Below, one piece after another: positions 1 through 64,000 of a stretch of 64,000 bases of DNA. Origin of the DNA: Kribbella pittospori. Lineage in GTDB: Bacteria > Actinomycetota > Actinomycetes > Propionibacteriales > Kribbellaceae. The stretch lies in contig NZ_SJKB01000003.1 of the NCBI RefSeq assembly GCF_004331465.1, positions 620,001 through 684,000 on the forward strand. Reading direction: 5' to 3'. Every line of letters starts with the position of its first letter. The stretch's first letter is position 1. The notes beneath the pieces are model-generated. The model saw only the letters and a program-made list of their open reading frames with translations, did no database searches and was not told the origin of the DNA. Position numbers and translations under genes: made by a program.

Positions 1-147
1 TTCGAGGTTGGTGATCGGGTCTCCCACGACAAGGAAGGCCTGGGCCGGATCAGTTCGGTCGAAGGAACCTACGCGGTGGTGGTCGACCTGGGCGGCGGCA
101 AACTGCTGCGCGTCATGTCGCCCTTCGCCAAGCTGCACACACTCTGA
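1..147 (+). CDS. C-terminal part of a small conserved actinobacterial protein (5' end outside window)
   Basis: The reading frame is open from base 1 to TGA at 145-147 and encodes at least 48 residues, beginning FEVGDRVSHDKEGLGRI and ending SPFAKLHTL. The pattern VGDRV-H-D-GLG-I followed by a VDLGGGKLLRV strand is typical of short actinobacterial proteins that resemble the beta-barrel N-domain of CarD-type proteins. The function of that family is not established. Two hairpins follow the stop codon. The start lies outside the window, so total length and upstream context are unknown. Confidence 0.75.
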   Translation, partial: FEVGDRVSHDKEGLGRISSVEGTYAVVVDLGGGKLLRVMSPFAKLHTL

Positions 148-161
148 CGTCTCTCAGAGCA

Positions 162-188
162 GGCTGACCAGCCGTTAGCTGGCCAGCC
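162..188 (+). terminator. Hairpin terminator after the first gene
   Basis: An 11-bp stem with one A.C mismatch (GGCTGACCAGC and GCTGGCCAGCC) encloses a 5-nt loop, 15 bases after the stop of the upstream gene. There is no T-run, as is usual for high-GC actinobacterial terminators. Confidence 0.6.
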
Positions 189-226
189 GCAGTTGCGCGA
201 CCAACTTCTGACCAACCACAGGAACT

Positions 227-261
227 GCGGCCCTGCACACCTTGTGGGTGCGCAGGGCCGC
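227..261. terminator. Bidirectional hairpin between convergent genes
   Basis: A perfect 9-bp stem (GCGGCCCTG at 227-235, CAGGGCCGC at 253-261) continues inward with one mismatch. It lies between the rightward first gene and the end of the leftward GH20 gene, so it can serve both. Confidence 0.65.
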
Positions 262-280
262 TGGGTTCAGCTACCGGCTG

Positions 281-3229
281 TCAGAGGCCGGCGCATTGGC
301 CGGTCTTGGGGCCGGAGGCGGTGTTGGGTTGGCCTGCGTTGGTTGGGGCGGGGGTGTTGCCCGTGCAGGACAGTGGTCCGCTGATGTGGTTGCCGGAGAC
401 AATCGTCGAGCCGGTGTTGTTCTGTACGACGAGCGGACCCGCCACGGTGGCACCGTCGATCGTCACCTGACCCACCGAACTGCGGACCGTCACCGGACCC
501 TGGACCGTCGCCGGCGCGCACTCGCCGCTCTGGTTGCCGAGCCAGACCCGGGTTCGACCGGTCACGCTCACCGGGCCGGACACCGTCGTACCGCAGAGCA
601 GAACGTTGCCTGCGCCGGACGCTGTCACCGGGCCGCGGACCTCGGACCCGGATGCGTAGAGCCCGGCACCCGCTGCCACGTTCACGGGTCCCGAGACCGT
701 CGCGCCGTCGAGACACGCGACGCCCGAGGACACGGTCAACGGGCCCTCGTGCGTCCCGGTCATCATCGTCGTACAGGACGGGACACCGGTCGCGACGAAC
801 GGCACGACCCAGGTCTGGCCCTGACGGCTGTAGGTGACTGTCCCGTGATAGACACCGTCGACCGGATAGGTGTGGCTCCCGCTGACGGTCATCAGGCTTC
901 TACCCTGACGTTGGCTCGCCACGTAGTCGCGTGCTGCGACAGTGCCGGCCTCGGCAGCCGACCCGTCACCCCAATCGACCGTGGCAGTGAACTCACCAGG
1001 TGGCATCGAGCCGGCGGCCAGACGTCCCAGCGGTGCGTTGCTGACGGTCCGGTCCACGCCGAAGCGAGTGACCGTGCCCATCGATTCCGGAGTCCAGTTG
1101 ACCTGGGCGATGGAGCCGTAGTTCACATTCGCGAACGCCCACCGTGCTCCAGCGACGCTGAGCCGTTGCACATATGCGTCGTAGTCCTGGGTGAGCACCT
1201 TCGGCGACCAGGCCTTCTCCAGGATTCCGGCCAGCCGCGGGAAGACCATGTACTCGTTCGTGGCCAACCCACGCATCTGCTCGCCCCAGATCGGCGCCTC
1301 GATGCCGATGATGTCCTCAGCCTTCGGCCCGCCGTACGCCGGTTGCGCCCAGACGTTCCGGTACTTCTCCCACACCCATTCCGGGTCCCATGAGTAGGCC
1401 TTGTCGAGTTCGGTCCGCGGCGTCCGGCCGGGCGATCCGTCGTACCCGAAGTCGAGGTACGCGTTCCATTCCGGGGTCGTGATGACACTGCGGCCCTGGT
1501 TGAACCACTCGGGCTTGATCAGCGGGGGACCACCGCCGGTGTAGTCGGACCAGTAGTGGTTGATGGAGGTCGAGCCTGGTGCGTAGCCCTCGAGCGCGGG
1601 GTTCCAACCCATCATCCGCTTGCCGTTGGCGTTGACGATCGACTCCATCTGCCCGATCCACCACTTGTAGTCCTCGTGGGGCATCCCGATGGCCTCGTCG
1701 CCGCCGATGTGGACGATCGGTGCGGGGGAGATCGCGGCGAGCTGTGCGATCGCGTCCCGCCAGAACGCGAGCGCCCGCTCACTCGCCGGGTCGTTCGGGT
1801 TGGTGCAGAACCGGTCGGTCTGGGTCTGGCCCTGGCAACCCATCACCGCGACGCCGCCCAGGGACCTGACCGCTGCGGTGGCGTGGGCCGGGCCCTCCAG
1901 TTCGGGGACGATCTCGATGAACCGGTCGGCGGCGTACTTGACCAGGCCCTTGAAGTCCTCTTGCGTGTAGAAGCCTGCGATACAACCCGATCCGTTGCAT
2001 CCGGTGCCGTCCAGCGCCGGGTAGCCCTTGATCTCCAGCCGCCAGGACTGGGAGTCGCTCAGGTGCAGGTGCAGCCGGTCGCCCTTCAACGCGGCCAGCT
2101 GGTCGATCATGGACCGGATCTCGGCCACGGTCATGAAGTTGCGGGCAGGGTCGAGTTGAAGACCTCGATGGGCATAGCGCGGGTAGTCCAGGACTGTGAT
2201 GGGCTGTGCCGTCCACGGTCCTACGCCGGCAGTGGGCGCGTTGATTGCTGCTGGCAACAGTTGCCGAAGGCTCACGAAGCCGTTGAACAGGCCGTGTGCT
2301 TGCGGGGCGACGATCTTCGCGCCCGCACTCGACACTGTCAGCGAGTAGCCTTCATCCGCTTTGTCCGCTGGGATTCCGGACACCGGCCCGGTGCTCAGCG
2401 CAACGTCGGAGGCCGTGGCGGAACCGGTCACCACGGGAAGCACGAACCCGGTGGCCGGCCGCAGGTAACCGGCGAGCACCTCGCCCGTCGCGGCGAGCGC
2501 ACTGCTGGAGACGACGATCCGCGACATGGCGGTGAGCTCGAACGGCTGACCGGTGCCGGGCGTCTGCTTGACCGGCACGGGGATGATCTGCCCCACGGTC
2601 GGCGGCGGCTTGGGACCGGACCAGAGCTCGAACTCGTTGAGGGTGTACCCGGTGGTCGAAGTCGTCGCCGTGGCTTGCATCCGGACACACGAGACCGGGT
2701 CCTGGTGGTCGATCACCTGGGAATCCTTGTCGCTCGGATTCACCACATGGGTGACCGTCGACCAGGTCTGGCAGTCGGCATCCGTGGAGACCTGCAGGTC
2801 GTACTCGGACGGCTTGGCTGGGGAAGTCCAGCGGCTGAACACCTCGTAGACCGGGGCGGGCGAGGCCAGCTTGACCTGGAACCAGTCCTGGGTCGGGTCG
2901 TAGCCGCCGCCGACCGACGCGTAGTTCGAGGTCCATCCGTTGTGCACGAACACGTCGATCGCGTTGGCAGGCGCGTACGTCAGCGCGGGCGCAGTCATGC
3001 GTTGAGACTTGGCAGAGGCAACCGCGCCCGGCAGCAGGGCGAGGTTGACGCTGTCGGGGGTCTCGGCGTACGTCGTGGGTGTGCCGGCGGAGGCCTGGCC
3101 CACGGTGAGTGGGACCAGGGCTGCGGCCACAAGCGCACCGATGGTCAGAGCGGGGACAGCTCGAGGGCGAGACCGACGGCCTGCGTCCGGTCTCCCCTCG
3201 GGTTTCAGCGACAGGAACGGAATTCTCAC
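281..3229 (-). CDS. Secreted GH20 beta-N-acetylhexosaminidase with discoidin-type and repeat C-terminal domains
   Basis: This 982-residue protein starts with a basic stretch and hydrophobic signal peptide (about residues 15-48). An F5/8 type C (discoidin-like) module follows at about 60-210, then a GH20 N-terminal domain, then the catalytic TIM barrel from about 352. The GH20 signature HIGGDE gives the catalytic pair D511-E512 of substrate-assisted catalysis, which removes terminal GlcNAc or GalNAc. After the barrel come a PKD-like beta-sandwich (about 740-830) and about 140 residues of short repeats built on GPV-x-V, probably a beta-helix. It is probably extracellular and releases amino sugars. 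It diverges from a Gfo/Idh gene across 182 bp that carry a LacI-type operator. Enzyme class is sure; exact substrate is not. Confidence 0.93.
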   Translation of the reverse strand: MRIPFLSLKPEGRPDAGRRSRPRAVPALTIGALVAAALVPLTVGQASAGTPTTYAETPDSVNLALLPGAVASAKSQRMTAPALTYAPANAIDVFVHNGWTSNYASVGGGYDPTQDWFQVKLASPAPVYEVFSRWTSPAKPSEYDLQVSTDADCQTWSTVTHVVNPSDKDSQVIDHQDPVSCVRMQATATTSTTGYTLNEFELWSGPKPPPTVGQIIPVPVKQTPGTGQPFELTAMSRIVVSSSALAATGEVLAGYLRPATGFVLPVVTGSATASDVALSTGPVSGIPADKADEGYSLTVSSAGAKIVAPQAHGLFNGFVSLRQLLPAAINAPTAGVGPWTAQPITVLDYPRYAHRGLQLDPARNFMTVAEIRSMIDQLAALKGDRLHLHLSDSQSWRLEIKGYPALDGTGCNGSGCIAGFYTQEDFKGLVKYAADRFIEIVPELEGPAHATAAVRSLGGVAVMGCQGQTQTDRFCTNPNDPASERALAFWRDAIAQLAAISPAPIVHIGGDEAIGMPHEDYKWWIGQMESIVNANGKRMMGWNPALEGYAPGSTSINHYWSDYTGGGPPLIKPEWFNQGRSVITTPEWNAYLDFGYDGSPGRTPRTELDKAYSWDPEWVWEKYRNVWAQPAYGGPKAEDIIGIEAPIWGEQMRGLATNEYMVFPRLAGILEKAWSPKVLTQDYDAYVQRLSVAGARWAFANVNYGSIAQVNWTPESMGTVTRFGVDRTVSNAPLGRLAAGSMPPGEFTATVDWGDGSAAEAGTVAARDYVASQRQGRSLMTVSGSHTYPVDGVYHGTVTYSRQGQTWVVPFVATGVPSCTTMMTGTHEGPLTVSSGVACLDGATVSGPVNVAAGAGLYASGSEVRGPVTASGAGNVLLCGTTVSGPVSVTGRTRVWLGNQSGECAPATVQGPVTVRSSVGQVTIDGATVAGPLVVQNNTGSTIVSGNHISGPLSCTGNTPAPTNAGQPNTASGPKTGQCAGL

Positions 3230-3346
3230 GTCACTCCTTACCGGTGCAGGGCGGTGTCACGCGGTCCCGGAGGGCGACCGTACGGGCATCTTCCGTCCCA
3301 CACGCCGCCTGTGCAAGAGCCCGGGAGGACCCGACTCGCCGGGGCT

Positions 3347-3360
3347 GGCAAGCGTTTGCC
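3347..3360. promoter_or_regulatory. LacI-type operator between GH20 and Gfo/Idh genes
   Basis: GGCAAGCGTTTGCC is a 14-bp palindrome with two mismatched bases. Its core GCAAGCG-TTGC resembles the TGCAAGCGGTTGCA operators at 18.1-18.2 kb. A second, smaller palindrome (TGCCGATCTGGCA, 3357-3369) overlaps its right end. The site lies 51 bp upstream of the rightward start and 117 bp upstream of the leftward start. Control by one of the LacI proteins in the window is an inference. Confidence 0.5.
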
Positions 3361-3411
3361 GATCTGGCATAGGGTGAGCACTGAAACGTTGCCGAGTCGG
3401 GAGGAATCCGG

Positions 3412-4464
3412 GTGACTTCCACGCACGCAGTCAGGTTCGCCGCGGTCGGGCTTGATCACGCGCACATCTTCGGTCAGATCGCGGGCCTCGTGAAGGCCGG
3501 TGCCGAGTTCGTCGGGATGGCGACCGACGACCCCACGGCCGCGGTCGCGACCAGGGTCCGGGAGCGGTATCCCGAGGTTCCGGTGACCGAGAGTCCGGAC
3601 GACCTGATCGGCCAGGACGGGATCGACCTGATCGTCACCGCCGCCGTACCGGATCGCCGTGGGCCGATCGCGGTCGCGGCGTTGCTGGCCGGCAAGGACG
3701 TCGTCACCGACAAGCCCGGCTGCGTCAGTCTCGAGCAGCTCGACGAGATCGAGAAGGCTGTCGGCCAGAGCGGGCGGTTCTGGTCGGTGACGTTCTCGGA
3801 GCGGTTCGAGGTCGCCAGTGTGGTCAAGGCCGGTGAGCTGGTCCGCGAGGGCAAGATCGGGACCGTCGTACAGACCATCGGGCTCGGGCCGCACCGGGTC
3901 GGGGACCGCGCTCACCTCAGCGGTGGCGCCGGCCGCCCGGACTGGTTCTACGACAAGAACCGGTACGGCGGGATCCTCGCCGACATCGCGTCCCACCAGA
4001 TCGACCAGTTCCTCTGGTTCACCGGCGCACAGACCGCGGAGATCGTGACCAGCACGGTCGGGAACTTCGCCAACCCGGACGAGCCGGGCCTGCAGGACTT
4101 CGGTGAGATCCTGCTGCGCAGCGAGAACGCCCAGGGGTACATCCGGGTCGACTGGTATACCCCGGCCGGACTGCCGACCTGGGGCGACGGCCGCCTGATG
4201 ATCCTCGGCACCGACGGCTACATCGAGCTGCGCAAGTACGTCGACATCGCCGGCCGCGACGGCGGCGACCACCTCTTCCTGGTGAACCAGGAGGGCACGC
4301 AGTACATCGACTGCTCCGACGTCCAGACGACGTACTACCCCGACCTGGTCTGCGACGTACGCGAACGAACCACGACAGCCGCGCCCCAGGCCCACACCTT
4401 CGAAACCATGCGCCTGGCCCTGACGGCCCAGCAACAAGCAACCATCCGCGGCGCAGCCCGATGA
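3412..4464 (+). CDS. Gfo/Idh/MocA family oxidoreductase
   Basis: This 350-residue protein has an N-terminal Rossmann domain and the C-terminal alpha/beta domain of the NAD(P)-dependent sugar/inositol dehydrogenase family. The usual EKP motif is present as D100-K101-P102. The dinucleotide loop is atypical (GLDHAH rather than GxGxxG), a variant seen in family members of unknown substrate. The GTG start is supported by GGAGGA 7 bases upstream. It diverges from the GH20 gene, so a role in oxidising a released amino sugar or glycoside is plausible but not shown. Confidence 0.85.
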   Translation: MTSTHAVRFAAVGLDHAHIFGQIAGLVKAGAEFVGMATDDPTAAVATRVRERYPEVPVTESPDDLIGQDGIDLIVTAAVPDRRGPIAVAALLAGKDVVTDKPGCVSLEQLDEIEKAVGQSGRFWSVTFSERFEVASVVKAGELVREGKIGTVVQTIGLGPHRVGDRAHLSGGAGRPDWFYDKNRYGGILADIASHQIDQFLWFTGAQTAEIVTSTVGNFANPDEPGLQDFGEILLRSENAQGYIRVDWYTPAGLPTWGDGRLMILGTDGYIELRKYVDIAGRDGGDHLFLVNQEGTQYIDCSDVQTTYYPDLVCDVRERTTTAAPQAHTFETMRLALTAQQQATIRGAAR

Positions 4465-4465
4465 C

Positions 4466-5272
4466 CTAACGGGCGAGCTCCGCGGCGTGGTCGGGGACTT
4501 GGGTCTGCATGTCTCGCGGGGTTCGCTCGTAGCCTTTGGAAGGCGGGCGTGGCGGCAGGCCCAGCGGTGGTCGCTGGACCTCGTAGTACGGGATGGTCGA
4601 CAGCAGGTGCGCGATCATGTTGATCCGGGCCGAGCGCTTGTCCTCGCTCTCGACGACGTACCACGGCGCCTCCGGGATGTCGGTGTGCACGAACATCTCG
4701 TCCTTGGCGCGCGAGTAGTCCTCCCAGCGGGTGATCGACTCCAGGTCCATCGGTGACAGCTTCCACTGCCGCATCGGATCCTCGAGCCTCCTGCGGAACC
4801 GGTTCTCCTGCTCGCTGTCACTGACCGAGAACCAGTACTTGCGCAGCAGTACGCCGTCCTCGACCAGGAGCCGCTCGAAGATCGGGGACTGGTGCAGGAA
4901 CCGCGTGTACTCCTGGTTGGTGCAGAAGTCCATCACGCGCTCGACACCGGCCCGGTTGTACCAGGAGCGGTCGAACAGCGCGATCTCGCCGCCGGCCGGC
5001 AGGTGCTCGATGTACCGCTGGAAGTACCACTCGGTCCGCTCCCGCTCGGTCGGAGCCGGCAGCGCCACGATCCGCGCCAACCGGGGGTTGAGGTACTGCG
5101 TCACCCGCTTGATCGTGCTGCCTTTCCCGGCCGCGTCCCTGCCCTCGAAGACCACCACCACGCGGGCCTTCTCGACCCGGACCCACTCCTGCAGCTTCAC
5201 CAGCTCAGCCTGCAGCCGCAGCAACTCGCGCTCGTACACCTTCTTCTTCAACCGCTTCTTCGCGCCGCTCAT
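4466..5272 (-). CDS. ppk2: PPK2-family polyphosphate kinase
   Basis: The protein (268 residues from the ATG used here) carries the PPK2 P-loop GRDAAGKGS (about residues 44-52) and the Walker-B/lid region FDRSWYNRAGVERVM typical of one-domain PPK2 enzymes. Such enzymes transfer phosphate between polyphosphate and nucleotides. A lysine-rich N-terminus and proline-rich tail flank the kinase core. A GTG 18 bases upstream (5290) is an alternative start; the ATG begins the usual MSGAKKRLKKK N-terminus. The gene converges on the oxidoreductase with 1 bp between stops, and a GCCCG/CGGGC hairpin spans the junction. A second PPK2 lies at 54.8 kb. Confidence 0.9.
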   Translation of the reverse strand: MSGAKKRLKKKVYERELLRLQAELVKLQEWVRVEKARVVVVFEGRDAAGKGSTIKRVTQYLNPRLARIVALPAPTERERTEWYFQRYIEHLPAGGEIALFDRSWYNRAGVERVMDFCTNQEYTRFLHQSPIFERLLVEDGVLLRKYWFSVSDSEQENRFRRRLEDPMRQWKLSPMDLESITRWEDYSRAKDEMFVHTDIPEAPWYVVESEDKRSARINMIAHLLSTIPYYEVQRPPLGLPPRPPSKGYERTPRDMQTQVPDHAAELAR

Positions 5273-5314
5273 CCCTGAACCATCTCGCACGATGTCCGGC
5301 TGGGATAGGCCACG

Positions 5315-5818
5315 TCAGTGGATCAGCACCTCGAGGACGACGATGAGGATGCCGAACGTCGCGTTCACGGCGCCGGTGGTCAACGCCATCGGCCAGCCCC
5401 AGCGCTGACGGCGGGCGAAGGTGATTCCCCAGCCGAGGAGCTGCGCGACGCCGCACCACAGCATCAGTCTGATCGCTACGTCGTCCGGCAGTACGTCGAG
5501 AGCCCCGAGCGCCAGGATTGCCAGCGCTGGGAGCGGCCCGGTCACCAGGGGCCATTCGTCGGCCATCGCACTCCGCACCGCACGCCAGTCGAGGCCGTCC
5601 GCCGCGTTGAGATGGTGAGCGAGCGCGTTGGCGTAGACATGTGCCAGCCAGAAGATGCCTAAGGTCAGGACGGTCACCACCAGCAGCCGGCCGATGGGGG
5701 TGTGCTCCGCACCGCCGGCCACCACGGCCATCGACGCGATCGTGCCGTAGATCCCGCCGGCCGAGGCCGACGCCCGACCCGTTTTCCGCCCTGCCTCGTC
5801 TTCCCTTGCCTCGCTCAT
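5315..5818 (-). CDS. Hypothetical integral membrane protein
   Basis: The 167-residue product has a charged N-terminus and about four hydrophobic spans (about residues 40-65, 90-110, 115-135 and 140-165) with short loops. I do not recognise a characterised family. The ATG at 5818 is preferred over a TTG at 5833 because GGAG lies upstream at a tolerable distance. It is separated by 42 bp from the PPK2 gene downstream on the same strand, so the two may be cotranscribed. Confidence 0.6.
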   Translation of the reverse strand: MSEAREDEAGRKTGRASASAGGIYGTIASMAVVAGGAEHTPIGRLLVVTVLTLGIFWLAHVYANALAHHLNAADGLDWRAVRSAMADEWPLVTGPLPALAILALGALDVLPDDVAIRLMLWCGVAQLLGWGITFARRQRWGWPMALTTGAVNATFGILIVVLEVLIH

Positions 5819-5936
5819 CTCGACGCTCTCCAACCACGGGTTCGTCGCACCGGCCGGTACGGCGATGGTTGCGCTATGGTCCAGTCTGTCTTCTCCTGCA
5901 CCCGACTCTCCCGACCGCTACGCCCAGGAGGCAAGC

Positions 5937-6602
5937 GTGAGGCTTCTTCTCACTTCCGGCGGTGTCACGAACCCGAGCATCCACGACGCGCTCGTCGACC
6001 TGCTGGGCAAACCGATCGCCGACTGCGACGCGCTCCTGATCCCGACCGCGCAGTGGGGCCACCCGATGTGCGGGCCGGCCTCCGTGCGCGGCTTCGTTGC
6101 CGCCGAGCCCACGTGGGACATGGGCAGCCTGGGATGGAAGTCGGTGGGCGTGCTGGAGCTCACCGCGCTGCCCAGCATCGGTAAGGAGCGCTGGGTCCCC
6201 TGGGTCCGGGAGGCCGACGTACTGCTGGTGGACGGAGGCGACGCGACGTACCTGTGCCATTGGATGCGGGAGTCCGGCCTGGCGGACCTGCTGCCGTCGC
6301 TGCCCGAGACGGTCTGGGTGGGGGTGAGCGCCGGCAGCATGGTGATGACCCCGCGGATCGGCAAGGACTTCGTCGCGTGGCACTCCGCGCCGGACGATCG
6401 CACGCTCGGGGTCGTCGACTTCTCGATCTTCCCGCACGTCGGTCACGAGTCCATGCCGGACAACACCATGGCCGAGGCGGAGAGGTGGGCCGCCGACATC
6501 GCGGGTCCGGCGTACGCGATGGACGACCAGACCGCCATCAAGGTGACCGACGGCACCGTCGAGGTCATCTCCGAGGGCCAGTGGAAGCGCCTCGACTCCT
6601 AG
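5937..6602 (+). CDS. Peptidase E-like (S51/type 1 glutamine amidotransferase-like) protein
   Basis: The 221-residue protein has the class I glutamine-amidotransferase-like fold seen in dipeptidase E and cyanophycinase. It shows the DGGDATYLCHW segment and the nucleophile elbow GVSAGSMVM with serine in place of the amidotransferase cysteine. A peptidase acting on Asp-X dipeptides or a related ester/amide is the family role; the true substrate is unknown. The GTG at 5937 is chosen because AGGAGG lies 5 bases upstream. The gene converges with the DksA/TraR-like gene, 5 bp apart. Confidence 0.82.
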   Translation: MRLLLTSGGVTNPSIHDALVDLLGKPIADCDALLIPTAQWGHPMCGPASVRGFVAAEPTWDMGSLGWKSVGVLELTALPSIGKERWVPWVREADVLLVDGGDATYLCHWMRESGLADLLPSLPETVWVGVSAGSMVMTPRIGKDFVAWHSAPDDRTLGVVDFSIFPHVGHESMPDNTMAEAERWAADIAGPAYAMDDQTAIKVTDGTVEVISEGQWKRLDS

Positions 6603-6607
6603 ACGGC

Positions 6608-6949
6608 TCAGCGTGAGGACACGCATTCGATGCAGGTGCGCGCGACTGGTCTCGCCTCGAGCCGGGCTTTCGCGATCGGCTGTCCGCACCGTTCACAGAT
6701 CCCGTACGTGCCGGCCGCCAGCCGCTCGCGTGCCGCCTCGACCTCGGCCAAGTGACCCTGGACCTGAAGCACGAGCGCTGAGACCTGCGACCTCTCGAAG
6801 GCGATCGTCGCACCCTCAGGATCGTGCTCGTCGTCAACGTTGGCGTCGCGAGAGGCAGCCACCACCTCGTCGAAGTCGCCGGTCAGGCCCGCGAGACGAC
6901 GGAGCGCTTGCCGTCGTTCCGCCTCGAGCAGCTCGCGAACCCTGTCCAT
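6608..6949 (-). CDS. DksA/TraR-type zinc-finger protein
   Basis: The 113-residue protein has a long helical N-terminal half and a C-terminal four-cysteine zinc finger, CERCGQPI then TCIEC, the hallmark of the DksA/TraR family. These proteins enter the RNA polymerase secondary channel and modulate initiation. The central acidic segment (DVDDEHDPEGAT) corresponds to the coiled-coil tip region. Longer upstream starts lack family similarity, so ATG 6949 (MDRVREL) is used. It stands alone on its strand. Confidence 0.82.
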   Translation of the reverse strand: MDRVRELLEAERRQALRRLAGLTGDFDEVVAASRDANVDDEHDPEGATIAFERSQVSALVLQVQGHLAEVEAARERLAAGTYGICERCGQPIAKARLEARPVARTCIECVSSR

Positions 6950-7064
6950 CCCCCAATGCTGACACCTCTGCCTCAGGCCGGGCCGAGGAGGCAGATTACG
7001 TTCCCTCCGGGTCAGCCAGAACTCCGTCGCTTGCGCCGCAACCCTCATCTCCGCGGGGATCTCG

Positions 7065-8408
7065 CTACAGCTCGATGGTGAAAGACGGTTGCGGATCGGC
7101 GAGGACTTTCACTTCGATGCGGTCGGGATGCTGTGACTCCGCATCCCGGGCTTCTTTGATGGCCGCTGTGAGAGCTTCCCGGCGGCTCGCGATGGTGCGG
7201 TCCCCGGAGCAGTTGAACCACATCGTGAACCGGCCGGGGGCCTTGAGCCGGGATTCGACGATCGTTGCGATGACCCGCGGATTGGGGTTGCCGTGGGCAC
7301 CATCACCGCAGAACACATAGTGGTCGGCGAACACCTGGTCGGCGAACTTCGTGCTCAGGTTGTTCTCCGAGCCGTGGTGCTGGACCTTGAGGATGTCACA
7401 GCGGAAAGGCCCGTGGGCCAGGCGCCCGGCGGCTGTCAGGCCCTCGAGGAGTTCGTCTTCGGCGGCGTCCCCGGTGAGCAGGCAGGTCTTGCCGCCTTCC
7501 TCGGCGAGTAGCGTGATCGAGGCCCGGTTCGGCGGTGTCACTCGCGCGGAATTCGACTCCGCGATGATCTCCGCCGCGGTGCTGATGGAGCCGATCAGAG
7601 CCTCAGCCTCGCCCCTCGAGGTGGGCGGGCCGGCCAGCAGCAGATCGTCGAGACCGAGCCCGGGTCCGTCCGCCAACCCTTGCCCGTCGCCCCGCGGCCC
7701 CGCCTGCCGTCCCGAACCGAGCAGGTCCTCGAGCCACTTGCGCCATTCCTTCCGCAGTCCTTCGAGGTGCTCTTCGGTCGGCCCCAGAACGGTCACCGTG
7801 AGGCTTCCGAAGTGCCGGCGCTGGATGGGCTTGCGTAGCCGCACGAGTTTGTTCTTGAAGCCCTTGTTGCGGGGGACAGGCGTCTGGTCGTCGACCAGGC
7901 TCATGAGTTCGATGCCGTCGCTGATGCTCTCGGTGAGGTCCACGATGGACGTGAGCGCGACCCGTGCCGCGCCGGTACTCGCGGCGTCGCTGCGAGGGGC
8001 GAGCTCGATCGCTTCGGAGATCTGCGTGGCGAGAGCACTGATCGGTCCGGCCAGGTCGCCGAGCTGCGCTCGCCACGAGTTGTGCCAGAGCCCGTGGATC
8101 TCTGGTGGACGGGGCCGCTTGGGCTCCGGGAAGGCGGGGTTGTTTCCTTCCTTCACCTGGAAGTCGTGCACCTCCCAGGCTGCGACGTCCTGCAACAACG
8201 GGATGATCCCCGAGATGTGGTCGGCGTCGATGTGGCTGACGACGACGAGGTCGAGCGGCGCGCCGTTGTCGGCGAGATCCTGCAGGACCGGGCGCGTCTG
8301 GGACTCGAAACTGGCCGTTCGCCCGCCGTCCACCAAGATGTGGTGCCCGTCGCCCGACGTCAGCAGCAGACAGTCTCCGTCCTTGGAGAAGAACACCTCG
8401 AGCTTCAT
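7065..8408 (-). CDS. ComEC/Rec2-like metallo-beta-lactamase fold hydrolase
   Basis: The 447-residue protein is a soluble MBL-fold hydrolase. It carries the metal-binding H59-x-D61-x-D63-H64 motif (SHIDADH), a later LLTGDAAEDE aspartate, and the H344-H345-G-S motif typical of the C-terminal MBL domain of ComEC. No signal peptide or membrane span is present. A roughly 200-residue region between the first and last metal motifs is extra relative to a minimal MBL domain. Its ATG overlaps the stop of the upstream subtilase gene (ATGA), so the two are translationally coupled and probably work together. Nuclease or phosphodiesterase activity is a reasonable guess, not shown. Confidence 0.85.
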   Translation of the reverse strand: MKLEVFFSKDGDCLLLTSGDGHHILVDGGRTASFESQTRPVLQDLADNGAPLDLVVVSHIDADHISGIIPLLQDVAAWEVHDFQVKEGNNPAFPEPKRPRPPEIHGLWHNSWRAQLGDLAGPISALATQISEAIELAPRSDAASTGAARVALTSIVDLTESISDGIELMSLVDDQTPVPRNKGFKNKLVRLRKPIQRRHFGSLTVTVLGPTEEHLEGLRKEWRKWLEDLLGSGRQAGPRGDGQGLADGPGLGLDDLLLAGPPTSRGEAEALIGSISTAAEIIAESNSARVTPPNRASITLLAEEGGKTCLLTGDAAEDELLEGLTAAGRLAHGPFRCDILKVQHHGSENNLSTKFADQVFADHYVFCGDGAHGNPNPRVIATIVESRLKAPGRFTMWFNCSGDRTIASRREALTAAIKEARDAESQHPDRIEVKVLADPQPSFTIEL

Positions 8409-10600
8409 TGCGTGCCCCCACTCTCGGTTGCGGCCGTCGACCTGACCACCATGTCGGTGAACTTCGCGGTGGCCCGCACGCAGGCGGTGGCGTCGATCAG
8501 GCCGAAGCCGGTGTCGTTGCGCCAGCCGAACGTCTGGCCAGGAAGCGGTGACGAGGTCGACCGCAGGATTCCCTGGATCTGCGCCGACGTCAGATCGGAC
8601 TTGATCCCCAGCATCAGCGCGGCGACGCCGCAGACGAACGGGCTGGCCATGCTGGTGCCGGTCATCTCGATCCACGGGACCTCGCTGTCGAAGCCCTTGG
8701 CGGCCACCACAGCGGTTCCGTTCGCGGCGATATCGGGCTTGGGCCGTCCGTCTCGGGTCGGACCGCGGCTGGACGTGACATGCGCGGCGTTGCGATCGAT
8801 GTCGGCGTTCGCAACGGACAGCAGGCGCTCGGCGCAGGCGAGCGAGCCGATCATGCGGTCGTCGGTGTACGAACCCGGTGCGAAGTACGACGGGTAACGC
8901 CATTGCTGCGCGGATCCGGGCACCCGCCGTGGGTCGTCCCGCTCGATCCAGGCGTCGAAGCTGCCGTCGCGCACGACCGCCCCGGTGAGGCGGACACGCC
9001 ACTCGCCGGAGGCGATCGGACCCAGTTGCGGGCTACCGCCTGGCTGCTGCGGCCCGAAGAACGGTGAGAGCAGCACCGAAATCCGGTTCAGCCCGTTGGC
9101 CGGGTGATAGGCCTCGTTGTAGACGCTCAGGACCGTGCCGTTGCCCAGCAGCGCGTTCCGGATCATCTGGCCGAGCCTGATCGGCTCCAGCCAGGGCTGA
9201 CCGGGCGGCTTGACCTCGACGTCGAAGCGGTCCTGAGGGCCGTACCAGATTTCCAGCTCGTTCTCGGAGATGTCCTGTACGCCGTCTCCGCCGACGATCC
9301 AGCCGAGTTCGCGTCGCAGGTTGGTCGCGGGGATCTTTCCGCTGGCGTGGATCCGTCCCTTGACGTATCCCCGGTCGGTGGGCGAGCCGGGCTCGACCTG
9401 GCCCGCGTTGCCGGCCGCGACTGACACGCATCTGCCGCGCGTCGCCAGCGCATTGTCGATCCACCGGGCCATGGCGCTCGAGGTGTCGTGGGCGTGCCCG
9501 TTGGTCCCCAGGCTGATGTTGATCGACAGCGGGAGAGGGGTGTTGTCCTTGCCGAGTTCCGCGGCCAGTTCGATCAGGTACTCGACAGCGTCAGCGATCC
9601 GGGTGGAGTCGTAGAAGCTCGACGACGCGACAGTGTCCTCGGGGCGCAGCGCGAGAAGGACGCCCGCGATGAACGCGTTGCGAGCGACTCCGTCGTTTCC
9701 AGCGGCGATCGATGCCACATGAGTGCCGTGCGACCCGATGACCATCTGCGACTGGGGCTCGAGGCTGCTGGCGGCCATGTTCCGGGTGCGCGCGCCGTCG
9801 ATGGCCGCGTTCATGTGCTCACCGCGGATCTCCGAGCCGTAGTCCAGACCGACGTACCGCCCCAGATTGCGGTTGGCAGGAGAGGGGCGAGAGGTGCCGG
9901 CCTGATCCCAGATGGCAACCCAGCGAGTCTTGCTCTTGTCCAGGAAGTCCGGGTGGGCGAAGTCGAACCCACCGACGTCGATGATCCCGACCAGGACATC
10001 CTGGCCGTCGTGGTGACGAGCGCTCTCCGCCTTTACCCGCCGCGTATCGCCCGGGCCGTTCGTGATGTTGTGGCCGATCACCGGCTCCGGACCCCGCAAT
10101 GCCTGGCCCGGTTCGACGTACGCGACGGCCGCATTGACCAGCAGGTCCCGCACGTCCTTCGCGGCGACCTCGACCACGCCGGTGTCGAGTTTCCAGCGCG
10201 ACCGCTTGGCATAGCGGTTGACCGCATTGATGGCATCCTCACGGACGTTCGGCGTCAGGTCCCGATCGAGCTTGACGAAGAGGCTGAAGACGACGTTCTC
10301 CGGGGGCGCCTCCTGCGGGGTCTTCGCCGCAAGGGCGATCACCTCCGCCGGCGACAGAGCCGTCGGGGCTCGCGGACTCGCGGCGTCGACCGGACCAGCC
10401 GCCTCGACTTCGATCGTCTCGCGGAACTCAGACTCTCTGGTAACAGGCGCGGCTCCGGTGCCATCGACCGCGGGCTCTGCCAAGGCGACGGACGGGCATT
10501 GCTCCGCTCGCGCTTGGTTGACCTGGTCGGTCCCGCCCAAGAAGACATCGAGCTTCGGCGACAACCGTGGATCGAGCGACCTGATTTTCGGCGCGGCCAT
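8405..10600 (-). CDS. S8 (subtilisin-like) peptidase with a large insert, apparently intracellular
   Basis: The 731-residue protein has no signal peptide. After about 85 residues of low-complexity N-terminus comes an I9-like propeptide region, then the subtilase catalytic domain. With ATG 10600 as residue 1 the triad is D208 (GIIDVGG), H291 (GSHGTHVAS) and S650 (GTSMASP). The H-to-S distance of about 360 residues is much longer than in plain subtilisins. The extra segment contains a beta-rich stretch (GEWRVRLTGAVVRDGSFDAWI) that resembles the jelly-roll insert of Csp-type subtilases. Starts at 10618 and GTG 10642 are also open; AGGGGGA 5 bases upstream favours 10600. It forms a coupled pair with the downstream MBL gene. 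Confidence 0.88.
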   Translation of the reverse strand: MAAPKIRSLDPRLSPKLDVFLGGTDQVNQARAEQCPSVALAEPAVDGTGAAPVTRESEFRETIEVEAAGPVDAASPRAPTALSPAEVIALAAKTPQEAPPENVVFSLFVKLDRDLTPNVREDAINAVNRYAKRSRWKLDTGVVEVAAKDVRDLLVNAAVAYVEPGQALRGPEPVIGHNITNGPGDTRRVKAESARHHDGQDVLVGIIDVGGFDFAHPDFLDKSKTRWVAIWDQAGTSRPSPANRNLGRYVGLDYGSEIRGEHMNAAIDGARTRNMAASSLEPQSQMVIGSHGTHVASIAAGNDGVARNAFIAGVLLALRPEDTVASSSFYDSTRIADAVEYLIELAAELGKDNTPLPLSINISLGTNGHAHDTSSAMARWIDNALATRGRCVSVAAGNAGQVEPGSPTDRGYVKGRIHASGKIPATNLRRELGWIVGGDGVQDISENELEIWYGPQDRFDVEVKPPGQPWLEPIRLGQMIRNALLGNGTVLSVYNEAYHPANGLNRISVLLSPFFGPQQPGGSPQLGPIASGEWRVRLTGAVVRDGSFDAWIERDDPRRVPGSAQQWRYPSYFAPGSYTDDRMIGSLACAERLLSVANADIDRNAAHVTSSRGPTRDGRPKPDIAANGTAVVAAKGFDSEVPWIEMTGTSMASPFVCGVAALMLGIKSDLTSAQIQGILRSTSSPLPGQTFGWRNDTGFGLIDATACVRATAKFTDMVVRSTAATESGGTQ

Positions 10601-10759
10601 AGCATCCCCCTGCTTCATCCCCCAGCGCCCCTCGTCCGTCACTCAATGCGTCGTGACAGGGCCAATGCGCTACACAACGATGATGGACCTCATCCCGTCA
10701 ACAAAGTAGAGGCCCAGCCCGTGACTGAACCCTTGGACCTCCGACATCGTTGATTGGGG

Positions 10760-10775
10760 TGTGACGACGGTCACA
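10760..10775. promoter_or_regulatory. CRP/FNR-type binding site
   Basis: TGTGACGACGGTCACA matches the CRP consensus TGTGA-N6-TCACA exactly and lies within a larger perfect palindrome with 8-bp arms (10758-10777). It is 21 bp upstream of the CHRD start codon, where a bound protein would cover the promoter or ribosome site. Actinobacterial Crp/GlxR proteins use this consensus; regulation here is inferred. Confidence 0.6.
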
Positions 10776-10796
10776 CCTCAGTGAGGGAGGGAGCAC

Positions 10797-11351
10797 ATGG
10801 TGGCAAGACGAGCACGTTGGGTGGCTGCGGCCTTCGCGATCGGGCTGGCGGCCACGGCGACAGGTAGTGTGGCGACCGCGGGACGCGACGACGCGGGCAG
10901 TACGCCGAACACGATCCGCGAGCAACTGACCGGCTACGAGGAGGATCCCGCTCCGATCTCGACGAACGGCAGTGGACGGTTCCAGGCCCAGATCAACGAC
11001 CGGGCGCAGGAGATCACCTATCGCCTGAGCTACACCACGTTGGAGGGCGCGGTCCAGCAGGCGCACATCCACTTCGGCGGTAAGGCGCAGAGCGGCGGGA
11101 TCAGCGTGTTCCTGTGCACCAACCTGGGCAACGGCCCGGCCGGGACCCAAGCGTGCCCCGCGGCACCGGCGACCGTCAGCGGCACGATCAGGCCGGCCGA
11201 CGTCATCGGTCCGGCGGCCCAGAGCCTGACCGCCGGCCAGTTCAACGACCTGGTCAAGGCGATCCGGAACGGCACGACGTACGTCAATGTGCACAGCAGC
11301 CTGTTCCCCGGCGGTGAGATCAGGAGCCAACTGGACCACCACCACAACTGA
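10797..11351 (+). CDS. Secreted CHRD-domain protein
   Basis: The 184-residue protein starts with a signal peptide (MVARRARWVAAAFAIGLAA...) and consists mainly of one CHRD domain. Family features are the early LTGYEEDP motif (usually LxGxxExP), the QAHIHFG histidine motif, and the end YVNVHSSLFPGGEIRSQL. CHRD domains are found in chordin and many bacterial secreted proteins; their bacterial function is unknown. The start is well set by GGGAGGGAG upstream. A CRP-like palindrome lies just upstream and a strong hairpin follows. Confidence 0.9.
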   Translation: MVARRARWVAAAFAIGLAATATGSVATAGRDDAGSTPNTIREQLTGYEEDPAPISTNGSGRFQAQINDRAQEITYRLSYTTLEGAVQQAHIHFGGKAQSGGISVFLCTNLGNGPAGTQACPAAPATVSGTIRPADVIGPAAQSLTAGQFNDLVKAIRNGTTYVNVHSSLFPGGEIRSQLDHHHN

Positions 11352-11363
11352 TCAACGAAACGT

Positions 11364-11387
11364 GAGGGCGGGTCGTTGCCCGCCCTC
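11364..11387. terminator. Bidirectional hairpin terminator
   Basis: A perfect 9-bp stem GAGGGCGGG/CCCGCCCTC with a 6-nt loop lies 12 bases after the CHRD stop and touches the stop of the convergent glucosidase gene. Confidence 0.75.
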
Positions 11388-14064
11388 AAGCCGAGCCGTC
11401 GCCCATCGTGCGGAGGACATCCCCGATGGACTGCACTGACCCGTGCCTGCGCCGGATCAGGTCGGCGACGATCCCGGTCCAGCCGGTCTGATGCGCGGCG
11501 CCCAGACCGGCGGCGTTGTCGCCGTGGAAGTACTCGTGGAACATCAGGTTGTCCTTCCAGTGCGCGTCGCTCTGCAGCCGCTCGACCCCGCCGAAGCAGG
11601 GCCGTCGGCCGTCCGGGCCGACGAGGAAGATCGACACCAGCCGGGCGAACAGGTCGTCGGCGATGGCGTCGAGAGCTAACAGTTCGCCCGATCCGGTGGG
11701 GTATTCGACCTTCAGGTCATCGCCGAAGAAGCGGTGGTAGCGCAGCAAGGCGGTGGTCGCGAGGAAGTTCAGCGGGAACCACACCGGCCCGCGCCAGTTC
11801 GAGTTGCCGCCGAACATGTCCGTGGTCGACTCGGCCGGTTCGTAGTCCACCGTGGCGCGCACCCCCTCCACCTCGAGGGTGTACGGGTGGTCGCGGTGGA
11901 AGGCGGACAGCGAGCGCAGTCCATGCGGCGACAAGAACTCGTCGGGATCGAACAGCTTGCCGAACAGGCGCAGTACCTGCTCGACCCCGATCGCTCCCAT
12001 CAGTAGTCGCTGCTGCCCGGCGTCGCCCCGCAGTACGCCGGCCTCCGCCAGACTCTCGCGGTCACGCAGGCCCTGGCGATCGAGGAACTCCGCGAACTGC
12101 TTGCCTGGAGCAACAGCTCGCTCCAGCAGTTCGTCGTCGATCACGGCCACCGCCAGCATCGGGATGATGCCGACCATCGAGTGCACCTTCACCGGTACGA
12201 CGCCGCCCGGGGTGGCGATCCGGTCGTAGAACAGGCCGTCGGTCTCGTCCCACATCCCCTGCTGGGCCATCGCGGTGCGAATCGCGGCGAAATGCTCGAG
12301 GAACTTGTGCACCAGGTCGCGCGCGGGCCGGTGCCCGGTCCGGTTCAGGATCGCCGCGATCGTCGTCAGCGCCAGCGCGTACGCCGCCATCCAGCCGGTG
12401 GCGTCGGCCTGTTCGAGCACCCCGCCGACCGGCAGATGCGAACGGTCGAGCGGGCCGATGTTGTCCAGCCCGAGGAACCCGCCCTCGAACAGGTTCGACC
12501 CGTCGGCGTCCTCCCGGTTGACCCACCAGGTGAAGTTGACCAGCAGTTTGTCGAAGATCCGGCTGAGGAAGTCGAGATCGCGCCCGCCGTCGATGGCGAA
12601 CACCTCCAGCGCCGCGAACGCCTGGACCGGCGGGTTCACATCGCTGAAGTCCCATTCGTACGCCGGGAGGGCGCCGTTCGGGTGCTGGAACCACTCGCGG
12701 CACACCAGCAGCAACTGGTTCTTGGCGAACTCGGGATCGACGTGGGCCAGCGCGATGCAGTGGAACGCGAGGTCCCAGGAGGCGAACCAGGGGTACTCCC
12801 ACTTGTCCGGCATCGACATCACGTCGAAGGCGTTGAAGGTGCGCCATCGATGATTGCGTGCGGCGTGCCGCGAGGCCGGCGGCACCGGCTGTCCCGGGTC
12901 GCCGTCCAGCCAGCGGGCAACGTCGTAGTAGTAGAGCTGTTTGCTCCACAGCATGCCGGCGAAGGCCTGCCGCATCACCATCGCCTCGTCGGGCGAGGCG
13001 GCCGCCGGGGTGAGATCGGCGTAGAACTCGTCAGCCTCCGCCCGGCGGGTGTTGATGACCTCCTCGTACTCCGATCCGAGCGCGGTCGCGGCATCAACGC
13101 CCGATCGGGCCGGACGTAGCCGCAGCCGCAGTTCCACGGTCGAGCCCGGCGCGACGTCGACGCGGTACCAGACTGCGCACTTGGTGCCGCGCTGAGCCGG
13201 ATCGACGGTCGGTGCACCGGTGACGACGTGGTCGTTGATCCCGTCCTTCGGGTACGGCGTCGACCCGGCAACGCCGTACAGCCGCTGGATGTTGGTCTCG
13301 TTCTCACAGAACAGCAGAGTCGGCGTGGTGCCGTCGGGCCCCGGTGCGGCCAGTAGTTCCAGCTCGCCAAGGGATGGGTGCGAGACGCGCACGCTCGATG
13401 CACCGGTTGCGGCGAGCTCGGGTCGTTGAACACCCGGGCTCCACGACCAGGTGTTGCGGAACCAGGCCGTCGGCAGGACGTGGAGTGTTTCCGGGTCCGG
13501 CCCGGCGTTCGTGACCTGGATCGTCATCAGCAGGTCGGTCGGGCTCGCCTTGGCGTACTGCACCTCGACGATCCAGTACCGATCCTCGTCGAACGCCCCG
13601 GTGTCGAGGAGTTCGTACTCTGGGTCGTGCTTGCCGCGCCTGCTGTTCTCGGCGAGCAGGTCTTCGTACGGGAACGCGCGCTGCGGGTAGTGGTAGCGCC
13701 AGCGGTTCCAGGCATGGCTCGGTACGGCGTCGAGGTACCACCAGTAGTCCTTGACGTCCTCGCCGTGGTTCGCCTCCGCGCCGGTCAGTCCGAACGGCCG
13801 CTCCTTGAGGATCGGGTCGTGCCCGTTCCACAACGCCAGCCCGAGACACAGCCGTTGCTCGATGTCGCTGAACCCGGCCAGTCCGTCCTCGCCCCACCGG
13901 TACGCCGTGGAGCGGGCGCGGTCGTGCGAGAGGTAGTCCCACGCCTCGCCGTCGGCGCTGTAGTCCTCCCGCACCGTGCCCCACTGACGCTCGCTGAGGT
14001 ACGGACCCCACAGACACCAGTCGCTCCGGTCACCCGCCATCCGCTCGCGTTCGACTCCGGACAT
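11386..14064 (-). CDS. GH63/MGH1-like cytoplasmic glucosidase
   Basis: The protein (about 892 residues) has no signal peptide and shows features of the bacterial glucosidase family related to GH63. These are an N-terminal [22 protein letters not shown] segment, the RFx-like [20 protein letters not shown] region, and an (alpha/alpha)6 C-terminal barrel with [28 protein letters not shown] and [11 protein letters not shown]. These enzymes hydrolyse alpha-glucosidic (or mannosylglycerate-type) substrates. ATG 14064 is used; in-frame ATGs at 14073 and 14040 are possible. It diverges from the LuxR-type hydrolase gene. Confidence 0.85.
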
Positions 14065-14146
14065 GTGCCCCATTGTTCGGCGACCACGCCACATCCCGCC
14101 TCGTCTGCGGCTGATGAAGCGGAGCCGGCCTCGCTACGATCGGGAG

Positions 14147-15211
14147 GTGCGACACAAGGTCGGCTACTGTGCGGCGCCGGATGCGGTGAAGCTGGCCTAC
14201 GCCGTCCATGGTGGCGGTCCGCCGATCGTCCGGGTGGCGACCTGGATGACCCATCTCGAGTTCGACTGGGAGAGCCCGGTGTGGCGCCACTGGCTCGACG
14301 CTCTCGGAGACGGTCACACGCTGATCCGGTACGACGAGCGCGGCTGCGGGCTCTCGGATCGCGACGTGGACGACATCTCGTTCGATGCCTGGGTGGCTGA
14401 CCTCGAAGCCGTGGTCGATGCGGCCGGCGTCGATCGGTTCGCGCTGCTCGGCGTCTCGGCCGGTGCGGCGGTCGCGGTCGCGTACGCGGCCCGTCATCCC
14501 GAGCGGCTCACGCATCTCGTTCTCTACGGGGGATACGCGCGCGGCCGGACCCTTCGCGGTGCGGGGCAGCGCCGGCTGCAAGAGGCGTTGGTCGCCGCGA
14601 TCTCCGCCGGCTGGACCAATCCGGATCCGACGTTTCGGCACCTCTTCAGCATGCTGTTCCTCCCAGCCGGCACGCCCGAGCAGATGGGGTGGTACGACGA
14701 CTTGCAGCGACACTCCACCTCGGCCGCGACCGCAGTACGTCTCTACGACGCGCGTGGCCGCCTCAACGTGGTGGACCTCGCGGCGCGGGTGCGGACAAGG
14801 ACGCTCGTCGTACACGCGGCGGGCGACCGAGTCGTGCCGGTGGACGAAGGCCGGCTGCTCGCCACCTTGCTCCCCGAAGCGCAGCTGGTCCTGCTGGAGT
14901 CGGCGAACCACATCCTGCTGTCGGACGAGCCCGCGTGGGCGAACTTCGTCGCGGAGTTGCGTGCCTTCCTCGGGACGGAGCCGGCGGTCGCCCAGCCAGG
15001 GACCGGAATCGAGGAGCTCAGCCCGCGGGAGCTGGACGTCCTCGCGCTCGTCGCGGCCGGGCTGACGAACGAGGTGATCGCCGACAGGCTGAGCCTCAGC
15101 GTCCGCACTGTCGAGCGTCATCTGACGAACACGTACGTCAAGCTGCGGGTCTCGGGCAAGGCAGGACGTGCGGCCGCGGCGGCCAGGTTCTCCGAGGCGC
15201 AGCGTCCCTGA
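14147..15211 (+). CDS. Alpha/beta hydrolase-LuxR fusion regulator
   Basis: This 354-residue protein joins an alpha/beta-hydrolase domain (about residues 10-275) to a C-terminal LuxR-type helix-turn-helix (ELSPRELDVLALVAAGLTNEVIADRL...TVERHLTNTYVKL). The nucleophile elbow is GVSAGAAV and a final catalytic-type histidine is in ANHILL. Such proteins are thought to sense a small ligand through the hydrolase fold and control transcription. The GTG at 14147 matches the N-terminus of relatives (VRHKVGYCAAPD), although its ribosome site is poor; ATG 14114 is an alternative. Confidence 0.83.
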   Translation: MRHKVGYCAAPDAVKLAYAVHGGGPPIVRVATWMTHLEFDWESPVWRHWLDALGDGHTLIRYDERGCGLSDRDVDDISFDAWVADLEAVVDAAGVDRFALLGVSAGAAVAVAYAARHPERLTHLVLYGGYARGRTLRGAGQRRLQEALVAAISAGWTNPDPTFRHLFSMLFLPAGTPEQMGWYDDLQRHSTSAATAVRLYDARGRLNVVDLAARVRTRTLVVHAAGDRVVPVDEGRLLATLLPEAQLVLLESANHILLSDEPAWANFVAELRAFLGTEPAVAQPGTGIEELSPRELDVLALVAAGLTNEVIADRLSLSVRTVERHLTNTYVKLRVSGKAGRAAAAARFSEAQRP

Positions 15212-15352
15212 TCCGGGCGGTTGCGTGTTGACCGCCAGCCCGACCCTGCGGCATTGCGTGCTGACTCCGATGCGGGCGACTCGTGCCGCTGCCTACCTTC
15301 ACAGGTATCAGCGCAAACGCCCGGGTTTCGGGCCGTTCGAAGGAGGCATTCG

Positions 15353-16228
15353 ATGGAGCACATGGTCGTTTCCGACCGGGCATCGGCGGTTATCGCCGAG
15401 CCGACAACGACGTACGACGTCCGCGGTGGGGGAGGTGTCAGCCTGCACGTCCGCGAGTGGGGAAACCGGCAAGGGCGTTCTGTTGTCTTCATTCACGGAT
15501 GGTCGGCGAGTCACGTGTGCTGGGCGCGGCAGATGCAGGGCCGGCTCGCGGACGAGTTTCGTCTGGTGGCGTTCGACAATCGGGGCCACGGCATGTCCGA
15601 GAAGCCGCTGGACGCGGACAGCTATCGCGACCCGCAGTTGTGGGCCGACGACCTCGCCGCGGTCATCGATCAGCTGGGCCTGGACCGGCCGGTGCTGGTC
15701 GCCTGGTCGTACGGCGGATTCATCGTCTCCGACTACATCCGGGCGTACGGCGAGGACCGGACAGGTGCCATCAACCTGGTCGGGGCGGCCGTCATGATGA
15801 AGCCACCCACGTTCGACAACATCGGCCCCGGTTTCCTCGAGAACGCTCCGGACGCCGGCCTGCCCGACCTGGCCACGAACATCGCCGCCGTACGACGCTT
15901 TCTGGGCGTCTGCACCGCCGAGCCGCTCGAGCCGGACGACTGGAGCGCGGCCCTGGCCTGGAACATGGTCGTTCCGCCCGAGGTGAAGGGCGCGTTGATC
16001 TCGCGCCAGATCGACGGCGACGACGTACTGGCGAGGCTTTCGGTGCCTGTCCTGGTGACCCATGGTCGGTCCGACACCATCGTGCTGCCGTCGATGGCCG
16101 AACACGTTCTCGACGTCTGCAAGACCGCCAGGCCGTCCTGGTACGACGGCGTGGGCCACATGCCCTTCATCGAGGACGAGACCCGCTTCGACCGCGAGCT
16201 CGCTGAACTCGCCGCGGACGTCGTCTAG
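15353..16228 (+). CDS. Alpha/beta hydrolase
   Basis: The 291-residue protein has the oxyanion HGW motif (VVFIHGWSAS), the FDNRGHGMSEKP strand-loop, a nucleophile elbow AWSYGG, and the late THGRSDTIV aspartate and GVGHMPFIE histidine. The full alpha/beta-hydrolase triad is therefore present. This arrangement fits haloperoxidase- or esterase-like enzymes; the substrate cannot be read from sequence. AAGGAGG at 15340-15346 fixes the start. It ends 1 bp before the convergent lacI gene. Confidence 0.85.
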   Translation: MEHMVVSDRASAVIAEPTTTYDVRGGGGVSLHVREWGNRQGRSVVFIHGWSASHVCWARQMQGRLADEFRLVAFDNRGHGMSEKPLDADSYRDPQLWADDLAAVIDQLGLDRPVLVAWSYGGFIVSDYIRAYGEDRTGAINLVGAAVMMKPPTFDNIGPGFLENAPDAGLPDLATNIAAVRRFLGVCTAEPLEPDDWSAALAWNMVVPPEVKGALISRQIDGDDVLARLSVPVLVTHGRSDTIVLPSMAEHVLDVCKTARPSWYDGVGHMPFIEDETRFDRELAELAADVV

Positions 16229-16229
16229 C

Positions 16230-17213
16230 TCAGGAGGTCGGGGCAGGTCCCGACGACTGGCGCGGGGTGAAGTCCCCTTGGATCCGGAGTGAGTCCGGCT
16301 GCTTCCCCGCCATCACCTCGCCCAGCAGCTCCACCGCCGCCGCGCCGAGCCTCCCGATCGGCGCGCTCACGGTGCTGAGCTTCGGCGTGAGAACCCTGGC
16401 CAGCAACACATCGTCGCAGCCGACGATGGATCGATCGCCCGGCACGGAGAGTCCCCGCTCCGCAAGTCCCGCGACAACGCCGCACGCGGTCAGGTCGTCG
16501 AAGGCGAAGGCCGCCGTCGCGGGGGAGTCGGTGAAGGCCGCGGCACCTTCCCTACCTCCTTCGTACGAGGCCTCGAAAGGCCCGAGCTCGATCAGCTCCA
16601 CCTCGGCCGAGGCCGCCCACTTCCTGATCGCGGAGGCACGCTGCCGGGCCGCCCAGGACGCCGACGGACCGTGCAGCAGGGCGACCGTCTCGTGGTTCAG
16701 GTCGCGAAGATGGTCGCCGGCCTGCGCGAGTGCCGCCGAGTGGTCACAGATCACCGTGGTCGTATGCATCATCTCCCGGTTCACCACGATCGCCGGGGTG
16801 GAGCCGAGCGCGTCGCGCAGCCGGGCCGGGGTGCCGCGCGGCGACGCCACGATCACGCCGTCCACCTGCCCTGCCAGCCGGCGGATGAGCGCGGCCTCCG
16901 CGGAGGTGCTCTCCTCCGCGTCCACCATGATCACCGACGCGTCGTTGTCCGCCGCCGCCTGCTGGATCGCACGGACCAGCGGCGGGAAGAACGGATTGGT
17001 GATGTCGGGGATGTACAGCCCGATGGCGCCGGTCCGGCCGGTGGCCAGGCGACGTGCCGACCTGTTCGGCTGATACCCCAGCTCATCGGCCTTGGCGAGG
17101 ATCCGCGCCCGTACGTCGTCGCGCACCTGATCCGGACGGGTGAACGCCCGCGACACCGTGGACCCCGACACCCCGAGGGCGTCGGCGATCGAGTAGATAG
17201 TCACCTTCGTCAT
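16230..17213 (-). CDS. LacI-family transcriptional regulator (nagB-linked)
   Basis: The 327-residue protein has an N-terminal LacI helix-turn-helix (TIYSIADALGVSGSTVSRAF), the hinge helix region PNRSARRLATGRTGAIGL, and a periplasmic-binding-protein-like sugar domain. It lies 81 bp downstream of nagB on the same strand and is probably cotranscribed, which suggests it responds to an amino-sugar derivative. Its likely operators are the two TGCAA-type palindromes around 18.1-18.2 kb, though the second LacI regulator is an equal candidate. Confidence 0.9.
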   Translation of the reverse strand: MTKVTIYSIADALGVSGSTVSRAFTRPDQVRDDVRARILAKADELGYQPNRSARRLATGRTGAIGLYIPDITNPFFPPLVRAIQQAAADNDASVIMVDAEESTSAEAALIRRLAGQVDGVIVASPRGTPARLRDALGSTPAIVVNREMMHTTTVICDHSAALAQAGDHLRDLNHETVALLHGPSASWAARQRASAIRKWAASAEVELIELGPFEASYEGGREGAAAFTDSPATAAFAFDDLTACGVVAGLAERGLSVPGDRSIVGCDDVLLARVLTPKLSTVSAPIGRLGAAAVELLGEVMAGKQPDSLRIQGDFTPRQSSGPAPTS

Positions 17214-17286
17214 GGGTCGGCTTCCTTCGGCTCTCGGGCACCGGCGCGATCGGCACTCGCCCCCGCGTGCACTCTATCGACACCAC

Positions 17287-17303
17287 GGCGCCTGTCAGGC
17301 GCC
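17287..17303 (-). terminator. GC-rich hairpin at the end of nagB
   Basis: GGCGCCTG-T-CAGGCGCC is a perfect 8-bp inverted repeat spanning the nagB stop codon. It may be a weak terminator or transcript-stabilising hairpin between nagB and the following lacI gene. Confidence 0.4.
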
Positions 17304-18077
17304 CAGAGTCGAGCGCAGAGTCGCGCGCAGCCGGCTCGCGGCGTCCGCGTCCAGATAGAGGGTGCAGCCCGGGTGGGTGCGCAAGATGGTGCTGGGGCAG
17401 TGTTCGCCCAGCGGATCGAGCAGAGTGGCCCGCACGGCCTCCGCTTTGCCTTCCTTCGACACGACACAGAACAGCCGCGCCGCGTCGAGCAATCGCGGAA
17501 CGCTGAGGGTCAACGCGCGGGTGGGTACGTCGTCGAAGGAGTCGAAGCATTCGTCGTCGACCTGCTGTTGCCGGCAGATCTCGTCGAGCTCGACGACCTT
17601 CACCGCGTGCGGGTCGTCGAAGTCCGCGACGGGCGGATCGTTGAAGGCGATGTGGCCGTTGACGCCGATGCCCAGGCAGACGATGTCGATGGGTGCCTCG
17701 GCGAGCAGGTCCGCGTAGCGACGGGCTTCGGCGTCCGCCCCGTGGGTCGGGTCGAGCACATGTGCGGTGCCCAGCGGCACCCGATTCCACAGCGCTTTCT
17801 TGAGCCAATTGCCGAAGCCGGCCGGATCGTCGGCGTCGAGCCCTATGTATTCGTCCATATGGAATGCCGTCACGGCGGACCAGTCGATATCCGGCTCGGC
17901 CAGTAATGCATTGATCGTTTCTGCCTGGCTCGGTGCGGAGGCGAAAATCACTCGCGCTTCTCCCTGGCGGGAGATGACCCGGCGCAGCTCGGCCGCGATA
18001 TCGGCTGCGGCCGCTCGCCCAGTCGCGACAGGATCGGAGAAGATGCGCACCCAAGGCTCGATTGTTGGCGTTGTCAT
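17295..18077 (-). CDS. nagB: Glucosamine-6-phosphate deaminase
   Basis: The 260-residue protein contains the NagB motifs FHMDEYIGLD (D75-E76, general base region) and GIGVNGHIAFNDP (136-148, active-site H142). It converts glucosamine-6-phosphate to fructose-6-phosphate and ammonia, the entry of amino sugars into glycolysis. ATG 18077 is preferred over an upstream start because the preceding region carries the promoter-operator. A TTGACC element followed by an operator lies just upstream, so expression is probably repressed by a LacI protein. No nagA is in the window; two PIG-L deacetylases are encoded nearby. Confidence 0.93.
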   Translation of the reverse strand: MTTPTIEPWVRIFSDPVATGRAAAADIAAELRRVISRQGEARVIFASAPSQAETINALLAEPDIDWSAVTAFHMDEYIGLDADDPAGFGNWLKKALWNRVPLGTAHVLDPTHGADAEARRYADLLAEAPIDIVCLGIGVNGHIAFNDPPVADFDDPHAVKVVELDEICRQQQVDDECFDSFDDVPTRALTLSVPRLLDAARLFCVVSKEGKAEAVRATLLDPLGEHCPSTILRTHPGCTLYLDADAASRLRATLRSTLGA

Positions 18078-18092
18078 GCTGCATAGCTTGGG

Positions 18093-18108
18093 CTGCAACC
18101 GCTTGCAG
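18093..18108. promoter_or_regulatory. LacI-type operator in the nagB promoter
   Basis: The palindrome TGCAACCGCTTGCA (18094-18107) extends by one base pair on each side. Read toward nagB it is preceded by TTGACC, giving the block TTGACCTGCAAGCGGTTGCA. The same 20 bases occur, pointing the other way, at 18202-18221. A protein bound here would sit right after the -35 element. Confidence 0.7.
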
Positions 18109-18201
18109 GTCAAGCCGCACTGGCGCGCCTCCGAGCCCGTCCGCAGGTGCGCCGACGTCGACCGGCCAGGCGGAGCCGCCGACTCAGCGGTCGAGGAGTC
18201 G

Positions 18202-18230
18202 TTGACCTGCAAGCGGTTGCATGCTCTAAT
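18202..18230 (+). promoter_or_regulatory. Promoter with embedded LacI operator for the second lacI gene
   Basis: TTGACC (18202-18207), a 17-bp spacer, and TCTAAT (18225-18230) form a good housekeeping-type promoter. The operator TGCAAGCGGTTGCA (18208-18221) fills most of the spacer, the classical position for repression. Transcription would start near 18237 and leave an untranslated leader of about 200 nt before the lacI start at 18443. Confidence 0.7.
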
Positions 18231-18408
18231 GACCGAACGATCCAGAGAGGGCGGACGTCTCCCGGGCCGGCGCGAGGAAACCCTTCACGACTCGGCGGGA
18301 GATTGTCAGTCGCACGTGTGCGGAGAATTCGGCGACAAAAGATCCGCCGGCATCTCCGCGGCCATTTTCCTCGTGTTGTCCATGCTGTGTTCGGTTGGCT
18401 TGATGGAG

Positions 18409-18423
18409 CGTTTTACTAAAACG
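18409..18423. promoter_or_regulatory. 15-bp perfect palindrome upstream of the second lacI gene
   Basis: CGTTTTA-C-TAAAACG is a perfect odd-length palindrome, unusually AT-rich for this DNA, 19 bp upstream of the lacI start codon. It is a likely autoregulatory operator of the downstream regulator. In the 18231-18408 leader I see no supported gene; one short open frame there is rejected. Confidence 0.55.
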
Positions 18424-18442
18424 TTCTACCAGGAGGTCGGCG

Positions 18443-19477
18443 ATGAGCTCTGATCGAGTGACGATCCGGCAGATCGCCGAGATGAGCGAGGTCTCCGTGA
18501 GTACGGTGTCGAACGTTCTGAACGGCCGCACCCTGCGGATGTCGGCGGAAACGCTGGAACGGGTCCGCGGTGTCATCTCGACGCTCCGCTACCGCCCCAG
18601 CAGCATCGCCCGCGGGCTGGTCACCGGACGGACCGCGACCATCGGGCTGGTCGTCGCCGAGATCGAGACGGCGCTGTTCTTCAGCGCTGTCGGTGCCCTC
18701 GAAACGGCGGCCCGCGCTGCGGGCTACAACCTGATCGTCTGCCACGCCCGCGGTTCCCGGGACGAGGCCGAGGTGGTCACTGTGCTGCGGACGAAGGGCG
18801 TGGACGGGATCATCTTCATCGCCAACTCCGAGGCGGTGGACGACGCCCATCTGACCGGTCTGCCCGCTGCCGGGATCCTCGCCGTCGTCATCAACCGGCG
18901 ACGTCCCGGTCCGGAGTTCGGCCGGGTCACCTGGAACGATCGGGCCGGCGTCGCCGGCGCCGTCGAGCATCTCCACGACCTGGGGCACCGGCGGATCGCC
19001 TTCCTGCGTGGTCCTCGATCCCGTGACAGCACTCGTGAGCGTGCCGCGGGCTACCGCCGGGGACTCAAGAAGGCCGGCCTGCCGTATCAGGAGGACTATG
19101 TCCGCCTCGCGGACTACACCGCCGATCCGTCGACCTGGGAGCGAGCCGCCGGCGAGCTTCTCGATCTCGACCCCGCGCCGACGGCCATCATCGCCTCCGA
19201 CGATTCGGTGGCGGCGGTCGTGATCCGTACGTCGCAGCGCCGGGGGCTGTCGGTTCCCCGTGATCTGGCCGTGGTCGGGATCGACGACCAGATGTTCGCA
19301 ACCCTGCTCAATCCGCCGCTCACCACCATCCGGCTTCCGGTGAAGGAAGCCGCTGAACGCGCTCTGAAAATGCTCGTCGACGCCATCGCGGGGCAGTCGA
19401 TGCGTGAGGTCCGGCTCGACACGGAACTCGTGGTCAGGGACTCCAGTTCGCCAGAACCTCGCACCACCGTCAGCTAG
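18443..19477 (+). CDS. LacI-family transcriptional regulator (ABC-importer operon)
   Basis: The 344-residue protein has a LacI helix-turn-helix (TIRQIAEMSEVSVSTVSNVLNG), a hinge region (PSSIARGLVTGRTATIGL) and a ligand-binding domain. AGGAGG at 18431-18436 sets the ATG. It is the first gene before the ABC importer cluster, 57 bp upstream of the binding-protein gene. It probably controls that cluster and itself. The gap to the next gene holds two small palindromes (TGCCG-TC-CGGCA at 19487 and CTGGAC-C-GTCCAG at 19505). Confidence 0.92.
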   Translation: MSSDRVTIRQIAEMSEVSVSTVSNVLNGRTLRMSAETLERVRGVISTLRYRPSSIARGLVTGRTATIGLVVAEIETALFFSAVGALETAARAAGYNLIVCHARGSRDEAEVVTVLRTKGVDGIIFIANSEAVDDAHLTGLPAAGILAVVINRRRPGPEFGRVTWNDRAGVAGAVEHLHDLGHRRIAFLRGPRSRDSTRERAAGYRRGLKKAGLPYQEDYVRLADYTADPSTWERAAGELLDLDPAPTAIIASDDSVAAVVIRTSQRRGLSVPRDLAVVGIDDQMFATLLNPPLTTIRLPVKEAAERALKMLVDAIAGQSMREVRLDTELVVRDSSSPEPRTTVS

Positions 19478-19534
19478 CCGGATGCCTGCCGTCCGGCAAG
19501 GTCGCTGGACCGTCCAGTCCTGGAAGGAAAGAAC

Positions 19535-20812
19535 ATGATTACGAGGCGCAACTTCTTAGCGGCCACCGGCCTGGCTTCGCTCTCCGCCGCCGGGCTCACC
19601 GCCTGTTCCGGGGGTTCGGCCGGGGGCGACGCCAAGGGCGCGGCGAATCTCGAGGTCATCTGGTGGGGCGCCGACGACCGGGCGGCGATCACCAACTCGA
19701 TCCTCGGTCTGTACGGGAAGAAGTACCCCGGCAACACCGCGAAAGGGCAGTTCCTGCCGTTCGGTGACTACTTCAACAAGCTCAACACACTGGCCGCGTC
19801 GAACAGCCTGCCCGACATCATCCAGCTGAACCTGCCGAACCTCGCTGCCTACGTGAAGAACGGCTTGCTGCTCGATCTCGGCGATGTCGATCTGGGTGAC
19901 TACGCCAAGGCGTCGTTGGAGACCGGCAAGATCGACGGCAAGCTCTACGGCATCAACTTCGGCTACCAGTACCTGACTGTCATGTACAACACCGAGCTCG
20001 TGACGAAGAGCGGGCTGAGCGTTCCGAAGGATCCGGCCGACTGGAACGCATGGGGCGACTTCGGTGTCGAGTTGGCCAAGAAGCTCGGCAACGGCGTGTA
20101 CGGCATGAGTGACAACAGCGCCGAGTCGAACACCTGGGCGTCGTGGCTGACCAGCCGCGGCAAGGGGTTGTTCTCGACCGACGGCAAGCTGGCTCACGAC
20201 GAGGGCGATGCCGTCGCGTGGTACCAGTACTGGAGCGGACTGCGCGACCGCGGCGCCATCGCCTCCGGTGCGGAGAGCCAGACCTATGTGTCCAACGGCG
20301 GTGCGGCCGTCGATCCGCTCACCACCGGCAAGGCCGTGGTCTCGATGAGCCCGATCGTGCAGTTCCAGGGGTATCAGAAGGTCAACAAGATCCCGCTGGG
20401 TCTGGCGCCGTGTCCGATCGGCCCGTCCGGCCGCGGCGAGGTCAATGCGTTCTTCGGCTGGGGCATCTCCTCGAAGACGAAGAATCCGCAGGCTGCCAAG
20501 GAGTTCCTGAATCTCTGGTTCACCGATCCGGCGGCGTTCAAGGAGCTCGGCCTGGATCGTGCCATCCCGGCCTCGCAGAAGCAGCTCGACACCGTGAGCC
20601 AAGGTGCCACCGGCGCGATCAAGACCATGCTCGGCTTCATGGACTCCTACAAGATCTCCCCGGCCTCGCAGCCCGCGTCGCCGCCGAGCATCGGCAGCAA
20701 GGTCCAGGACAGCCTGACCCGGGCCGCCGAGGCGGTGCTGGCCAAGAAGCTGTCCCCGGAGCAGGCCGGCGCCCAGTACTTCAGCGAGATCAAGGCCGCC
20801 GCCGGTGAGTAG
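19535..20812 (+). CDS. Sugar ABC transporter substrate-binding lipoprotein
   Basis: The 425-residue protein starts MITRRNFLAATGLAS with a twin-arginine-like RRNFL and a lipobox GLTAC (lipidated C24), so it is exported and anchored outside the membrane. The body is a type 1 extracellular solute-binding protein (MalE/UgpB-like family), with the typical GKLYGINFGYQYLTVMYNTEL segment. It delivers a saccharide to the two permeases encoded next. The gene set suggests an amino-sugar oligosaccharide or glycoside; the ligand itself is unproved. Confidence 0.92.
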   Translation: MITRRNFLAATGLASLSAAGLTACSGGSAGGDAKGAANLEVIWWGADDRAAITNSILGLYGKKYPGNTAKGQFLPFGDYFNKLNTLAASNSLPDIIQLNLPNLAAYVKNGLLLDLGDVDLGDYAKASLETGKIDGKLYGINFGYQYLTVMYNTELVTKSGLSVPKDPADWNAWGDFGVELAKKLGNGVYGMSDNSAESNTWASWLTSRGKGLFSTDGKLAHDEGDAVAWYQYWSGLRDRGAIASGAESQTYVSNGGAAVDPLTTGKAVVSMSPIVQFQGYQKVNKIPLGLAPCPIGPSGRGEVNAFFGWGISSKTKNPQAAKEFLNLWFTDPAAFKELGLDRAIPASQKQLDTVSQGATGAIKTMLGFMDSYKISPASQPASPPSIGSKVQDSLTRAAEAVLAKKLSPEQAGAQYFSEIKAAAGE

Positions 20813-21785
20813 TTCGCTGGTCCGGAACGCGGGCGAGCAGGTCGAGGTGCCGGCCCCGGGCACCTCCGACCTGGCTCGCCCGCCGGGGGACGCGGCGATG
20901 AGCATGAAGGGCAAGAAGAGCAAGGCCGGGTACTTGTTCCTGACCCCGTGGATCATCGGCTGCGTGTGCCTCACGCTCGGGCCGATCATCGCGTCGCTGT
21001 ACTTCTCCTTCACCGACTACAGCCTGCTGGCCAGCCCGCACTGGGTCGGCTTGAAGAACTACAACGACATGTTCCACGACAAGCGCTACTGGGCCTCGGT
21101 CGTCGTCACGGTGAAGTACGTGTTCATCGGGGTCCCGATCAAGCTCGGGATCGCGCTGCTGATCGCGATCCTGCTCAAGGACGGCATGCGGCACATGTCT
21201 GTCTACCGGGCGATCTACTACGTGCCCTCGCTGCTCGGCGGCAGCGTGGCGATCGCGATCCTGTGGCGCCAGATCTTCGGTGATCCAGGCATCTTCCAGT
21301 CGTTCCTGGCACTGTTCGGGATCGAGAGCCAGGGATGGCTGACCAGCCCGGCCACCTCGCTGAACACGCTCATCGTCCTGGAGGCCTGGCAGTTCGGCTC
21401 GCCCATGCTGATCTTCCTGGCCGGCCTGCGCCAGATGCCCCAGGACCTGTACGACTCGGCGGCCGTCGACGGCGCCGGGGCGGTACGGAAGTTCTGGCAC
21501 GTCACGTTCCCGCTGCTGACCCCGATCCTCTTCTTCAACCTCGTGCTGCAGATGATCGGATCGTTCCAGGCGTTCACGCCGTCGTTCATCATCAGCAGCG
21601 GCACCGGCGGGCCGGTCGACAGCACGCTGTTCTACACCCTCTACCTGTACATCCAGGGCTTCGGGAACCTCCAGATGGGCTACGCGTCCGCGATGGCCTG
21701 GGTGCTCCTGGTCGTGGTCGGCGGCATCACCGGGCTGTTGTTCTACACCGCCAAGTACTGGGTCTTCTACGGAGATGCGAGATGA
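20805..21785 (+). CDS. Sugar ABC transporter permease (MalF-type)
   Basis: The 326-residue protein has six predicted membrane spans and the EAA-type cytoplasmic loop DLYDSAAVDGAGAVRKFWHVTFPLL that contacts the ATPase. The GTG start overlaps the binding-protein stop by 8 bases. An ATG at 20898 (MSMKGKK) just before the first span is an alternative start. No ATPase gene accompanies the importer, common in actinobacteria where one MsiK-like ATPase serves many importers. Confidence 0.9.
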   Translation: MSSSLVRNAGEQVEVPAPGTSDLARPPGDAAMSMKGKKSKAGYLFLTPWIIGCVCLTLGPIIASLYFSFTDYSLLASPHWVGLKNYNDMFHDKRYWASVVVTVKYVFIGVPIKLGIALLIAILLKDGMRHMSVYRAIYYVPSLLGGSVAIAILWRQIFGDPGIFQSFLALFGIESQGWLTSPATSLNTLIVLEAWQFGSPMLIFLAGLRQMPQDLYDSAAVDGAGAVRKFWHVTFPLLTPILFFNLVLQMIGSFQAFTPSFIISSGTGGPVDSTLFYTLYLYIQGFGNLQMGYASAMAWVLLVVVGGITGLLFYTAKYWVFYGDAR

Positions 21786-22672
21786 CGACGAGCACCATCG
21801 ACGTGGGCCGGGTCCGGACCCGGCCCAAGGTCAAGAACACCAAGCCGCTGTGGCGCCGGATCGTCAAGCACGGCGTACTGATCCTCGGCGCCGTCCTGAT
21901 GATCTACCCCCTGCTGTGGATGTTCGGATCGTCGTTCAAGCCGGAGAGCCAGATCCTCGGTACCGCGAATCCCTTTCCCGGCAAGGGCGCCAACCTCAAG
22001 GGCTATATCTCGGGCTGGTCGGCGCTGGGTTTTCCCTTCTGGCGCTACTTCCTCAACTCGTTCATCATCTGCGCGCTGTGCATCGTCGGGAACCTGTTGT
22101 CCTGCTCGCTGGCGGCCTTCGCCTTCGCCCGGCTCGAGTTCCGGTTCAAAGGCAAGATGTTCGCGATCATGATGGGCACGATCATCCTGCCGTTCCACGT
22201 CCTCGTCGTACCACAGTTCGTGCTCTTCCGCACGATGGGCATGGTCGACACGATCCTGCCGCTGGTGGTGCCGAAGTTCCTGGCCGTCGACGCGTTCTTC
22301 ATCTTCTTGATGATCCAGTTCATGCGGAACGTGCCCCGCGAACTCGACGAGGCGGCAGCCCTGGACGGCTGCGGACCGCTCGGACTGTACTGGCGGATCA
22401 TGATGCCGCTGTGCCTGCCGGCGCTCGCGACCACGGCCATCTTCACCTTCATCTTCACCTACAACGACTTCTTCAGTCAGCTGCTCTATCTGTCCGACAC
22501 GTCGAAGTTCACCGTGCCGCTGGCGCTGAGATCGTTCATCGACAACACCGCGACCTCGAACTACGCCGGCCTGTTGGCGATGTCGACGCTTGCACTGCTG
22601 CCCGTCATCGGGTTCTTCCTCGTGTTCCAGAAACTGCTGGTCGAGGGCATCGCCACGACCGGCATCAAGTGA
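21782..22672 (+). CDS. Sugar ABC transporter permease (MalG-type)
   Basis: The 296-residue protein has six spans and the EAA loop ELDEAAALDGCGPLGLYWRIMMPLCLPAL. Its ATG overlaps the stop of the first permease as ATGA, so the two subunits are made in equal amount. It completes the membrane channel of the importer. A PIG-L deacetylase gene follows after 6 bp. Confidence 0.92.
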   Translation: MTTSTIDVGRVRTRPKVKNTKPLWRRIVKHGVLILGAVLMIYPLLWMFGSSFKPESQILGTANPFPGKGANLKGYISGWSALGFPFWRYFLNSFIICALCIVGNLLSCSLAAFAFARLEFRFKGKMFAIMMGTIILPFHVLVVPQFVLFRTMGMVDTILPLVVPKFLAVDAFFIFLMIQFMRNVPRELDEAAALDGCGPLGLYWRIMMPLCLPALATTAIFTFIFTYNDFFSQLLYLSDTSKFTVPLALRSFIDNTATSNYAGLLAMSTLALLPVIGFFLVFQKLLVEGIATTGIK

Positions 22673-22678
22673 GGTGAC

Positions 22679-23431
22679 ATGTACTTCAAGGATTACCGGA
22701 AGGTCCTGGTGGTCTTCGCCCATCCCGACGACGCCGAGGGGCAGTTCGGCGGCACGATCGCCCGGCTGGTCCGCCAAGGCGCGGAGGTCAACTACGTGTG
22801 CTGTACGGACGGCAGCCGGGGCGGCACGGATCCGTCGATGACGGATGCCGAGCTGACCGCGATCCGGGCGGCCGAGCAGCGGGCTGCCGCCGATCTGCTC
22901 GGCGTCAAGGAGGTCACGTACCTCGGCCGGAAGAACGGCACCCTGGAGGTCACCACGGACCTGCGCCGCGACATCGTCCGGGAGATCCGCAGGCACAAGC
23001 CCGAGCTGATCCTGACGCTCTCGCCGTTCCGCGTTCTCGACGCGCCCATCGGGCTCTCGCACGCCGATCACATGAACGCGGCGGAGGCCACGCTCATCGC
23101 GGTGTATCCCGAGGCCGACAGCCCGCGTGCCTATCCCGAGTTGCTGGACGAGGGGTTCGAGCCGCACAGCGTGAACGACGTCTGGATCCCGGCGGTGAAC
23201 GGGGCCGACCGCATCATCGACGTCACGGACACGGTCGAGGTGAAGGCGCGGGCCTGGTTGTGCCACAAGAGCCAGGCCGGCGCCAAGACGGGCAAGCCGG
23301 CCTGGTCTTTCGAGCCTCGGATGGGCGCGCGGATGCGGGCGGCCGGCGCGAAGATCGGCGTCGCCTTCGCCGAGAGCTTCCGAAACATCGAGATCACGAG
23401 TTCCGTACCGGCTCCCAGCCCACAGGTCTGA
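22679..23431 (+). CDS. PIG-L/LmbE-family deacetylase, copy 1
   Basis: The 250-residue protein carries the PIG-L zinc motif AHPDDAE (H15-P-D17-D18) and the second motif SHADH (128-131). Enzymes of this superfamily remove N-acetyl groups from GlcNAc-containing molecules, for example MshB on GlcNAc-inositol and chitobiose deacetylases. It is cytoplasmic and lies in the importer operon, so it most likely deacetylates the imported compound. The next gene is a close paralogue with the same length and N-terminus. Confidence 0.9.
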   Translation: MYFKDYRKVLVVFAHPDDAEGQFGGTIARLVRQGAEVNYVCCTDGSRGGTDPSMTDAELTAIRAAEQRAAADLLGVKEVTYLGRKNGTLEVTTDLRRDIVREIRRHKPELILTLSPFRVLDAPIGLSHADHMNAAEATLIAVYPEADSPRAYPELLDEGFEPHSVNDVWIPAVNGADRIIDVTDTVEVKARAWLCHKSQAGAKTGKPAWSFEPRMGARMRAAGAKIGVAFAESFRNIEITSSVPAPSPQV

Positions 23432-23463
23432 ACCCATCCCGGCCCGCACTCTCGAGGAGACAG

Positions 23464-24216
23464 ATGTACTTCAAGGATTACCAACGAGTCCTCGCCGTCT
23501 TCGCCCATCCTGACGACGCCGAGTTCCAGTTCGGCGGCACCGTCGCCGCGCTGACCCGGCGCGGAGCAGAGGTGAACTACGTGTGCTGTACGGACGGCAG
23601 CCGCGGCGGCACGGATCCGTCGATGACCGACGCCGAACTGACGGCGATCCGTGCGGCGGAGCAGCGCGCCGCCGCGGACGTGCTCGGCGTCAAGGAGGTC
23701 AGGTACCTCGGCCGGAAGAACGGCACGCTGGAAGTGACCGAAGATCTCCGCCACGACATCGTCCGCGAGATTCGGCGCTACAAGCCCCAGCTCATCCTCA
23801 CGATGGCGCCGTTCCGCGTCCTGGACATGCCGATCTCGCTGTCCCACGCCGATCACATGGCGGCGGCCGAAGCGACGCTGATCGCGACGTACCCCGAAGC
23901 CAGCAGCCCGCGTGCCTACACGGACCTGCTCGACGAGGGGTTCGAGCCGCACCGGGTCAACGATGTCTGGATTCCGGCCAACGGCGACGCCGACCGGATC
24001 ATCGATGTGACGGACGTCGTGGAACTCAAGGCCCGTGCGATCAAGTGCCACACCAGCCAGCTCGGTGGCAAGACCGGCAAGCCCGCCTGGAGTTTCGACG
24101 ACCGGCCCGGGCCGGCGCTGCGCGCGGCGGGTGCGAAGATCGGTGTTGCTTTCGCCGAAAGCTTCCGCACCATCGAGATCCTGAAAACCGAACCAGCGAA
24201 AGGCCCTCAGGTATGA
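23464..24216 (+). CDS. PIG-L/LmbE-family deacetylase, copy 2
   Basis: This 250-residue paralogue shares the motifs AHPDDAE and SHADH with copy 1 and is near identical from VNYVCCTDGSRGG to LGRKNGTLEVT. The DNA differs mostly at synonymous positions, so the duplication is old and both copies are under selection. Differences cluster after residue 100 (LTMAPFRVLDMPISL against LTLSPFRVLDAPIGL) and near the C-terminus. That may mean different substrates or a heteromer. GAGGAG precedes the ATG, and the stop overlaps the next start as ATGA. Confidence 0.9.
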   Translation: MYFKDYQRVLAVFAHPDDAEFQFGGTVAALTRRGAEVNYVCCTDGSRGGTDPSMTDAELTAIRAAEQRAAADVLGVKEVRYLGRKNGTLEVTEDLRHDIVREIRRYKPQLILTMAPFRVLDMPISLSHADHMAAAEATLIATYPEASSPRAYTDLLDEGFEPHRVNDVWIPANGDADRIIDVTDVVELKARAIKCHTSQLGGKTGKPAWSFDDRPGPALRAAGAKIGVAFAESFRTIEILKTEPAKGPQV

Positions 24217-25277
24217 GTGACGACAGTCTCGGCTTCGGCATCGTCGGCTGCGGCGTGATCAGCCGCTGGCATGCCAACGCGTTGAGCGAGATTCCCGAGG
24301 CGAAGCTGATCGCCGTCAACGACGTGATCGGTGAGCGCGCCGACGCTCTCGCCGCGGAGTTCGGCGTAGAGAGTTTCGCGAACCTCGACGACATGCTCGC
24401 CCGCGACGACATCCAGGTCATCTGTGTCGCCACCCCGAGCGGCCTGCACGCCGAGATCGGCATCGCGGCGGCGCAAGCGGGCAAGCACGTGCTGGTGGAG
24501 AAGCCCATCGACGTCACGCTGGAGATGGCGGACAGGCTGATCACCGCCTGCGCCGACGCCGGCGTCCAGCTGAGCGTGATCTCCCAGCACCGCTTCGACG
24601 ACGGCCTGCAGGAAGTGCGTGGCCTGATCGATTCCGGCCGGCTCGGCCGGCTCGTGGTCGGGACGGCGTCGACCAAGTGGTACCGCACGCAGGGGTACTA
24701 CGACGGCGCCGACTGGCGAGGTACCTGGAAGCTCGACGGCGGCGGCAGCCTGATGAACCAGGGCGTGCACTACGTCGACCTGCTGCTGTGGCTGATGGGT
24801 CCGGTGAAGAGCCTGGTCGCCCAGGCCAGCACGCTCGCGCACGACATCGAGGTCGAGGACGACGCGGCGGCACTCGTGCGCTTCGTCAACGGTGCCGTCG
24901 GCACGGTGCATGCGAGCACCACGATGTACCCGGGACTCCCGGAGCGACTGGAGATCTGCGGTACGGAGGGCTCCGTGGCGATCGACGACGGGACCATCGT
25001 GATGAAGGAGCTCAAGGACGAGAAGGGCGAGACCGGTGCCTATGGCAACCGCAAGTCCACCTCCTCCGAGGGCGTCGCGTCGACGACAGCCGCCTCCGAT
25101 CCCACCGCGATCAAGCACGAGGGCCATCGCCGCCAGATTGTGGACCTGATCAGTGCCATCAAGTCGGGCACCCCGCTGTTGAGCTCGGGGCAGGACGGCC
25201 GCCGGGCGCTGGAGTTCATCCTGTCCGTGTACGAATCCTCCAAGACCGAAGCGCCGGTCGCGCTGAGCGGAGAATGA
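24213..25277 (+). CDS. Gfo/Idh/MocA family oxidoreductase
   Basis: The 354-residue protein has a canonical GIVGCGVISRWHA dinucleotide loop, the EKP motif (VLVEKPIDV) and the catalytic-region GGSLMNQGVHYVDLLLW histidine. It belongs to the inositol/glucose-fructose/3-keto-sugar dehydrogenase family. It is translationally coupled to the deacetylase upstream and 1 bp from the isomerase downstream. It therefore probably oxidises the deacetylated sugar or the aglycone. Confidence 0.9.
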   Translation: MSDDSLGFGIVGCGVISRWHANALSEIPEAKLIAVNDVIGERADALAAEFGVESFANLDDMLARDDIQVICVATPSGLHAEIGIAAAQAGKHVLVEKPIDVTLEMADRLITACADAGVQLSVISQHRFDDGLQEVRGLIDSGRLGRLVVGTASTKWYRTQGYYDGADWRGTWKLDGGGSLMNQGVHYVDLLLWLMGPVKSLVAQASTLAHDIEVEDDAAALVRFVNGAVGTVHASTTMYPGLPERLEICGTEGSVAIDDGTIVMKELKDEKGETGAYGNRKSTSSEGVASTTAASDPTAIKHEGHRRQIVDLISAIKSGTPLLSSGQDGRRALEFILSVYESSKTEAPVALSGE

Positions 25278-25278
25278 G

Positions 25279-26106
25279 ATGTGGACACTGTCCGGCTTCG
25301 CCGATGAGATCTCGCCCGAGCCGTCGGTGCAGTGTGAGGTGCTCACCGGCTTGGGCATCTCCCACATAGAGGTCCGCAGCGCCTGGAACACCAATGTGCT
25401 CGACCTGGACGACGAACAACTGGCCGCGGTTACCGCCCAGTTGCGGGACAGCGACATCCGGACCTCCTCGATCGGCTCACCGATCGGCAAGGTCTCGGTC
25501 GTCGACGATTTCGACGAACACCTGCGCCGGTTCGACCGCGCCTTGCGGGTGGCGGAGGTGCTCGAGGCGCCGTACATCCGGATCTTCTCCTTCTACTATC
25601 CGGATGGCGACGAGCCCAAGCAGCACCGTGACGAGGTACTGCGGCGACTGTCGACGCTCGCCGAGCGGGCGGCCGGGCGAGACGTGATCCTGCTGCACGA
25701 GAACGAGAAGAAGATCTACGGCGATCTGCCGGAACGCTGCCTCGACATCATCGAGTCCGTCGGCTCACCGAACCTCAAGATCGCCTGGGATGCGGCGAAC
25801 TTCGTCCAGTGCGGGATCTCCCCCTTCCCGGAGGCCTTCAACCTGTTGCGCCCACATCTGGAGTACGTGCAGATCAAGGACGCCCTGCTCGCCGACAACC
25901 GCGTAGTGGTGGCGGGTGCCGGCGACGGCGGCGTCGTCGAGACGATCCGTGCCCTGAAGGCAGACGGCTTCGACGGCTTCTTCTCCATGGAACCCCACCT
26001 CAGCACCGCCGGCCCCGCCGGAGGCTTCAGCGGCCCCGACCTCTTCCAGCAAGCCACAACCGCCTTCACCAACATCCTCGACCAGGAAGACATCCCCTAC
26101 CGCTGA
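25279..26106 (+). CDS. Sugar phosphate isomerase/epimerase-like TIM-barrel protein
   Basis: The 275-residue protein is a xylose-isomerase-like TIM barrel. Metal-ligand acids are expected in LLHENEKKIYGD, KIAWDAANF, VQIKDAL and FFSMEPHL. Family members include IolE/IolI, hydroxypyruvate isomerase and enzymes of 3-keto-glycoside breakdown, often beside Gfo/Idh oxidoreductases as here. It is the last gene of the importer operon and overlaps the convergent lysR gene by 10 bp. Confidence 0.87.
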   Translation: MWTLSGFADEISPEPSVQCEVLTGLGISHIEVRSAWNTNVLDLDDEQLAAVTAQLRDSDIRTSSIGSPIGKVSVVDDFDEHLRRFDRALRVAEVLEAPYIRIFSFYYPDGDEPKQHRDEVLRRLSTLAERAAGRDVILLHENEKKIYGDLPERCLDIIESVGSPNLKIAWDAANFVQCGISPFPEAFNLLRPHLEYVQIKDALLADNRVVVAGAGDGGVVETIRALKADGFDGFFSMEPHLSTAGPAGGFSGPDLFQQATTAFTNILDQEDIPYR

Positions 26107-27005
26107 TCCGGTGACGGTCGCCCAAGAGGCTCCTCGGCAACACCTCTACCGGTCAGGAAGTCGCGGAAGGCGGCTGCTGCGGGGGTCAGGGGGCGTTCGC
26201 CGAGGGTCATCAGGCCGATGGGTGGGTGGTTGAGGTGCGGGAGCGGATGGACCTCGATCGGCGGTCCGGGAGCGCGGGCCGCCGATCCAGCGAGCAGGGC
26301 GACGCCCAGGCCGGCGGAGACGAGTTCACGGATGCTGGCCGGGCTGTACGTCTCGAACTCGATCCGCGGGATGAAACCGGCGTCCGCCGACGCCCGGGTG
26401 AGAATCTCGTGCAGACCGCTCCCGACCGGCAGACAGATGAAGCTCTCATCGCGCGCGGCCGCGAGGGACGGCTCGTCCAACCGACGCCCGGGAGGAGTGA
26501 CGAGTACGACGCTTTCCTCGACCAGCCGGCGTACGACGTACCGCGGTGACAGATCCGCGTGGACCGGGCCGATCACGACATCGAGCTCACCGCCGTCGAG
26601 GGCCTCGAGCAGAACGTCGATCAGCCCCGAACGCAGCGTGAGCCCGAGACCGGGATAGCGCCGGCGGAAGTCGGCCAGCTGCGCCGGCAGCTGAAGGGTG
26701 CCCAGCACTTCGGTGGCGCCGATGCGCACCCGTCCGCGCAGCACCGCCGCCAGTTGGTCGAGATCCGCGCGCCCGGCGTCGAGCTCGTCGAGCACCCGCC
26801 GCGTGCGCGACCAGAACAGCTCACCTGCGTGCGTCAGGGAGACTCGGCGGGTACTGCGCTGCAGCAGTTCGGTTCCCAGCTCGGTTTCGAGCCGCCGGAT
26901 CTGTGCGGAGATCGCCGGCTGCGCGATGCGCAGGTTCTCGGCGGCGCGGGTGAAGCCACCATGACGTACGACGGCATCGAAGTAGACCAGTTGGCGCAGC
27001 TCCAC
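26097..27005 (-). CDS. LysR-family transcriptional regulator
   Basis: The 302-residue protein has the LysR winged helix (FDAVVRHGGFTRAAENLRIAQPAISAQIRRLE) followed by the effector-binding domain. It diverges from the aldo/keto reductase gene across 79 bp, the usual arrangement for LysR control of a divergent target. I could not single out one T-N11-A box with confidence. Confidence 0.92.
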   Translation of the reverse strand: MELRQLVYFDAVVRHGGFTRAAENLRIAQPAISAQIRRLETELGTELLQRSTRRVSLTHAGELFWSRTRRVLDELDAGRADLDQLAAVLRGRVRIGATEVLGTLQLPAQLADFRRRYPGLGLTLRSGLIDVLLEALDGGELDVVIGPVHADLSPRYVVRRLVEESVVLVTPPGRRLDEPSLAAARDESFICLPVGSGLHEILTRASADAGFIPRIEFETYSPASIRELVSAGLGVALLAGSAARAPGPPIEVHPLPHLNHPPIGLMTLGERPLTPAAAAFRDFLTGRGVAEEPLGRPSPDQR

Positions 27006-27084
27006 CGATTCATCCTCGACCGCGATAGATGTCAGCGCAAACTGGTCTTGGACTTATGGATCGGACCTCTTGCACCGTTGACGC

Positions 27085-28080
27085 ATGCAGCAGAGACGAC
27101 TGGGACGCAACGGATTCACGACCTCGGCACTCGGACTGGGGTGCATGGGTTTCTCGCAGGGCTATGGGCCGGCCGACGACGGCGAGTCGATCAAAGCGAT
27201 CCACCGGGCCGTCGAGCTGGGGGTCACACTGCTCGACACAGCCATGAGCTACGGCCAGGGGCACAACGAGCAGCTCGTCGCCCGCGCCCTCGCCGAGCTG
27301 GCCGGGCGCGACGAGGTCCAGGTGGCGACGAAGTTCGGCATCGTCCGGACCGAGCAGGGAGTCGGGCTGGACGGTCGCCCCGAGCACGTCCGCGGGTACT
27401 GCGATGCCTCGCTGCTGCGCCTCGGCGTCGACATCATCGACCTCTACTACCTGCACCGGGTCGACCCCGGCGTACCGATCGGTGAAACCGTTCAGGCGAT
27501 GGCGCAACTGGTCGACGACGGCAAGGTGCGGCACCTCGGGGTCTCCGAGGTCACCGCCGAACAGCTCCGGGCAGCCGACGCCGTCCATCCGATCGCGGCG
27601 GTCCAGTTCGAGTGGTCGATGGTGTGGCGCGACCCTGAGCTCGACATCATCCCGGCGGCCCGCGAACTCGGTGTGGGACTCGTGCCGTACAGCCCGCTCG
27701 GACGCGGCCTGCTCACTGCCACGCTCGACCGCGACACCGTCGGCTCGAGCGACTTCCGTCGTACCGATCCGCGCTTCCAGGACACCAACCTCGAGCGCAA
27801 CCTGGCCCAGATCCAGGCTTTGCGCGCGGTGGCCGACGGCCTGGCGATCACGCCGGGACAGCTCGCGCTGGCATGGTTGCTGGCCCAGGGCGACGACGTC
27901 GTACCGATTCCGGGCACGCGGCGCCTTGACCGGGTCGCCGAGAACGCCGGCGCGACGGACGTCGAGCTGAGCCAGGCCGAGCTGGACCGCCTGGACGCCG
28001 CCGTGCGGCCCGAGGCGTGGGCGGGGGACCGGCGCTCGTTCGCCGTACCGGCCACCACCCGGACCATCAGCGGCTCGTGA
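27085..28080 (+). CDS. Aldo/keto reductase
   Basis: The 331-residue protein contains the AKR catalytic tetrad D51 (LLDTAMSYG), Y56, K83 (ATKFG) and H124 (YYLHRVD), and the C-terminal NADPH-binding segment VPIPGTRRLDRVAENAGA. This resembles YajO/Tas-type and Norcoclaurine/IolS-like reductases acting on small aldehydes. The divergent LysR protein is its likely regulator. No clear ribosome site precedes the ATG, so it may have a very short or no leader. It overlaps the convergent propeller-like gene by 14 bp. Confidence 0.9.
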   Translation: MQQRRLGRNGFTTSALGLGCMGFSQGYGPADDGESIKAIHRAVELGVTLLDTAMSYGQGHNEQLVARALAELAGRDEVQVATKFGIVRTEQGVGLDGRPEHVRGYCDASLLRLGVDIIDLYYLHRVDPGVPIGETVQAMAQLVDDGKVRHLGVSEVTAEQLRAADAVHPIAAVQFEWSMVWRDPELDIIPAARELGVGLVPYSPLGRGLLTATLDRDTVGSSDFRRTDPRFQDTNLERNLAQIQALRAVADGLAITPGQLALAWLLAQGDDVVPIPGTRRLDRVAENAGATDVELSQAELDRLDAAVRPEAWAGDRRSFAVPATTRTISGS

Positions 28081-29308
28081 CGACGAGTGTTGGTGGGTCG
28101 TGGACGGGGCCCGGAAGTGCGGTTGTCTCGTACGGCTGCCGCAGTCCGGGCCGCCAGGCGAGTAGCCGGGTGCGGGATCCCGCGTTGAGGGCGACCACCA
28201 ACCAGTCTCCACGCGCGGCGAATGCCAGACCGGGTTGAGTCTTGGTGGGCAGTTCGATTCCCGGCACGATGGCCAGCCGGCCGGTGTCGAGCCGCATGAT
28301 CGCGATGTCCATGGGCGGGAGCGGGTGGCCGTCGAACCGTGAGTCTGTCGTCGCTCGTTCGATCAGGAAGGCAACCCTCGTGCCGTCAGGGCTGACGACG
28401 CCGCAGCAGGCGAGGCGGGGAAGAGGGGATCCGACGGTCTGGCCGCCGGCGATCGCCCGGCGGTGGAGCGTGCACAGTGCGGCGTCGTCGCCGCAGCCAC
28501 TGGTCCAGAGGACTTGGCCCGCGCCGACAGCGAGGGGCGCGACACGTTGTTCGAGCTTGGCTTGCAAGCGACCGGTGCGTGCGTCGACGAGCGCGAGCCA
28601 GGTCGGCGAGATCCCCGGATCGGGCTGCAATTGCCCGACGACCGTGTCGCCCACGATCGCGGATGCGTAGAAGCCGTGCGGCAGTCGCACCTGCGGTCCG
28701 CCGGCGACTGGAGCGATCGTCGCGAAGGGGTTGTCGATACTACTGGCGAAGGAAGCGATCCATACCCGATTGCCATCGGTCAGTGGTGACTCGGTGGGAC
28801 CGAGTGGGCGGATGACACTCACCCGGTGATCGACGCTGATGCGCAACATGGCATACGGAGCCGTCTCGTCGCAGGACCCGGTGGTCGCGTACGCCGTGAT
28901 CGGATCGCTGGCCAGCACAGCGGCGTACTCGCCCGGACGGACGACTGCGTCGGGCAAGGTCGTCGCGTGGCCGTTGTCGAAGTCGACGAGTCGGAGCCGG
29001 TCTCCGCCGAGTAGTACCTGGATCCCGGTGTGCTCCGCGGGTGGCGCACTCGACACGATCGGCAGCAGCGTGTCCGCTCCGCAGGCGCCGGATGCAGTCG
29101 GCCAAGCACGCGCAGTCCGCCCGTCCGGGACCGTGCTGATCAGATCGGACGGGGTGGGATTTGGTACGGCCTGACGGTCCGAACCACCGGTCGAGGCATG
29201 GAGGACGATCAGGGTCAGCACCACCAGGACCAGAATCCATCCGGCCCTTCGGCGCCCGCGTCCCGAGGCCTTCCCGACTTCGAGGACCTCGTCCTGATCC
29301 TGCTCCAC
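28067..29308 (-). CDS. Hypothetical membrane-anchored beta-propeller-like protein
   Basis: The 413-residue protein has a short acidic cytoplasmic N-terminus, one membrane span (about residues 22-40) and a large extracytoplasmic domain. The repeating strand pattern (RLRLVDFDNGHATTLPD, GVVSPDGTRVAFLIER, RLAIVPGIELP) looks like a TolB/WD40-type beta-propeller. Several cysteines may form disulfides. I do not recognise a specific family. The GTG start has GGAGG close upstream. Confidence 0.6.
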   Translation of the reverse strand: MEQDQDEVLEVGKASGRGRRRAGWILVLVVLTLIVLHASTGGSDRQAVPNPTPSDLISTVPDGRTARAWPTASGACGADTLLPIVSSAPPAEHTGIQVLLGGDRLRLVDFDNGHATTLPDAVVRPGEYAAVLASDPITAYATTGSCDETAPYAMLRISVDHRVSVIRPLGPTESPLTDGNRVWIASFASSIDNPFATIAPVAGGPQVRLPHGFYASAIVGDTVVGQLQPDPGISPTWLALVDARTGRLQAKLEQRVAPLAVGAGQVLWTSGCGDDAALCTLHRRAIAGGQTVGSPLPRLACCGVVSPDGTRVAFLIERATTDSRFDGHPLPPMDIAIMRLDTGRLAIVPGIELPTKTQPGLAFAARGDWLVVALNAGSRTRLLAWRPGLRQPYETTALPGPVHDPPTLVVTSR

Positions 29309-29348
29309 ACCTCCATGAAATCACCGCCCGAGCCGGGAGCCGATCTCG

Positions 29349-30395
29349 TTATCTCGGCGGGACAGGCGGGAGGAATGCGGGGACGGTCGGCGTGGCACCG
29401 TCCTCGCCCCAGACGAGTCTCGCGGCGTACATGACGCGTCTCTTGTTCGGGTCGGTCACCACGCCGTCGTACTGACATGGCTGGTCGTCTGCTGTGCACA
29501 CCCAACCGTGCAGGTAGATCAGGTCCGGGCCGCCATCACCGGTCACGACGTCGGCTCCGCCGGGGCCGCACAGGCCGGTGCTGGCTTGATCCAGCAGCAC
29601 ATGCTCTTGCTTGTCCGCGAACGACCATGGGTCGGTCGACCGCCGCCACACGGTCGAGTAGCGGCACTGGTCGAACCAGTTCGCCGATGCCAGCAGGACG
29701 TACTGGTCGCCGCGCTTGACCATCACCGGGTTCTCGATGCTGTCCGCGTGCCGCACCAGTTCGTGGCTGAGCTCGCCCCGGCTGTGCAGGCCGTCTGCCG
29801 ACAGCGGGAACATGCGGATGGTGCCGGGTGTCTTCTGCGTCTTGTACAGCAGGTAGCGCCGGCCATCGGAATCCTGGAAAGGATTCGGGTCGATCACACC
29901 GGCGGTCGCATCGGGTCGGTCCGCGACCGGGTCCTCGCCGCCGAGGATCGGGCAGATCAGTGGAGTGTCGGTCGGTGTGTAGGGGCCGCCGGGATTGTCG
30001 CCTACTGCGGTCCCGATGCAGCGTTGTCCGGCGAAGCCCTTCGCCTGCGCGGCGTAGTACAACACCCAGCCGGCCGAGGTGTACCAGGCATCTGGAGCCC
30101 AGACCGCGCCCGTGCCGGTCGCCCAGGTTCCCCAACGGCTCAGTGCGTTCGGTTGGGCGGTCCACGGCCCGCCGGGTGTGTTGGATCGTCCGACCTCGGC
30201 CAGAGGACCGCCGGTCATGAAGGCGTAGTAGTCGCTACCTACCCGCAACAGACCTGGGTCGGCCGCACTCGGACCGTAAACCGGCGCCGGCACCGGCCGC
30301 GGAGCTGCTTGCGCACCGGACCCGACGGTCGACATCAATGCAATCGCACACGCAGCCAACGCAACGACCAACCGTGTACCCGTTCGACCACTCAC
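29349..30395 (-). CDS. Secreted GH43-family glycoside hydrolase
   Basis: The 348-residue precursor has a signal peptide (LVVALAACAIALMSTVGSGAQA) and a five-bladed GH43-type propeller. The three expected acids are in SAADPGLL (base), GVIDPNPFQD (pKa modulator) and SIENPVMVKRG (acid). GH43 enzymes act mostly on arabinans, xylans and galactans. GTG 30395 is chosen over the more upstream start because GAGGAGG lies exactly 6 bases before it. It shares a divergent control region with the GH84 gene. Confidence 0.88.
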   Translation of the reverse strand: MSGRTGTRLVVALAACAIALMSTVGSGAQAAPRPVPAPVYGPSAADPGLLRVGSDYYAFMTGGPLAEVGRSNTPGGPWTAQPNALSRWGTWATGTGAVWAPDAWYTSAGWVLYYAAQAKGFAGQRCIGTAVGDNPGGPYTPTDTPLICPILGGEDPVADRPDATAGVIDPNPFQDSDGRRYLLYKTQKTPGTIRMFPLSADGLHSRGELSHELVRHADSIENPVMVKRGDQYVLLASANWFDQCRYSTVWRRSTDPWSFADKQEHVLLDQASTGLCGPGGADVVTGDGGPDLIYLHGWVCTADDQPCQYDGVVTDPNKRRVMYAARLVWGEDGATPTVPAFLPPVPPR

Positions 30396-30444
30396 GCCAC
30401 GCCTCCTCGGACCCCCCGCGAATGAGAGGCCAACGGTATACGCA

Positions 30445-30464
30445 GATTTACAACGCTGTAAATC
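30445..30464. promoter_or_regulatory. Palindromic operator between GH43 and GH84 genes
   Basis: GATTTACA-ACGC-TGTAAATC is a perfect inverted repeat with 8-bp arms. On the minus strand TTTACA in the palindrome and TATACC 16 bp later look like a promoter for the GH43 gene. The repressor is unknown; LacI, GntR and ROK proteins all use this kind of site. In the rest of 30396-30616 I see only a TTGACA at 30481. Confidence 0.6.
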
Positions 30465-30616
30465 CAAGTATGTCGGTCGATTGACAATCCTTGCGACCTG
30501 TTCCGCCGCCGGTCCGAACCAAGAGTCGGAAGTCTGGAGGTGTCTGGGGTGAGGTCTTGACGAGCAGTTCTGCGCACTGGCTAACTGTCCTCATCCGCCC
30601 TGCCCGAGGAGACTCG

Positions 30617-33600
30617 ATGCGCCTGCTCCGGTCTGCTGTCAGCGTGCTCGCCCTGGTCACCCCGTTTCTGCTGGTACCACAGGAGGCCGACGCCGGTCCT
30701 CCTGCCACGGTCGCGGTCTCTCCCGAGCCGCAACAGCTCGTGCCCCGTGGTGACGGCTTCCCGATCACCCCGGTGGTGGGCCTGGTGCTGACCTCACGCT
30801 CCGATGCGGATGCCGAGCGCGTCGTACGCCAGGCCCTGAACCGCGCCGGTGTCGGGACGATCCGGACCACGGACGGCAGCGACCCCGGTACGCCGACGAC
30901 GATCTGGCTGGGTCGCGCCACGTCGGTGCTCAGCGACTTGCGGGTCCCGGACAGCACAGGCCTGGCTGCGGAGGGGTACGTACTGGCAGCCGGTCGCGAC
31001 CGGCACGACCGCGGTCACGTCGTGCTCGACGGCGTCGACTCCGACGGCACGTACTACGCCGCGCAGTCGTTCGCGCAGTTGATCCAGGCCCGACCGGGCC
31101 GCGACTGGATGCCCGGCGTCGCAGTTCGGGACTGGCCGACGATGCGCTATCGCGGCGCGATCGAAGGGTTCTACGGCACTCCGTGGTCGCAGGCGGATCG
31201 CCTGGACGAGCTCAGCTATCTCGGTGAGCACCGGATGAACACCTACGAGTACGCGCCGAAAGACGATCCGTACCACCGGGAGAAATGGCGCGACCCGTAT
31301 CCGGCGGACAAGCTCGCGCAACTGGCCGAACTCGTGACCCGCGCGCGGCAGAACAAGGTGGACTTCACCTTCGCGCTGTCGCCGGGCCTGTCGATCTGCT
31401 ACACCTCGGAGGCCGACTTCCAGGCCCTGATCGCCAAGTTCCAAGCGCTGTACGACGTCGGCGGCCGATCCTTCACTGTGCCGCTCGACGACATCGACTA
31501 CAACACCTGGCACTGCGACGCGGACCAGGCGAAGTACGGAACGGGCGGCGGCGCGGCGGGCCGGGCGCAGAGCGACCTGCTGAACCGGGTGCAGCGCGAG
31601 TGGGTCGAGACCAAGCCGGACGTCGCGCCGCTGCAGATGGTGCCGACGGAGTACTACAACGTCAGCGAAACGCCGTACAAGAAGGCCTTGCGGGAACAGC
31701 TCGACCTCGACGTGGTCGTGCACTGGACCGGGATCGGGGTCGTGCCGCGAACCATCACCGCAACCCAGGCGGCCCAGGCCAAGGCCGTGTTCGGCCACGA
31801 CATCCTGATCTGGGACAACTACCCGGTCAACGACTATGCGGGCGGCCGGCTGCTGCTCGCGCCGTACAGCGGCCGTGAGCCCGCCATTGCCGACCAGGTC
31901 GCCGGTGTCATCTCGAACCCGATGAACCAGGCGGCGGTCAGCAAGATCGCGCTGTACTCGTTCGCCGAACTCGGCTGGAACCCGGCGAAGTACGACGAAC
32001 AGGCTTCCTGGCGTCGCGCTCTGGCCGAGCGTGCGGGCGGTGATCCGGCGACGACCGCGGCCTTGCAGGTGTTCGCGGATCTCAACACGTACGACGGAAC
32101 GTTGCACCCGGACAGCGCGCCGTCCCTCGGCGCCGCGATCGACCAGCTCTGGCAGCGGTGGCGATCCGGGCAGCACGCCGAGGCGATCGCCGGACTGCGG
32201 CCACGGGTGACCACCGTCATCGCCGCTCCCGGCACGATCCGGGCGGGTGTGGTCGATCCCGCGTTCGCGGACCAGGCGGAATCGTGGCTCAAGGCAACGG
32301 AGTTGTGGGGACAGGCGATGGGGCGCGCACTGGATCTGCTCGCGGCCCTGGACGCCGGCGACGGCGCGGCGGCCTGGACTCAGCGGCAGCAGATGAGCGG
32401 TCTTGTCAGCCAGGCACAGGCGATCCGGGACAGCCGGGCGCCGCACAACGGTACGTATCCGCGGATCGGTGAACGGGTGATCGACGAGTTGATCGCCGAA
32501 ACCGGCCGGGTCCACGACCGCTGGCTCGGCGTACAGCCGGGGCGCACCGCGTCGACGAACCTCGGTACCTACCAGGACAACGTGCCCGCGCGGATGGTCG
32601 ACGGGGATCAGAACACCTTCTTCTGGAGCAACGGCACGCCTGAGCCGGGCTCCGAGGTCCGGGTCGATCTCGGCGAGCCGGCGACGATCGGCGCGATCGC
32701 GGTGCTGATGGGTAAGGCGTCCAGCCCGAACGATTACCTCCACTCGGGGGTACTGGAGTACTCGCTCGACGGCGTCCGGTGGACCGAGTTGACTCGCGCG
32801 ACGACAGCTGAGGTACGGGCCACTGCTCCGGCAGGTACGACGGCACGCTACGTGCGGTACCGCTCGTTGTCCGCCAGTGACTTCTGGCTGGTGGTGCGAG
32901 AGTTCTCGGTCGAGACGATCGGCGGCCGGAACACGACGCTGACGGCAGGCGGTACGCCGGCGCCCGCTGCGGGGTCGTCCTACCAGCGTGCGGTGGACGG
33001 CAGCCTGGACACTGCCTACGTGCCGGTCGCCGCGCCGGGTGCCGGCGACGCGTTGACGGTCGGCTTGTCGGCGCCCAGAGAACTCGCCGGTCTGACCGTT
33101 CTTCAACAGTCGTCGGCCGTCGGGGCGGCGGACGTCGAGGTCCAGGTCGGCGGCGCCTGGCAACGGGTCGGAGCCGTGTCGTCGGCCTATGCCGAGGTGG
33201 CAGTGGCCGACCTTCGGGCGGAGGCCGTGCGCCTGGTGTGGAAGGGTGGAACTCCGGCCGTGGCCGAGATCGTGCCACTGTGGACGGACACACCACTCGC
33301 CGGACTTCGCGTCGGCGAGAACCGGGCCGACGTGGTTCGTGGTGAGGCGTCGACCTTCGTGGTAGACATCTCGGCCGAACGCGGTGTCGACGTGAGCGGC
33401 ACCCTTCTCGTCGCGCCGCCGGCAGGGTGGACCGCACAACCGGTGAGCACACAGGTGGTCGTGAAGCGAGGCTTCACCCGGTCGGTGTCTGTGCAGCTGA
33501 CGCCTCCCGCCGACACCGCCTTGGCCGACGTGGACATCCCGGTGACGTTCACCTCGGGCGCGACGAGTGTCGAGACCGTACTGCGGGTCGCCGTACGGCC

Positions 33601-34003
33601 GCGCACCGCTGCGACCAATGTGGCTCGCGATCGCCCGGTCGTTGCCTCAAGCATCGAACCCGGTACGTCGTTCACCGCTGATCTCGCAGTTGACGGGAAC
33701 ACCGCCACGCGCTGGGCGTCGGGATACGACGATGCATCGTGGCTCCAGCTCGATCTCGGTACGACGACCCGGCTCGGCAAGCTCGTGCTGCGCTGGGAGG
33801 CGGCGTACGGCTCGGCGTACAAGGTGCAGGTTTCCGACGACGCGAGCACGTGGACGACCCTGACCGAGGTGGCCGACGGCGACGGAGCAACTGACACGGT
33901 GTGGCTCGACGGTGCCGGCCGCTACGTCCGCCTGCAGGGTGTCCACCGGGCCACGCAGTACGGCTACTCCCTGTATGAAGTCGAGGTCTACCCAGCAACC
34001 TGA
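30617..34003 (+). CDS. Secreted GH84 beta-N-acetylglucosaminidase with discoidin-like modules
   Basis: The 1128-residue protein has a signal peptide (LLRSAVSVLALVTPFLL) and an N-terminal NAGidase accessory domain. The GH84 catalytic domain then opens with RYRGAIEGFYGTPWSQADRLD and carries the catalytic aspartate pair D291-D292 in PLDDIDYN. Downstream are helical regions and at least two F5/8 type C-like modules (about 690-815, and the C-terminal 140 residues), with an NPCBM/NEW3-like beta-sandwich between. GH84 enzymes remove GlcNAc from glycoproteins or hyaluronan-like glycans. GAGGAG precedes the ATG. The end overlaps the convergent nucleoside hydrolase gene by 16 bp. Confidence 0.92.
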   Translation: MRLLRSAVSVLALVTPFLLVPQEADAGPPATVAVSPEPQQLVPRGDGFPITPVVGLVLTSRSDADAERVVRQALNRAGVGTIRTTDGSDPGTPTTIWLGRATSVLSDLRVPDSTGLAAEGYVLAAGRDRHDRGHVVLDGVDSDGTYYAAQSFAQLIQARPGRDWMPGVAVRDWPTMRYRGAIEGFYGTPWSQADRLDELSYLGEHRMNTYEYAPKDDPYHREKWRDPYPADKLAQLAELVTRARQNKVDFTFALSPGLSICYTSEADFQALIAKFQALYDVGGRSFTVPLDDIDYNTWHCDADQAKYGTGGGAAGRAQSDLLNRVQREWVETKPDVAPLQMVPTEYYNVSETPYKKALREQLDLDVVVHWTGIGVVPRTITATQAAQAKAVFGHDILIWDNYPVNDYAGGRLLLAPYSGREPAIADQVAGVISNPMNQAAVSKIALYSFAELGWNPAKYDEQASWRRALAERAGGDPATTAALQVFADLNTYDGTLHPDSAPSLGAAIDQLWQRWRSGQHAEAIAGLRPRVTTVIAAPGTIRAGVVDPAFADQAESWLKATELWGQAMGRALDLLAALDAGDGAAAWTQRQQMSGLVSQAQAIRDSRAPHNGTYPRIGERVIDELIAETGRVHDRWLGVQPGRTASTNLGTYQDNVPARMVDGDQNTFFWSNGTPEPGSEVRVDLGEPATIGAIAVLMGKASSPNDYLHSGVLEYSLDGVRWTELTRATTAEVRATAPAGTTARYVRYRSLSASDFWLVVREFSVETIGGRNTTLTAGGTPAPAAGSSYQRAVDGSLDTAYVPVAAPGAGDALTVGLSAPRELAGLTVLQQSSAVGAADVEVQVGGAWQRVGAVSSAYAEVAVADLRAEAVRLVWKGGTPAVAEIVPLWTDTPLAGLRVGENRADVVRGEASTFVVDISAERGVDVSGTLLVAPPAGWTAQPVSTQVVVKRGFTRSVSVQLTPPADTALADVDIPVTFTSGATSVETVLRVAVRPRTAATNVARDRPVVASSIEPGTSFTADLAVDGNTATRWASGYDDASWLQLDLGTTTRLGKLVLRWEAAYGSAYKVQVSDDASTWTTLTEVADGDGATDTVWLDGAGRYVRLQGVHRATQYGYSLYEVEVYPAT

Positions 34004-35118
34004 CCTTCCTGGTGCCGGCCGCCGTTGAGGGTTGTCGTGAACGTGTCTTCGAAGCGTGTTGCGTCGGCGGTGTATCCGACCAGTTGGGGTGTGCCGTCCG
34101 GTGTGTCGATCGTGCGGCCCGACGAAGGGCCGTCGAGGACCACGAAGACACGTCGCGGCCGGTACTGGACGAGGTCGTCGCGCGGGCCCAGGACGAGTGA
34201 CGTCGCGGCGAGTGCGTCCCACCAGAACATGATGTTGAGCTCGATGAGCGGCGGCATGTCCGGTTGGGTGAGGATCGCGTGGACCAGCCGCGCCTCCACC
34301 GTGCCGGCTGCGGCGCCGAGCCGGTCGACGTACGCCTGGGTGATCATCACGTGGTTCGTGGCGTCCAGCGGAACGATCTGGACCCGGCCGGCAGGCACCG
34401 TCCGGAACACGAAGTCGGCGGCGTGCGGGTCGATCCAGAGGTTGACCTCCTGGGTGTTGTCGAACCCGCCGGTGGTCGAGCCGAAGAGATTGCCCGGTAC
34501 GTCGAACGCTCCACCCATGACGTAGAGCGACTCGATCCTCCCCGCCACATCCCGGTTCTCGCGCAAGGCCGCGGCCACGTTGCTGAGCGGGCCGGTAGCC
34601 AGCACCGTCACGCGCTCACGCGAGCTCAGGACCGACCTGGCGATCAGCTGTGCCGCCGTCAACGACGACGGCTGGTCAGGCTGGTCGGCGTCGTCGAGCG
34701 CCCCGGTCAGGACGCGCTCGAACGTCTCCCTCGCCTCCGGCGGTGCCAGGTGCACGCCGGTCGGTGAACCGTCGGCCACCGGCACACGCGGCAGACCGCA
34801 CTTCCGCAGAATCGTCCGCGCATGTGTCAACGACCGGCCCACCGTACCGATGCCGTTGTTCACCACCGTGACGGCACGCAGTTCGATCCGGCCTTGCTTG
34901 TGCGCCTGACAGAGGAATGCCAGCGTCGACGCATCATCGAAGTCCAGGTCACTGTCGTAGACAACCGGAACGGGCCGGTGCCCGGCCGGCTCCGCCACGG
35001 TCGCCGCCGTGGCCGGACCTACTCCAACGGAGGCAATGCTCAGTGCCACCCCGGCTGCCAGTGCGGCAATACTCTTCCGGAACCGGCCTGTCCGTACACG
35101 GAGACTGATCCGCTTCAT
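33988..35118 (-). CDS. Exported inosine/uridine-preferring nucleoside hydrolase
   Basis: The 376-residue protein has a signal peptide (SIAALAAGVALSIASVGVGPATA) and the nucleoside-hydrolase metal motif DSDLDFDDA (family pattern DxDxxxDDA). Conserved TVVNNGIGTVGR, LATGPLSNVAAAL and NLWIDPHAAD segments follow. It hydrolyses ribonucleosides to base and ribose, probably outside the cell as a scavenging enzyme. GGAG lies 6 bases before the ATG. Longer in-frame starts upstream have no family similarity. Confidence 0.9.
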   Translation of the reverse strand: MKRISLRVRTGRFRKSIAALAAGVALSIASVGVGPATAATVAEPAGHRPVPVVYDSDLDFDDASTLAFLCQAHKQGRIELRAVTVVNNGIGTVGRSLTHARTILRKCGLPRVPVADGSPTGVHLAPPEARETFERVLTGALDDADQPDQPSSLTAAQLIARSVLSSRERVTVLATGPLSNVAAALRENRDVAGRIESLYVMGGAFDVPGNLFGSTTGGFDNTQEVNLWIDPHAADFVFRTVPAGRVQIVPLDATNHVMITQAYVDRLGAAAGTVEARLVHAILTQPDMPPLIELNIMFWWDALAATSLVLGPRDDLVQYRPRRVFVVLDGPSSGRTIDTPDGTPQLVGYTADATRFEDTFTTTLNGGRHQEGQVAG

Positions 35119-35228
35119 CGACAACTCCAAGCTCGAACCGATCGAAGCGAAGAGTCTCCCCGACCTCCCTTTCAGACCGCTTTCATCCCGAAACGCGGGA
35201 TGTGTGGCCGGACTGGTGGTCGGGGGGA

Positions 35229-36005
35229 TCAGCCGCCGACGGCGGCTGCGGGGATGACGGCGACCGGGCAGGGGGCGTGCTGGAGGACTGTCTGGCTGAT
35301 CGAGCCGATGAGCATGCCGCTGAAGCCGCCGCGGCCACGGGCGCCGAGGACGATGAGGCGGGCGTCGGCGGACAGCTGCAGGAGATGTTCGGCCGGATGG
35401 CCCGTGATCTGGATCAGTTCGGCGTCGTGGCCTCCGCGGCGGTGTACGGCGTCCTGTAGTTCGGTATCGGTGATGCGGTGCAGCTCGGTTCCGGCGGGCT
35501 GTGCTGCGATGACGCGGACGGGGAGGTCGCGGCGGCGGGCGTAGTCCAGTCCGAAGTCGAGAGCCGACTCGCTTGCGGACGAACCGTCGTACCCGATCAC
35601 GACCCGGGTACCGGAGTCTCCGGCGAGATCCGGACGTACGACGACGAGCGGGCATCTGGCGTTGGCCGTGAGATCGAGGCCGGTCGCGCCGACCAGGGCA
35701 CCTACCATCACGCCCAGACCGCGGCTGCCGATCACCACCAGCTGCGCCTGGCCGGATGCCATCACCAACGCGGTCGACGGTGCGCCGTACTCGAGCCGCG
35801 CCTCGACCTCGATCGCGGGCTCGAGCCTACGGACCTGTGCGACCGCGTCGTCGACGACGGCTCGAGACGCGGACAGTCCAGCGCTGACCGCATGCACGAG
35901 CTGCAGTTGCACCTTCTGTGAGGCCGCCTCGGTCGTGGCCCAGCTGATCGCGACCTCGGCGGCGTGCGAGCCGTCGATGCCCACCACGATCGGTTTGTGG
36001 TTCAT
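35229..36005 (-). CDS. Tandem-domain universal stress protein
   Basis: The 258-residue protein contains two USP domains (about 1-130 and 131-258). Each has an ATP-binding loop of the G-2x-G-9x-G type (GSRGLGVMVGALVGATG and GARGRGGFSGMLIGSIS). Two-domain USPs of this kind belong to dormancy regulons in mycobacteria and streptomycetes. An in-frame ATG directly upstream (36008) is equally possible. It is coupled to a small gene upstream and lies below two Dos-like boxes. Confidence 0.92.
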   Translation of the reverse strand: MNHKPIVVGIDGSHAAEVAISWATTEAASQKVQLQLVHAVSAGLSASRAVVDDAVAQVRRLEPAIEVEARLEYGAPSTALVMASGQAQLVVIGSRGLGVMVGALVGATGLDLTANARCPLVVVRPDLAGDSGTRVVIGYDGSSASESALDFGLDYARRRDLPVRVIAAQPAGTELHRITDTELQDAVHRRGGHDAELIQITGHPAEHLLQLSADARLIVLGARGRGGFSGMLIGSISQTVLQHAPCPVAVIPAAAVGG

Positions 36006-36160
36006 CATCGACTCCCTGCTGAGACCTGCAGCGGGCGCAGGTCCGGCGGACCGCGTCGGTCGGCGTCACGAAGGTCGTGGGTGAAGGCGAACGGCCTGCC
36101 GTCCACCGCGAGTTGCCGGACCCAAGGCGCTGGTACGACCTTCGAGTGTGCGTGATGCAC
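36005..36160 (-). CDS. Small protein gene (51 codons) coupled to the universal stress protein
   Basis: A GTG start at 36160 is preceded by GGAGG at a 7-base spacing. The product begins (M)HHAHSKVVPAPWVRQLAVDG and ends LQVSAGSR. Its TGA overlaps the ATGATG start of the stress protein gene, so translation is coupled. Composition is protein-like with no long low-complexity stretch. I do not recognise a family. Support is the ribosome site, the coupling, and position downstream of two Dos-like boxes. Confidence 0.5.
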   Translation of the reverse strand: MHHAHSKVVPAPWVRQLAVDGRPFAFTHDLRDADRRGPPDLRPLQVSAGSR

Positions 36161-36242
36161 GAGTTCACCTCCACTGCCGGTCTCCTTCGAGCATCGGCGT
36201 GGTCTGCAGGTGTGCGCACCGGCCGATCGGTCCCCGGCGACC

Positions 36243-36256
36243 GGGACTTTGGCCTC
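36243..36256. promoter_or_regulatory. Dos-like box 1
   Basis: GGGACTTTGGCCTC fits the recurring GGGAC-N4-G(G/C)CCY inverted repeat of this region. It lies 83 bp upstream of the small gene/USP operon on the minus strand, and upstream of the PEP-synthase remnant on the plus strand. Confidence 0.6.
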
Positions 36257-36306
36257 TCAGCGGGCGGCTGGCCGGAGTAGTCCGGGGCCGGGTTGTCCCG
36301 GATGAC

Positions 36307-36320
36307 GGGACTTTCGGCTC
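36307..36320. promoter_or_regulatory. Dos-like box 2
   Basis: GGGACTTTCGGCTC is a second copy, 64 bp from box 1. A TCCCG-GATGA-CGGGA hairpin overlaps its left end. The surrounding 36161-36504 stretch has no other gene that I can support. Confidence 0.6.
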
Positions 36321-36504
36321 TGAACGCAGAGCAGCGCGTCAAGCAGTGTGGAAGCACAGGGGAAGTGACCGGCCCGTCGGGAGTGGACTGAGGAGCAGCG
36401 TGGCAGAGGGGCCACCAGATCCGCCGTCATCAAGACGGTTCCGCCCGGCGGGCCGGTCTCTCTGTCGCTGCCGCTCGGTGCGAGATGTCCGGAGGGAGGC
36501 TGCG

Positions 36505-36762
36505 ATGTGCATCGACGCGGTGACCGCGGCGGCGTACGAGGAGTTGTCCGCGAGGGCCGGCTCGGTCCGGTCCTGCATCTGAACACGGGCGCCGATGTGC
36601 TGGCCGCCTGCCGGCGGTGCTTCGCGGATCTGTTCAGTGCTGCGGCGGTCGGCAACCGCGAGCTCTGCGGACCCGACGACCTCGAGGCAACCATGGCGGT
36701 CACCGTCCAGCTGATGGTGCGGTCCGACCGAGGCGGATCAGTCGGCGAGGACTTTGGACTCT
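36505..36762 (+). pseudogene. Remnant of a phosphoenolpyruvate synthase / pyruvate phosphate dikinase
   Basis: An ATG with GGAGGGAGG upstream opens MCIDAVTAAAYEELSARAG, which resembles the N-terminal PPDK/PEP-binding domain, but stops after 25 codons. In a neighbouring frame the similarity resumes at about 36590 with DVLAACRRCFADLFSAAAVG and AVTVQLMVRSDRGGSVG, matching the family's pattern of a CWASLFTDRA-like and VQxMVRSD segment. It then runs into unrelated DNA. So a frameshift and a large deletion left about 85 codons of an enzyme usually near 800 residues. Genes of this family sit in DosR-type clusters elsewhere. Confidence 0.55.
36748..36761 (+). promoter_or_regulatory. Dos-like box 3
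   Basis: AGGACTTTGGACTC, 85 bp upstream of the Rv1733c-like gene, fits the repeat family. It overlaps the end of the PEP-synthase remnant. Confidence 0.55.
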
Positions 36763-36846
36763 GGTCACAATCGCTCTGTGCGCGCATCGTGAAGAGTGCA
36801 GGGCGAGCCGAAGGCGTTTGCGACCGACGCCGTCGAGGAGTGCGCA

Positions 36847-37458
36847 ATGAGCAGGACGGCCAACCGGGATATGCCTTCGTGGGGGCTGATGCTGGCGCGC
36901 CGGCTCGGGTTCGGCCGCAACCCCCTGCGCCGCCGGCTCGATCGAATCCAGTCGCTGGTCGTGCTGACCGCGGTCCTGGTCGCTGTCCTGATGATCCCGG
37001 TCGCGGTGACGGTGAGTAGAGGAGTCACTCACTCCATCGAACAATCTGAGGCCGTACGCCGAGCCACCATGACTGAGGTTCGGGCGCGAGCGTTGGAGGA
37101 CACGCCGCCCGCGATCCCGGAGGCCGGCGCCGAGGCGACCTCGAGGGTGCGGGTGTCGTGGACCGATCCGGCCGGATGGCCGCACGAGGGACGAGCCAAC
37201 GTGCCGCTCGGAACCGCGAAGGACGCCGAGGTGACGATCTGGCTCGATCGGTCCGGCGGGATCGCCATACCACCTCGCCGGCCGGGCGACAGCGCGGCGG
37301 TCGGTGGCGCGGTCGGTCTGAGTACGGCGATGGTGTCGTGGCTGCTGATTGCGGGCCTGGCCAGGCTGTCCGTCGTACCTCTCGACCGGCGCCGCCTGCG
37401 TGACTGGGACCGCGAATGGGCGATGGTCGGACCACGCTGGCGCCATCGCAGCACGTAG
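36847..37458 (+). CDS. Rv1733c-like two-span membrane protein
   Basis: The 203-residue protein has a basic N-terminus with RNPLRRRLDRIQ, a membrane span (about 37-57), an extracytoplasmic loop of about 90 residues with VRVSWTDPAGWPHEGRANVPLGTAKDAEVTIWLD, and a second span (about 150-172) before a basic tail. This layout and the RNP-LR-xDR and G-xxxG-xxVxIWVD-type motifs match mycobacterial Rv1733c, a DosR-regulon membrane protein of unknown function. GAGGAG precedes the ATG. A Dos-like box lies 85 bp upstream. Confidence 0.78.
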   Translation: MSRTANRDMPSWGLMLARRLGFGRNPLRRRLDRIQSLVVLTAVLVAVLMIPVAVTVSRGVTHSIEQSEAVRRATMTEVRARALEDTPPAIPEAGAEATSRVRVSWTDPAGWPHEGRANVPLGTAKDAEVTIWLDRSGGIAIPPRRPGDSAAVGGAVGLSTAMVSWLLIAGLARLSVVPLDRRRLRDWDREWAMVGPRWRHRST

Positions 37459-37482
37459 CGGGCCGCGAGATCAGGAGGCACA

Positions 37483-37521
37483 GCGGGTGGCATCCCACCT
37501 CCGAGAGAGGATGCCACCCGC
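37483..37521. terminator. Strong bidirectional hairpin
   Basis: A perfect 13-bp stem (GCGGGTGGCATCC/GGATGCCACCCGC) with a 13-nt loop lies between the Rv1733c-like gene and the end of the convergent small secreted-protein gene. Confidence 0.75.
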
Positions 37522-37550
37522 CATGTCACCGCACTGACCTAACGGTCAGT

Positions 37551-37809
37551 TCATTCCTCCCACTGGAACTGCCAGCCCGGAGCGCAGGGCCACTCGGGGG
37601 CGCAGGTCGAGTTCGGGTCGTGGTACCAGACGTCGGACACCGCGTACCCGTAGTGCCGGTACACGTTCTGCTTCTGAATGCACTCGTCCTGGGTCGCACA
37701 GGTGACGGTGTGGATGGTCTGGGTCTTGCGCCTGGGCCACCGTCGCACCGCCGGCAACCACAGCCACCGCGGCCGCGGCCATCGCAACCATTCGCCCGAT
37801 CGATCTCAT
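37551..37809 (-). pseudogene. Frameshifted gene for a small secreted cysteine-containing protein
   Basis: The upstream part encodes a clear signal peptide (MRSIGRMVAMAAAAVAVVAG, then GATVAQAQ) and then reads into proline/arginine-rich nonsense. In the next frame, just after the expected cleavage site, a plausible mature protein of about 57 residues follows: TIHTVTCATQDECIQKQNVY, then YGYAVSDVWYHDPNSTCAPE and WPCAPGWQFQWEE, with four cysteines. One extra base near 37723-37733 explains the break. Either the gene is inactivated or there is a sequencing error. Family unknown. Confidence 0.6.
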
Positions 37810-37869
37810 GCAGTATCTGCCTCTCGCGTCAATAGATAGGTGCCTTATGCAACTCTCGTTCAGGCTAGT

Positions 37870-37885
37870 ACCGGTCTAGACAGCC
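37870..37885. promoter_or_regulatory. Possible DasR-type (dre-like) site
   Basis: ACCGGTCTAGACAGCC matches 11 of 16 positions of the streptomycete dre consensus, with the core GGTCTAGAC intact. It lies about 60 bp upstream of the small secreted-protein gene. Amino-sugar genes are prominent in the window, but this single degenerate match is weak evidence. The 37810-38110 gap also holds Dos-like box 4. Confidence 0.25.
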
Positions 37886-38011
37886 GGGCAAACGATTCGA
37901 TCCCAATGGAATGACGTTTGGCGAACGGATGCTGTGGGCAACGACTAGCGGTGGTCTCTCAGCGTGTGGGCGGTGGGGAGCGGTTGCTAGCGGCAAGGGG
38001 CCTGGGCGGAC

Positions 38012-38025
38012 GGGACTTTGGCTTG
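38012..38025 (+). promoter_or_regulatory. Dos-like box 4
   Basis: GGGACTTTGGCTTG, 85 bp upstream of the DoxX-like gene. The distance to the start codon equals that of box 3 to its gene. Confidence 0.6.
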
Positions 38026-38110
38026 TGCCGGTGAGGTGAGAACGGCTCTGACCGGCGTCGCGGAGCGGGCAGACGATCGAGGTGTCGAATCGAACTGAAA
38101 GGAAGACACC

Positions 38111-38671
38111 ATGACCACCACGCCGCACCGCCGCGACCTACCGGCTCCTGTGATGGAGCCTGACGGCGATCGTCGCCTGATCGTCACGACAGCTGCGGGC
38201 CGTGCGCTCGCGGTACTTCGGATCGCCTTCGGGCTGACCTTCCTGTGGGCGTTCGTCGACAAGTTGTTCGGCCTGGGCTACGCCACCCCGTCCGGCAAGG
38301 GCTGGGTCGACGGTGGCGACCCGACTGCGGGATTCCTGGGCAAGGGCACCAGCGGTCCGCTGGCCGACTTCTACCAGTCGCTGGTCGGTGACTGGTGGGT
38401 GACTCCGCTGTTCATGATCGGCCTGGCTGGTATCGGCGTCGCGCTGACGTTGGGCATCGGGATGCGGATCGCGGCGGTTTCCGGCTCGTTGCTGTACCTG
38501 CTGATGTGGTCGGCGAACCTGCCGCCGGAGAACAACCCGGTGCTGGACGAGCACATCCTCGGCGCGATCACCCTCGTCGCTCTCGCGCTCGTTGCTGCTG
38601 GCAATGTGTGGGGCTTCGGTGGCTGGTGGGGCAAGCTCGACATCGTCCGCCGCCACCCGTGGCTGCGGTGA
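38111..38671 (+). CDS. DoxX-like membrane protein
   Basis: The 186-residue protein has four predicted spans (about 30-50, 92-115, 118-135 and 145-165). The first span, RIAFGLTFLWAFVDKLFGLGYATPSGKGWVDG, resembles DoxX/DoxD-type proteins (thiosulfate:quinone oxidoreductase subunit and relatives). A redox role at the membrane quinone pool is possible but unproved. It is preceded by a Dos-like box and followed after 61 bp by a flavodoxin-like gene on the same strand. Confidence 0.72.
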   Translation: MTTTPHRRDLPAPVMEPDGDRRLIVTTAAGRALAVLRIAFGLTFLWAFVDKLFGLGYATPSGKGWVDGGDPTAGFLGKGTSGPLADFYQSLVGDWWVTPLFMIGLAGIGVALTLGIGMRIAAVSGSLLYLLMWSANLPPENNPVLDEHILGAITLVALALVAAGNVWGFGGWWGKLDIVRRHPWLR

Positions 38672-38732
38672 CCACAATGACCGGCGCGGCGAGCTGGTCG
38701 TTCCGGCGTACTGACACTGAAGGAGGTTGATC

Positions 38733-39293
38733 ATGTCCGAGATCGCACGTGCACTCGTCGTCTACGAGTCCATGTACGGCAACACCGCGCGGATCGCGTC
38801 CGCGATCTGCGTTGGTCTGCGGCAGAGCATTCCCACCGAGATGGTGCCGGCGTACCGGGCGCCGGCGGTGATCCCCGGCGATGTCCGCTTGCTGGTCGTG
38901 GGCGGACCGACGCACGCATTCTCGATGAGCCGGCCCTCCACACGCCAGGACGCCAGCAATCAGCACGGAGTGGTGATGCCGATCGAGGTCGGGATCCGCG
39001 AGTGGCTCGAGTCGCTGACCGCGGACACGACGTCCACCTCGGTACGCCGTCGTACCCGCGTCGACGTCGCAACTTTCGACACGCGCATCGCCAAGGTCCG
39101 CCGGCTCCCCGGCTCGGCCGCGAGGTCGGCGGCCAAGGTACTGCGCCGGTTGGGCTTCCGGGTGCTCCTCGGATCCGCGAGCTTCTTCGTGGACGAGTCG
39201 ACCGGACCCATCCGCGAAATCGAGATCGAACGCGCCCGCCGCTGGGGCGAAGACATCGGCCAACTGCACGCCGCCTCAGCCACCGCAGCCTGA
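38733..39293 (+). CDS. Flavodoxin-domain protein, copy 1
   Basis: The 186-residue protein starts with the flavodoxin phosphate loop VVYESMYGNTARIA and continues with LLVVGGPTHAFSMSRPSTRQ, as in FMN-binding flavodoxins. A C-terminal region of about 80 residues replaces the normal last strands. It is probably an electron carrier of the redox-stress set. AAGGAGG at 38720-38726 sets ATG 38733. A short ACCGGT/ACCGGT hairpin (39294-39312) follows the stop. Confidence 0.85.
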   Translation: MSEIARALVVYESMYGNTARIASAICVGLRQSIPTEMVPAYRAPAVIPGDVRLLVVGGPTHAFSMSRPSTRQDASNQHGVVMPIEVGIREWLESLTADTTSTSVRRRTRVDVATFDTRIAKVRRLPGSAARSAAKVLRRLGFRVLLGSASFFVDESTGPIREIEIERARRWGEDIGQLHAASATAA

Positions 39294-39331
39294 ACCGGTC
39301 CCGGCCACCGGTCAGCCCTTCGGCTGTGTGA

Positions 39332-39984
39332 TCACCAGGAGCGGATGCGGCGGCCGGAGATTCGGCGGGGTTCGATGGCTATGTAGGTCTCGCGCGTGCC
39401 ACCGGCCCAGGGCTCGACCCGGCCGAGGGCGACCTGGATCTCCTGGCCGGTGGCCGGCCGGACGGTGCCGTTCACCAGTACGCTCCAGCCGTCCTGAAGA
39501 CCCTCGTCGACGAAGTCGAGCTCGAACGCGATGGGCGCCAGGTCGTACTGAGCGACCGCGCTGTCGGCGGCTGTGCGGAAGACGATCAGGTCGTTCACGT
39601 AGCAGTAGTTGACCGGGATCACGAGCAGCTCGTCTGCCTGGTTGAACGCGATCCGCCCGACCACGCCGCCCTCGATCAGCTTGATGCACTCGTCCGGCGC
39701 ATCGGTTCCAGCTCCGGCTCCGGCGTCAGAACCGACGGTCGCGTCGGCCGGCTCCGGCGTGGTGCGAACAAGCCGCTGATGGTGGTGTCGAGCGCGCGCG
39801 ACAGTCTGAGGAGCTCACCCCCGGTCAGCGCGTCCGGATCCGTCTCGATGTGCTCGATGCGGCGCGTGCTCATCCCAGTGCGTTCGGCGACTTCCGCCGT
39901 ACTCAGTCCCAACTCGAGCCGACGATGCTTGACTCGCCGGCCGAAGTCACCCGGCACCTCACCGTTCTGCGACCTGTTCTCCAT
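39332..39984 (-). pseudogene. XRE-PPOX fusion gene broken by a single-base frameshift
   Basis: The 5' part (39984 to 39676) encodes an XRE helix-turn-helix (RVKHRRLELGLSTAEVAERTGMSTRRIEHIE) and runs to PEPELEPM, then a stop. The other frame continues as PDECIKLIEGGVVGRIAF and then the PPOX flavin-binding domain (LLVIPVNYCYVND, GWSVLVNGTVRP) to 39332. Related actinobacterial proteins are single HTH-PPOX chains with L-x-PDEC at this junction. One missing base near 39697-39700 therefore splits the gene. The halves could still be made separately, the second from GTG 39664. It diverges from the DevR-like gene, with two Dos-like boxes between. Confidence 0.65.
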
Positions 39985-40101
39985 GCGGCCTCCGCCTCCC
40001 TTCGTTCTGTCCTTCCAGGCAACCAGGCGGGTGGCCAGAGACGCAGGGGACGAAGGCCTGAGACAGTGGGCCGGGCGGTCGCCTGCACGCCGCGACGGAA
40101 C

Positions 40102-40115
40102 AGGCCAAAAGTCCC
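40102..40115 (-). promoter_or_regulatory. Dos-like box 5
   Basis: Read on the minus strand: GGGACTTTTGGCCT. It lies 118 bp upstream of the XRE-PPOX gene and 94 bp upstream of the DevR-like gene, in their shared control region. Confidence 0.6.
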
Positions 40116-40124
40116 GTGTGGGGC

Positions 40125-40138
40125 GGGACAGTTGCCCC
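40125..40138 (+). promoter_or_regulatory. Dos-like box 6
   Basis: GGGACAGTTGCCCC, the most symmetric copy (GGGAC-AGTT-GCCCC), 70 bp upstream of the DevR-like gene. It suggests autoregulation. Confidence 0.6.
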
Positions 40139-40208
40139 TCGTCCGTGGCGTAGCCGGAGATGGATGCTGGAGGCGGAGCATACGGCGGGTGAGTCCGAAG
40201 GAGATGAG

Positions 40209-40862
40209 ATGACGATCAGGGTCTTTCTGCTGGACGACCACGAGGTGGTCCGGCTGGGGCTGCACCAACTGCTCGAGGACGAGCCGGACATCGAGGTGGT
40301 GGGTGACGCTTCGACCGCCGCGGAGGCGCTCGCGCGGATCCCCGCCGTACAGCCCGATGTCGCTCTGCTCGACGTCCGGCTGCCCGACGGCGACGGCGTG
40401 TCCGTCTGCCGCGAGATCCGCTCCACCATGGACAACCCGCCGGCTTGCCTGATGCTCACGTCGTACTCCGACGACGAAGCGCTGTTCACCGCGATCATGG
40501 CCGGAGCCGCCGGCTACCTGTTGAAGCAGGTGCACGCCAGCGATCTGGTCGGGGCGATCCGCCGCTTGGCCGCGGGGGAATCCTTGCTCGACCCCGCCAT
40601 GACCCAGAAGGTCCTCGAGCGCCTGCGCCACCCAGTGGTCGAGGAGGACCCCCGGTACGCCACCCTCACCGAGCAGGAGCGCAAGATCCTCGCCGAGATC
40701 GCCGTCGGCAAGACCAACCGCCAGATCGCGCAATCGCTCTACCTGGCCGAGAAGACCGTCAAGAACTACGTCTCCTCCCTGCTGCGCAAACTCAACGTGG
40801 AACGCCGCACCGAAGCCGCCGTCTTCGCCATCGAACACGCCAAGAACCACCCCAAGACCTAG
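40209..40862 (+). CDS. devR: DevR/DosR-like NarL-family response regulator
   Basis: The 217-residue protein has a receiver domain with phospho-acceptor D55 (LLDVRLPDG), T84 and K106 (GYLLKQV), then a LuxR/NarL helix-turn-helix at about 152-206. The recognition segment LAEKTVKNYVSSLLRKL and the tail RRTEAAVFA match mycobacterial DevR/DosR closely, including K182, K185 and N186 in the DNA-contacting helix. It should bind the Dos-like boxes of this region, two of which precede it. AAGGAG lies upstream of ATG 40209. Its partner kinase is probably the gene at 43.5-45.3 kb. Confidence 0.88.
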   Translation: MTIRVFLLDDHEVVRLGLHQLLEDEPDIEVVGDASTAAEALARIPAVQPDVALLDVRLPDGDGVSVCREIRSTMDNPPACLMLTSYSDDEALFTAIMAGAAGYLLKQVHASDLVGAIRRLAAGESLLDPAMTQKVLERLRHPVVEEDPRYATLTEQERKILAEIAVGKTNRQIAQSLYLAEKTVKNYVSSLLRKLNVERRTEAAVFAIEHAKNHPKT

Positions 40863-40875
40863 CGACGATCACCTG

Positions 40876-41397
40876 TCACGACCAGTCAGGGGTGCTGGGT
40901 TGGGTGGCGGAGATGGCGGCACTGACGTCGGCGGACCAGGTGCGGATCTTGTCCCAGTCGCGGAAGTCACCCGCCAGGTTGCCGGTGGCCAGGCGGCCGG
41001 CGAGGAAGCCCTTGGCGGTGGCCGGCTCGAGTCGGCCCGCGAAGGTCATCGGGGGAGTCGCTCCGATCTGGCGAGCGAGTCGTCGGACGACCGGAGGCAG
41101 CTCCTGGGCTTGGTGCTTGTCGGGACCAACTGGGCCGCTGTGGAAGAGCCAGACCTGCCGCTCGCTGAGCTCATCACGGTTCCTTCGCAGGAACTGCACG
41201 GCCTCGCGCCGCCAGCGCCGGATGTAGATGGCGCTGCCGAGGACCACGACGTCGTACGGCGCGACGGTAGGGACGGACGTGACGTCGAGGACGTCGACTT
41301 GGTGGCCGTGCGCCCGCAGTTCGGTGCCGATCGCCTCAGCGATGCCCGCGGTCGCGCCCATCTTGGTGGCGTAGGCAACCAATACCTTCGTGGACAT
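40876..41397 (-). CDS. Flavodoxin-domain protein, copy 2
   Basis: The 173-residue protein begins with the FMN phosphate loop VAYATKMGATAGIAEAIG and has VVVLGSAIYIRRWRREAVQFL. This resembles HemG-like or menaquinone-dependent flavodoxin-domain proteins. It is distinct from copy 1 in sequence. Two tandem Dos-like half-matching boxes lie 35-67 bp upstream. It is convergent with the DevR-like gene. Confidence 0.85.
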   Translation of the reverse strand: MSTKVLVAYATKMGATAGIAEAIGTELRAHGHQVDVLDVTSVPTVAPYDVVVLGSAIYIRRWRREAVQFLRRNRDELSERQVWLFHSGPVGPDKHQAQELPPVVRRLARQIGATPPMTFAGRLEPATAKGFLAGRLATGNLAGDFRDWDKIRTWSADVSAAISATQPSTPDWS

Positions 41398-41431
41398 CGA
41401 GATCTCCTTCCGTTCGTTTCCAGCACATCAG

Positions 41432-41464
41432 CAACCGAACGACCGGGTCAGTGCCGAACGACCT
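41432..41464 (-). promoter_or_regulatory. Tandem degenerate Dos-like boxes 7 and 8
   Basis: On the minus strand AGGTCGTTCGGCAC (41451-41464) and CGGTCGTTCGGTTG (41432-41445) are direct repeats 19 bp apart, about two helical turns. The first matches GGGACTTTCGGCTC at 10 of 14 positions. They fill the space between the stress-protein stop and the flavodoxin start. Confidence 0.45.
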
Positions 41465-41467
41465 GGG

Positions 41468-42283
41468 TCATTGGGTCTGATGACTTTCGACGGCCGAGGT
41501 GGGGATCACGGCTACCGGGCAGGGGGCCTGGTGCAGGACGGTTTGGCTGACTGAGCCGAGGAGCAGGCCGGCGAAGCCGCCGCGGCCGCGGGAGCCTACG
41601 ACCAGGAGTTGGGCGTCGGCGGACCATTCGAGTAGCAGCTCGGCCGGGTGGCCGGTGACCTGAACGATCTCAGCCGTCCGCACGTCCTGCTGGGTCGGCA
41701 GGGGTGACCCGACGTCATCTTCGTCCTCGGGTAGGACCGTGACGATCCGGGCGACGAGTCCGTGGCGGTCGGCGTACTGGAGACCGAAGTCGACGGCGGC
41801 GTCGGCGGCGGGAGAGCCGTCGTACCCGATCACCACCCGGTTCCCGACCACTGCGTCTTCTGCGGGACGTACGGCGACCACCGGGCAGTGCGCGTGGGCA
41901 GCGAGCTCCAGTCCGGTGGAGCCGACCAGCAGTCCGAGCGCCCGGCCGGCATCGCGGCTGCCGATCACGATCAGCTCGGCGTTCCGGGACTCCGCCAGCA
42001 GCACGGGGGAGGGGAAGCCGTCGACCCGGTCGGCCGTGACGGATACGCGAGGCTCGAACGTGCGCGCCAGGTCCAGCGCCTCGGCAACGATCTTGTCGGC
42101 CGCGGCACGAAGCCCCGGCGCGGCATCGCTCGGTCCCAACGGCACCCGGAACTCCGCCCACACGAACGCATGGACGAGATGGAGACCGGCACCGCGGGCC
42201 GCCGCTTCGACCGCGCCCCAGCGGATCGCGCTCTCGCTGTCGCCCGCACCGTCGATGCCGACGACAACTCTCTTCTCAGCCAT
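41468..42283 (-). CDS. Tandem-domain universal stress protein, second copy
   Basis: The 271-residue protein has two USP domains, each with an ATP loop (GSRDAGRALGLLVGSTG and GSRGRGGFAGLLLGSVS) and the family openings VVVGIDGAGDS and VVIGYDGSPAAD. The C-terminal halves of this and the first USP are similar (SVSQTVL-QAPCPVAVIP). A Dos-like box lies 37 bp upstream of the start. It probably binds ATP and acts in dormancy or redox stress. Confidence 0.92.
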   Translation of the reverse strand: MAEKRVVVGIDGAGDSESAIRWGAVEAAARGAGLHLVHAFVWAEFRVPLGPSDAAPGLRAAADKIVAEALDLARTFEPRVSVTADRVDGFPSPVLLAESRNAELIVIGSRDAGRALGLLVGSTGLELAAHAHCPVVAVRPAEDAVVGNRVVIGYDGSPAADAAVDFGLQYADRHGLVARIVTVLPEDEDDVGSPLPTQQDVRTAEIVQVTGHPAELLLEWSADAQLLVVGSRGRGGFAGLLLGSVSQTVLHQAPCPVAVIPTSAVESHQTQ

Positions 42284-42319
42284 GCCACCACGATGCCGGT
42301 GCGAGGCACCACCAGCGCA

Positions 42320-42333
42320 GGGGCGAAGGTCCC
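42320..42333 (-). promoter_or_regulatory. Dos-like box 9
   Basis: On the minus strand GGGACCTTCGCCCC, a near-symmetric copy (GGGAC-CTTC-GCCCC), 37 bp upstream of the second universal stress protein. Confidence 0.6.
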
Positions 42334-42358
42334 GCGCGTCCGGTGCCGACGGCCCTTA

Positions 42359-42457
42359 TCAGCGGACGCGGGGCAGATCCGCGGCCTCGAAGCGGATGGC
42401 GAGGCGGTCGAGCTCGGTCTCCCAGCGCTCGATCTCCTGCTGCAACGAACTGGTCAT
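42359..42457 (-). CDS. Micro-protein gene (32 codons) coupled to the nitroreductase
   Basis: The ATG at 42457 overlaps the nitroreductase stop as ATGA. The frame encodes MTSSLQQEIERWETELDRLA followed by IRFEAADLPRVR, an amphipathic helix with heptad-like spacing of hydrophobic residues. I recognise no family. Coupling to a real gene, a compact helical product and a location immediately before the Dos-like box of the next gene support it as real. Confidence 0.5.
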   Translation of the reverse strand: MTSSLQQEIERWETELDRLAIRFEAADLPRVR

Positions 42458-43431
42458 GTCTCCACCCCGGTGCGAAGGAACTCCGAGACCGGCCTCCGGC
42501 CGGTTCCGTTGCCGGGCCGGCCAGGCGCGAAACGGATGATCATGTGCGCGTGTCCCGGCCGCTGCGTCAGTCGCTGCACCGCACGGCGCAGGTCGTCGAA
42601 CTCCAGCGGCTGGTTCAGGAACGATGCGGTGACGCCTTCACGGGTCGCGGTCAGCAGCACTCGTTCGAGGGCCAGCCCCGCCGCGACCTGGTCCGCAGGC
42701 TGGTCGCCTTCCGTCGACAGGATGGCCAGGTTCGGGTGTTCCTCGAACGTCGTCTCCGCGCGCATCCGGTCGACCGGCCGGGTAGCCATGTCCCGAACGG
42801 CTGCCGGGTAGCTGGCCGGCCGTGGCCCGAGCGCCGTACTCGGGATGCCTTCGGTGGTGCGGTCACCGCCGACCCAGCGCGCCCGTTCGGCGCGGCGATG
42901 CCAGTCGTGGACTTCGCGGAGATCGGTGTCCACGACCATGTCGAGTACGGCGCGGACCTCGGTTTCGCCGAGCCAGGTCAGTTCCGCATCTTCGGCGTAC
43001 GCGGCCTGCAACAGAGCGACCTTGGTGCCCTCCAGCAGCGGCTGCGCGCCGGACGGGCGGCGATCGGTGTGGCGCCTGGGGATCTGCTGCGCGAGGTCAC
43101 GCCGGTCCTCGTCCGGCCTGCTGGTGGGTTCGACGACGATCCGGGCCAGTAGGTCAGGTTCGTCCGCGTACGGCGCCAGGCCGAGCCAGGTGCCGTAACC
43201 GAGGGACTCGGCCGCGCACCGCAGGTTGAAGGTCGCCGCGCCGGCCGCGATCCGCATGGCCCGGCCCGTCGGGTCCTCTGCCGGCAACGTGCGCGAGCCG
43301 TCGACGAACAGGTCGATGACGTGCCCTCCGACCTCGAACCGCCAAGGCTGGGTGTTGTGCATGCTCGGTGCGGCGACGGCCGCCGCGAGCAGTACGTCGA
43401 TGTGTTCAGCCGACAGCTGCCGCTCAGACAC
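42454..43431 (-). CDS. Acg-type FMN-binding nitroreductase
   Basis: The 325-residue protein opens with a nitroreductase-like AAAVAAPSMHNTQPWRFEV and has a duplicated, diverged nitroreductase fold, as in the Acg (Rv2032) subfamily. Members of that subfamily belong to the mycobacterial DosR regulon and are thought to sequester or use flavin. A Dos-like box lies 65 bp upstream. The gene is followed by a coupled micro-protein gene. Confidence 0.87.
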   Translation of the reverse strand: MSERQLSAEHIDVLLAAAVAAPSMHNTQPWRFEVGGHVIDLFVDGSRTLPAEDPTGRAMRIAAGAATFNLRCAAESLGYGTWLGLAPYADEPDLLARIVVEPTSRPDEDRRDLAQQIPRRHTDRRPSGAQPLLEGTKVALLQAAYAEDAELTWLGETEVRAVLDMVVDTDLREVHDWHRRAERARWVGGDRTTEGIPSTALGPRPASYPAAVRDMATRPVDRMRAETTFEEHPNLAILSTEGDQPADQVAAGLALERVLLTATREGVTASFLNQPLEFDDLRRAVQRLTQRPGHAHMIIRFAPGRPGNGTGRRPVSEFLRTGVET

Positions 43432-43495
43432 CGGAATCTCCTCCCACTGGTACGTCTTCTCCTTCAGCGTGGCCGGTGGGAGGACGGCGCCGCTG

Positions 43496-43509
43496 CGGGC
43501 AAGAGTCCT
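43496..43509 (-). promoter_or_regulatory. Dos-like box 10
   Basis: On the minus strand AGGACTCTTGCCCG, 65 bp upstream of the nitroreductase start and just past the end of the sensor kinase gene. Confidence 0.55.
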
Positions 43510-43532
43510 GACTCGGGGAGGCCGTTCGGCCG

Positions 43533-45275
43533 TCAGTTGATCGGAGCCCTGAACTCCACGATCGTTCCGTGGGGCTGGTTGTCGGAGATCTGAACGCCTC
43601 CGCCGAGCGCTTGGGCGCGTTCGGTGAGGTTGCGCAGGCCACTGGAGCGACGGCGCGGCCCGATGCCGACACCGTCGTCAGAGATCCTGGCGACGACCTG
43701 CTCGGAGTCGACCGACAACTCGACGGTGACCTGCGAGGCCCCGGCGTGACGGACGACGTTGGACAGCGACTCCCGGACGGTCGCGAGAATCTGTGGCCGG
43801 ACGGCGGTCGGTACGACGGTGTCGATCGGGCCGGTGCAGATCAGCTGCGGCCGGAACCCGAGCGGCTCGGTGTACTCCGTGACCATCGCCTGGACACTCC
43901 CGCGGAGCGAACTGCTGTCAGGCGTCTGCTGGAGCTCGAAGATCGCAGCCCGCAGATCGTGGATGGTCGTGTCGATGTCGTCGACCGCCCGGCTGAGCCG
44001 CAGTTGATGCTCGGGTCGGGCCAGCCGGTGCATGCCCTGGAGCTGCAGCCCGGTCGCGAAGAGTCGCTGGATCACCAGGTCGTGCAGGTCCCTCGCGATC
44101 CGATCGCGGTCCTCGAGCACGAGAATCGTGTCCCGGTCACGCTGTGCCTGGGCACGTTCCAGGGCCAGCGTGGCCTGGCCGGCGAACATCCGGATCAGGT
44201 CGGAGCCTTCGGAGACCGTGCTGCTCGCGCCCTGCTCGGCGGCGACCACGAGGAGTCCGCCGGTGTCGGTACTGCCGGCGGGTAGTGGCACCATCGTCGT
44301 ACGGCCGAGGGTTGTGCCTTCGGGGAAGTCGGTCAGTACGCCGGCATCCTTGAGAAGCCGGGCCAGATCGTCGATCACGACCTGTTCGCCACCGGCGATC
44401 GCGCGGCCGAGGAGTGGAAGGTCGGCCGAGACGCGGCGCCCGAGGAAGCGGCCGAACTCGGGCGGACCGTCGACGGCACTGACCACCAACTCCGAGTCCT
44501 CAGTGAGCAGTACTGCCGCGACCTGGGCGCCGGATACCTCGCGTGACCGCTGCGCGATCAGGAGGAGTGCCTGCTCGGGACCGAAGTCGCCGAGCATCAA
44601 CTGGGTGATCTCGGCGGTGACCTCGTGCCACCGCCGGCGTTGCTCGGTGTCGGCGTACAGCCTGGCGTTGTCGATCACGACGCCGGCCGCGGCCGCGAGT
44701 GCGGTGACGGTGCGCTCGTCGTCCTCGGTGAAGTCGGCGCCGCCGGTCTTCTCGGTCAGGTACAGGTTGCCGTACGCGTGCTCCCTGGTCCGGATCGGTA
44801 CGCCGAGGAAGGACTTCATCGGAGGGTGGTTCGCCGGGAAACCGTACGAGCGCGGATGCTCGGCAAGATCCGTGAGCCGGATGGGCTCGGGATGGTCGAT
44901 CAGCAGGCCGAGGATGCCGTGCCCTTCGGGATACGGGCCGATGGCCGCGATCTCCTCGTCGCTGACACCGTGAGTGATGAAGCGGACGAGGCGCTTGCCG
45001 TCCGGGCCGACCACACCCAGTGCGCCGTACCGGGAATCGGCCAGCTCGCAGGCGGCGCTGACGATCCGGTCCAGGGTGCTGTTCAGATCGAGGTCCGCGC
45101 CGATCCCGACGACTGCATCGAGCAGCGCCCGTAGCCGCTCCTGGGAGTCCATGATCTCGTCGACCCGGCCGAGCAGTTCCTGCAGCAGCGCGTCGAGACG
45201 CACCCGGGAGAGTCCGGCGAACTCCAGCGCCCCCTCGTCCCAGCGTCCCCGCTCCGCACGCGAACCCTCAGGCAC
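43533..45275 (-). CDS. devS: DevS/DosS-like GAF-domain sensor histidine kinase
   Basis: The 580-residue protein has two GAF domains (about 65-205 and 232-372), a HisKA_3 dimerisation helix with phospho-acceptor H397 (RDRIARDLHDLVIQRLF), and an HATPase domain (ESLSNVVRHAG, SDDGVGIG). Length and order equal those of mycobacterial DevS/DosT. H150 in FPANHPPMKSFLGVPI falls where the heme-ligand histidine of DosS GAF-A lies (H149 by my recollection), which suggests a heme-based O2/NO/redox sensor. It should phosphorylate the DevR-like regulator. The GTG start has a weak ribosome site. No good Dos-like box precedes it; GACTTTCCG at 45287-45296 is a poor match. Confidence 0.88.
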   Translation of the reverse strand: MPEGSRAERGRWDEGALEFAGLSRVRLDALLQELLGRVDEIMDSQERLRALLDAVVGIGADLDLNSTLDRIVSAACELADSRYGALGVVGPDGKRLVRFITHGVSDEEIAAIGPYPEGHGILGLLIDHPEPIRLTDLAEHPRSYGFPANHPPMKSFLGVPIRTREHAYGNLYLTEKTGGADFTEDDERTVTALAAAAGVVIDNARLYADTEQRRRWHEVTAEITQLMLGDFGPEQALLLIAQRSREVSGAQVAAVLLTEDSELVVSAVDGPPEFGRFLGRRVSADLPLLGRAIAGGEQVVIDDLARLLKDAGVLTDFPEGTTLGRTTMVPLPAGSTDTGGLLVVAAEQGASSTVSEGSDLIRMFAGQATLALERAQAQRDRDTILVLEDRDRIARDLHDLVIQRLFATGLQLQGMHRLARPEHQLRLSRAVDDIDTTIHDLRAAIFELQQTPDSSSLRGSVQAMVTEYTEPLGFRPQLICTGPIDTVVPTAVRPQILATVRESLSNVVRHAGASQVTVELSVDSEQVVARISDDGVGIGPRRRSSGLRNLTERAQALGGGVQISDNQPHGTIVEFRAPIN

Positions 45276-45323
45276 GGCCTCAGACTACGGAAAGTCGTCG
45301 GTGATGTGAACCAGAGTTGGGGT

Positions 45324-45770
45324 CTACGAGACGCCAGTGTGTGGACGCCGCGCCCAGGGGAGCAGCCGTCGTCCGTGGACCGATTCGATTCCCAGCCGGA
45401 TCAGTTGCGGATCGTCCATCGGGAGCCAGGAGTGCAGCGGGAGCGAACGGCGCAGGGCCTCGGCCTCATCCGCCGAGACCACAGACAGGTGGCCGATGGC
45501 TGTGACGGTCCAGCCGAGCTGGCGATCGAGATCGACCTCGTCGGCCTCGAAGGCCACCACGTCACCGCGCTCCGCCGCGCGCAGCTTCTGCCCGGGTCCG
45601 GTGTTCAGAACGATGGTGTCGTCGTCCAGCAAGAAGTTGACCAGCCGGATCGCCGGGAGACCACCGAGCGTGTAGACCAACCGGCCGAGCGGAACCGAAC
45701 GGAGCAGCCGCAAACACTCCGGCGGACTCAGAACCTCGAGATGCGACTGGTCGAACTGGGTGGTGGTCAT
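45324..45770 (-). CDS. PPOX-family (pyridoxamine 5'-phosphate oxidase-like) protein
   Basis: The 148-residue protein has the split-barrel flavin/F420-binding fold pattern: LSPPECLRLLRSVPLGRLVYTLGGLPAIRLVNFLLDD, then VVAFEADEVD and GWTVTAIGHLSVV. This is the domain that is fused to an HTH in the broken gene at 39.3-40.0 kb. Such proteins occur in DosR-type regulons. GGAG precedes ATG 45770. A Dos-like box lies 106 bp upstream. Confidence 0.87.
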   Translation of the reverse strand: MTTTQFDQSHLEVLSPPECLRLLRSVPLGRLVYTLGGLPAIRLVNFLLDDDTIVLNTGPGQKLRAAERGDVVAFEADEVDLDRQLGWTVTAIGHLSVVSADEAEALRRSLPLHSWLPMDDPQLIRLGIESVHGRRLLPWARRPHTGVS

Positions 45771-45875
45771 CACGGTCTCCAGACAGTGGACGAGACGACG
45801 GGGCTGTGCCTGTCCACCCATCAACCATCGGCGGGTGTGGAGCCCGGCAGTAGGGTCTGGTAGCCCGGGGAGCTC

Positions 45876-45889
45876 GGGACTTTGTGCCC
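45876..45889 (+). promoter_or_regulatory. Dos-like box 11
   Basis: GGGACTTTGTGCCC lies between the PPOX gene (start 45770) and the end of the next leftward gene. It probably serves the PPOX gene. Confidence 0.6.
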
Positions 45890-45909
45890 TGCCTGGCGGA
45901 GGGCCGGTC

Positions 45910-46530
45910 TCAAGCGTTCGCCGCCTCCGCGCCGGCTCGGAAGAAGGCGAGTACGGCGGCCGCGTCGGGAAGCTCGGACATCGGCCGGGCGGCGCCGAAC
46001 GGCTGGTTCCAGAAGTCACCGGTCCGCGGCGTCCACGGACCGACGTACGCGTAGGGCTCCGGGATTGTGTCGTCGCCGGGCGATACGCCGTAGTTGACCT
46101 CGCCCACGCTGATGCCGACGTCGAAGTGTTCGGGCCACAGCACCGGCTCCTCGGCCGGCGCCAGGGCGCGGAGGGCGCTGTCGCCGTGGGCGAAGGCGTC
46201 GGCCAGGACGCGCGCCGCTTGGGGATCGATTTCGATCCTGTCGTCCGGCCGAAATTCGGGACCACCTGAGTACACGTCGTCGAGCCGTCTGGCCTCGACG
46301 CCGACGCGGTCCGCCAGCTCGGCAAGGCTTCCGGCCAGCGGCACGGACGCCGTCGGGGTGACCAGTGTGACGCCGTCGACGCGCAGGTCCGGCATCACCA
46401 CCGTGGCGAAGCCACCGGGTACGACGCGGAGCCTGATGTCACTGCTGTGCCGGTACTGCGGTCCCGCCAGCACCAGCTCGGCGACACCGTGCAGGGACCG
46501 GCGGGTTACGGCAAGCGAACGTTCGTCCAT
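45910..46530 (-). CDS. Conserved hypothetical protein
   Basis: The 206-residue soluble protein has no signal peptide or membrane span. It is rich in aromatic and acidic residues near the C-terminus (VLWPEHFDVGISVGEVNYGVSPGDD, YVGPWTPRTGDFWNQPFGA), a pattern common to a family of uncharacterised actinobacterial proteins. I cannot assign a function. ATG 46530 is supported by AGGAGGAG upstream. It diverges from the Rieske-ThDP fusion gene. Confidence 0.65.
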   Translation of the reverse strand: MDERSLAVTRRSLHGVAELVLAGPQYRHSSDIRLRVVPGGFATVVMPDLRVDGVTLVTPTASVPLAGSLAELADRVGVEARRLDDVYSGGPEFRPDDRIEIDPQAARVLADAFAHGDSALRALAPAEEPVLWPEHFDVGISVGEVNYGVSPGDDTIPEPYAYVGPWTPRTGDFWNQPFGAARPMSELPDAAAVLAFFRAGAEAANA

Positions 46531-46546
46531 GACTGCAGTCTCCTCC

Positions 46547-46577
46547 TGTAACGCCCGGCCGTCGCCCGGCACTGATC
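46547..46577 (+). promoter_or_regulatory. Candidate ECF-type promoter of the Rieske-ThDP gene
   Basis: TGTAACG, a 16-bp GC-rich spacer, and CACTGATC. The same two blocks, one base further apart, precede the antiporter gene at 50167. ECF sigma factors often use AAC-containing -35 elements, and one is encoded between the two sites. An inverted GGCGTTACA (46609-46617) lies at the fusion-gene start. Confidence 0.45.
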
Positions 46578-46616
46578 TCTCACATGGTCCGTGTCACGAG
46601 GGGCAGGAGGCGTTAC

Positions 46617-48545
46617 ATGTCGGGCAACTGGCATCGAGTGGACGAGGGCGACGTACCGGATGACGGCAGGGTCCGCAGTGTGGTGGTGGACGGCCGGAGC
46701 ATCGCGCTCGCGCGGTGCGGGCTGCGGCTGGGTGCGCTGGAGAACAGGTGCCCGCATCAGGGCGGCCCGCTGGGGGAGGGCTCCATCGAGAAGGGGCTGC
46801 TGCGGTGTCCCTGGCATGGGTACGACTACGACCCGATCACCGGTCAGCCGCCGGAGGGGTTCTCCGACGGCGTTCCGTCGTACCCGGTGGACGAGCGGGC
46901 GGACGGTGTCTACGTCCAGCTGCCCGAACCGCCGGAGCCGGTGCGCACTGTTGCCGACGTACTGGTCGAGACCTTGGTTGCCCATGGCATCACTCACGTG
47001 TTCGGCATGGTCGGGCACTCGAACCTCGGGTTCGCGGAGGCGATGCGACGGGCGGAGGCACGCGGCGAGCTGACCTACATCGGGATCCGGCACGAGGGCG
47101 CGGCCGCGTTCGCCGCCAGTGCGTACGGAAAGCTGACCGGCCGGCCCGCAGCCTGTTTCGCGATCGCCGGTCCGGGGTCGACCAACCTGCTGACCGGACT
47201 GTACGACGCCAAGCTCGACGGCTCGCCCGTGGTCGCCATCTCGGGGCAGGTGCCGTCCAAGGTGCTCGGCCGGGGAGCGTTCCAGGACCTCGATCTGACC
47301 GCCGTCTTCAAGGACGTCGCGGTGTCCAGTACCGCGGTCCAGGCCGGGAGCGATCACGCCGAGCTGGCGGCCCTGGCGGTCAAGCATGCGCTTGACGGTC
47401 GCGGCGTGGCTCATCTGGTCCTGCCTGACGAGGTGCAGGTACTGCCGTCTGAGGCAGCGGCGAAGGATTCGGTCGGACGGTTGTCCCGGCGCTGCATCCG
47501 GCCCGACGAGGACACCTTGGTCCGGGCGGCCGCACTGATCCGCGATGCTCGTCGGCCGGCTCTGATCGTCGGTCACGGTGCGCGCGGCGCCGAGGAGCAG
47601 GTACGGGCGTTGGCCGAGCGGCTGAACGCTCCGGTGCTGACGACGTTCAAGGCCAAGGGCCTGGTGCCCGACAGCCATCCACTCGGTGCGGGTGTGCTCG
47701 GCCGCAGCGGCACACCGGTGGCCAGCTGGCTGATGAACGAGTCGGATCTGCTGATCGTGATCGGCGCTTCGTTCTCGAACCACACCGGCATCGCCAACTA
47801 CAAGCCGATCGTGCAGATCGACGACCACCATGCCGCCATCGGCCGCTTCGATGCCGTCACCGTGGACGTCCTCGGCGACGCCGCACTCGCCCTCGATGCA
47901 CTGAGCGGACTGCTGACCGAGACCAAGTCCGAGGACCAGCGCGCCGATGTCGCCGAGCGCTGGGCGATCTGGCGGGCGGAGAAGGCGCGCCGCGTGAACG
48001 ACGACCGCGGTCGCGGCGTCTCGGCCGCGGCAGTGTTCGACGCACTGTCCCGGCACCTCCCGACCGACGCGGTGGTGACTGTCGACGTCGGCAACCATGC
48101 CTACTCGCTCGGTCGCTACCTGGAGTCCGAAGGGCAGCCGGTGCTGATGTCGGGGTACCTCGGCTCGATCGGGTTCGGGTATCCGGCCGCTCTCGGCGCC
48201 TGGGCCGGGGCGCCCGGCCGGCCGATCGTCGCGGTCACCGGCGACGGCGGATTCGGACAGTACGCCGCCGAGCTCACCACCGCCGTCAAGTACGGCATCC
48301 CGATCAAGCACGTCCTGCTCGACAACCATTCGCTGGGCAAGATCAGCAAGGAACAACTCGCCGCCGACTACCCGGTCTGGCACACCTCGCTGCACAACCC
48401 CGACTGGGCGTCGTACGCCGAACTCTGCGGCGCCACCGGGCTGCGCGTCACCCGTCGCGAGGAACTCGACGACGCGATGACCGCACTCTTTGCCACCACC
48501 GGACCGGCCCTGCTCTGTGTCGAGCAGGACGCCGAGCTGCTATGA
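46617..48545 (+). CDS. Rieske [2Fe-2S] domain fused to a ThDP-dependent enzyme
   Basis: The 642-residue chain begins with a Rieske domain (about 1-105) with ligands C45-H47 (RCPHQGGPL) and C64-H67 (RCPWHGYDY). A complete ThDP enzyme of the pyruvate oxidase/acetolactate synthase family follows: pyrimidine-binding domain from about 110 with catalytic glutamate E160 (IRHEGAAAF), central domain, and the ThDP/Mg motif GDGGFGQYAAEL at 542 with a later N. The fused cluster could pass electrons from 2-keto-acid decarboxylation to an acceptor. GGCAGGAGG fixes ATG 46617. An FMN-reductase-like gene follows after 16 bp, a possible redox partner. Confidence 0.9.
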   Translation: MSGNWHRVDEGDVPDDGRVRSVVVDGRSIALARCGLRLGALENRCPHQGGPLGEGSIEKGLLRCPWHGYDYDPITGQPPEGFSDGVPSYPVDERADGVYVQLPEPPEPVRTVADVLVETLVAHGITHVFGMVGHSNLGFAEAMRRAEARGELTYIGIRHEGAAAFAASAYGKLTGRPAACFAIAGPGSTNLLTGLYDAKLDGSPVVAISGQVPSKVLGRGAFQDLDLTAVFKDVAVSSTAVQAGSDHAELAALAVKHALDGRGVAHLVLPDEVQVLPSEAAAKDSVGRLSRRCIRPDEDTLVRAAALIRDARRPALIVGHGARGAEEQVRALAERLNAPVLTTFKAKGLVPDSHPLGAGVLGRSGTPVASWLMNESDLLIVIGASFSNHTGIANYKPIVQIDDHHAAIGRFDAVTVDVLGDAALALDALSGLLTETKSEDQRADVAERWAIWRAEKARRVNDDRGRGVSAAAVFDALSRHLPTDAVVTVDVGNHAYSLGRYLESEGQPVLMSGYLGSIGFGYPAALGAWAGAPGRPIVAVTGDGGFGQYAAELTTAVKYGIPIKHVLLDNHSLGKISKEQLAADYPVWHTSLHNPDWASYAELCGATGLRVTRREELDDAMTALFATTGPALLCVEQDAELL

Positions 48546-48561
48546 CCACGAAGGAGACACC

Positions 48562-49278
48562 ATGCCTGAAACCTTGCCCGAGTACGACGACCTCCGCGCC
48601 CTGTTCCTGAACTGCACGCTGAAGCGCTCGCCGGACGTCAGCAACACCGAGGGGCTGATCGACGTCAGCCGGAAGATCCTGGAGAAGCAGGGCGTCCAGG
48701 TCGACGTGATCCGCCCGATCGACCACGACATCGCCACCGGGGTCTGGCCGGACATGACCGAGCACGGCTGGGCGACCGACGGCTGGCCGGCGATCCAGCG
48801 GCAGGTGATGGACGCCGACATCCTGGTGATCGCCGGCCCGATCTGGCTGGGCGACAACAGTTCCGTCACCAAGCAGGTGATCGAACGCTTGTACGGCAAC
48901 TCGTCGATCCTCAACAAACACGGTCAGTACGCGTACTACGGCCGGGTCGGCGGTTGCCTGATCACCGGGAACGAGGACGGCGTGAAGCACTGTGCGATGA
49001 ACATCCTGTACTCGCTGCAGCACCTCGGCTACACCGTCCCACCGCAGGCCGACGCCGGCTGGATCGGGGCGGCCGGACCCGGCCCGTCGTACCTGGACGA
49101 GGGATCCGGCGGCCCGGACAACGACTTCACCAACCGCAACACGACGTTCATGACCTGGAATCTGTTGCACCTGGCAAGGATGCTGAAGGACGCGGGCGGT
49201 GTCCCGGCGTACGGCAACCAGCGCTCCGAGTGGGATGCCGGCTGCCGGTTCGACTTCGAGAACCCGGAGTACCGCTGA
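48562..49278 (+). CDS. NAD(P)H-dependent FMN reductase-like flavoprotein
   Basis: The 238-residue protein has a flavodoxin-like fold. It opens ALFLNCTLKRSPDVSNTEGLI (phosphate loop) and has DILVIAGPIWLGDNSSVTKQVIERL and GGCLITGNEDGVKHCAMNILYSLQHLG, as in NADPH-dependent FMN reductases and related quinone reductases. It lies in an operon with the Rieske-ThDP protein. AAGGAG precedes the ATG. Confidence 0.88.
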   Translation: MPETLPEYDDLRALFLNCTLKRSPDVSNTEGLIDVSRKILEKQGVQVDVIRPIDHDIATGVWPDMTEHGWATDGWPAIQRQVMDADILVIAGPIWLGDNSSVTKQVIERLYGNSSILNKHGQYAYYGRVGGCLITGNEDGVKHCAMNILYSLQHLGYTVPPQADAGWIGAAGPGPSYLDEGSGGPDNDFTNRNTTFMTWNLLHLARMLKDAGGVPAYGNQRSEWDAGCRFDFENPEYR

Positions 49279-49310
49279 ACACTCTGCTGTACGGTCGGCG
49301 TGTGGGGGTC

Positions 49311-49937
49311 ATGCCGTCGGACGACGTGCTGGTCGCCGGCCTACGGGCCGGGGACGAGGAGACGTTCGCCTGCCTGCTGAACGGCTGGTCGGGATCGATG
49401 CTGCGACTGGCCCGGACCTTCGTGTCGACGACGGCCAGCGCCGAGGAGGTCGTCCAGGACACCTGGCTGGCCGTGTTCCAGGGCATCGGCCGGTTCGAAG
49501 GCCGCTCGTCGCTGCAGACCTGGGTCTACCGGATCCTGGTCAACGTCGCCCGCCGGCGCGGCACGCACGAGCAGCGAACGGTGCCGTGGGCCAGTCTGGT
49601 CCCGGACGAGGGACCGACCGTCGACCCGAGCCGGTTCCGCGGGGCGGACGACCAGTATCCGGGCGGTTGGCGGGCGTTCCCGGAACGCTGGCCGACGACC
49701 GAGAACGAAGTACTCGCGCACGAGGTCAGGGCGACGGTGGCCGAGGCGATCGAGAAACTGCCGCCGCGGCAGCAGGTGGTGCTGACCTTGCGTGACATCG
49801 ACGGACAGACGGCGGATGACGTGTGCGCCCTGCTGGGTATCTCCACGGCGAACCAGCGCGTCATCCTGCACCGGGCCCGCGCGGCGGTCCGCGGCCACCT
49901 CGAACGGTATTTCACGACGGCCGGAGCTGAGTCATGA
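49311..49937 (+). CDS. ECF RNA polymerase sigma factor
   Basis: The 208-residue protein has sigma region 2 (LARTFVSTTASAEEVVQDTWLAVFQGIGRFEGRSSLQTWVYRI) and region 4 (AIEKLPPRQQVVLTLRDIDGQTADDVCALLGISTANQRVILHRARAAV). The linker of about 70 residues between them is longer than usual. Its ATGA overlap with the following zinc-finger gene marks a sigma/anti-sigma pair. Likely targets carry the TGTAACG motif found twice nearby. GTG 49302 is an alternative start. Confidence 0.9.
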   Translation: MPSDDVLVAGLRAGDEETFACLLNGWSGSMLRLARTFVSTTASAEEVVQDTWLAVFQGIGRFEGRSSLQTWVYRILVNVARRRGTHEQRTVPWASLVPDEGPTVDPSRFRGADDQYPGGWRAFPERWPTTENEVLAHEVRATVAEAIEKLPPRQQVVLTLRDIDGQTADDVCALLGISTANQRVILHRARAAVRGHLERYFTTAGAES

Positions 49938-50164
49938 CCTGCGCTGAACTCGTCGAACTCGTGACGGCATTCCTCGACGGGGCACTGGATCCCGAGACGG
50001 AGCAGCGCTTCGTCGACCACCTCTCGATCTGCGACGGCTGTGACATCTACGTCGAGCAGCTGCGCCGGACGATCGCGGAGGTCGGACAGGTGGAGCCGGA
50101 GAACTTGTCCGGCGAGACCCGTGACCGGCTGCTCGATGCCTTTCGCACGTTTCCTCGCGACTGA
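49934..50164 (+). CDS. Short zinc-binding anti-sigma factor
   Basis: The 76-residue protein has the ZAS zinc motif H29-x3-C33-x2-C36 (HLSICDGC) and an N-terminal C3, without a membrane span. Soluble zf-HC2 proteins of this size bind and inhibit their ECF sigma factor and often respond to redox change through the cysteines. Start and stop coupling with the sigma gene support the pairing. Confidence 0.88.
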   Translation: MTCAELVELVTAFLDGALDPETEQRFVDHLSICDGCDIYVEQLRRTIAEVGQVEPENLSGETRDRLLDAFRTFPRD

Positions 50165-50166
50165 GC

Positions 50167-50198
50167 TGTAACGCTCGTCCGGGCAGCCGGCACTGATC
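50167..50198 (+). promoter_or_regulatory. Candidate ECF-type promoter of the antiporter gene
   Basis: TGTAACG, a 17-bp spacer, and CACTGATC, matching the element at 46547-46577 in most positions. It fills the 38-bp gap between the anti-sigma stop and the antiporter start, so the transcript leader would be very short. Confidence 0.4.
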
Positions 50199-50202
50199 CG
50201 GC

Positions 50203-51405
50203 ATGCCAGACGTGGAGTTCACCAATCTGTTCGTGGTCGCGGCGCTCGCGCTGCTCGCCCCACTGCTGCTCGGGTTCGCTCCGCGACTGCGGCTGCCGGC
50301 TGTGGTGCTGGAGATCGTGGCCGGCATCGTCGTCGGCCCGCATGGCCTCGGACTGGTCCAGATCGACGAGCCGGTGCAGATCGTCGCCCTGCTGGGACTG
50401 GGGTTCCTGCTGTTCCTGGCCGGGCTCGAGATCGACGTACGTCGGTTGCGCGGCCCGACACTCCGGCTCGCGCTCCTCGGCTATCTGGTCACGCTGGTGC
50501 TCGGCAGTGTCGCCGGCATCGGCTTCTCGGCGGCCGGGTGGGTCAACAGCGTGCTGCTGCTCGCGGTCACCCTGTCTGCCACGTCACTGGGTCTCGTGGT
50601 GCCGGTGCTCAAGGACGCGGGCAAAGCCGACGGCGCGGTTGGTCAGTTCACCATCGCCGCGGCCTCGGTGGCCGACTTCGCCGCCGTCCTGGTGCTGTCC
50701 CTGGTCTTCTCGACCGAGGGCGGCAGTCCGGGGGAGCGGCTCGTCATGGTCGGGCTGTTCGCACTCCTCGTGCTGGTCACCGGATTCGTCGTGGCCACGG
50801 CCGGACGGTCACAGCGGATCGGCGGCGTGCTGGAGCGATTGCAGGACACCACGGCCGAGATCCGGGTCCGGGCCGCCGTCGTACTGCTGGTCGCATTCGT
50901 CGCACTGGCCGAACGGTTCGGGCTGGAGACGATCCTCGGCGCCTTCCTCGCCGGAGCGGTGGTCGGACTGGTCGACCGCGACTCGAGCTCGCACCCACGC
51001 TTCCGGACCAAGCTGGACGCACTCGGCTACGGCTTCCTCATCCCGGTCTTCTTCGTGACCAGCGGCCTCCGCCTCGACCTCCGCGGTCTGCTCGACGATC
51101 CGGCCGCACTGCTCCGCGTTCCGCTCTTCCTACTCGCCCTGCTCGTCGTCCGCGGCGTACCGGCGTACCTCGCAGTGCGGACACTGGGTCCCCGAGCAAC
51201 AACCGCGACGGCACTGCTCCAGGCGACCTCGTTGCCGTTCATCGTCACAGCGACGCAGATTGGCGTGATCACCGGCCTGATGGGACCAGTCACCGCCGCC
51301 GCCCTCGTCTGCGCAGGCCTCCTGTCGGTGCTGATCTTCCCGGCCACCGCCCTGGCCCTGCTGAAACAACCCGCTGCCGACCGAGCAACAGCGCGCCAGG
51401 TCTGA
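50203..51405 (+). CDS. CPA2-family cation:proton antiporter
   Basis: The 400-residue protein has about 12 hydrophobic spans and the Kef/NapA-type features LEIVAGIVVGPHGLGLV, FLLFLAGLEIDVRRLR and AGAVVGLVDRDS. It lacks the C-terminal RCK/TrkA domain of KefB/KefC. It probably exchanges Na+ or K+ for protons at the cytoplasmic membrane. It follows the sigma/anti-sigma genes and may belong to the same stress unit. Confidence 0.88.
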   Translation: MPDVEFTNLFVVAALALLAPLLLGFAPRLRLPAVVLEIVAGIVVGPHGLGLVQIDEPVQIVALLGLGFLLFLAGLEIDVRRLRGPTLRLALLGYLVTLVLGSVAGIGFSAAGWVNSVLLLAVTLSATSLGLVVPVLKDAGKADGAVGQFTIAAASVADFAAVLVLSLVFSTEGGSPGERLVMVGLFALLVLVTGFVVATAGRSQRIGGVLERLQDTTAEIRVRAAVVLLVAFVALAERFGLETILGAFLAGAVVGLVDRDSSSHPRFRTKLDALGYGFLIPVFFVTSGLRLDLRGLLDDPAALLRVPLFLLALLVVRGVPAYLAVRTLGPRATTATALLQATSLPFIVTATQIGVITGLMGPVTAAALVCAGLLSVLIFPATALALLKQPAADRATARQV

Positions 51406-51420
51406 CGATCTGGGTGACCT

Positions 51421-52629
51421 TCAGACCTCACGCTCGAGGGCTTCGCTCCGCCGGCGGAGGAACTGGATCTCGGGCTGGGTTCTGGCCACTTCTGCCGCGG
51501 CAGCGTAGGCGTTGGCTGCCTCCTCGTGACGGCCGAGGCGTTCCAGCATGGCGCCGCGCGAGGCGTGCAGCAGGTGGTACTCGGCGAGCTGGTCGGCGAG
51601 CTCGTCCAGCATGGTCAGGCCGGTGGCCGGCCCTTCGATCTCGGCCAGTGCGACTGCGCGATTGAGTGCGACCACCGGTGTCGGCATCACGGCCAGCAGC
51701 CGGTCGTAGAACCGAACGATCGTAGGCCAGTCGGTGTCGCGGTAGTGCGGGGCCGCGCAGTGGATGCCCTGGATCGCCGCCTGGAGCTGAAACGGTCCCG
51801 GGCGGCGACTCCGAAGGCAGACAAGGACGAGTTCGTGGCCCTCGGCAATCAGCGAGCGGTTCCAGACCGACCTGTCCTGGTACTGAAGCAGTACGACGTC
51901 GTCACCGCCACCGCGTGCCGGCATTCTCGCCTCGTTGAGCAGCATGAGGGCCAGCAGGCCGACCGCTTCCGGCTCGTCGGGCATCAGGTCCACCAGGACA
52001 CGCGCCAGCCGGATCGCCTCGGCGCGCAAGTCCCAGCGGTTCCGGATGTCATCGGCTCCGGCGTTGTAGATCAGGTACAGCACCGAGAGCACCGCGCGGA
52101 GACGGTCCGGCAGTTCGGCCTCGTCGGGGACCCGGTAAGGGATGCGCGCGGACTTGATCTTGTACTTCGCCCGTACCAGTCGCTTCGCCATGGTCTCCTC
52201 GCTGACCAGGAACGCCGAGGCCACCTCCGCGGGGGTGAGTCCGGCGATCAGGCGCAAGGTCAGTGCCACCTGGTGCTCGGTGCGGATGGCCGGGTGGCAG
52301 CAGGTGAAGATCAGTCGCAACTGGTCGTCATGCATGAGCTCTGCATCCTCGGATCTGGAGTCCTGCCGCCGGTGGTCGACCGCGACCTGCTCGGCGAGTT
52401 CGCGGCCGCGGCGGCCGCGACGTACGACGTCCACGGCTCGGTTGCGCGCGGTCGTGACGATCCAGCCGGGCGGATTGTCGGGCACACCGTCCCGCGGCCA
52501 CCGCTGGACAGCTGTCACGAAGGCATCCTGTACGGCGTCCTCGGCCAGCGAGATGTCACCGAAGAGGCGGGTCAGGGTGGCCACGGCTTGGCCGTGGGCC
52601 TCGCGGAACGCTCGCTCGACGTCGTCCAT
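51421..52629 (-). CDS. ECF42-type sigma factor with C-terminal helical-repeat domain
   Basis: The 402-residue protein has sigma regions 2 and 4 (AEDAVQDAFVTAVQRWPRDGVPDNPPGWIVTTARNRAVD; PAEVASAFLVSEETMAKRLVRAKYKI) followed by about 200 residues of helical repeats. These include YLIYNAGADD, AEAIRLARVLVDLMPDEPEAVGLLALMLL and the TPVVALNRAVALAEIEGP motif. This is the ECF42 layout, which lacks a classical anti-sigma factor. The 3'-adjacent YciI gene on the same strand is its usual partner, here 11 bp upstream in the same operon. Confidence 0.92.
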   Translation of the reverse strand: MDDVERAFREAHGQAVATLTRLFGDISLAEDAVQDAFVTAVQRWPRDGVPDNPPGWIVTTARNRAVDVVRRGRRGRELAEQVAVDHRRQDSRSEDAELMHDDQLRLIFTCCHPAIRTEHQVALTLRLIAGLTPAEVASAFLVSEETMAKRLVRAKYKIKSARIPYRVPDEAELPDRLRAVLSVLYLIYNAGADDIRNRWDLRAEAIRLARVLVDLMPDEPEAVGLLALMLLNEARMPARGGGDDVVLLQYQDRSVWNRSLIAEGHELVLVCLRSRRPGPFQLQAAIQGIHCAAPHYRDTDWPTIVRFYDRLLAVMPTPVVALNRAVALAEIEGPATGLTMLDELADQLAEYHLLHASRGAMLERLGRHEEAANAYAAAAEVARTQPEIQFLRRRSEALEREV

Positions 52630-52640
52630 CGACCGTTCCG

Positions 52641-53021
52641 TCAGTGTCCGTCCTCCAGCCGCCCGGTGGCGCGGAACGGCCGGACCTCGATCGCGTGATT
52701 GATGGCCTCGACGACCTTGGTCGCCCACTCCAGCGCCTCGTCGAGGTCCTCGGCGTCGATGATGTAGAAGCCGCCGATGTGCTCCTTGCCCTCGGCAAAG
52801 GGTCCGTCGGTGGTGACCTTGTCCAGGCCAGTGCCTCCGCGCACGACAGTGGCCGCGTCCGGGCCGTGCAGGGCGCCGCCGAACACGAACGCGCCGGCCT
52901 TGTCCATCTCTTCCTCGAGTGCGATCACCCGGCGCATGAACGCTTGCCTGTCTTCGGGCGTCGACGGCGCGCCCCCGACCTGGTTCTCCGTGTCATACAC
53001 CGACAGCAGGTAGTGACTCAT
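52641..53021 (-). CDS. YciI-family DGPF-domain protein
   Basis: The 126-residue protein has the DGPF signature (TTDGPFAEGKEHIGGFYII), a ferredoxin-like alpha/beta fold of the YCII-related family. These proteins are encoded next to ECF42 sigma factors in many actinobacteria, but their biochemical role is not settled. It precedes the sigma gene by 11 bp in one operon. Confidence 0.92.
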   Translation of the reverse strand: MSHYLLSVYDTENQVGGAPSTPEDRQAFMRRVIALEEEMDKAGAFVFGGALHGPDAATVVRGGTGLDKVTTDGPFAEGKEHIGGFYIIDAEDLDEALEWATKVVEAINHAIEVRPFRATGRLEDGH

Positions 53022-53145
53022 TGCCTACTCCTCGTCTCCGCGGGGTCGTCCCGCTCTGACCTACTGACGAACGGCAGCGCGCGGATCAGGACACCCTCGG
53101 GACAGGATCTCAGGACTGTCCCCGCTCGCGTCTAGGCTCCGAAAC

Positions 53146-53934
53146 ATGAACCGCATCGACCGCCTCTACGCGCTGGTGGAGGAGCTGCGTGCGGCCGGGC
53201 GACGCGGACGTACGGCGCGACAACTGGCTGCTCGTTTCGAGGTGAGCGTTCGCACCGTCGAGCGTGACCTGAGCGCGCTCGGGCAGGCCGGTGTTCCGCT
53301 GGCGACCAAGCAGGGCAGAGGCGGCGGGTACACACTCGACCGGTCGATGAGCCTGCCGCCGCTCAACTTCACTCCGCGCGAGGCGGCGGCCGTGGCCGTG
53401 GCGCTGAGCCGGACCGAGCACGTCCTGTTCGCCAACGATGCCCGCAGCGCGCTGCAGAAGATCGTTGCCGCGATGCCGGAGTCGGCGCTGGCGGAGGCAC
53501 GCGATACCGCGGACAAGGTGCGGCTGGTCGTGCACAAGGTGCCGGACCCGGACGCGGAGGTTGCCGAGATCATCTGGCGGGCGGTGCGCGACAACCAGGT
53601 GCTGCGCATCCACTACATCGACGTCGGCGGCGTTCGGACGGAGCGTGAGGTCGAGCCGCAGTACGTGGTGGTCGGCACCAACGGCTCCTATCTCACCGCG
53701 TGGTGCCACCTGCGAGGCGACGACCGGGTGTTCCGGATGGACCGCATCACCGCGGCCGAGCCGACGCCGCGCCTCCCGAGGCTGCGGCCTGTCGTCCCCG
53801 AGCCGATCGTCGACGGCCACGAGATCAGGCTGCCGGCGTCCGTGCTTCGTCCCGAAGATTCTCTGCCGAACTCCGACATAGGGCTGTCGCGAACGACTGC
53901 CACGGTGGGTGCAGCCCGTCGTACCGGCGGGTGA
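53146..53934 (+). CDS. WYL-domain (YafY-type) transcriptional regulator
   Basis: The 262-residue protein has an N-terminal HTH_11 winged helix (TARQLAARFEVSVRTVERDLSALGQAGVPLATKQGRGGGYTLD) and a WYL-type ligand domain (IHYIDVGGVRTEREVEPQYVVVGTNGSYLTAWCHLRGDDRVFRMDRI). The usual W-Y-L triplet is replaced by SYL. It precedes VOC and TfoX-like genes on the same strand, which it may control. Confidence 0.9.
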   Translation: MNRIDRLYALVEELRAAGRRGRTARQLAARFEVSVRTVERDLSALGQAGVPLATKQGRGGGYTLDRSMSLPPLNFTPREAAAVAVALSRTEHVLFANDARSALQKIVAAMPESALAEARDTADKVRLVVHKVPDPDAEVAEIIWRAVRDNQVLRIHYIDVGGVRTEREVEPQYVVVGTNGSYLTAWCHLRGDDRVFRMDRITAAEPTPRLPRLRPVVPEPIVDGHEIRLPASVLRPEDSLPNSDIGLSRTTATVGAARRTGG

Positions 53935-53955
53935 TCCGATCAGAAGGAGACGCAC

Positions 53956-54345
53956 ATGACCACCCCCGCTCCCGGCACCTTGGCCTGGTTCGAGGTCGCC
54001 ACCAGCGACGCCGACGCCGCGCAGAAGTTCTACGGCAGCCTCTTCGACTGGACCTTCGAGGCCAACGGCCCCGCTGCGTCCGGCGGATCGGACTACCGCA
54101 ACATCAAGGCCTCCGGCGCTGACGGTCCGATGGGCGGCATCTTCGCCACTGGCGGCCAGGTGCCCAACCATGCCGTGTTCTACATCCTCGTCGCCGACGT
54201 CGAGGGCACCTGTGCCGATGCCGAGCAACTCGGCGGATCGGTCGTCAGCAAGCACCTCGATCCCGGTCCCGGCGCGCCGAAGTTCGCTTACCTGCGCGAC
54301 CCGGCCGGGAACCAGTTCGGGGTCTTCACCCCGCCAGCGGCCTGA
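53956..54345 (+). CDS. VOC-superfamily (glyoxalase/bleomycin-resistance-like) protein
   Basis: The 129-residue protein has two beta-alpha-beta3 modules: TLAWFEVATSDADAAQKFYGSLFDWTFE and AVFYILVADVEGTCADAEQLGGSVV, ending DPAGNQFGVFTP. Functions in this superfamily range from dioxygenase to drug binding, and none can be picked here. GAAGGAG precedes the ATG. The stop overlaps the next start by one base (TGATG). Confidence 0.9.
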   Translation: MTTPAPGTLAWFEVATSDADAAQKFYGSLFDWTFEANGPAASGGSDYRNIKASGADGPMGGIFATGGQVPNHAVFYILVADVEGTCADAEQLGGSVVSKHLDPGPGAPKFAYLRDPAGNQFGVFTPPAA

Positions 54346-54731
54346 TGGCGAAACGCACCCAGGGGACGTCCCCGTCGGAGCAGTCCGGCGGGGACCCTGC
54401 GGCTCGCGACCTGTACGACGAGCTCACCGACGACCTGCTGTACGACCCCGCCATCGGCCGCGCCACGATGATGGGCTACCCCTGCGTGCGGCTGGCCGGA
54501 CGCTTCGTGGCGTCGTACGACAAAGCCGGTTCCCTCGTCGTGAAGCTGCCGCACGAGCGAGTGGTCGACCTCGTCGAGGCCGGCACCGGCGATCCGTTTG
54601 CCCCGGCCGGCAAGGTCTTCCGCGAATGGGTGTCGATCTCAACTCTCGACCCCGAGCTGTGGCGCAGCCTCCTGGCCGAGGCTGTCGACTTCGCCCGCAA
54701 GTCCCTACGCAATGAGCCGGCCGGTGGGTGA
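54345..54731 (+). CDS. TfoX/MmcQ-like small protein
   Basis: The 128-residue protein contains GRATMMGYPCVRLAGRFVASYDKAGSLVVKLPHERVVDLVEAGTGDPFAPAGKVFREWVSI, a pattern seen in TfoX N-terminal-domain and YjbR/MmcQ-like proteins. These share an alpha/beta fold and are of unclear function. It is translationally coupled to the VOC gene. Assignment to TfoX rather than YjbR is tentative. Confidence 0.7.
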   Translation: MAKRTQGTSPSEQSGGDPAARDLYDELTDDLLYDPAIGRATMMGYPCVRLAGRFVASYDKAGSLVVKLPHERVVDLVEAGTGDPFAPAGKVFREWVSISTLDPELWRSLLAEAVDFARKSLRNEPAGG

Positions 54732-54784
54732 GGACCTGGACACCACGGCGTCGATGCGTGCGAGGTCGACGGTGTGGAGCTCGG

Positions 54785-55720
54785 TCAGTCGCCGACGGCT
54801 TCGATGCCGCGTTGGACGATCTTCGGGTCGGGCTCGCCGACGATGCCGGTGTCCTTGCCCTCGTAGTCGAAACGGCTGAGGAAGGCGCGCATCGCGTTGA
54901 TGCGGGCGCGCTTCTTGTCGTTGCTCTTGATCGTGGTCCAGGGCGCCCATTCGGTGTCGGTTCGCCGGATCATCGTTTCCTTGGCGGTGGTGTAGTCGTC
55001 CCACTTGTCCAAGGACTCGAGGTCGATCGGCGACAGTTTCCACTGCCGGACCGGGTCGACCTGGCGAATGATGAACCGGGTGCGTTGCTCGGCCTGGGTG
55101 ACGGAGAACCAGAACTTGGTCAGGGAGATGCCGCTGTCGACCACCATCCGCTCGAACAGCGGTGTCTGGGCCAAGAACTGCTCGCACTCCGGCTCGGAGG
55201 CGAATCCCATCACGCGTTCGACACCGGCGCGGTTGTACCACGACCGATCGAACAGGACCATGTCGCCGGCCGAGGGCAGATGCTGGACGTAGCGCTGGTA
55301 GTACCACTGGGACTGTTCCCGGTCGCTGGGTTTGGACAGCGCGACGGTGTGGGCGTAACGGGGGTTCAGGTGCTCCATGAAGCGCTTGATCGTCCCGCCC
55401 TTGCCGGCCGCGTCGCGACCCTCGAACAGGAGCACGTGTTTGGTGCCGGTGTCGGAAGCCCAGTTCTGGAACTTGAGCAGCTCGACCTGCAGCAGATACT
55501 TCGCCTCGTCGTACTCCTCACGGGGCATTCGTTCGTCGTACGGATAGTTCTCCCGCCAGGTGTCCACGGCGCGGCCGTCCGGGTTCAGCAGCACCGGGTC
55601 GTCGTCGTGGTCGTCACCGATGTGGTGGCCGGCGATGTTCAGCCGGTCGATGTACTCGCGGACGTCGCGCAACATGCTGCCGACGGTACTCCCGAATGCA
55701 GCGCCGGTCGCGGCCTTCAC
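54785..55720 (-). CDS. ppk2: PPK2-family polyphosphate kinase, second copy
   Basis: The 311-residue protein has the PPK2 P-loop GRDAAGKGGT and lid/Walker-B segment FDRSWYNRAGVERVMGF. It is longer at both ends than the first copy, with an N-terminal HHIGDDHDDDPVLLNPDG segment typical of another PPK2 subgroup. It interconverts polyphosphate and nucleotide phosphates. GTG 55720 is used; ATG 55675 (MLRDVREY) fits relatives equally well. Confidence 0.9.
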   Translation of the reverse strand: MKAATGAAFGSTVGSMLRDVREYIDRLNIAGHHIGDDHDDDPVLLNPDGRAVDTWRENYPYDERMPREEYDEAKYLLQVELLKFQNWASDTGTKHVLLFEGRDAAGKGGTIKRFMEHLNPRYAHTVALSKPSDREQSQWYYQRYVQHLPSAGDMVLFDRSWYNRAGVERVMGFASEPECEQFLAQTPLFERMVVDSGISLTKFWFSVTQAEQRTRFIIRQVDPVRQWKLSPIDLESLDKWDDYTTAKETMIRRTDTEWAPWTTIKSNDKKRARINAMRAFLSRFDYEGKDTGIVGEPDPKIVQRGIEAVGD

Positions 55721-55796
55721 GCGAGACGCCCTTCGACGAGAGGATGGCCGGGGCGCCGGCCCGGCTGGGGCGTTCGTGATCAGAGGAGATGGCGCA

Positions 55797-57185
55797 ATGG
55801 TCGATGAGCACTACGACGCGATCGTGATAGGGACCAGCCAGGGCGGACGGTTCCTCCCCATCGAACTGGCGAAGGCGGGCCGGAAGGTGGCGCTCGTCGA
55901 GCGTGACCAGCTCGGTGGCGTCTGCGTCAACACGGGGTGCACTCCGACCAAGACGATGGTCGCCAGCGCTCGCCTGGCCTACCAGGCGCGTCGCGGCGCG
56001 GAGTACGGCGTACGTACTGGTCAGGTAGCGGTCGACCTGGCGGCGGTACGTGAGCGCAAACGGGCCATGGTCGCCGGCGCGCGGGAGAACTACGCGAGCC
56101 GGCTGGCGCAGGACGGGCTCGACCTGATCGAAGGCGAGGCCCGTTTCACCCGGCCGAGGACGGTCGAGATCGCCTTGAAGGACGGCGGGACGCGGCAGCT
56201 CAGCGCGGAGGTGATCGTCATCGACGCGGGGACCCGGCCGAAGCCGCTGGTGGTCCCCGGTGCGGACGGCATCCGGGTGCTCGATTCAACCTCGATCATG
56301 GAGCTGGACGAGGTGCCGGAGCACCTGATCGTCCTGGGCGGCGGCTACATCGGGCTGGAGTTCGGGCAGATGTTCCGCCGGTTCGGCAGCGAGGTCACCA
56401 TCTGCCAGAGCGCCGCGCGCCTGATGATGGCCGAGGACGAGGACGTCTCCGACGAGGTCGCCACGATCTTGCGCGATGACGGCATCACGGTTCTGACCTC
56501 CTCGACGCCGGTCCGGATCGAACCGGCCACCGGCGGCCGGGTGCGGGTGAGGGTCCGCACGGAGGACGGCGAGCAGCAGTTCGAAGGCTCGCATCTGCTG
56601 TCGGCCATCGGCCGCGTGCCGAACACGGGGGCGCTCACCACCGAGGCTGCCGGCATCCGTCTCGACGATCGCGGCTTCATCGGGGTCGACGAGTACCTCG
56701 AGACCAGCGTCCCCGGGGTGTACGCGATGGGCGACATCAAGGGCGGCCCGGCCTTCACCCACCTGTCCAACGACGACTACCGCATCCTGCACGCCAACCT
56801 GGTCAGGCACGAGAAGGCGAGCACGCGGGACCGGATCGTCCCGTACGCCGTCTTCATCGATCCGCAACTCGGTCGCGCCGGGATCACGGAGCGCGAGGCC
56901 AGGGTGCAAGGACGCGCGGTCCGGGTGGCGAAGCTCCCGATGAGCGCCGTGATCCGGGCCATCGAGACCGGGGAGACGCGCGGCTTCATGAAGGCCGTCG
57001 TCGACGCGGACAGCGGGCAGATCCTGGGCTGCGCCGTCATCGGCAGTGAAGGCGGCGAGATCATGACGATGATCCAGGTCGCCATGCTCGGAAAGCTCAC
57101 GTACGTTGACCTGGCCGGCGCGATCTTCACTCACCCGCTCCTCGCCGAAGGCCTCAACACCCTCTTCGCGCTCTTCGACGCCTGA
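55797..57185 (+). CDS. Mercuric-reductase-like FAD/NAD(P) disulfide oxidoreductase
   Basis: The 462-residue protein has an FAD-binding N-terminus (DAIVIGTSQGGRFLPIELAKAG), the redox-active disulfide motif GGVCVNTGCTPTK, an NAD(P)-binding GGGYIGLEFGQMFRRFG, the FAD motif GVYAMGDIKGGPAFTHL, and the dimerisation-domain HPLLAEGLN. It lacks the N-terminal heavy-metal domain and C-terminal cysteines of true MerA. It is probably a disulfide or quinone reductase. GAGGAG precedes the ATG. Confidence 0.9.
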   Translation: MVDEHYDAIVIGTSQGGRFLPIELAKAGRKVALVERDQLGGVCVNTGCTPTKTMVASARLAYQARRGAEYGVRTGQVAVDLAAVRERKRAMVAGARENYASRLAQDGLDLIEGEARFTRPRTVEIALKDGGTRQLSAEVIVIDAGTRPKPLVVPGADGIRVLDSTSIMELDEVPEHLIVLGGGYIGLEFGQMFRRFGSEVTICQSAARLMMAEDEDVSDEVATILRDDGITVLTSSTPVRIEPATGGRVRVRVRTEDGEQQFEGSHLLSAIGRVPNTGALTTEAAGIRLDDRGFIGVDEYLETSVPGVYAMGDIKGGPAFTHLSNDDYRILHANLVRHEKASTRDRIVPYAVFIDPQLGRAGITEREARVQGRAVRVAKLPMSAVIRAIETGETRGFMKAVVDADSGQILGCAVIGSEGGEIMTMIQVAMLGKLTYVDLAGAIFTHPLLAEGLNTLFALFDA

Positions 57186-57195
57186 CAGCGCAGAC

Positions 57196-58296
57196 TCAGC
57201 CCTGGAGACGGTAGAAGCGCCAGAACGGGTGCTCGATCGGGACGATCTCGAGGCTGGTGAAGCCGGCGGTTTCGGACAGGCGTTGCATCCTGGCGGGCCG
57301 GATCTCGAGCGGACCGACGACCTCGGAGCCGGTCTCGGTGCGGCCCTGCGGAATACACCAGAGGGTCCCGGCTGCGGCCATGAATCGCTCGACCTCGTCA
57401 CCCGGAGCGGTGAAGTTCTCGGCGACGTTCTCCTCCATCACGATCACCGAGCCGCCGGGGGCGAGCGAACGCCGGGCGGCCTCGAGTGCCGCCACCGGGT
57501 GTGGCAGGTCGTGCAGGCATTCGAAGAAGAACGCGACGTCGTACCCGTCGCGGGGGAGCGGCCGGGTGATGTCGGCGACCTCGAGGTCGACCCGGCCGGC
57601 CACCCCGCGATCGGCGACGTACCGGCGGCCGCGGGCGATGGACTCCTCGTCCAGGTCGTACCCGTCGACGGAGATGTGCGGGAACGCTTCCGCAAGCCGG
57701 ATCGACGCCCAGCCCACGCCCGCGCCTAGGTCTGCGACGCGTGCCGGGCGGGTGCTGTCCGCGAGGCGGGCCTGGACCTCCGGGACCTGCGGAAGCCACT
57801 CGTCGATCAACGAGTTCTCGTAGGCGGGCCGGTTGAGCGCTCCCTGTGCGGTCACGGCGTCGGCGCCGTACGACGTCAGCGGCACACCGTCCCCGCTGCG
57901 GAACGCCGCGACCAGTGACGGAAGTGCTCGGCCCATCGCCGGCGCGATATAGGCCATGCCGCCGGCATAGAACGGACTCGTCTCGTCAACCAGCGTCTCG
58001 TGCACACCGTCGCACAAACTGAACACCGCCTCTTCGCTGACAGTCAGCAGTCCCGCAACGGCTTGTTGGGCCAGCCACTCCTGCGTGTAGCGGAGATCCG
58101 CGCCGCTTCGCTCAGCCAGTACGGCGGCCGTCGCGGGCCCGTCCTTCGACAGCGAGCGGTAGAAGCCCAGCTCGACGCCGAGGTAGGCGTTGAGGAGTTC
58201 GGCAGTGGCCAGCGTCTGCAGGAAGAGGCGGCCGGACACCTCCTCGGCGGCGGATGGGGTGGGGGTTTCCTCGACCTGATCCAGCATCGTGCTCAT
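57196..58296 (-). CDS. SAM-dependent methyltransferase with N-terminal winged helix
   Basis: The 366-residue protein has an N-terminal helical/winged-helix part (GRLFLQTLATAELLNAYLGVELGFYRSL) and a class I SAM domain with VADLGAGVGWASIRLAEAFP (motif I), VDGYDLDEES and DVAFFFECLHDLPHPVAAL. This layout resembles a group of uncharacterised actinobacterial methyltransferases related to O-methyltransferases. GGGAGAAC lies before ATG 58296. Confidence 0.88.
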   Translation of the reverse strand: MSTMLDQVEETPTPSAAEEVSGRLFLQTLATAELLNAYLGVELGFYRSLSKDGPATAAVLAERSGADLRYTQEWLAQQAVAGLLTVSEEAVFSLCDGVHETLVDETSPFYAGGMAYIAPAMGRALPSLVAAFRSGDGVPLTSYGADAVTAQGALNRPAYENSLIDEWLPQVPEVQARLADSTRPARVADLGAGVGWASIRLAEAFPHISVDGYDLDEESIARGRRYVADRGVAGRVDLEVADITRPLPRDGYDVAFFFECLHDLPHPVAALEAARRSLAPGGSVIVMEENVAENFTAPGDEVERFMAAAGTLWCIPQGRTETGSEVVGPLEIRPARMQRLSETAGFTSLEIVPIEHPFWRFYRLQG

Positions 58297-58386
58297 GATG
58301 TTCTCCCTGGTGCTGCGCGGCGCCCGGTGCGCCGCCTCTACCAGGGAGGCGCCAGGTCTGCTGTGGCGATGCCACACGTCTGACGG

Positions 58387-61300
58387 CTAGCTGTGCCAGG
58401 TCGCGGTTTCCTCCGGGCGATAGACGCAGAACCGTCCGGTCGAGACGGCCAGCTCGAGGTGGCGGGCCAGGCCCGGATGGACCTCGCGGATCGCCTTGAT
58501 CGCGGTCGCGACGCGCATCGCGACGGCCTTGCGGGCCCGTTCGGCCGGGTCCCCGGTCGTGCGCGCCCGGCCACCGAGGCCGTAGGCCGCGGCCAGTTCG
58601 CGGACCAGGAAGTCCCGCTCCTCGACGAGGGTGCCGACCCGCTGAGACGTGCCGTCCCGTTCGGCCTCGACGATGTCGGACTCGAGTTCGGCCACTCGCC
58701 GCTTGTACGCGTCCTTGGCCATACCGTCGAGCACCGGGCCGGTGTCTCCGCCCGCCGCCGCTCGGGGCGGGCCGCCCGCAGCGGCAACGAGGTCGAGGAC
58801 ATGCACTGGCGTGCCGGGCTGGCCCAGGAGCACGGACAGGTCGTGCATTCCCTTGGAATCCGGGACAGTCGCCTCGCCGTCCCGCCAGCGCAGGTGCCAG
58901 GTTCGCCCGTCCTTGCGGAACACGCCCTCGATGTTCGCGGTCCGTTGTACCACTCCGCTGCTCGCGGCGAGATCCTCCTCCGCTCGGGTCAGCCATGGGA
59001 CAGCGTTGGCGCCTTGGTACGCCGAGATCGCCTTGGACAGCAGGCGTCGCGCGTCGCCCATCCTGCCGCGGTACGCCGCCAGTCGGCCGAGGAGGTGTGC
59101 GGTCACGCCCATCACTCCGCCGCCGATCCCGTCGATCACCCACAGGTCTTCGTACGGCGCCAACCGCCGAGCCACCTCGTCGGCGACCTCGGCGCGATCA
59201 AGCGCGATGGCCGCGTCGCCGGTGTGCCACATTCCTTCGAGCCACTCGCAGTCGTCGGGGATCGCATTCAGGCCGCGGCTCATCAGCCGGTCGAAGTATC
59301 GTCCTGCCCGGGAGAGGTCTCCGGCCGCGGCTAGGTAGCTGGCACACATGCCCAGAGCAACGGATGACTCGGTCACGGCCTTGACGGCCGCATCGATGTC
59401 GTCAATGAAGTTCGCTGGAAGTACGCCGGCCGTCCGGTGGGTCCACATGCGCAGGGTGAAGACCATGAGGGCGGCGTTGGCGCTGCCGGCCCGACGTCCG
59501 ATCGCCTCGGTCTCATCGGCGTAGCGGGCCGCCGTTTCGAAGTCGCCGGACATGAGTGCTCGCGCTCCACGCCACAGCGGGACGTACCAGGAGTAGAGCG
59601 GCAGCATCAGGCGGTTCGCCGTACGTGCGAAGGCATCGATCTCCGCGTCGACCTCGGGCCAGTCGCCTCGCTCCATCAGCGCCACCAGGCGGAGGCGACG
59701 GGCCAGCAACTGACACGGTGAATCGTGCCCGCGTTCGGCGACCGAGAGCATCCGGCTTGCCGCGGCGAACCGCTCGTCGAGCCGGGCCGGGCCGGCGATG
59801 GCGTCGCAGTACGCCGCGAGCGCACCCGACTCGACGCAGGGATGGCCGACTCGTTCCGCCATCGCCACGGCGGAGCGGGCCAGGTCGAGTCGCTCGCTCT
59901 CCCGGTCGGTCCCCGCATAGGCGAGCGACAGCCGGCCCATCACCGCAGCCCGCATGCCGCCGTCCCGTTCCGGCAACGACGCCAGCGCTTCCTCGAGCAG
60001 TTCTGTCTGCAGCTCGTCGTACTGCGGCACCTCGAACCCACTCAGGCCGGCGCCGAGTCCGAGCGCGGCCATCGCCAGGTGACTGGCCCGGCCGTTACGC
60101 CGCGCCAGTTCCGCGGTCTGTGCGAAGGTCTGCCGGGCGCCTTCGAGATCACCGGCGTACATCTGTGCCTCGCCCAGCTCGAGCATGACCTTCGTTCGCT
60201 CGATGTCCTTGCCCCGCAAGGCGATCCGGTACGCATCGACCGCCTGCTCGTAGCCCATCCGCTGTCCCGCCGAGCGGGCCGCTCGCAGCGCCCAGGCCGC
60301 CGCGCGTTCGGCGGCATCCGGACCGAACGCGGCGGACCAGTGCCTGGCCAGCTCACCCGCGGCCTCGTCGTCGTCTCCGGCCGTCGCTTCGAGCTGCTCG
60401 GCCAGCGCTCGATGTAGGGCGGCCCGCCGCGCAGTACCGAGCGAGGTCTCCAACACCTCCTGGACCAGCGCGTGCGCGAACCAGAGTCGATTGTCGACAG
60501 GCGGCCCGGCCAGCAAGCGGGCGGCCGCCGCCTCCTCGAGCTCATCGGCCAGGTTGCCGGCGACAGCCATGACGAGTGAAACGTCGGCACCGTTCCCGGC
60601 TACCGCCGCAACCTCCAGGATCCGCTGACAGTCCTGGCTGACGCGGGCGATCCGCCGGGCCAGCACCTCTCGCACACCATCGGGTACGCCGGTCGTCGAG
60701 GACCGAGCCGCGAGCAGCCGGGAGACCTCCCGCACGAAGAAGGGGTTGCCGCCGGTGCGACTGTGCACCATGGTCGCCAACTCGTCGGCGGGGGTGTCGC
60801 CGAGAACCCGCGTCACCAACTCCGCCACCTCGTCGATCCCGAGACCGTCGAGCCGGATCCGCGGTACTGCGGTGGGCAGATCATGGACAACCGCCCGCAC
60901 ATCCTCGCCGGTCTTCGGCGGCTCGTCACGGTAGGTGGCGACGAGCAGCACACGAAGACCCGGGAGCGCGTCGACGACTTGACGGAGCAGCAGCAACGAA
61001 GCGCTGTCGGCCCACTGCAGGTCTTCGAGGATGAGAACGACCGGACCGTCGCCAGAGACCTTCTGCAACGTGTCGATCACCGAAACGAACAGCCTGGCCC
61101 GGACACCGGCGTCGCCGCGCAGCACTCCCAGTCCGTCCGCGCCGTGACCGGCAGGCCCGTCGCCGGCGAGCCGATGCTCTGGCGCCAGCTCACGAAGAAT
61201 GGTTCGCCACGGCCAGAACGGCGGCATGCCGGCGGCCGAACACCAGCCCCAGGCAACGGTGACACCCAACTCAAGCGCACGATCAGCAAGCGCCTCGGCA

Positions 61301-61431
61301 AGCGTCGTCTTGCCCATACCCGGCTCACCGAGGACGATCGCGGACCGGCCGCGGCCGTCGATGGCCGCCGCCAGCAGGGCGTCGAGCTCGGCCAGTGGCC
61401 GGGCCCGGCCCACCATCACCCGTCGCTCCAT
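58387..61431 (-). CDS. Large AAA/STAND-type ATPase regulator
   Basis: The 1014-residue protein has an N-terminal P-loop ATPase with Walker A GEPGMGKTTLAEAL (about 34-47) and Walker B VVLILEDLQWAD, then several hundred residues of TPR-like helices. The C-terminal region begins WHLRWRDGEATVPDSKGMHDLSVLLGQPG and ends ATAIKAIREVHPGLARHLELAVSTGRFCVY. That ending recurs in actinobacterial AAA regulators, and I see no classical LuxR helix-turn-helix. It is likely a signal-integrating transcriptional regulator; target unknown. Confidence 0.85.
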   Translation of the reverse strand: MERRVMVGRARPLAELDALLAAAIDGRGRSAIVLGEPGMGKTTLAEALADRALELGVTVAWGWCSAAGMPPFWPWRTILRELAPEHRLAGDGPAGHGADGLGVLRGDAGVRARLFVSVIDTLQKVSGDGPVVLILEDLQWADSASLLLLRQVVDALPGLRVLLVATYRDEPPKTGEDVRAVVHDLPTAVPRIRLDGLGIDEVAELVTRVLGDTPADELATMVHSRTGGNPFFVREVSRLLAARSSTTGVPDGVREVLARRIARVSQDCQRILEVAAVAGNGADVSLVMAVAGNLADELEEAAAARLLAGPPVDNRLWFAHALVQEVLETSLGTARRAALHRALAEQLEATAGDDDEAAGELARHWSAAFGPDAAERAAAWALRAARSAGQRMGYEQAVDAYRIALRGKDIERTKVMLELGEAQMYAGDLEGARQTFAQTAELARRNGRASHLAMAALGLGAGLSGFEVPQYDELQTELLEEALASLPERDGGMRAAVMGRLSLAYAGTDRESERLDLARSAVAMAERVGHPCVESGALAAYCDAIAGPARLDERFAAASRMLSVAERGHDSPCQLLARRLRLVALMERGDWPEVDAEIDAFARTANRLMLPLYSWYVPLWRGARALMSGDFETAARYADETEAIGRRAGSANAALMVFTLRMWTHRTAGVLPANFIDDIDAAVKAVTESSVALGMCASYLAAAGDLSRAGRYFDRLMSRGLNAIPDDCEWLEGMWHTGDAAIALDRAEVADEVARRLAPYEDLWVIDGIGGGVMGVTAHLLGRLAAYRGRMGDARRLLSKAISAYQGANAVPWLTRAEEDLAASSGVVQRTANIEGVFRKDGRTWHLRWRDGEATVPDSKGMHDLSVLLGQPGTPVHVLDLVAAAGGPPRAAAGGDTGPVLDGMAKDAYKRRVAELESDIVEAERDGTSQRVGTLVEERDFLVRELAAAYGLGGRARTTGDPAERARKAVAMRVATAIKAIREVHPGLARHLELAVSTGRFCVYRPEETATWHS

Positions 61432-61552
61432 CCGACGCCTCCCCGCTTCACATGCTAGGCAGCATGGCTCTCGGGGTCAGCACTTCGGCCGAAGCGTCCG
61501 CGCCCGGTAATGCCGCGTCGTGGACAGGTCACGTCCGGTTCCGGAATCTCGC

Positions 61553-61582
61553 TTGCTGGTGACGACGAACCCAGCTTAGAGT
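61553..61582 (+). promoter_or_regulatory. Promoter-like element before the metallophosphoesterase gene
   Basis: TTGCTG and TAGAGT with an 18-bp spacer lie about 90 bp upstream of the start codon. The rest of the 61432-61674 gap holds small palindromes (ATGCT-AGGC-AGCAT at 61452, CTTCGGCCGAAG at 61483) and no gene that I can support. Confidence 0.4.
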
Positions 61583-61674
61583 GCCTAACGGAACGAACCA
61601 GAGATGCCATTAGTCACGACGTGCGGATCGCCGCCTGAGCCAGCGGTCGATCCCAGTTGATGGAGGAGAGAGAA

Positions 61675-62418
61675 ATGTCAGTGCTGCTTGCCCAGATCAG
61701 TGACCTGCACCTGGACGGCACCGAGCGGGCCACCCGCCGCGCGGTCCGTGTCATGGACTACCTGCGGAATCTGCCTCGACCGATCGACGGCCTCCTGGTC
61801 ACCGGCGACATCGCCGATCACGGCGCCGAGGCCGAGTACGAGGAGGCGGCGCAGATCCTGGCTGCCGAGTTCCCCGTGCTGATGTGTCCGGGGAACCACG
61901 ACGCGCGCCCGGCGTACCGAAAGGCGCTGCTCGGGGAGGAGCCCGGCAGTTCCCCTGTCAATCAGGCGCACCTCATCGCAGGCACGGCCGTGTTGATGTG
62001 CGACTCCACGATCCCTGGCCGCGACGAGGGGAGACTCGCACCGGAGACTCTCGCCTGGATCGACACCACCCTCGCCGAGCTTCCGCGGGACACTCAGGCG
62101 TTGATCTGCTTCCACCAGCCACCGGTCGAGCTCCACCATCCGCTGCCCGACGCCGAGATCCTCGAGCGTCCCGGCGACCTGGCCGCCGTACTCGAAAAGC
62201 ATCGGCAGGTCGCCGCAGTCATCACCGGACACGCCCACACGGCGGCGGTCTCGACGTTCGCCGGCCGGCCGCTGATCGTCGGGCCGGCGATCACCTGGAC
62301 GCTGCGCCTTCCGTGGGAGGGCGATGACGCCGCGGACCTCGAGCAGCCGCCCGGACTCGCCTTCCACATTCTTGACGACGACGGACGACTGACGACGCAC
62401 TACCGGGTCGTGCTCTGA
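61675..62418 (+). CDS. Metallophosphoesterase (CpdA/Icc-like)
   Basis: The 247-residue protein has the complete calcineurin-like motif set: ISDLHLD, GDIADHG, PGNHDAR, a late histidine in CFHQPP and GHAHTAAV. This matches class III cyclic-nucleotide phosphodiesterases and related phosphoesterases acting on cAMP or similar substrates. ATG 61675 is chosen over 61657 because GGAGGAG lies upstream of it. A LysE-type gene follows after 28 bp. Confidence 0.9.
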   Translation: MSVLLAQISDLHLDGTERATRRAVRVMDYLRNLPRPIDGLLVTGDIADHGAEAEYEEAAQILAAEFPVLMCPGNHDARPAYRKALLGEEPGSSPVNQAHLIAGTAVLMCDSTIPGRDEGRLAPETLAWIDTTLAELPRDTQALICFHQPPVELHHPLPDAEILERPGDLAAVLEKHRQVAAVITGHAHTAAVSTFAGRPLIVGPAITWTLRLPWEGDDAADLEQPPGLAFHILDDDGRLTTHYRVVL

Positions 62419-62446
62419 TCCCCGTCGCCCCGATCGCGGAGACACC

Positions 62447-63076
62447 ATGATCCACCGCGCTGCCGTCGCCGGATTCGCCGCGGCGGTCCTTCCGCTCATC
62501 GCTACCCCCGGCGCCAGCCTCACCCTGCTCATCCGGCATGTCAGTGACGGCGGGCGCCGGCGGGCAGTCCCCGTCATTTCGGGCACGGTCAGCGGCCTGT
62601 ACGTGCACGCCAGTCTGGCGATGGCGGGTCTGTCGGTGCTGGTGATGCAATCAAGCCGTGCCTTCACCGCGGTCAAGCTCGTCGGGGCCACCTACCTCAT
62701 CGGCCTCGGGCTGTGGAACTGGTACTCCGCGTCCTCGCCTGCAAGCCTCATGACCACACGCCGACGCCTGCCGAGGTCGACGGAATCCCTCTACGGGCAG
62801 GCATTGCTCGCCAACGTCCTGAATCCGAAGGCCGCGTCGATCTACCTGACTCTGATTCCGCAGTTCATCGCGCCCAGTGAATCTGTCGGTGGTCAGATCT
62901 TGGCTCTGGCAACCGCACACGCACTGCTGATCGCGCTGTGGCTCCTGCTCTGGACCATCGTCATCCGCCGCGCCTCACCCGTGCTCCGCGGCGCCCGCTC
63001 CAAGCTCATCACCACCAGGATCACCTCGGTCGTACTCATCGGCCTCGGCATCAGAACAGCAGCAACGACCCGCTGA
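62447..63076 (+). CDS. LysE/RhtB-family exporter
   Basis: The 209-residue protein has five to six predicted membrane spans and LysE/RhtB features: the N-terminal LPLIATPGASLTLLIRHVSDGGRRRAVPVISG, the VKLVGATYLIGLGLW segment, and NVLNPKAASIYLTLIPQFI. Such proteins export amino acids or related small molecules. It is probably cotranscribed with the phosphoesterase gene. Confidence 0.9.
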   Translation: MIHRAAVAGFAAAVLPLIATPGASLTLLIRHVSDGGRRRAVPVISGTVSGLYVHASLAMAGLSVLVMQSSRAFTAVKLVGATYLIGLGLWNWYSASSPASLMTTRRRLPRSTESLYGQALLANVLNPKAASIYLTLIPQFIAPSESVGGQILALATAHALLIALWLLLWTIVIRRASPVLRGARSKLITTRITSVVLIGLGIRTAATTR

Positions 63077-63128
63077 CCCAGGCCCGCCGGCAGGCGATCT
63101 GCTCCTTGGTGCGTCCGGAAGGCTATTG

Positions 63129-63146
63129 CGCTACGCTCAAGTAGCG
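63129..63146. promoter_or_regulatory. Inverted repeat before the tetR gene, probable TetR operator
   Basis: CGCTAC-GCTCAA-GTAGCG is a perfect 6-bp inverted repeat, 52 bp upstream of the TTG start. A third copy of GTAGCG with a similar flank (GTAGCGGAAC, 63157-63166) follows in direct orientation. TetR proteins commonly autoregulate through such repeats. Confidence 0.5.
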
Positions 63147-63198
63147 AAACGGAGTAGTAGCGGAACTCGTTCGTAGTGTAACTCCATGGAGGTCTGCC

Positions 63199-63858
63199 TT
63201 GAGTCAGGTGCCGAGAGCCGCGGGCACGCCCAAAGTCCGTCGTGGCGGACGTTCGTTGGACAGCGAACGTGACGTTGCCCTGCGGGAGGCGGCGCTGGCG
63301 TTACTTGCCGAGGTGGGCTACGACCGGCTGACGATGGACGCGGTTGCGGCCCGGGCGCGGGCGGGCAAGACGACGATCTACCGGCGCTGGCAGAGCAAGG
63401 CCGAGCTTGTCGTCGATGCGCTGAACAACCTCAAGGGCGAGCACGACATCCCGGACGCGGGCTCGTTACGTCAGGACCTGCACGCCATGGCGGAGGCCAT
63501 GACGGGCGCGGAACACCACGTCAGCGCCTTGACGGTCGGCATGGTGAACGCGCTGGCCCACGATGCCGAGCTGCGGCGCGTGTTCGGGGAGAACTTCATC
63601 GCGCCGCGGATGGCCGGGTTCCGGGTCGTCTTCGAGCGGGCCGTGACCCGCGGCGAGATGCCCGCCGGCCATGACCTGGATCTTCTGGCCCGGCTGTTTC
63701 CCGCGCTGGGTCTGCAGCAGTTGGTGATGTCCGGCGAACTTCCCGACGCCCAATCGGCCCGCCGCATGATGGACGAGGTCGTCTACCCGTTGGCGACCGC
63801 GCCGACCACCAGCACCCACACCGCCTCGGCCACCAGAGTCGAAGGGACACTCAAGTGA
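63199..63858 (+). CDS. TetR-family transcriptional regulator
   Basis: The 219-residue protein has the TetR helix-turn-helix (ALALLAEVGYDRLTMDAVAARARAGKTTIYRRWQSKAELV) and a ligand-binding domain of the TetR_C type with AEAMTGAEHHVSALTVGMV and FIAPRMAGFRVVFERAVTRGEM. The TTG start is supported by GGAGG 7 bases upstream. Its stop overlaps the start of the exporter gene (GTGA), so it most likely represses that exporter. Confidence 0.9.
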   Translation: MSQVPRAAGTPKVRRGGRSLDSERDVALREAALALLAEVGYDRLTMDAVAARARAGKTTIYRRWQSKAELVVDALNNLKGEHDIPDAGSLRQDLHAMAEAMTGAEHHVSALTVGMVNALAHDAELRRVFGENFIAPRMAGFRVVFERAVTRGEMPAGHDLDLLARLFPALGLQQLVMSGELPDAQSARRMMDEVVYPLATAPTTSTHTASATRVEGTLK

Positions 63859-64000
63859 GTAACGACAACGCCATGCAAGCCGGGCCACCACCTGCCGGAC
63901 CCGACGCCGCGGCCGGCGCCGATCATCGCTGGCTGATCCTCGCGGTGATCGCGCTGGCTCAGCTCATGATCGTGCTCGACGCGACGATCATGAATATCGC
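63855..64000 (+). CDS. MFS exporter, DHA2/EmrB-QacA type (3' end outside window)
   Basis: The first 48 codons from GTG 63855 encode a short polar N-terminus and the first membrane span, WLILAVIALAQLMIVLDATI. The LDxTI-N-I motif after it is typical of 14-span drug:proton antiporters. The start overlaps the tetR stop. A multidrug or toxic-metabolite exporter under TetR control is likely. Confidence 0.8.
   Translation, partial: MSNDNAMQAGPPPAGPDAAAGADHRWLILAVIALAQLMIVLDATIMNI

Follow-up and report, generated by a model that had tools for sequence, protein, structure and literature searches.

Oxidative ThDP enzymes acting on 2-oxo acids are grouped by the destination of their electrons, namely oxygen, quinone, ferredoxin or lipoamide. 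PFOR couples ThDP chemistry to one-electron iron-sulfur transfer, and AHAS binds FAD that is not used in its net reaction. The closest described relatives of the enzyme considered here are E. coli PoxB (pyruvate:ubiquinone oxidoreductase; PDB 3ey9/3eya) and C. glutamicum PQO (9ev5). In PoxB, activation by lipid at the membrane works through a C-terminal helix, which places F465 in the active site and accelerates transfer from ThDP to FAD (PMC7245740). Rieske ferredoxins such as CarAc and T4MOC (PDB 1vck and 1vm9) are separate proteins feeding oxygenases, and the low potential of a Rieske ferredoxin has been attributed to missing serine hydrogen bonds (PMC11638306). A literature search, with most subscription journals outside its scope, found no paper describing the fusion of a Rieske domain to a ThDP enzyme; one paper on Desulfotomaculum that features rubredoxin and a ThDP enzyme (PMC8084838) proved unrelated, since it concerns a separate DUF35 zinc ribbon gene.

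In the window, by which we mean the whole 64,000 nucleotides of Kribbella pittospori DNA analysed, both types of module lie in one intact frame without an internal stop (Rieske-ThDP; Table 1), and AGGAGG at 46605-46610, just 5' of the ATG, provides the gene with its own ribosome-binding site. The intact Rieske site and complete ThDP enzyme claimed for this chain in an earlier note are both present, with C45, H47, C64, H67, E160 and G542-D543-G544 confirmed in the translation and matches to Pfam Rieske and to all three ThDP-enzyme domains. An AlphaFold2 model (mean pLDDT 89.6, pTM 0.87) used as a Foldseek query retrieved AHAS, PoxB (TM-score 0.90 on the target, 3eya), POX and C. glutamicum PQO.

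Table 1. Features of the Rieske-ThDP locus, in positions of the window.
Feature	Positions	Strand	Basis and remarks
Divergent 206-aa gene, no Pfam family, LWPEHFD motif	45910..46530	-	Conserved neighbour of Rieske-ThDP in many actinobacteria, whichever the partner type
Rieske-ThDP fusion enzyme, 642 aa	46617..48545	+	ORF, Pfam, homologue alignment, AlphaFold2
Ferredoxin-type Rieske domain, residues 10-78, ligands C45, H47, C64, H67	46644..46850	+	Pfam Rieske (E 4e-12), alignment; closest solved structures: CarAc and T4MOC-type ferredoxins
ThDP enzyme PYR domain, residues 111-228; catalytic E160 = PoxB E50	46947..47300	+	Pfam TPP_enzyme_N, alignment
Central domain, residues 303-429; holds FAD in PoxB/AHAS	47523..47903	+	Pfam TPP_enzyme_M, alignment; cofactor-facing loops highly conserved in the Rieske-ThDP family
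PP domain, residues 490-633; GDG...N (D543, N570); K575 at the PoxB F465 position	48084..48515	+	Pfam TPP_enzyme_C, alignment; PoxB/PQO tail missing, last residue 642
Flavodoxin-like FMN protein (PF03358, FMN_red), 238 aa; putative electron partner	48562..49278	+	16 bp 3' of the Rieske-ThDP stop; recurrent neighbour
ECF-type sigma factor	49302..49937	+	Conserved neighbour further downstream
Cation:proton antiporter (PF00999)	50203..51405	+	Conserved neighbour in actinobacterial relatives

The maximum-likelihood tree, built from 49 rows of the ThDP part, had all Rieske-fused enzymes in one clade (100/100), which grouped with a set of rubredoxin-fused enzymes (99/95) beside the PoxB/PQO-type enzymes, and a branch of 100/100 parted AHAS from the carrier-fused clade and PoxB/PQO together. 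Judged by sequence, Rieske-ThDP thus belongs beside the quinone-linked pyruvate oxidases and not the acetolactate synthases, and the pyruvate-oxidase affinity proposed earlier is borne out by tree and alignment. It shares with PoxB and PQO, the sister clade of the carrier-fused group, the PYR-FAD-PP three-domain chain, the catalytic Glu and the GDG...N motif at about 30% identity, and it differs from them by an added N-terminal Rieske domain, the loss of the C-terminal lipid-activation tail, K575 in place of F465 and the motif FSNHTG where PoxB has FPYR. It scored below the curated cut-offs of the NCBIfam pyruvate oxidase / pyruvate dehydrogenase models (384 bits vs 742) and of AHAS (TIGR00118; 308 bits vs 538). 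K575 is invariant in the family and, since it occupies the F465 position, the active site differs from that of PoxB and pyruvate should not be assumed as the substrate. FAD in the conserved central domain is probable, because many of its invariant residues lie in loops that would correspond to those facing FAD in AHAS.

The two ends of the chain have changed in opposite ways. After position 636 six residues remain in 79 of 80 Rieske enzymes (one is cut short) and 6-15 in the rubredoxin enzymes, as against 33-52 in PoxB and in every unfused relative of the alignment; the lipid-activation and membrane tail of PoxB/PQO is absent from every carrier-fused member aligned. These enzymes therefore carry an iron module instead of the membrane module, and the Rieske domain appears to replace the tail as electron outlet. 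The domain itself scored 46 bits against a Pfam gathering cut-off of 20.3 and holds the CxH and CxxH ligands. Taken alone, its nearest structures were CarAc, T4MOC and naphthalene-dioxygenase ferredoxins, not the bc1 Rieske proteins. Like CarAc and T4MOC, it combines the CxH...CxxH motif with the lack of the extra bc1 disulfide cysteines, and it also lacks the Ser beside the second ligand pair; because these features, which raise the potential of bc1 Rieske proteins, are absent, the predicted cluster is likely to be of low potential. Unlike the free-standing ferredoxins, the fused domain probably takes electrons away from its enzyme rather than supplying them.

At the same N-terminal position the sister group, found at five loci (L102-L106), has a rubredoxin (CxxC...CxxC, Pfam Rubredoxin) in place of the Rieske domain. 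These proteins resemble Rieske-ThDP in having an N-terminal iron carrier and no C-terminal tail, and differ in their FeCys4 site, as against a Rieske [2Fe-2S] cluster, and in having Met or Asn at the K575 position; their monophyly is weakly supported in the full tree (85/44). The exchange of two unlike one-electron iron carriers at one end of the same enzyme is hard to explain except by a role in electron transfer. The rubredoxin-ThDP gene occupies 785-2566 of L106 and 1550-3316 of L102, where the following gene (3332-5164) resembles a second ThDP enzyme of transketolase type.

A scan of 84,980 species genomes returned 390 encoding stretches, of which the best 80 were read; being the top-scoring loci, these are biased to close relatives. 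The same domain order recurs in these 80 loci, whose matches cover practically the full length of the chain, Rieske part included (L051 in broken segments). The four Rieske ligands and E160 are invariant in 80 of 80 sequences (79 alignable homologues of the best 80 plus the window), and the ThDP catalytic residues are likewise invariant in the alignment of the family. Hosts are mainly Actinomycetota (Kribbella, Lentzea, Amycolatopsis, Pseudonocardia, Nocardioides, Frankia, Mycobacterium, Acidimicrobiia and Thermoleophilia), with others labelled as Acidobacteriota, Planctomycetota, Myxococcota, Bacteroidota, Krumholzibacteriota and the cyanobacterium Leptothoe; the labels of metagenome bins may be wrong, and one 'Acidobacteriota' bin behaved as an actinobacterium. 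Occurrence within Kribbella is patchy (10 of 37 genomes). The fusion was present in 11 of 396 sampled Actinomycetota genomes and in 10 of 199 genomes of a phylum sample around a Planctomycetota bin, a search aimed at Acidobacteriota returned largely the same actinobacterial genomes as the Actinomycetota sample, and the cyanobacterial sample held no Rieske-ThDP apart from that of Leptothoe. One genome (G143) has two copies (L093 and L130), one of them with a flavodoxin-like gene about 0.1 kb away. That the fusion is an artefact of assembly or gene calling has almost no probability: one assembly (G000) is marked as 9% contaminated, no other support was found, and the frame is free of internal stops, has its own ribosome-binding site and recurs, with invariant ligands, in 80 loci from independent genomes and in ten genomes of the genus set.

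The FMN gene that follows after 16 bp, already pointed out in the earlier note, is a recurrent partner of Rieske-ThDP, but it is also widespread without it. Its product is a sequence relative of PDB 5mji. In tblastn searches of the best 80 of 390 loci this flavodoxin-like gene adjoined Rieske-ThDP in 22, and a glutamate-synthase-like gene (GltS-like; PF01645), usually directly upstream and often with a 1-base overlap, did so in 23. One FMN partner type was adjacent in 45 of the 80 loci and both in none (Fisher p 1e-4, relatedness ignored). The GltS-like protein shares with ferredoxin/NADPH-dependent glutamate synthase the PF01645 FMN domain and all three [3Fe-4S] cysteines; it differs in having no glutaminase domain and in having gained a Rieske or rubredoxin module. 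Beside Rieske-ThDP it has its own N-terminal Rieske domain wherever the N-terminus is on the contig, and beside rubredoxin-ThDP a rubredoxin-GltS gene is found in two of the five loci (L105 and L106). Four unfused PQO-type enzymes of one subclade are neighboured by an unfused GltS gene. The pair states are thus none/none, rubredoxin/rubredoxin and Rieske/Rieske, and no mismatched pair was seen where a GltS-type gene whose N-terminus is visible adjoins a ThDP gene. The unfused pairs (L194, L195, L207 and L208, in Kribbella and other large actinobacterial genomes) suggest that the link between ThDP and GltS-type genes may be older than the carriers. The fusion of rubredoxin to a GltS FMN domain lies at 2563-4071 of L106, adjacent to the ThDP fusion, and also occurs in L212, L213 and L214, with no ThDP fusion on the stretch read.

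Co-occurrence was also counted across whole genomes. Among 396 Actinomycetota genomes, Rieske-GltS was found in 5 of the 11 that have Rieske-ThDP and in 2 of the 385 that lack it (p 1e-7), and the flavodoxin-like protein in 7 of 11 and 55 of 385, respectively (p 3e-4), both by Fisher tests that ignore relatedness; ten of the 11 hold one or other partner. A set of 50 genomes with Rieske-ThDP, 22 of them chosen for adjacency, contained 42 with at least one partner, four with both and eight with neither. Strict exclusivity of the two partners consequently holds for adjacency (no locus with both) and not genome-wide (4 of 50 with both), and the flavodoxin-like gene is rejected as an exclusive partner, being present in 62 of the 396 actinobacterial genomes. 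This Kribbella genome yielded no Rieske-GltS but just one GltB-like frame of canonical length, which leaves the flavodoxin-like protein as the best candidate partner here.

On balance we favour, with reasonable though far from full confidence, Rieske-ThDP as a soluble, FAD-assisted, decarboxylating 2-oxo-acid dehydrogenase derived from PoxB/PQO, passing single electrons through its tethered Rieske domain to an FMN partner. The scheme that follows is inferred as to the binding of cluster and FAD, the 2-oxo acid used, which way the electrons run and which molecule accepts them. ThDP would attack the 2-oxo acid with release of CO2, and the two electrons of the enamine would pass, probably, to FAD in the central domain and from there singly to the low-potential [2Fe-2S] cluster of the tethered Rieske domain. 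The docking partner of the cluster would be an FMN flavoprotein: in Kribbella the flavodoxin-like protein encoded next door, in many relatives the Rieske-tagged GltS-like FMN/[3Fe-4S] protein. The Rieske domain would assume the electron-outlet role of the C-terminal membrane tail; a GltS-type partner could use the electrons for reduction of 2-iminoglutarate or another imine. PFOR follows the same principle of ThDP chemistry with one-electron iron-sulfur transfer, but it is of a different subfamily, CoA-dependent and equipped with [4Fe-4S] clusters. More tentatively, the carrier-tagged ThDP dehydrogenase and the carrier-tagged GltS-like FMN protein may form a modular pair that swaps electrons via matched N-terminal iron modules and drives a reduction, for example an amination, without NAD(P)H, the flavodoxin-like protein standing in for the GltS-like one in Kribbella and its relatives. 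The unusual electron path suspected in the earlier note gains backing from the tree and alignment, and the rubredoxin sister proteins, the missing C-terminal tail and the carrier-matched FMN neighbour genes go beyond that note, the first two of these also supporting the path. The family looks like a further electron route, with the membrane outlet of PoxB lost and a Rieske or rubredoxin module fitted at the opposite end, and the matched carriers on the GltS-like neighbour suggest that the iron module may serve as a plug standard between two enzymes.

Three observations count against the favoured reading: F465, important for ThDP-to-FAD transfer in PoxB, is an invariant lysine, eight of 50 genomes hold neither FMN partner, and 55 of the 385 genomes that lack Rieske-ThDP have the flavodoxin-like protein all the same. 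The lysine would suit an account in which the ThDP part catalyses a non-oxidative decarboxylation or carboligation and is switched on or off by a Rieske domain that acts as redox or oxygen sensor or has a structural role, for which AHAS, with its FAD unused in the net reaction, offers a precedent. We regard this as unlikely, since the enzyme is sister to the oxidative PoxB/PQO and not to AHAS, and since the Rieske/rubredoxin exchange and the matched carriers of the FMN neighbours fit an electron route rather than a sensor; these last two findings tell against this rival more than against the others. The genomes with neither partner would in turn agree with a Rieske domain that links the enzyme to quinone or another respiratory acceptor, the protein remaining a pyruvate:quinone oxidoreductase in which the Rieske cluster replaces direct transfer from FAD to quinone, as the quinone linkage of its closest relatives (tree; PMC7245740) would also allow. 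This, too, is rather improbable, given that the membrane-activation tail has gone from all carrier-fused members, that there is no transmembrane or quinone-binding part, and that a Rieske domain of soluble ferredoxin type stands beside genes for soluble FMN proteins. Inward flow, in which the FMN partner and Rieske cluster would feed a reductive reaction at the ThDP site, would follow the habit of Rieske ferredoxins in oxygenase systems, which usually take their electrons from a flavoprotein and deliver them to a catalytic site, and the Pfam name of the FMN neighbour is indeed that of a reductase. We consider it very unlikely, as the nearest relatives in the tree are oxidative and we know of no close ThDP relative that runs in this direction.

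Upstream of Rieske-ThDP, positions 38727-45746 of the window hold a DosR-like group comprising Usp, a nitroreductase, a GAF histidine kinase, a LuxR-type response regulator, a flavodoxin-like gene and two Pyridox_ox_2 genes. The earlier note had read this position as a functional clue, which is a weak argument: when four genes (Usp, GAF kinase, nitroreductase and Pyridox_ox_2) were tested across the 80 loci, homologues near Rieske-ThDP were found only in K. capetownensis, which is 98% identical, and DosR-box-like palindromes were not in excess (66 found vs 92 expected), with none just upstream of the gene. Hypoxia adaptation through DosR is unsupported as a general feature, and the neighbourhood is local context. 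The product of the divergent 206-aa gene was compared in an alignment of 24 homologues and modelled (AlphaFold2 pLDDT 96.8); in a fold search with this model no PDB entry scored below E 0.9 (TM-score about 0.2), so that the predicted structure is possibly an unseen fold. A different conserved setting occurs in four loci, mostly from marine Acidimicrobiales bins (L058, L059, L081 and L083), in which Rieske-ThDP is flanked by peroxiredoxin-like and ABC-transporter-like genes.
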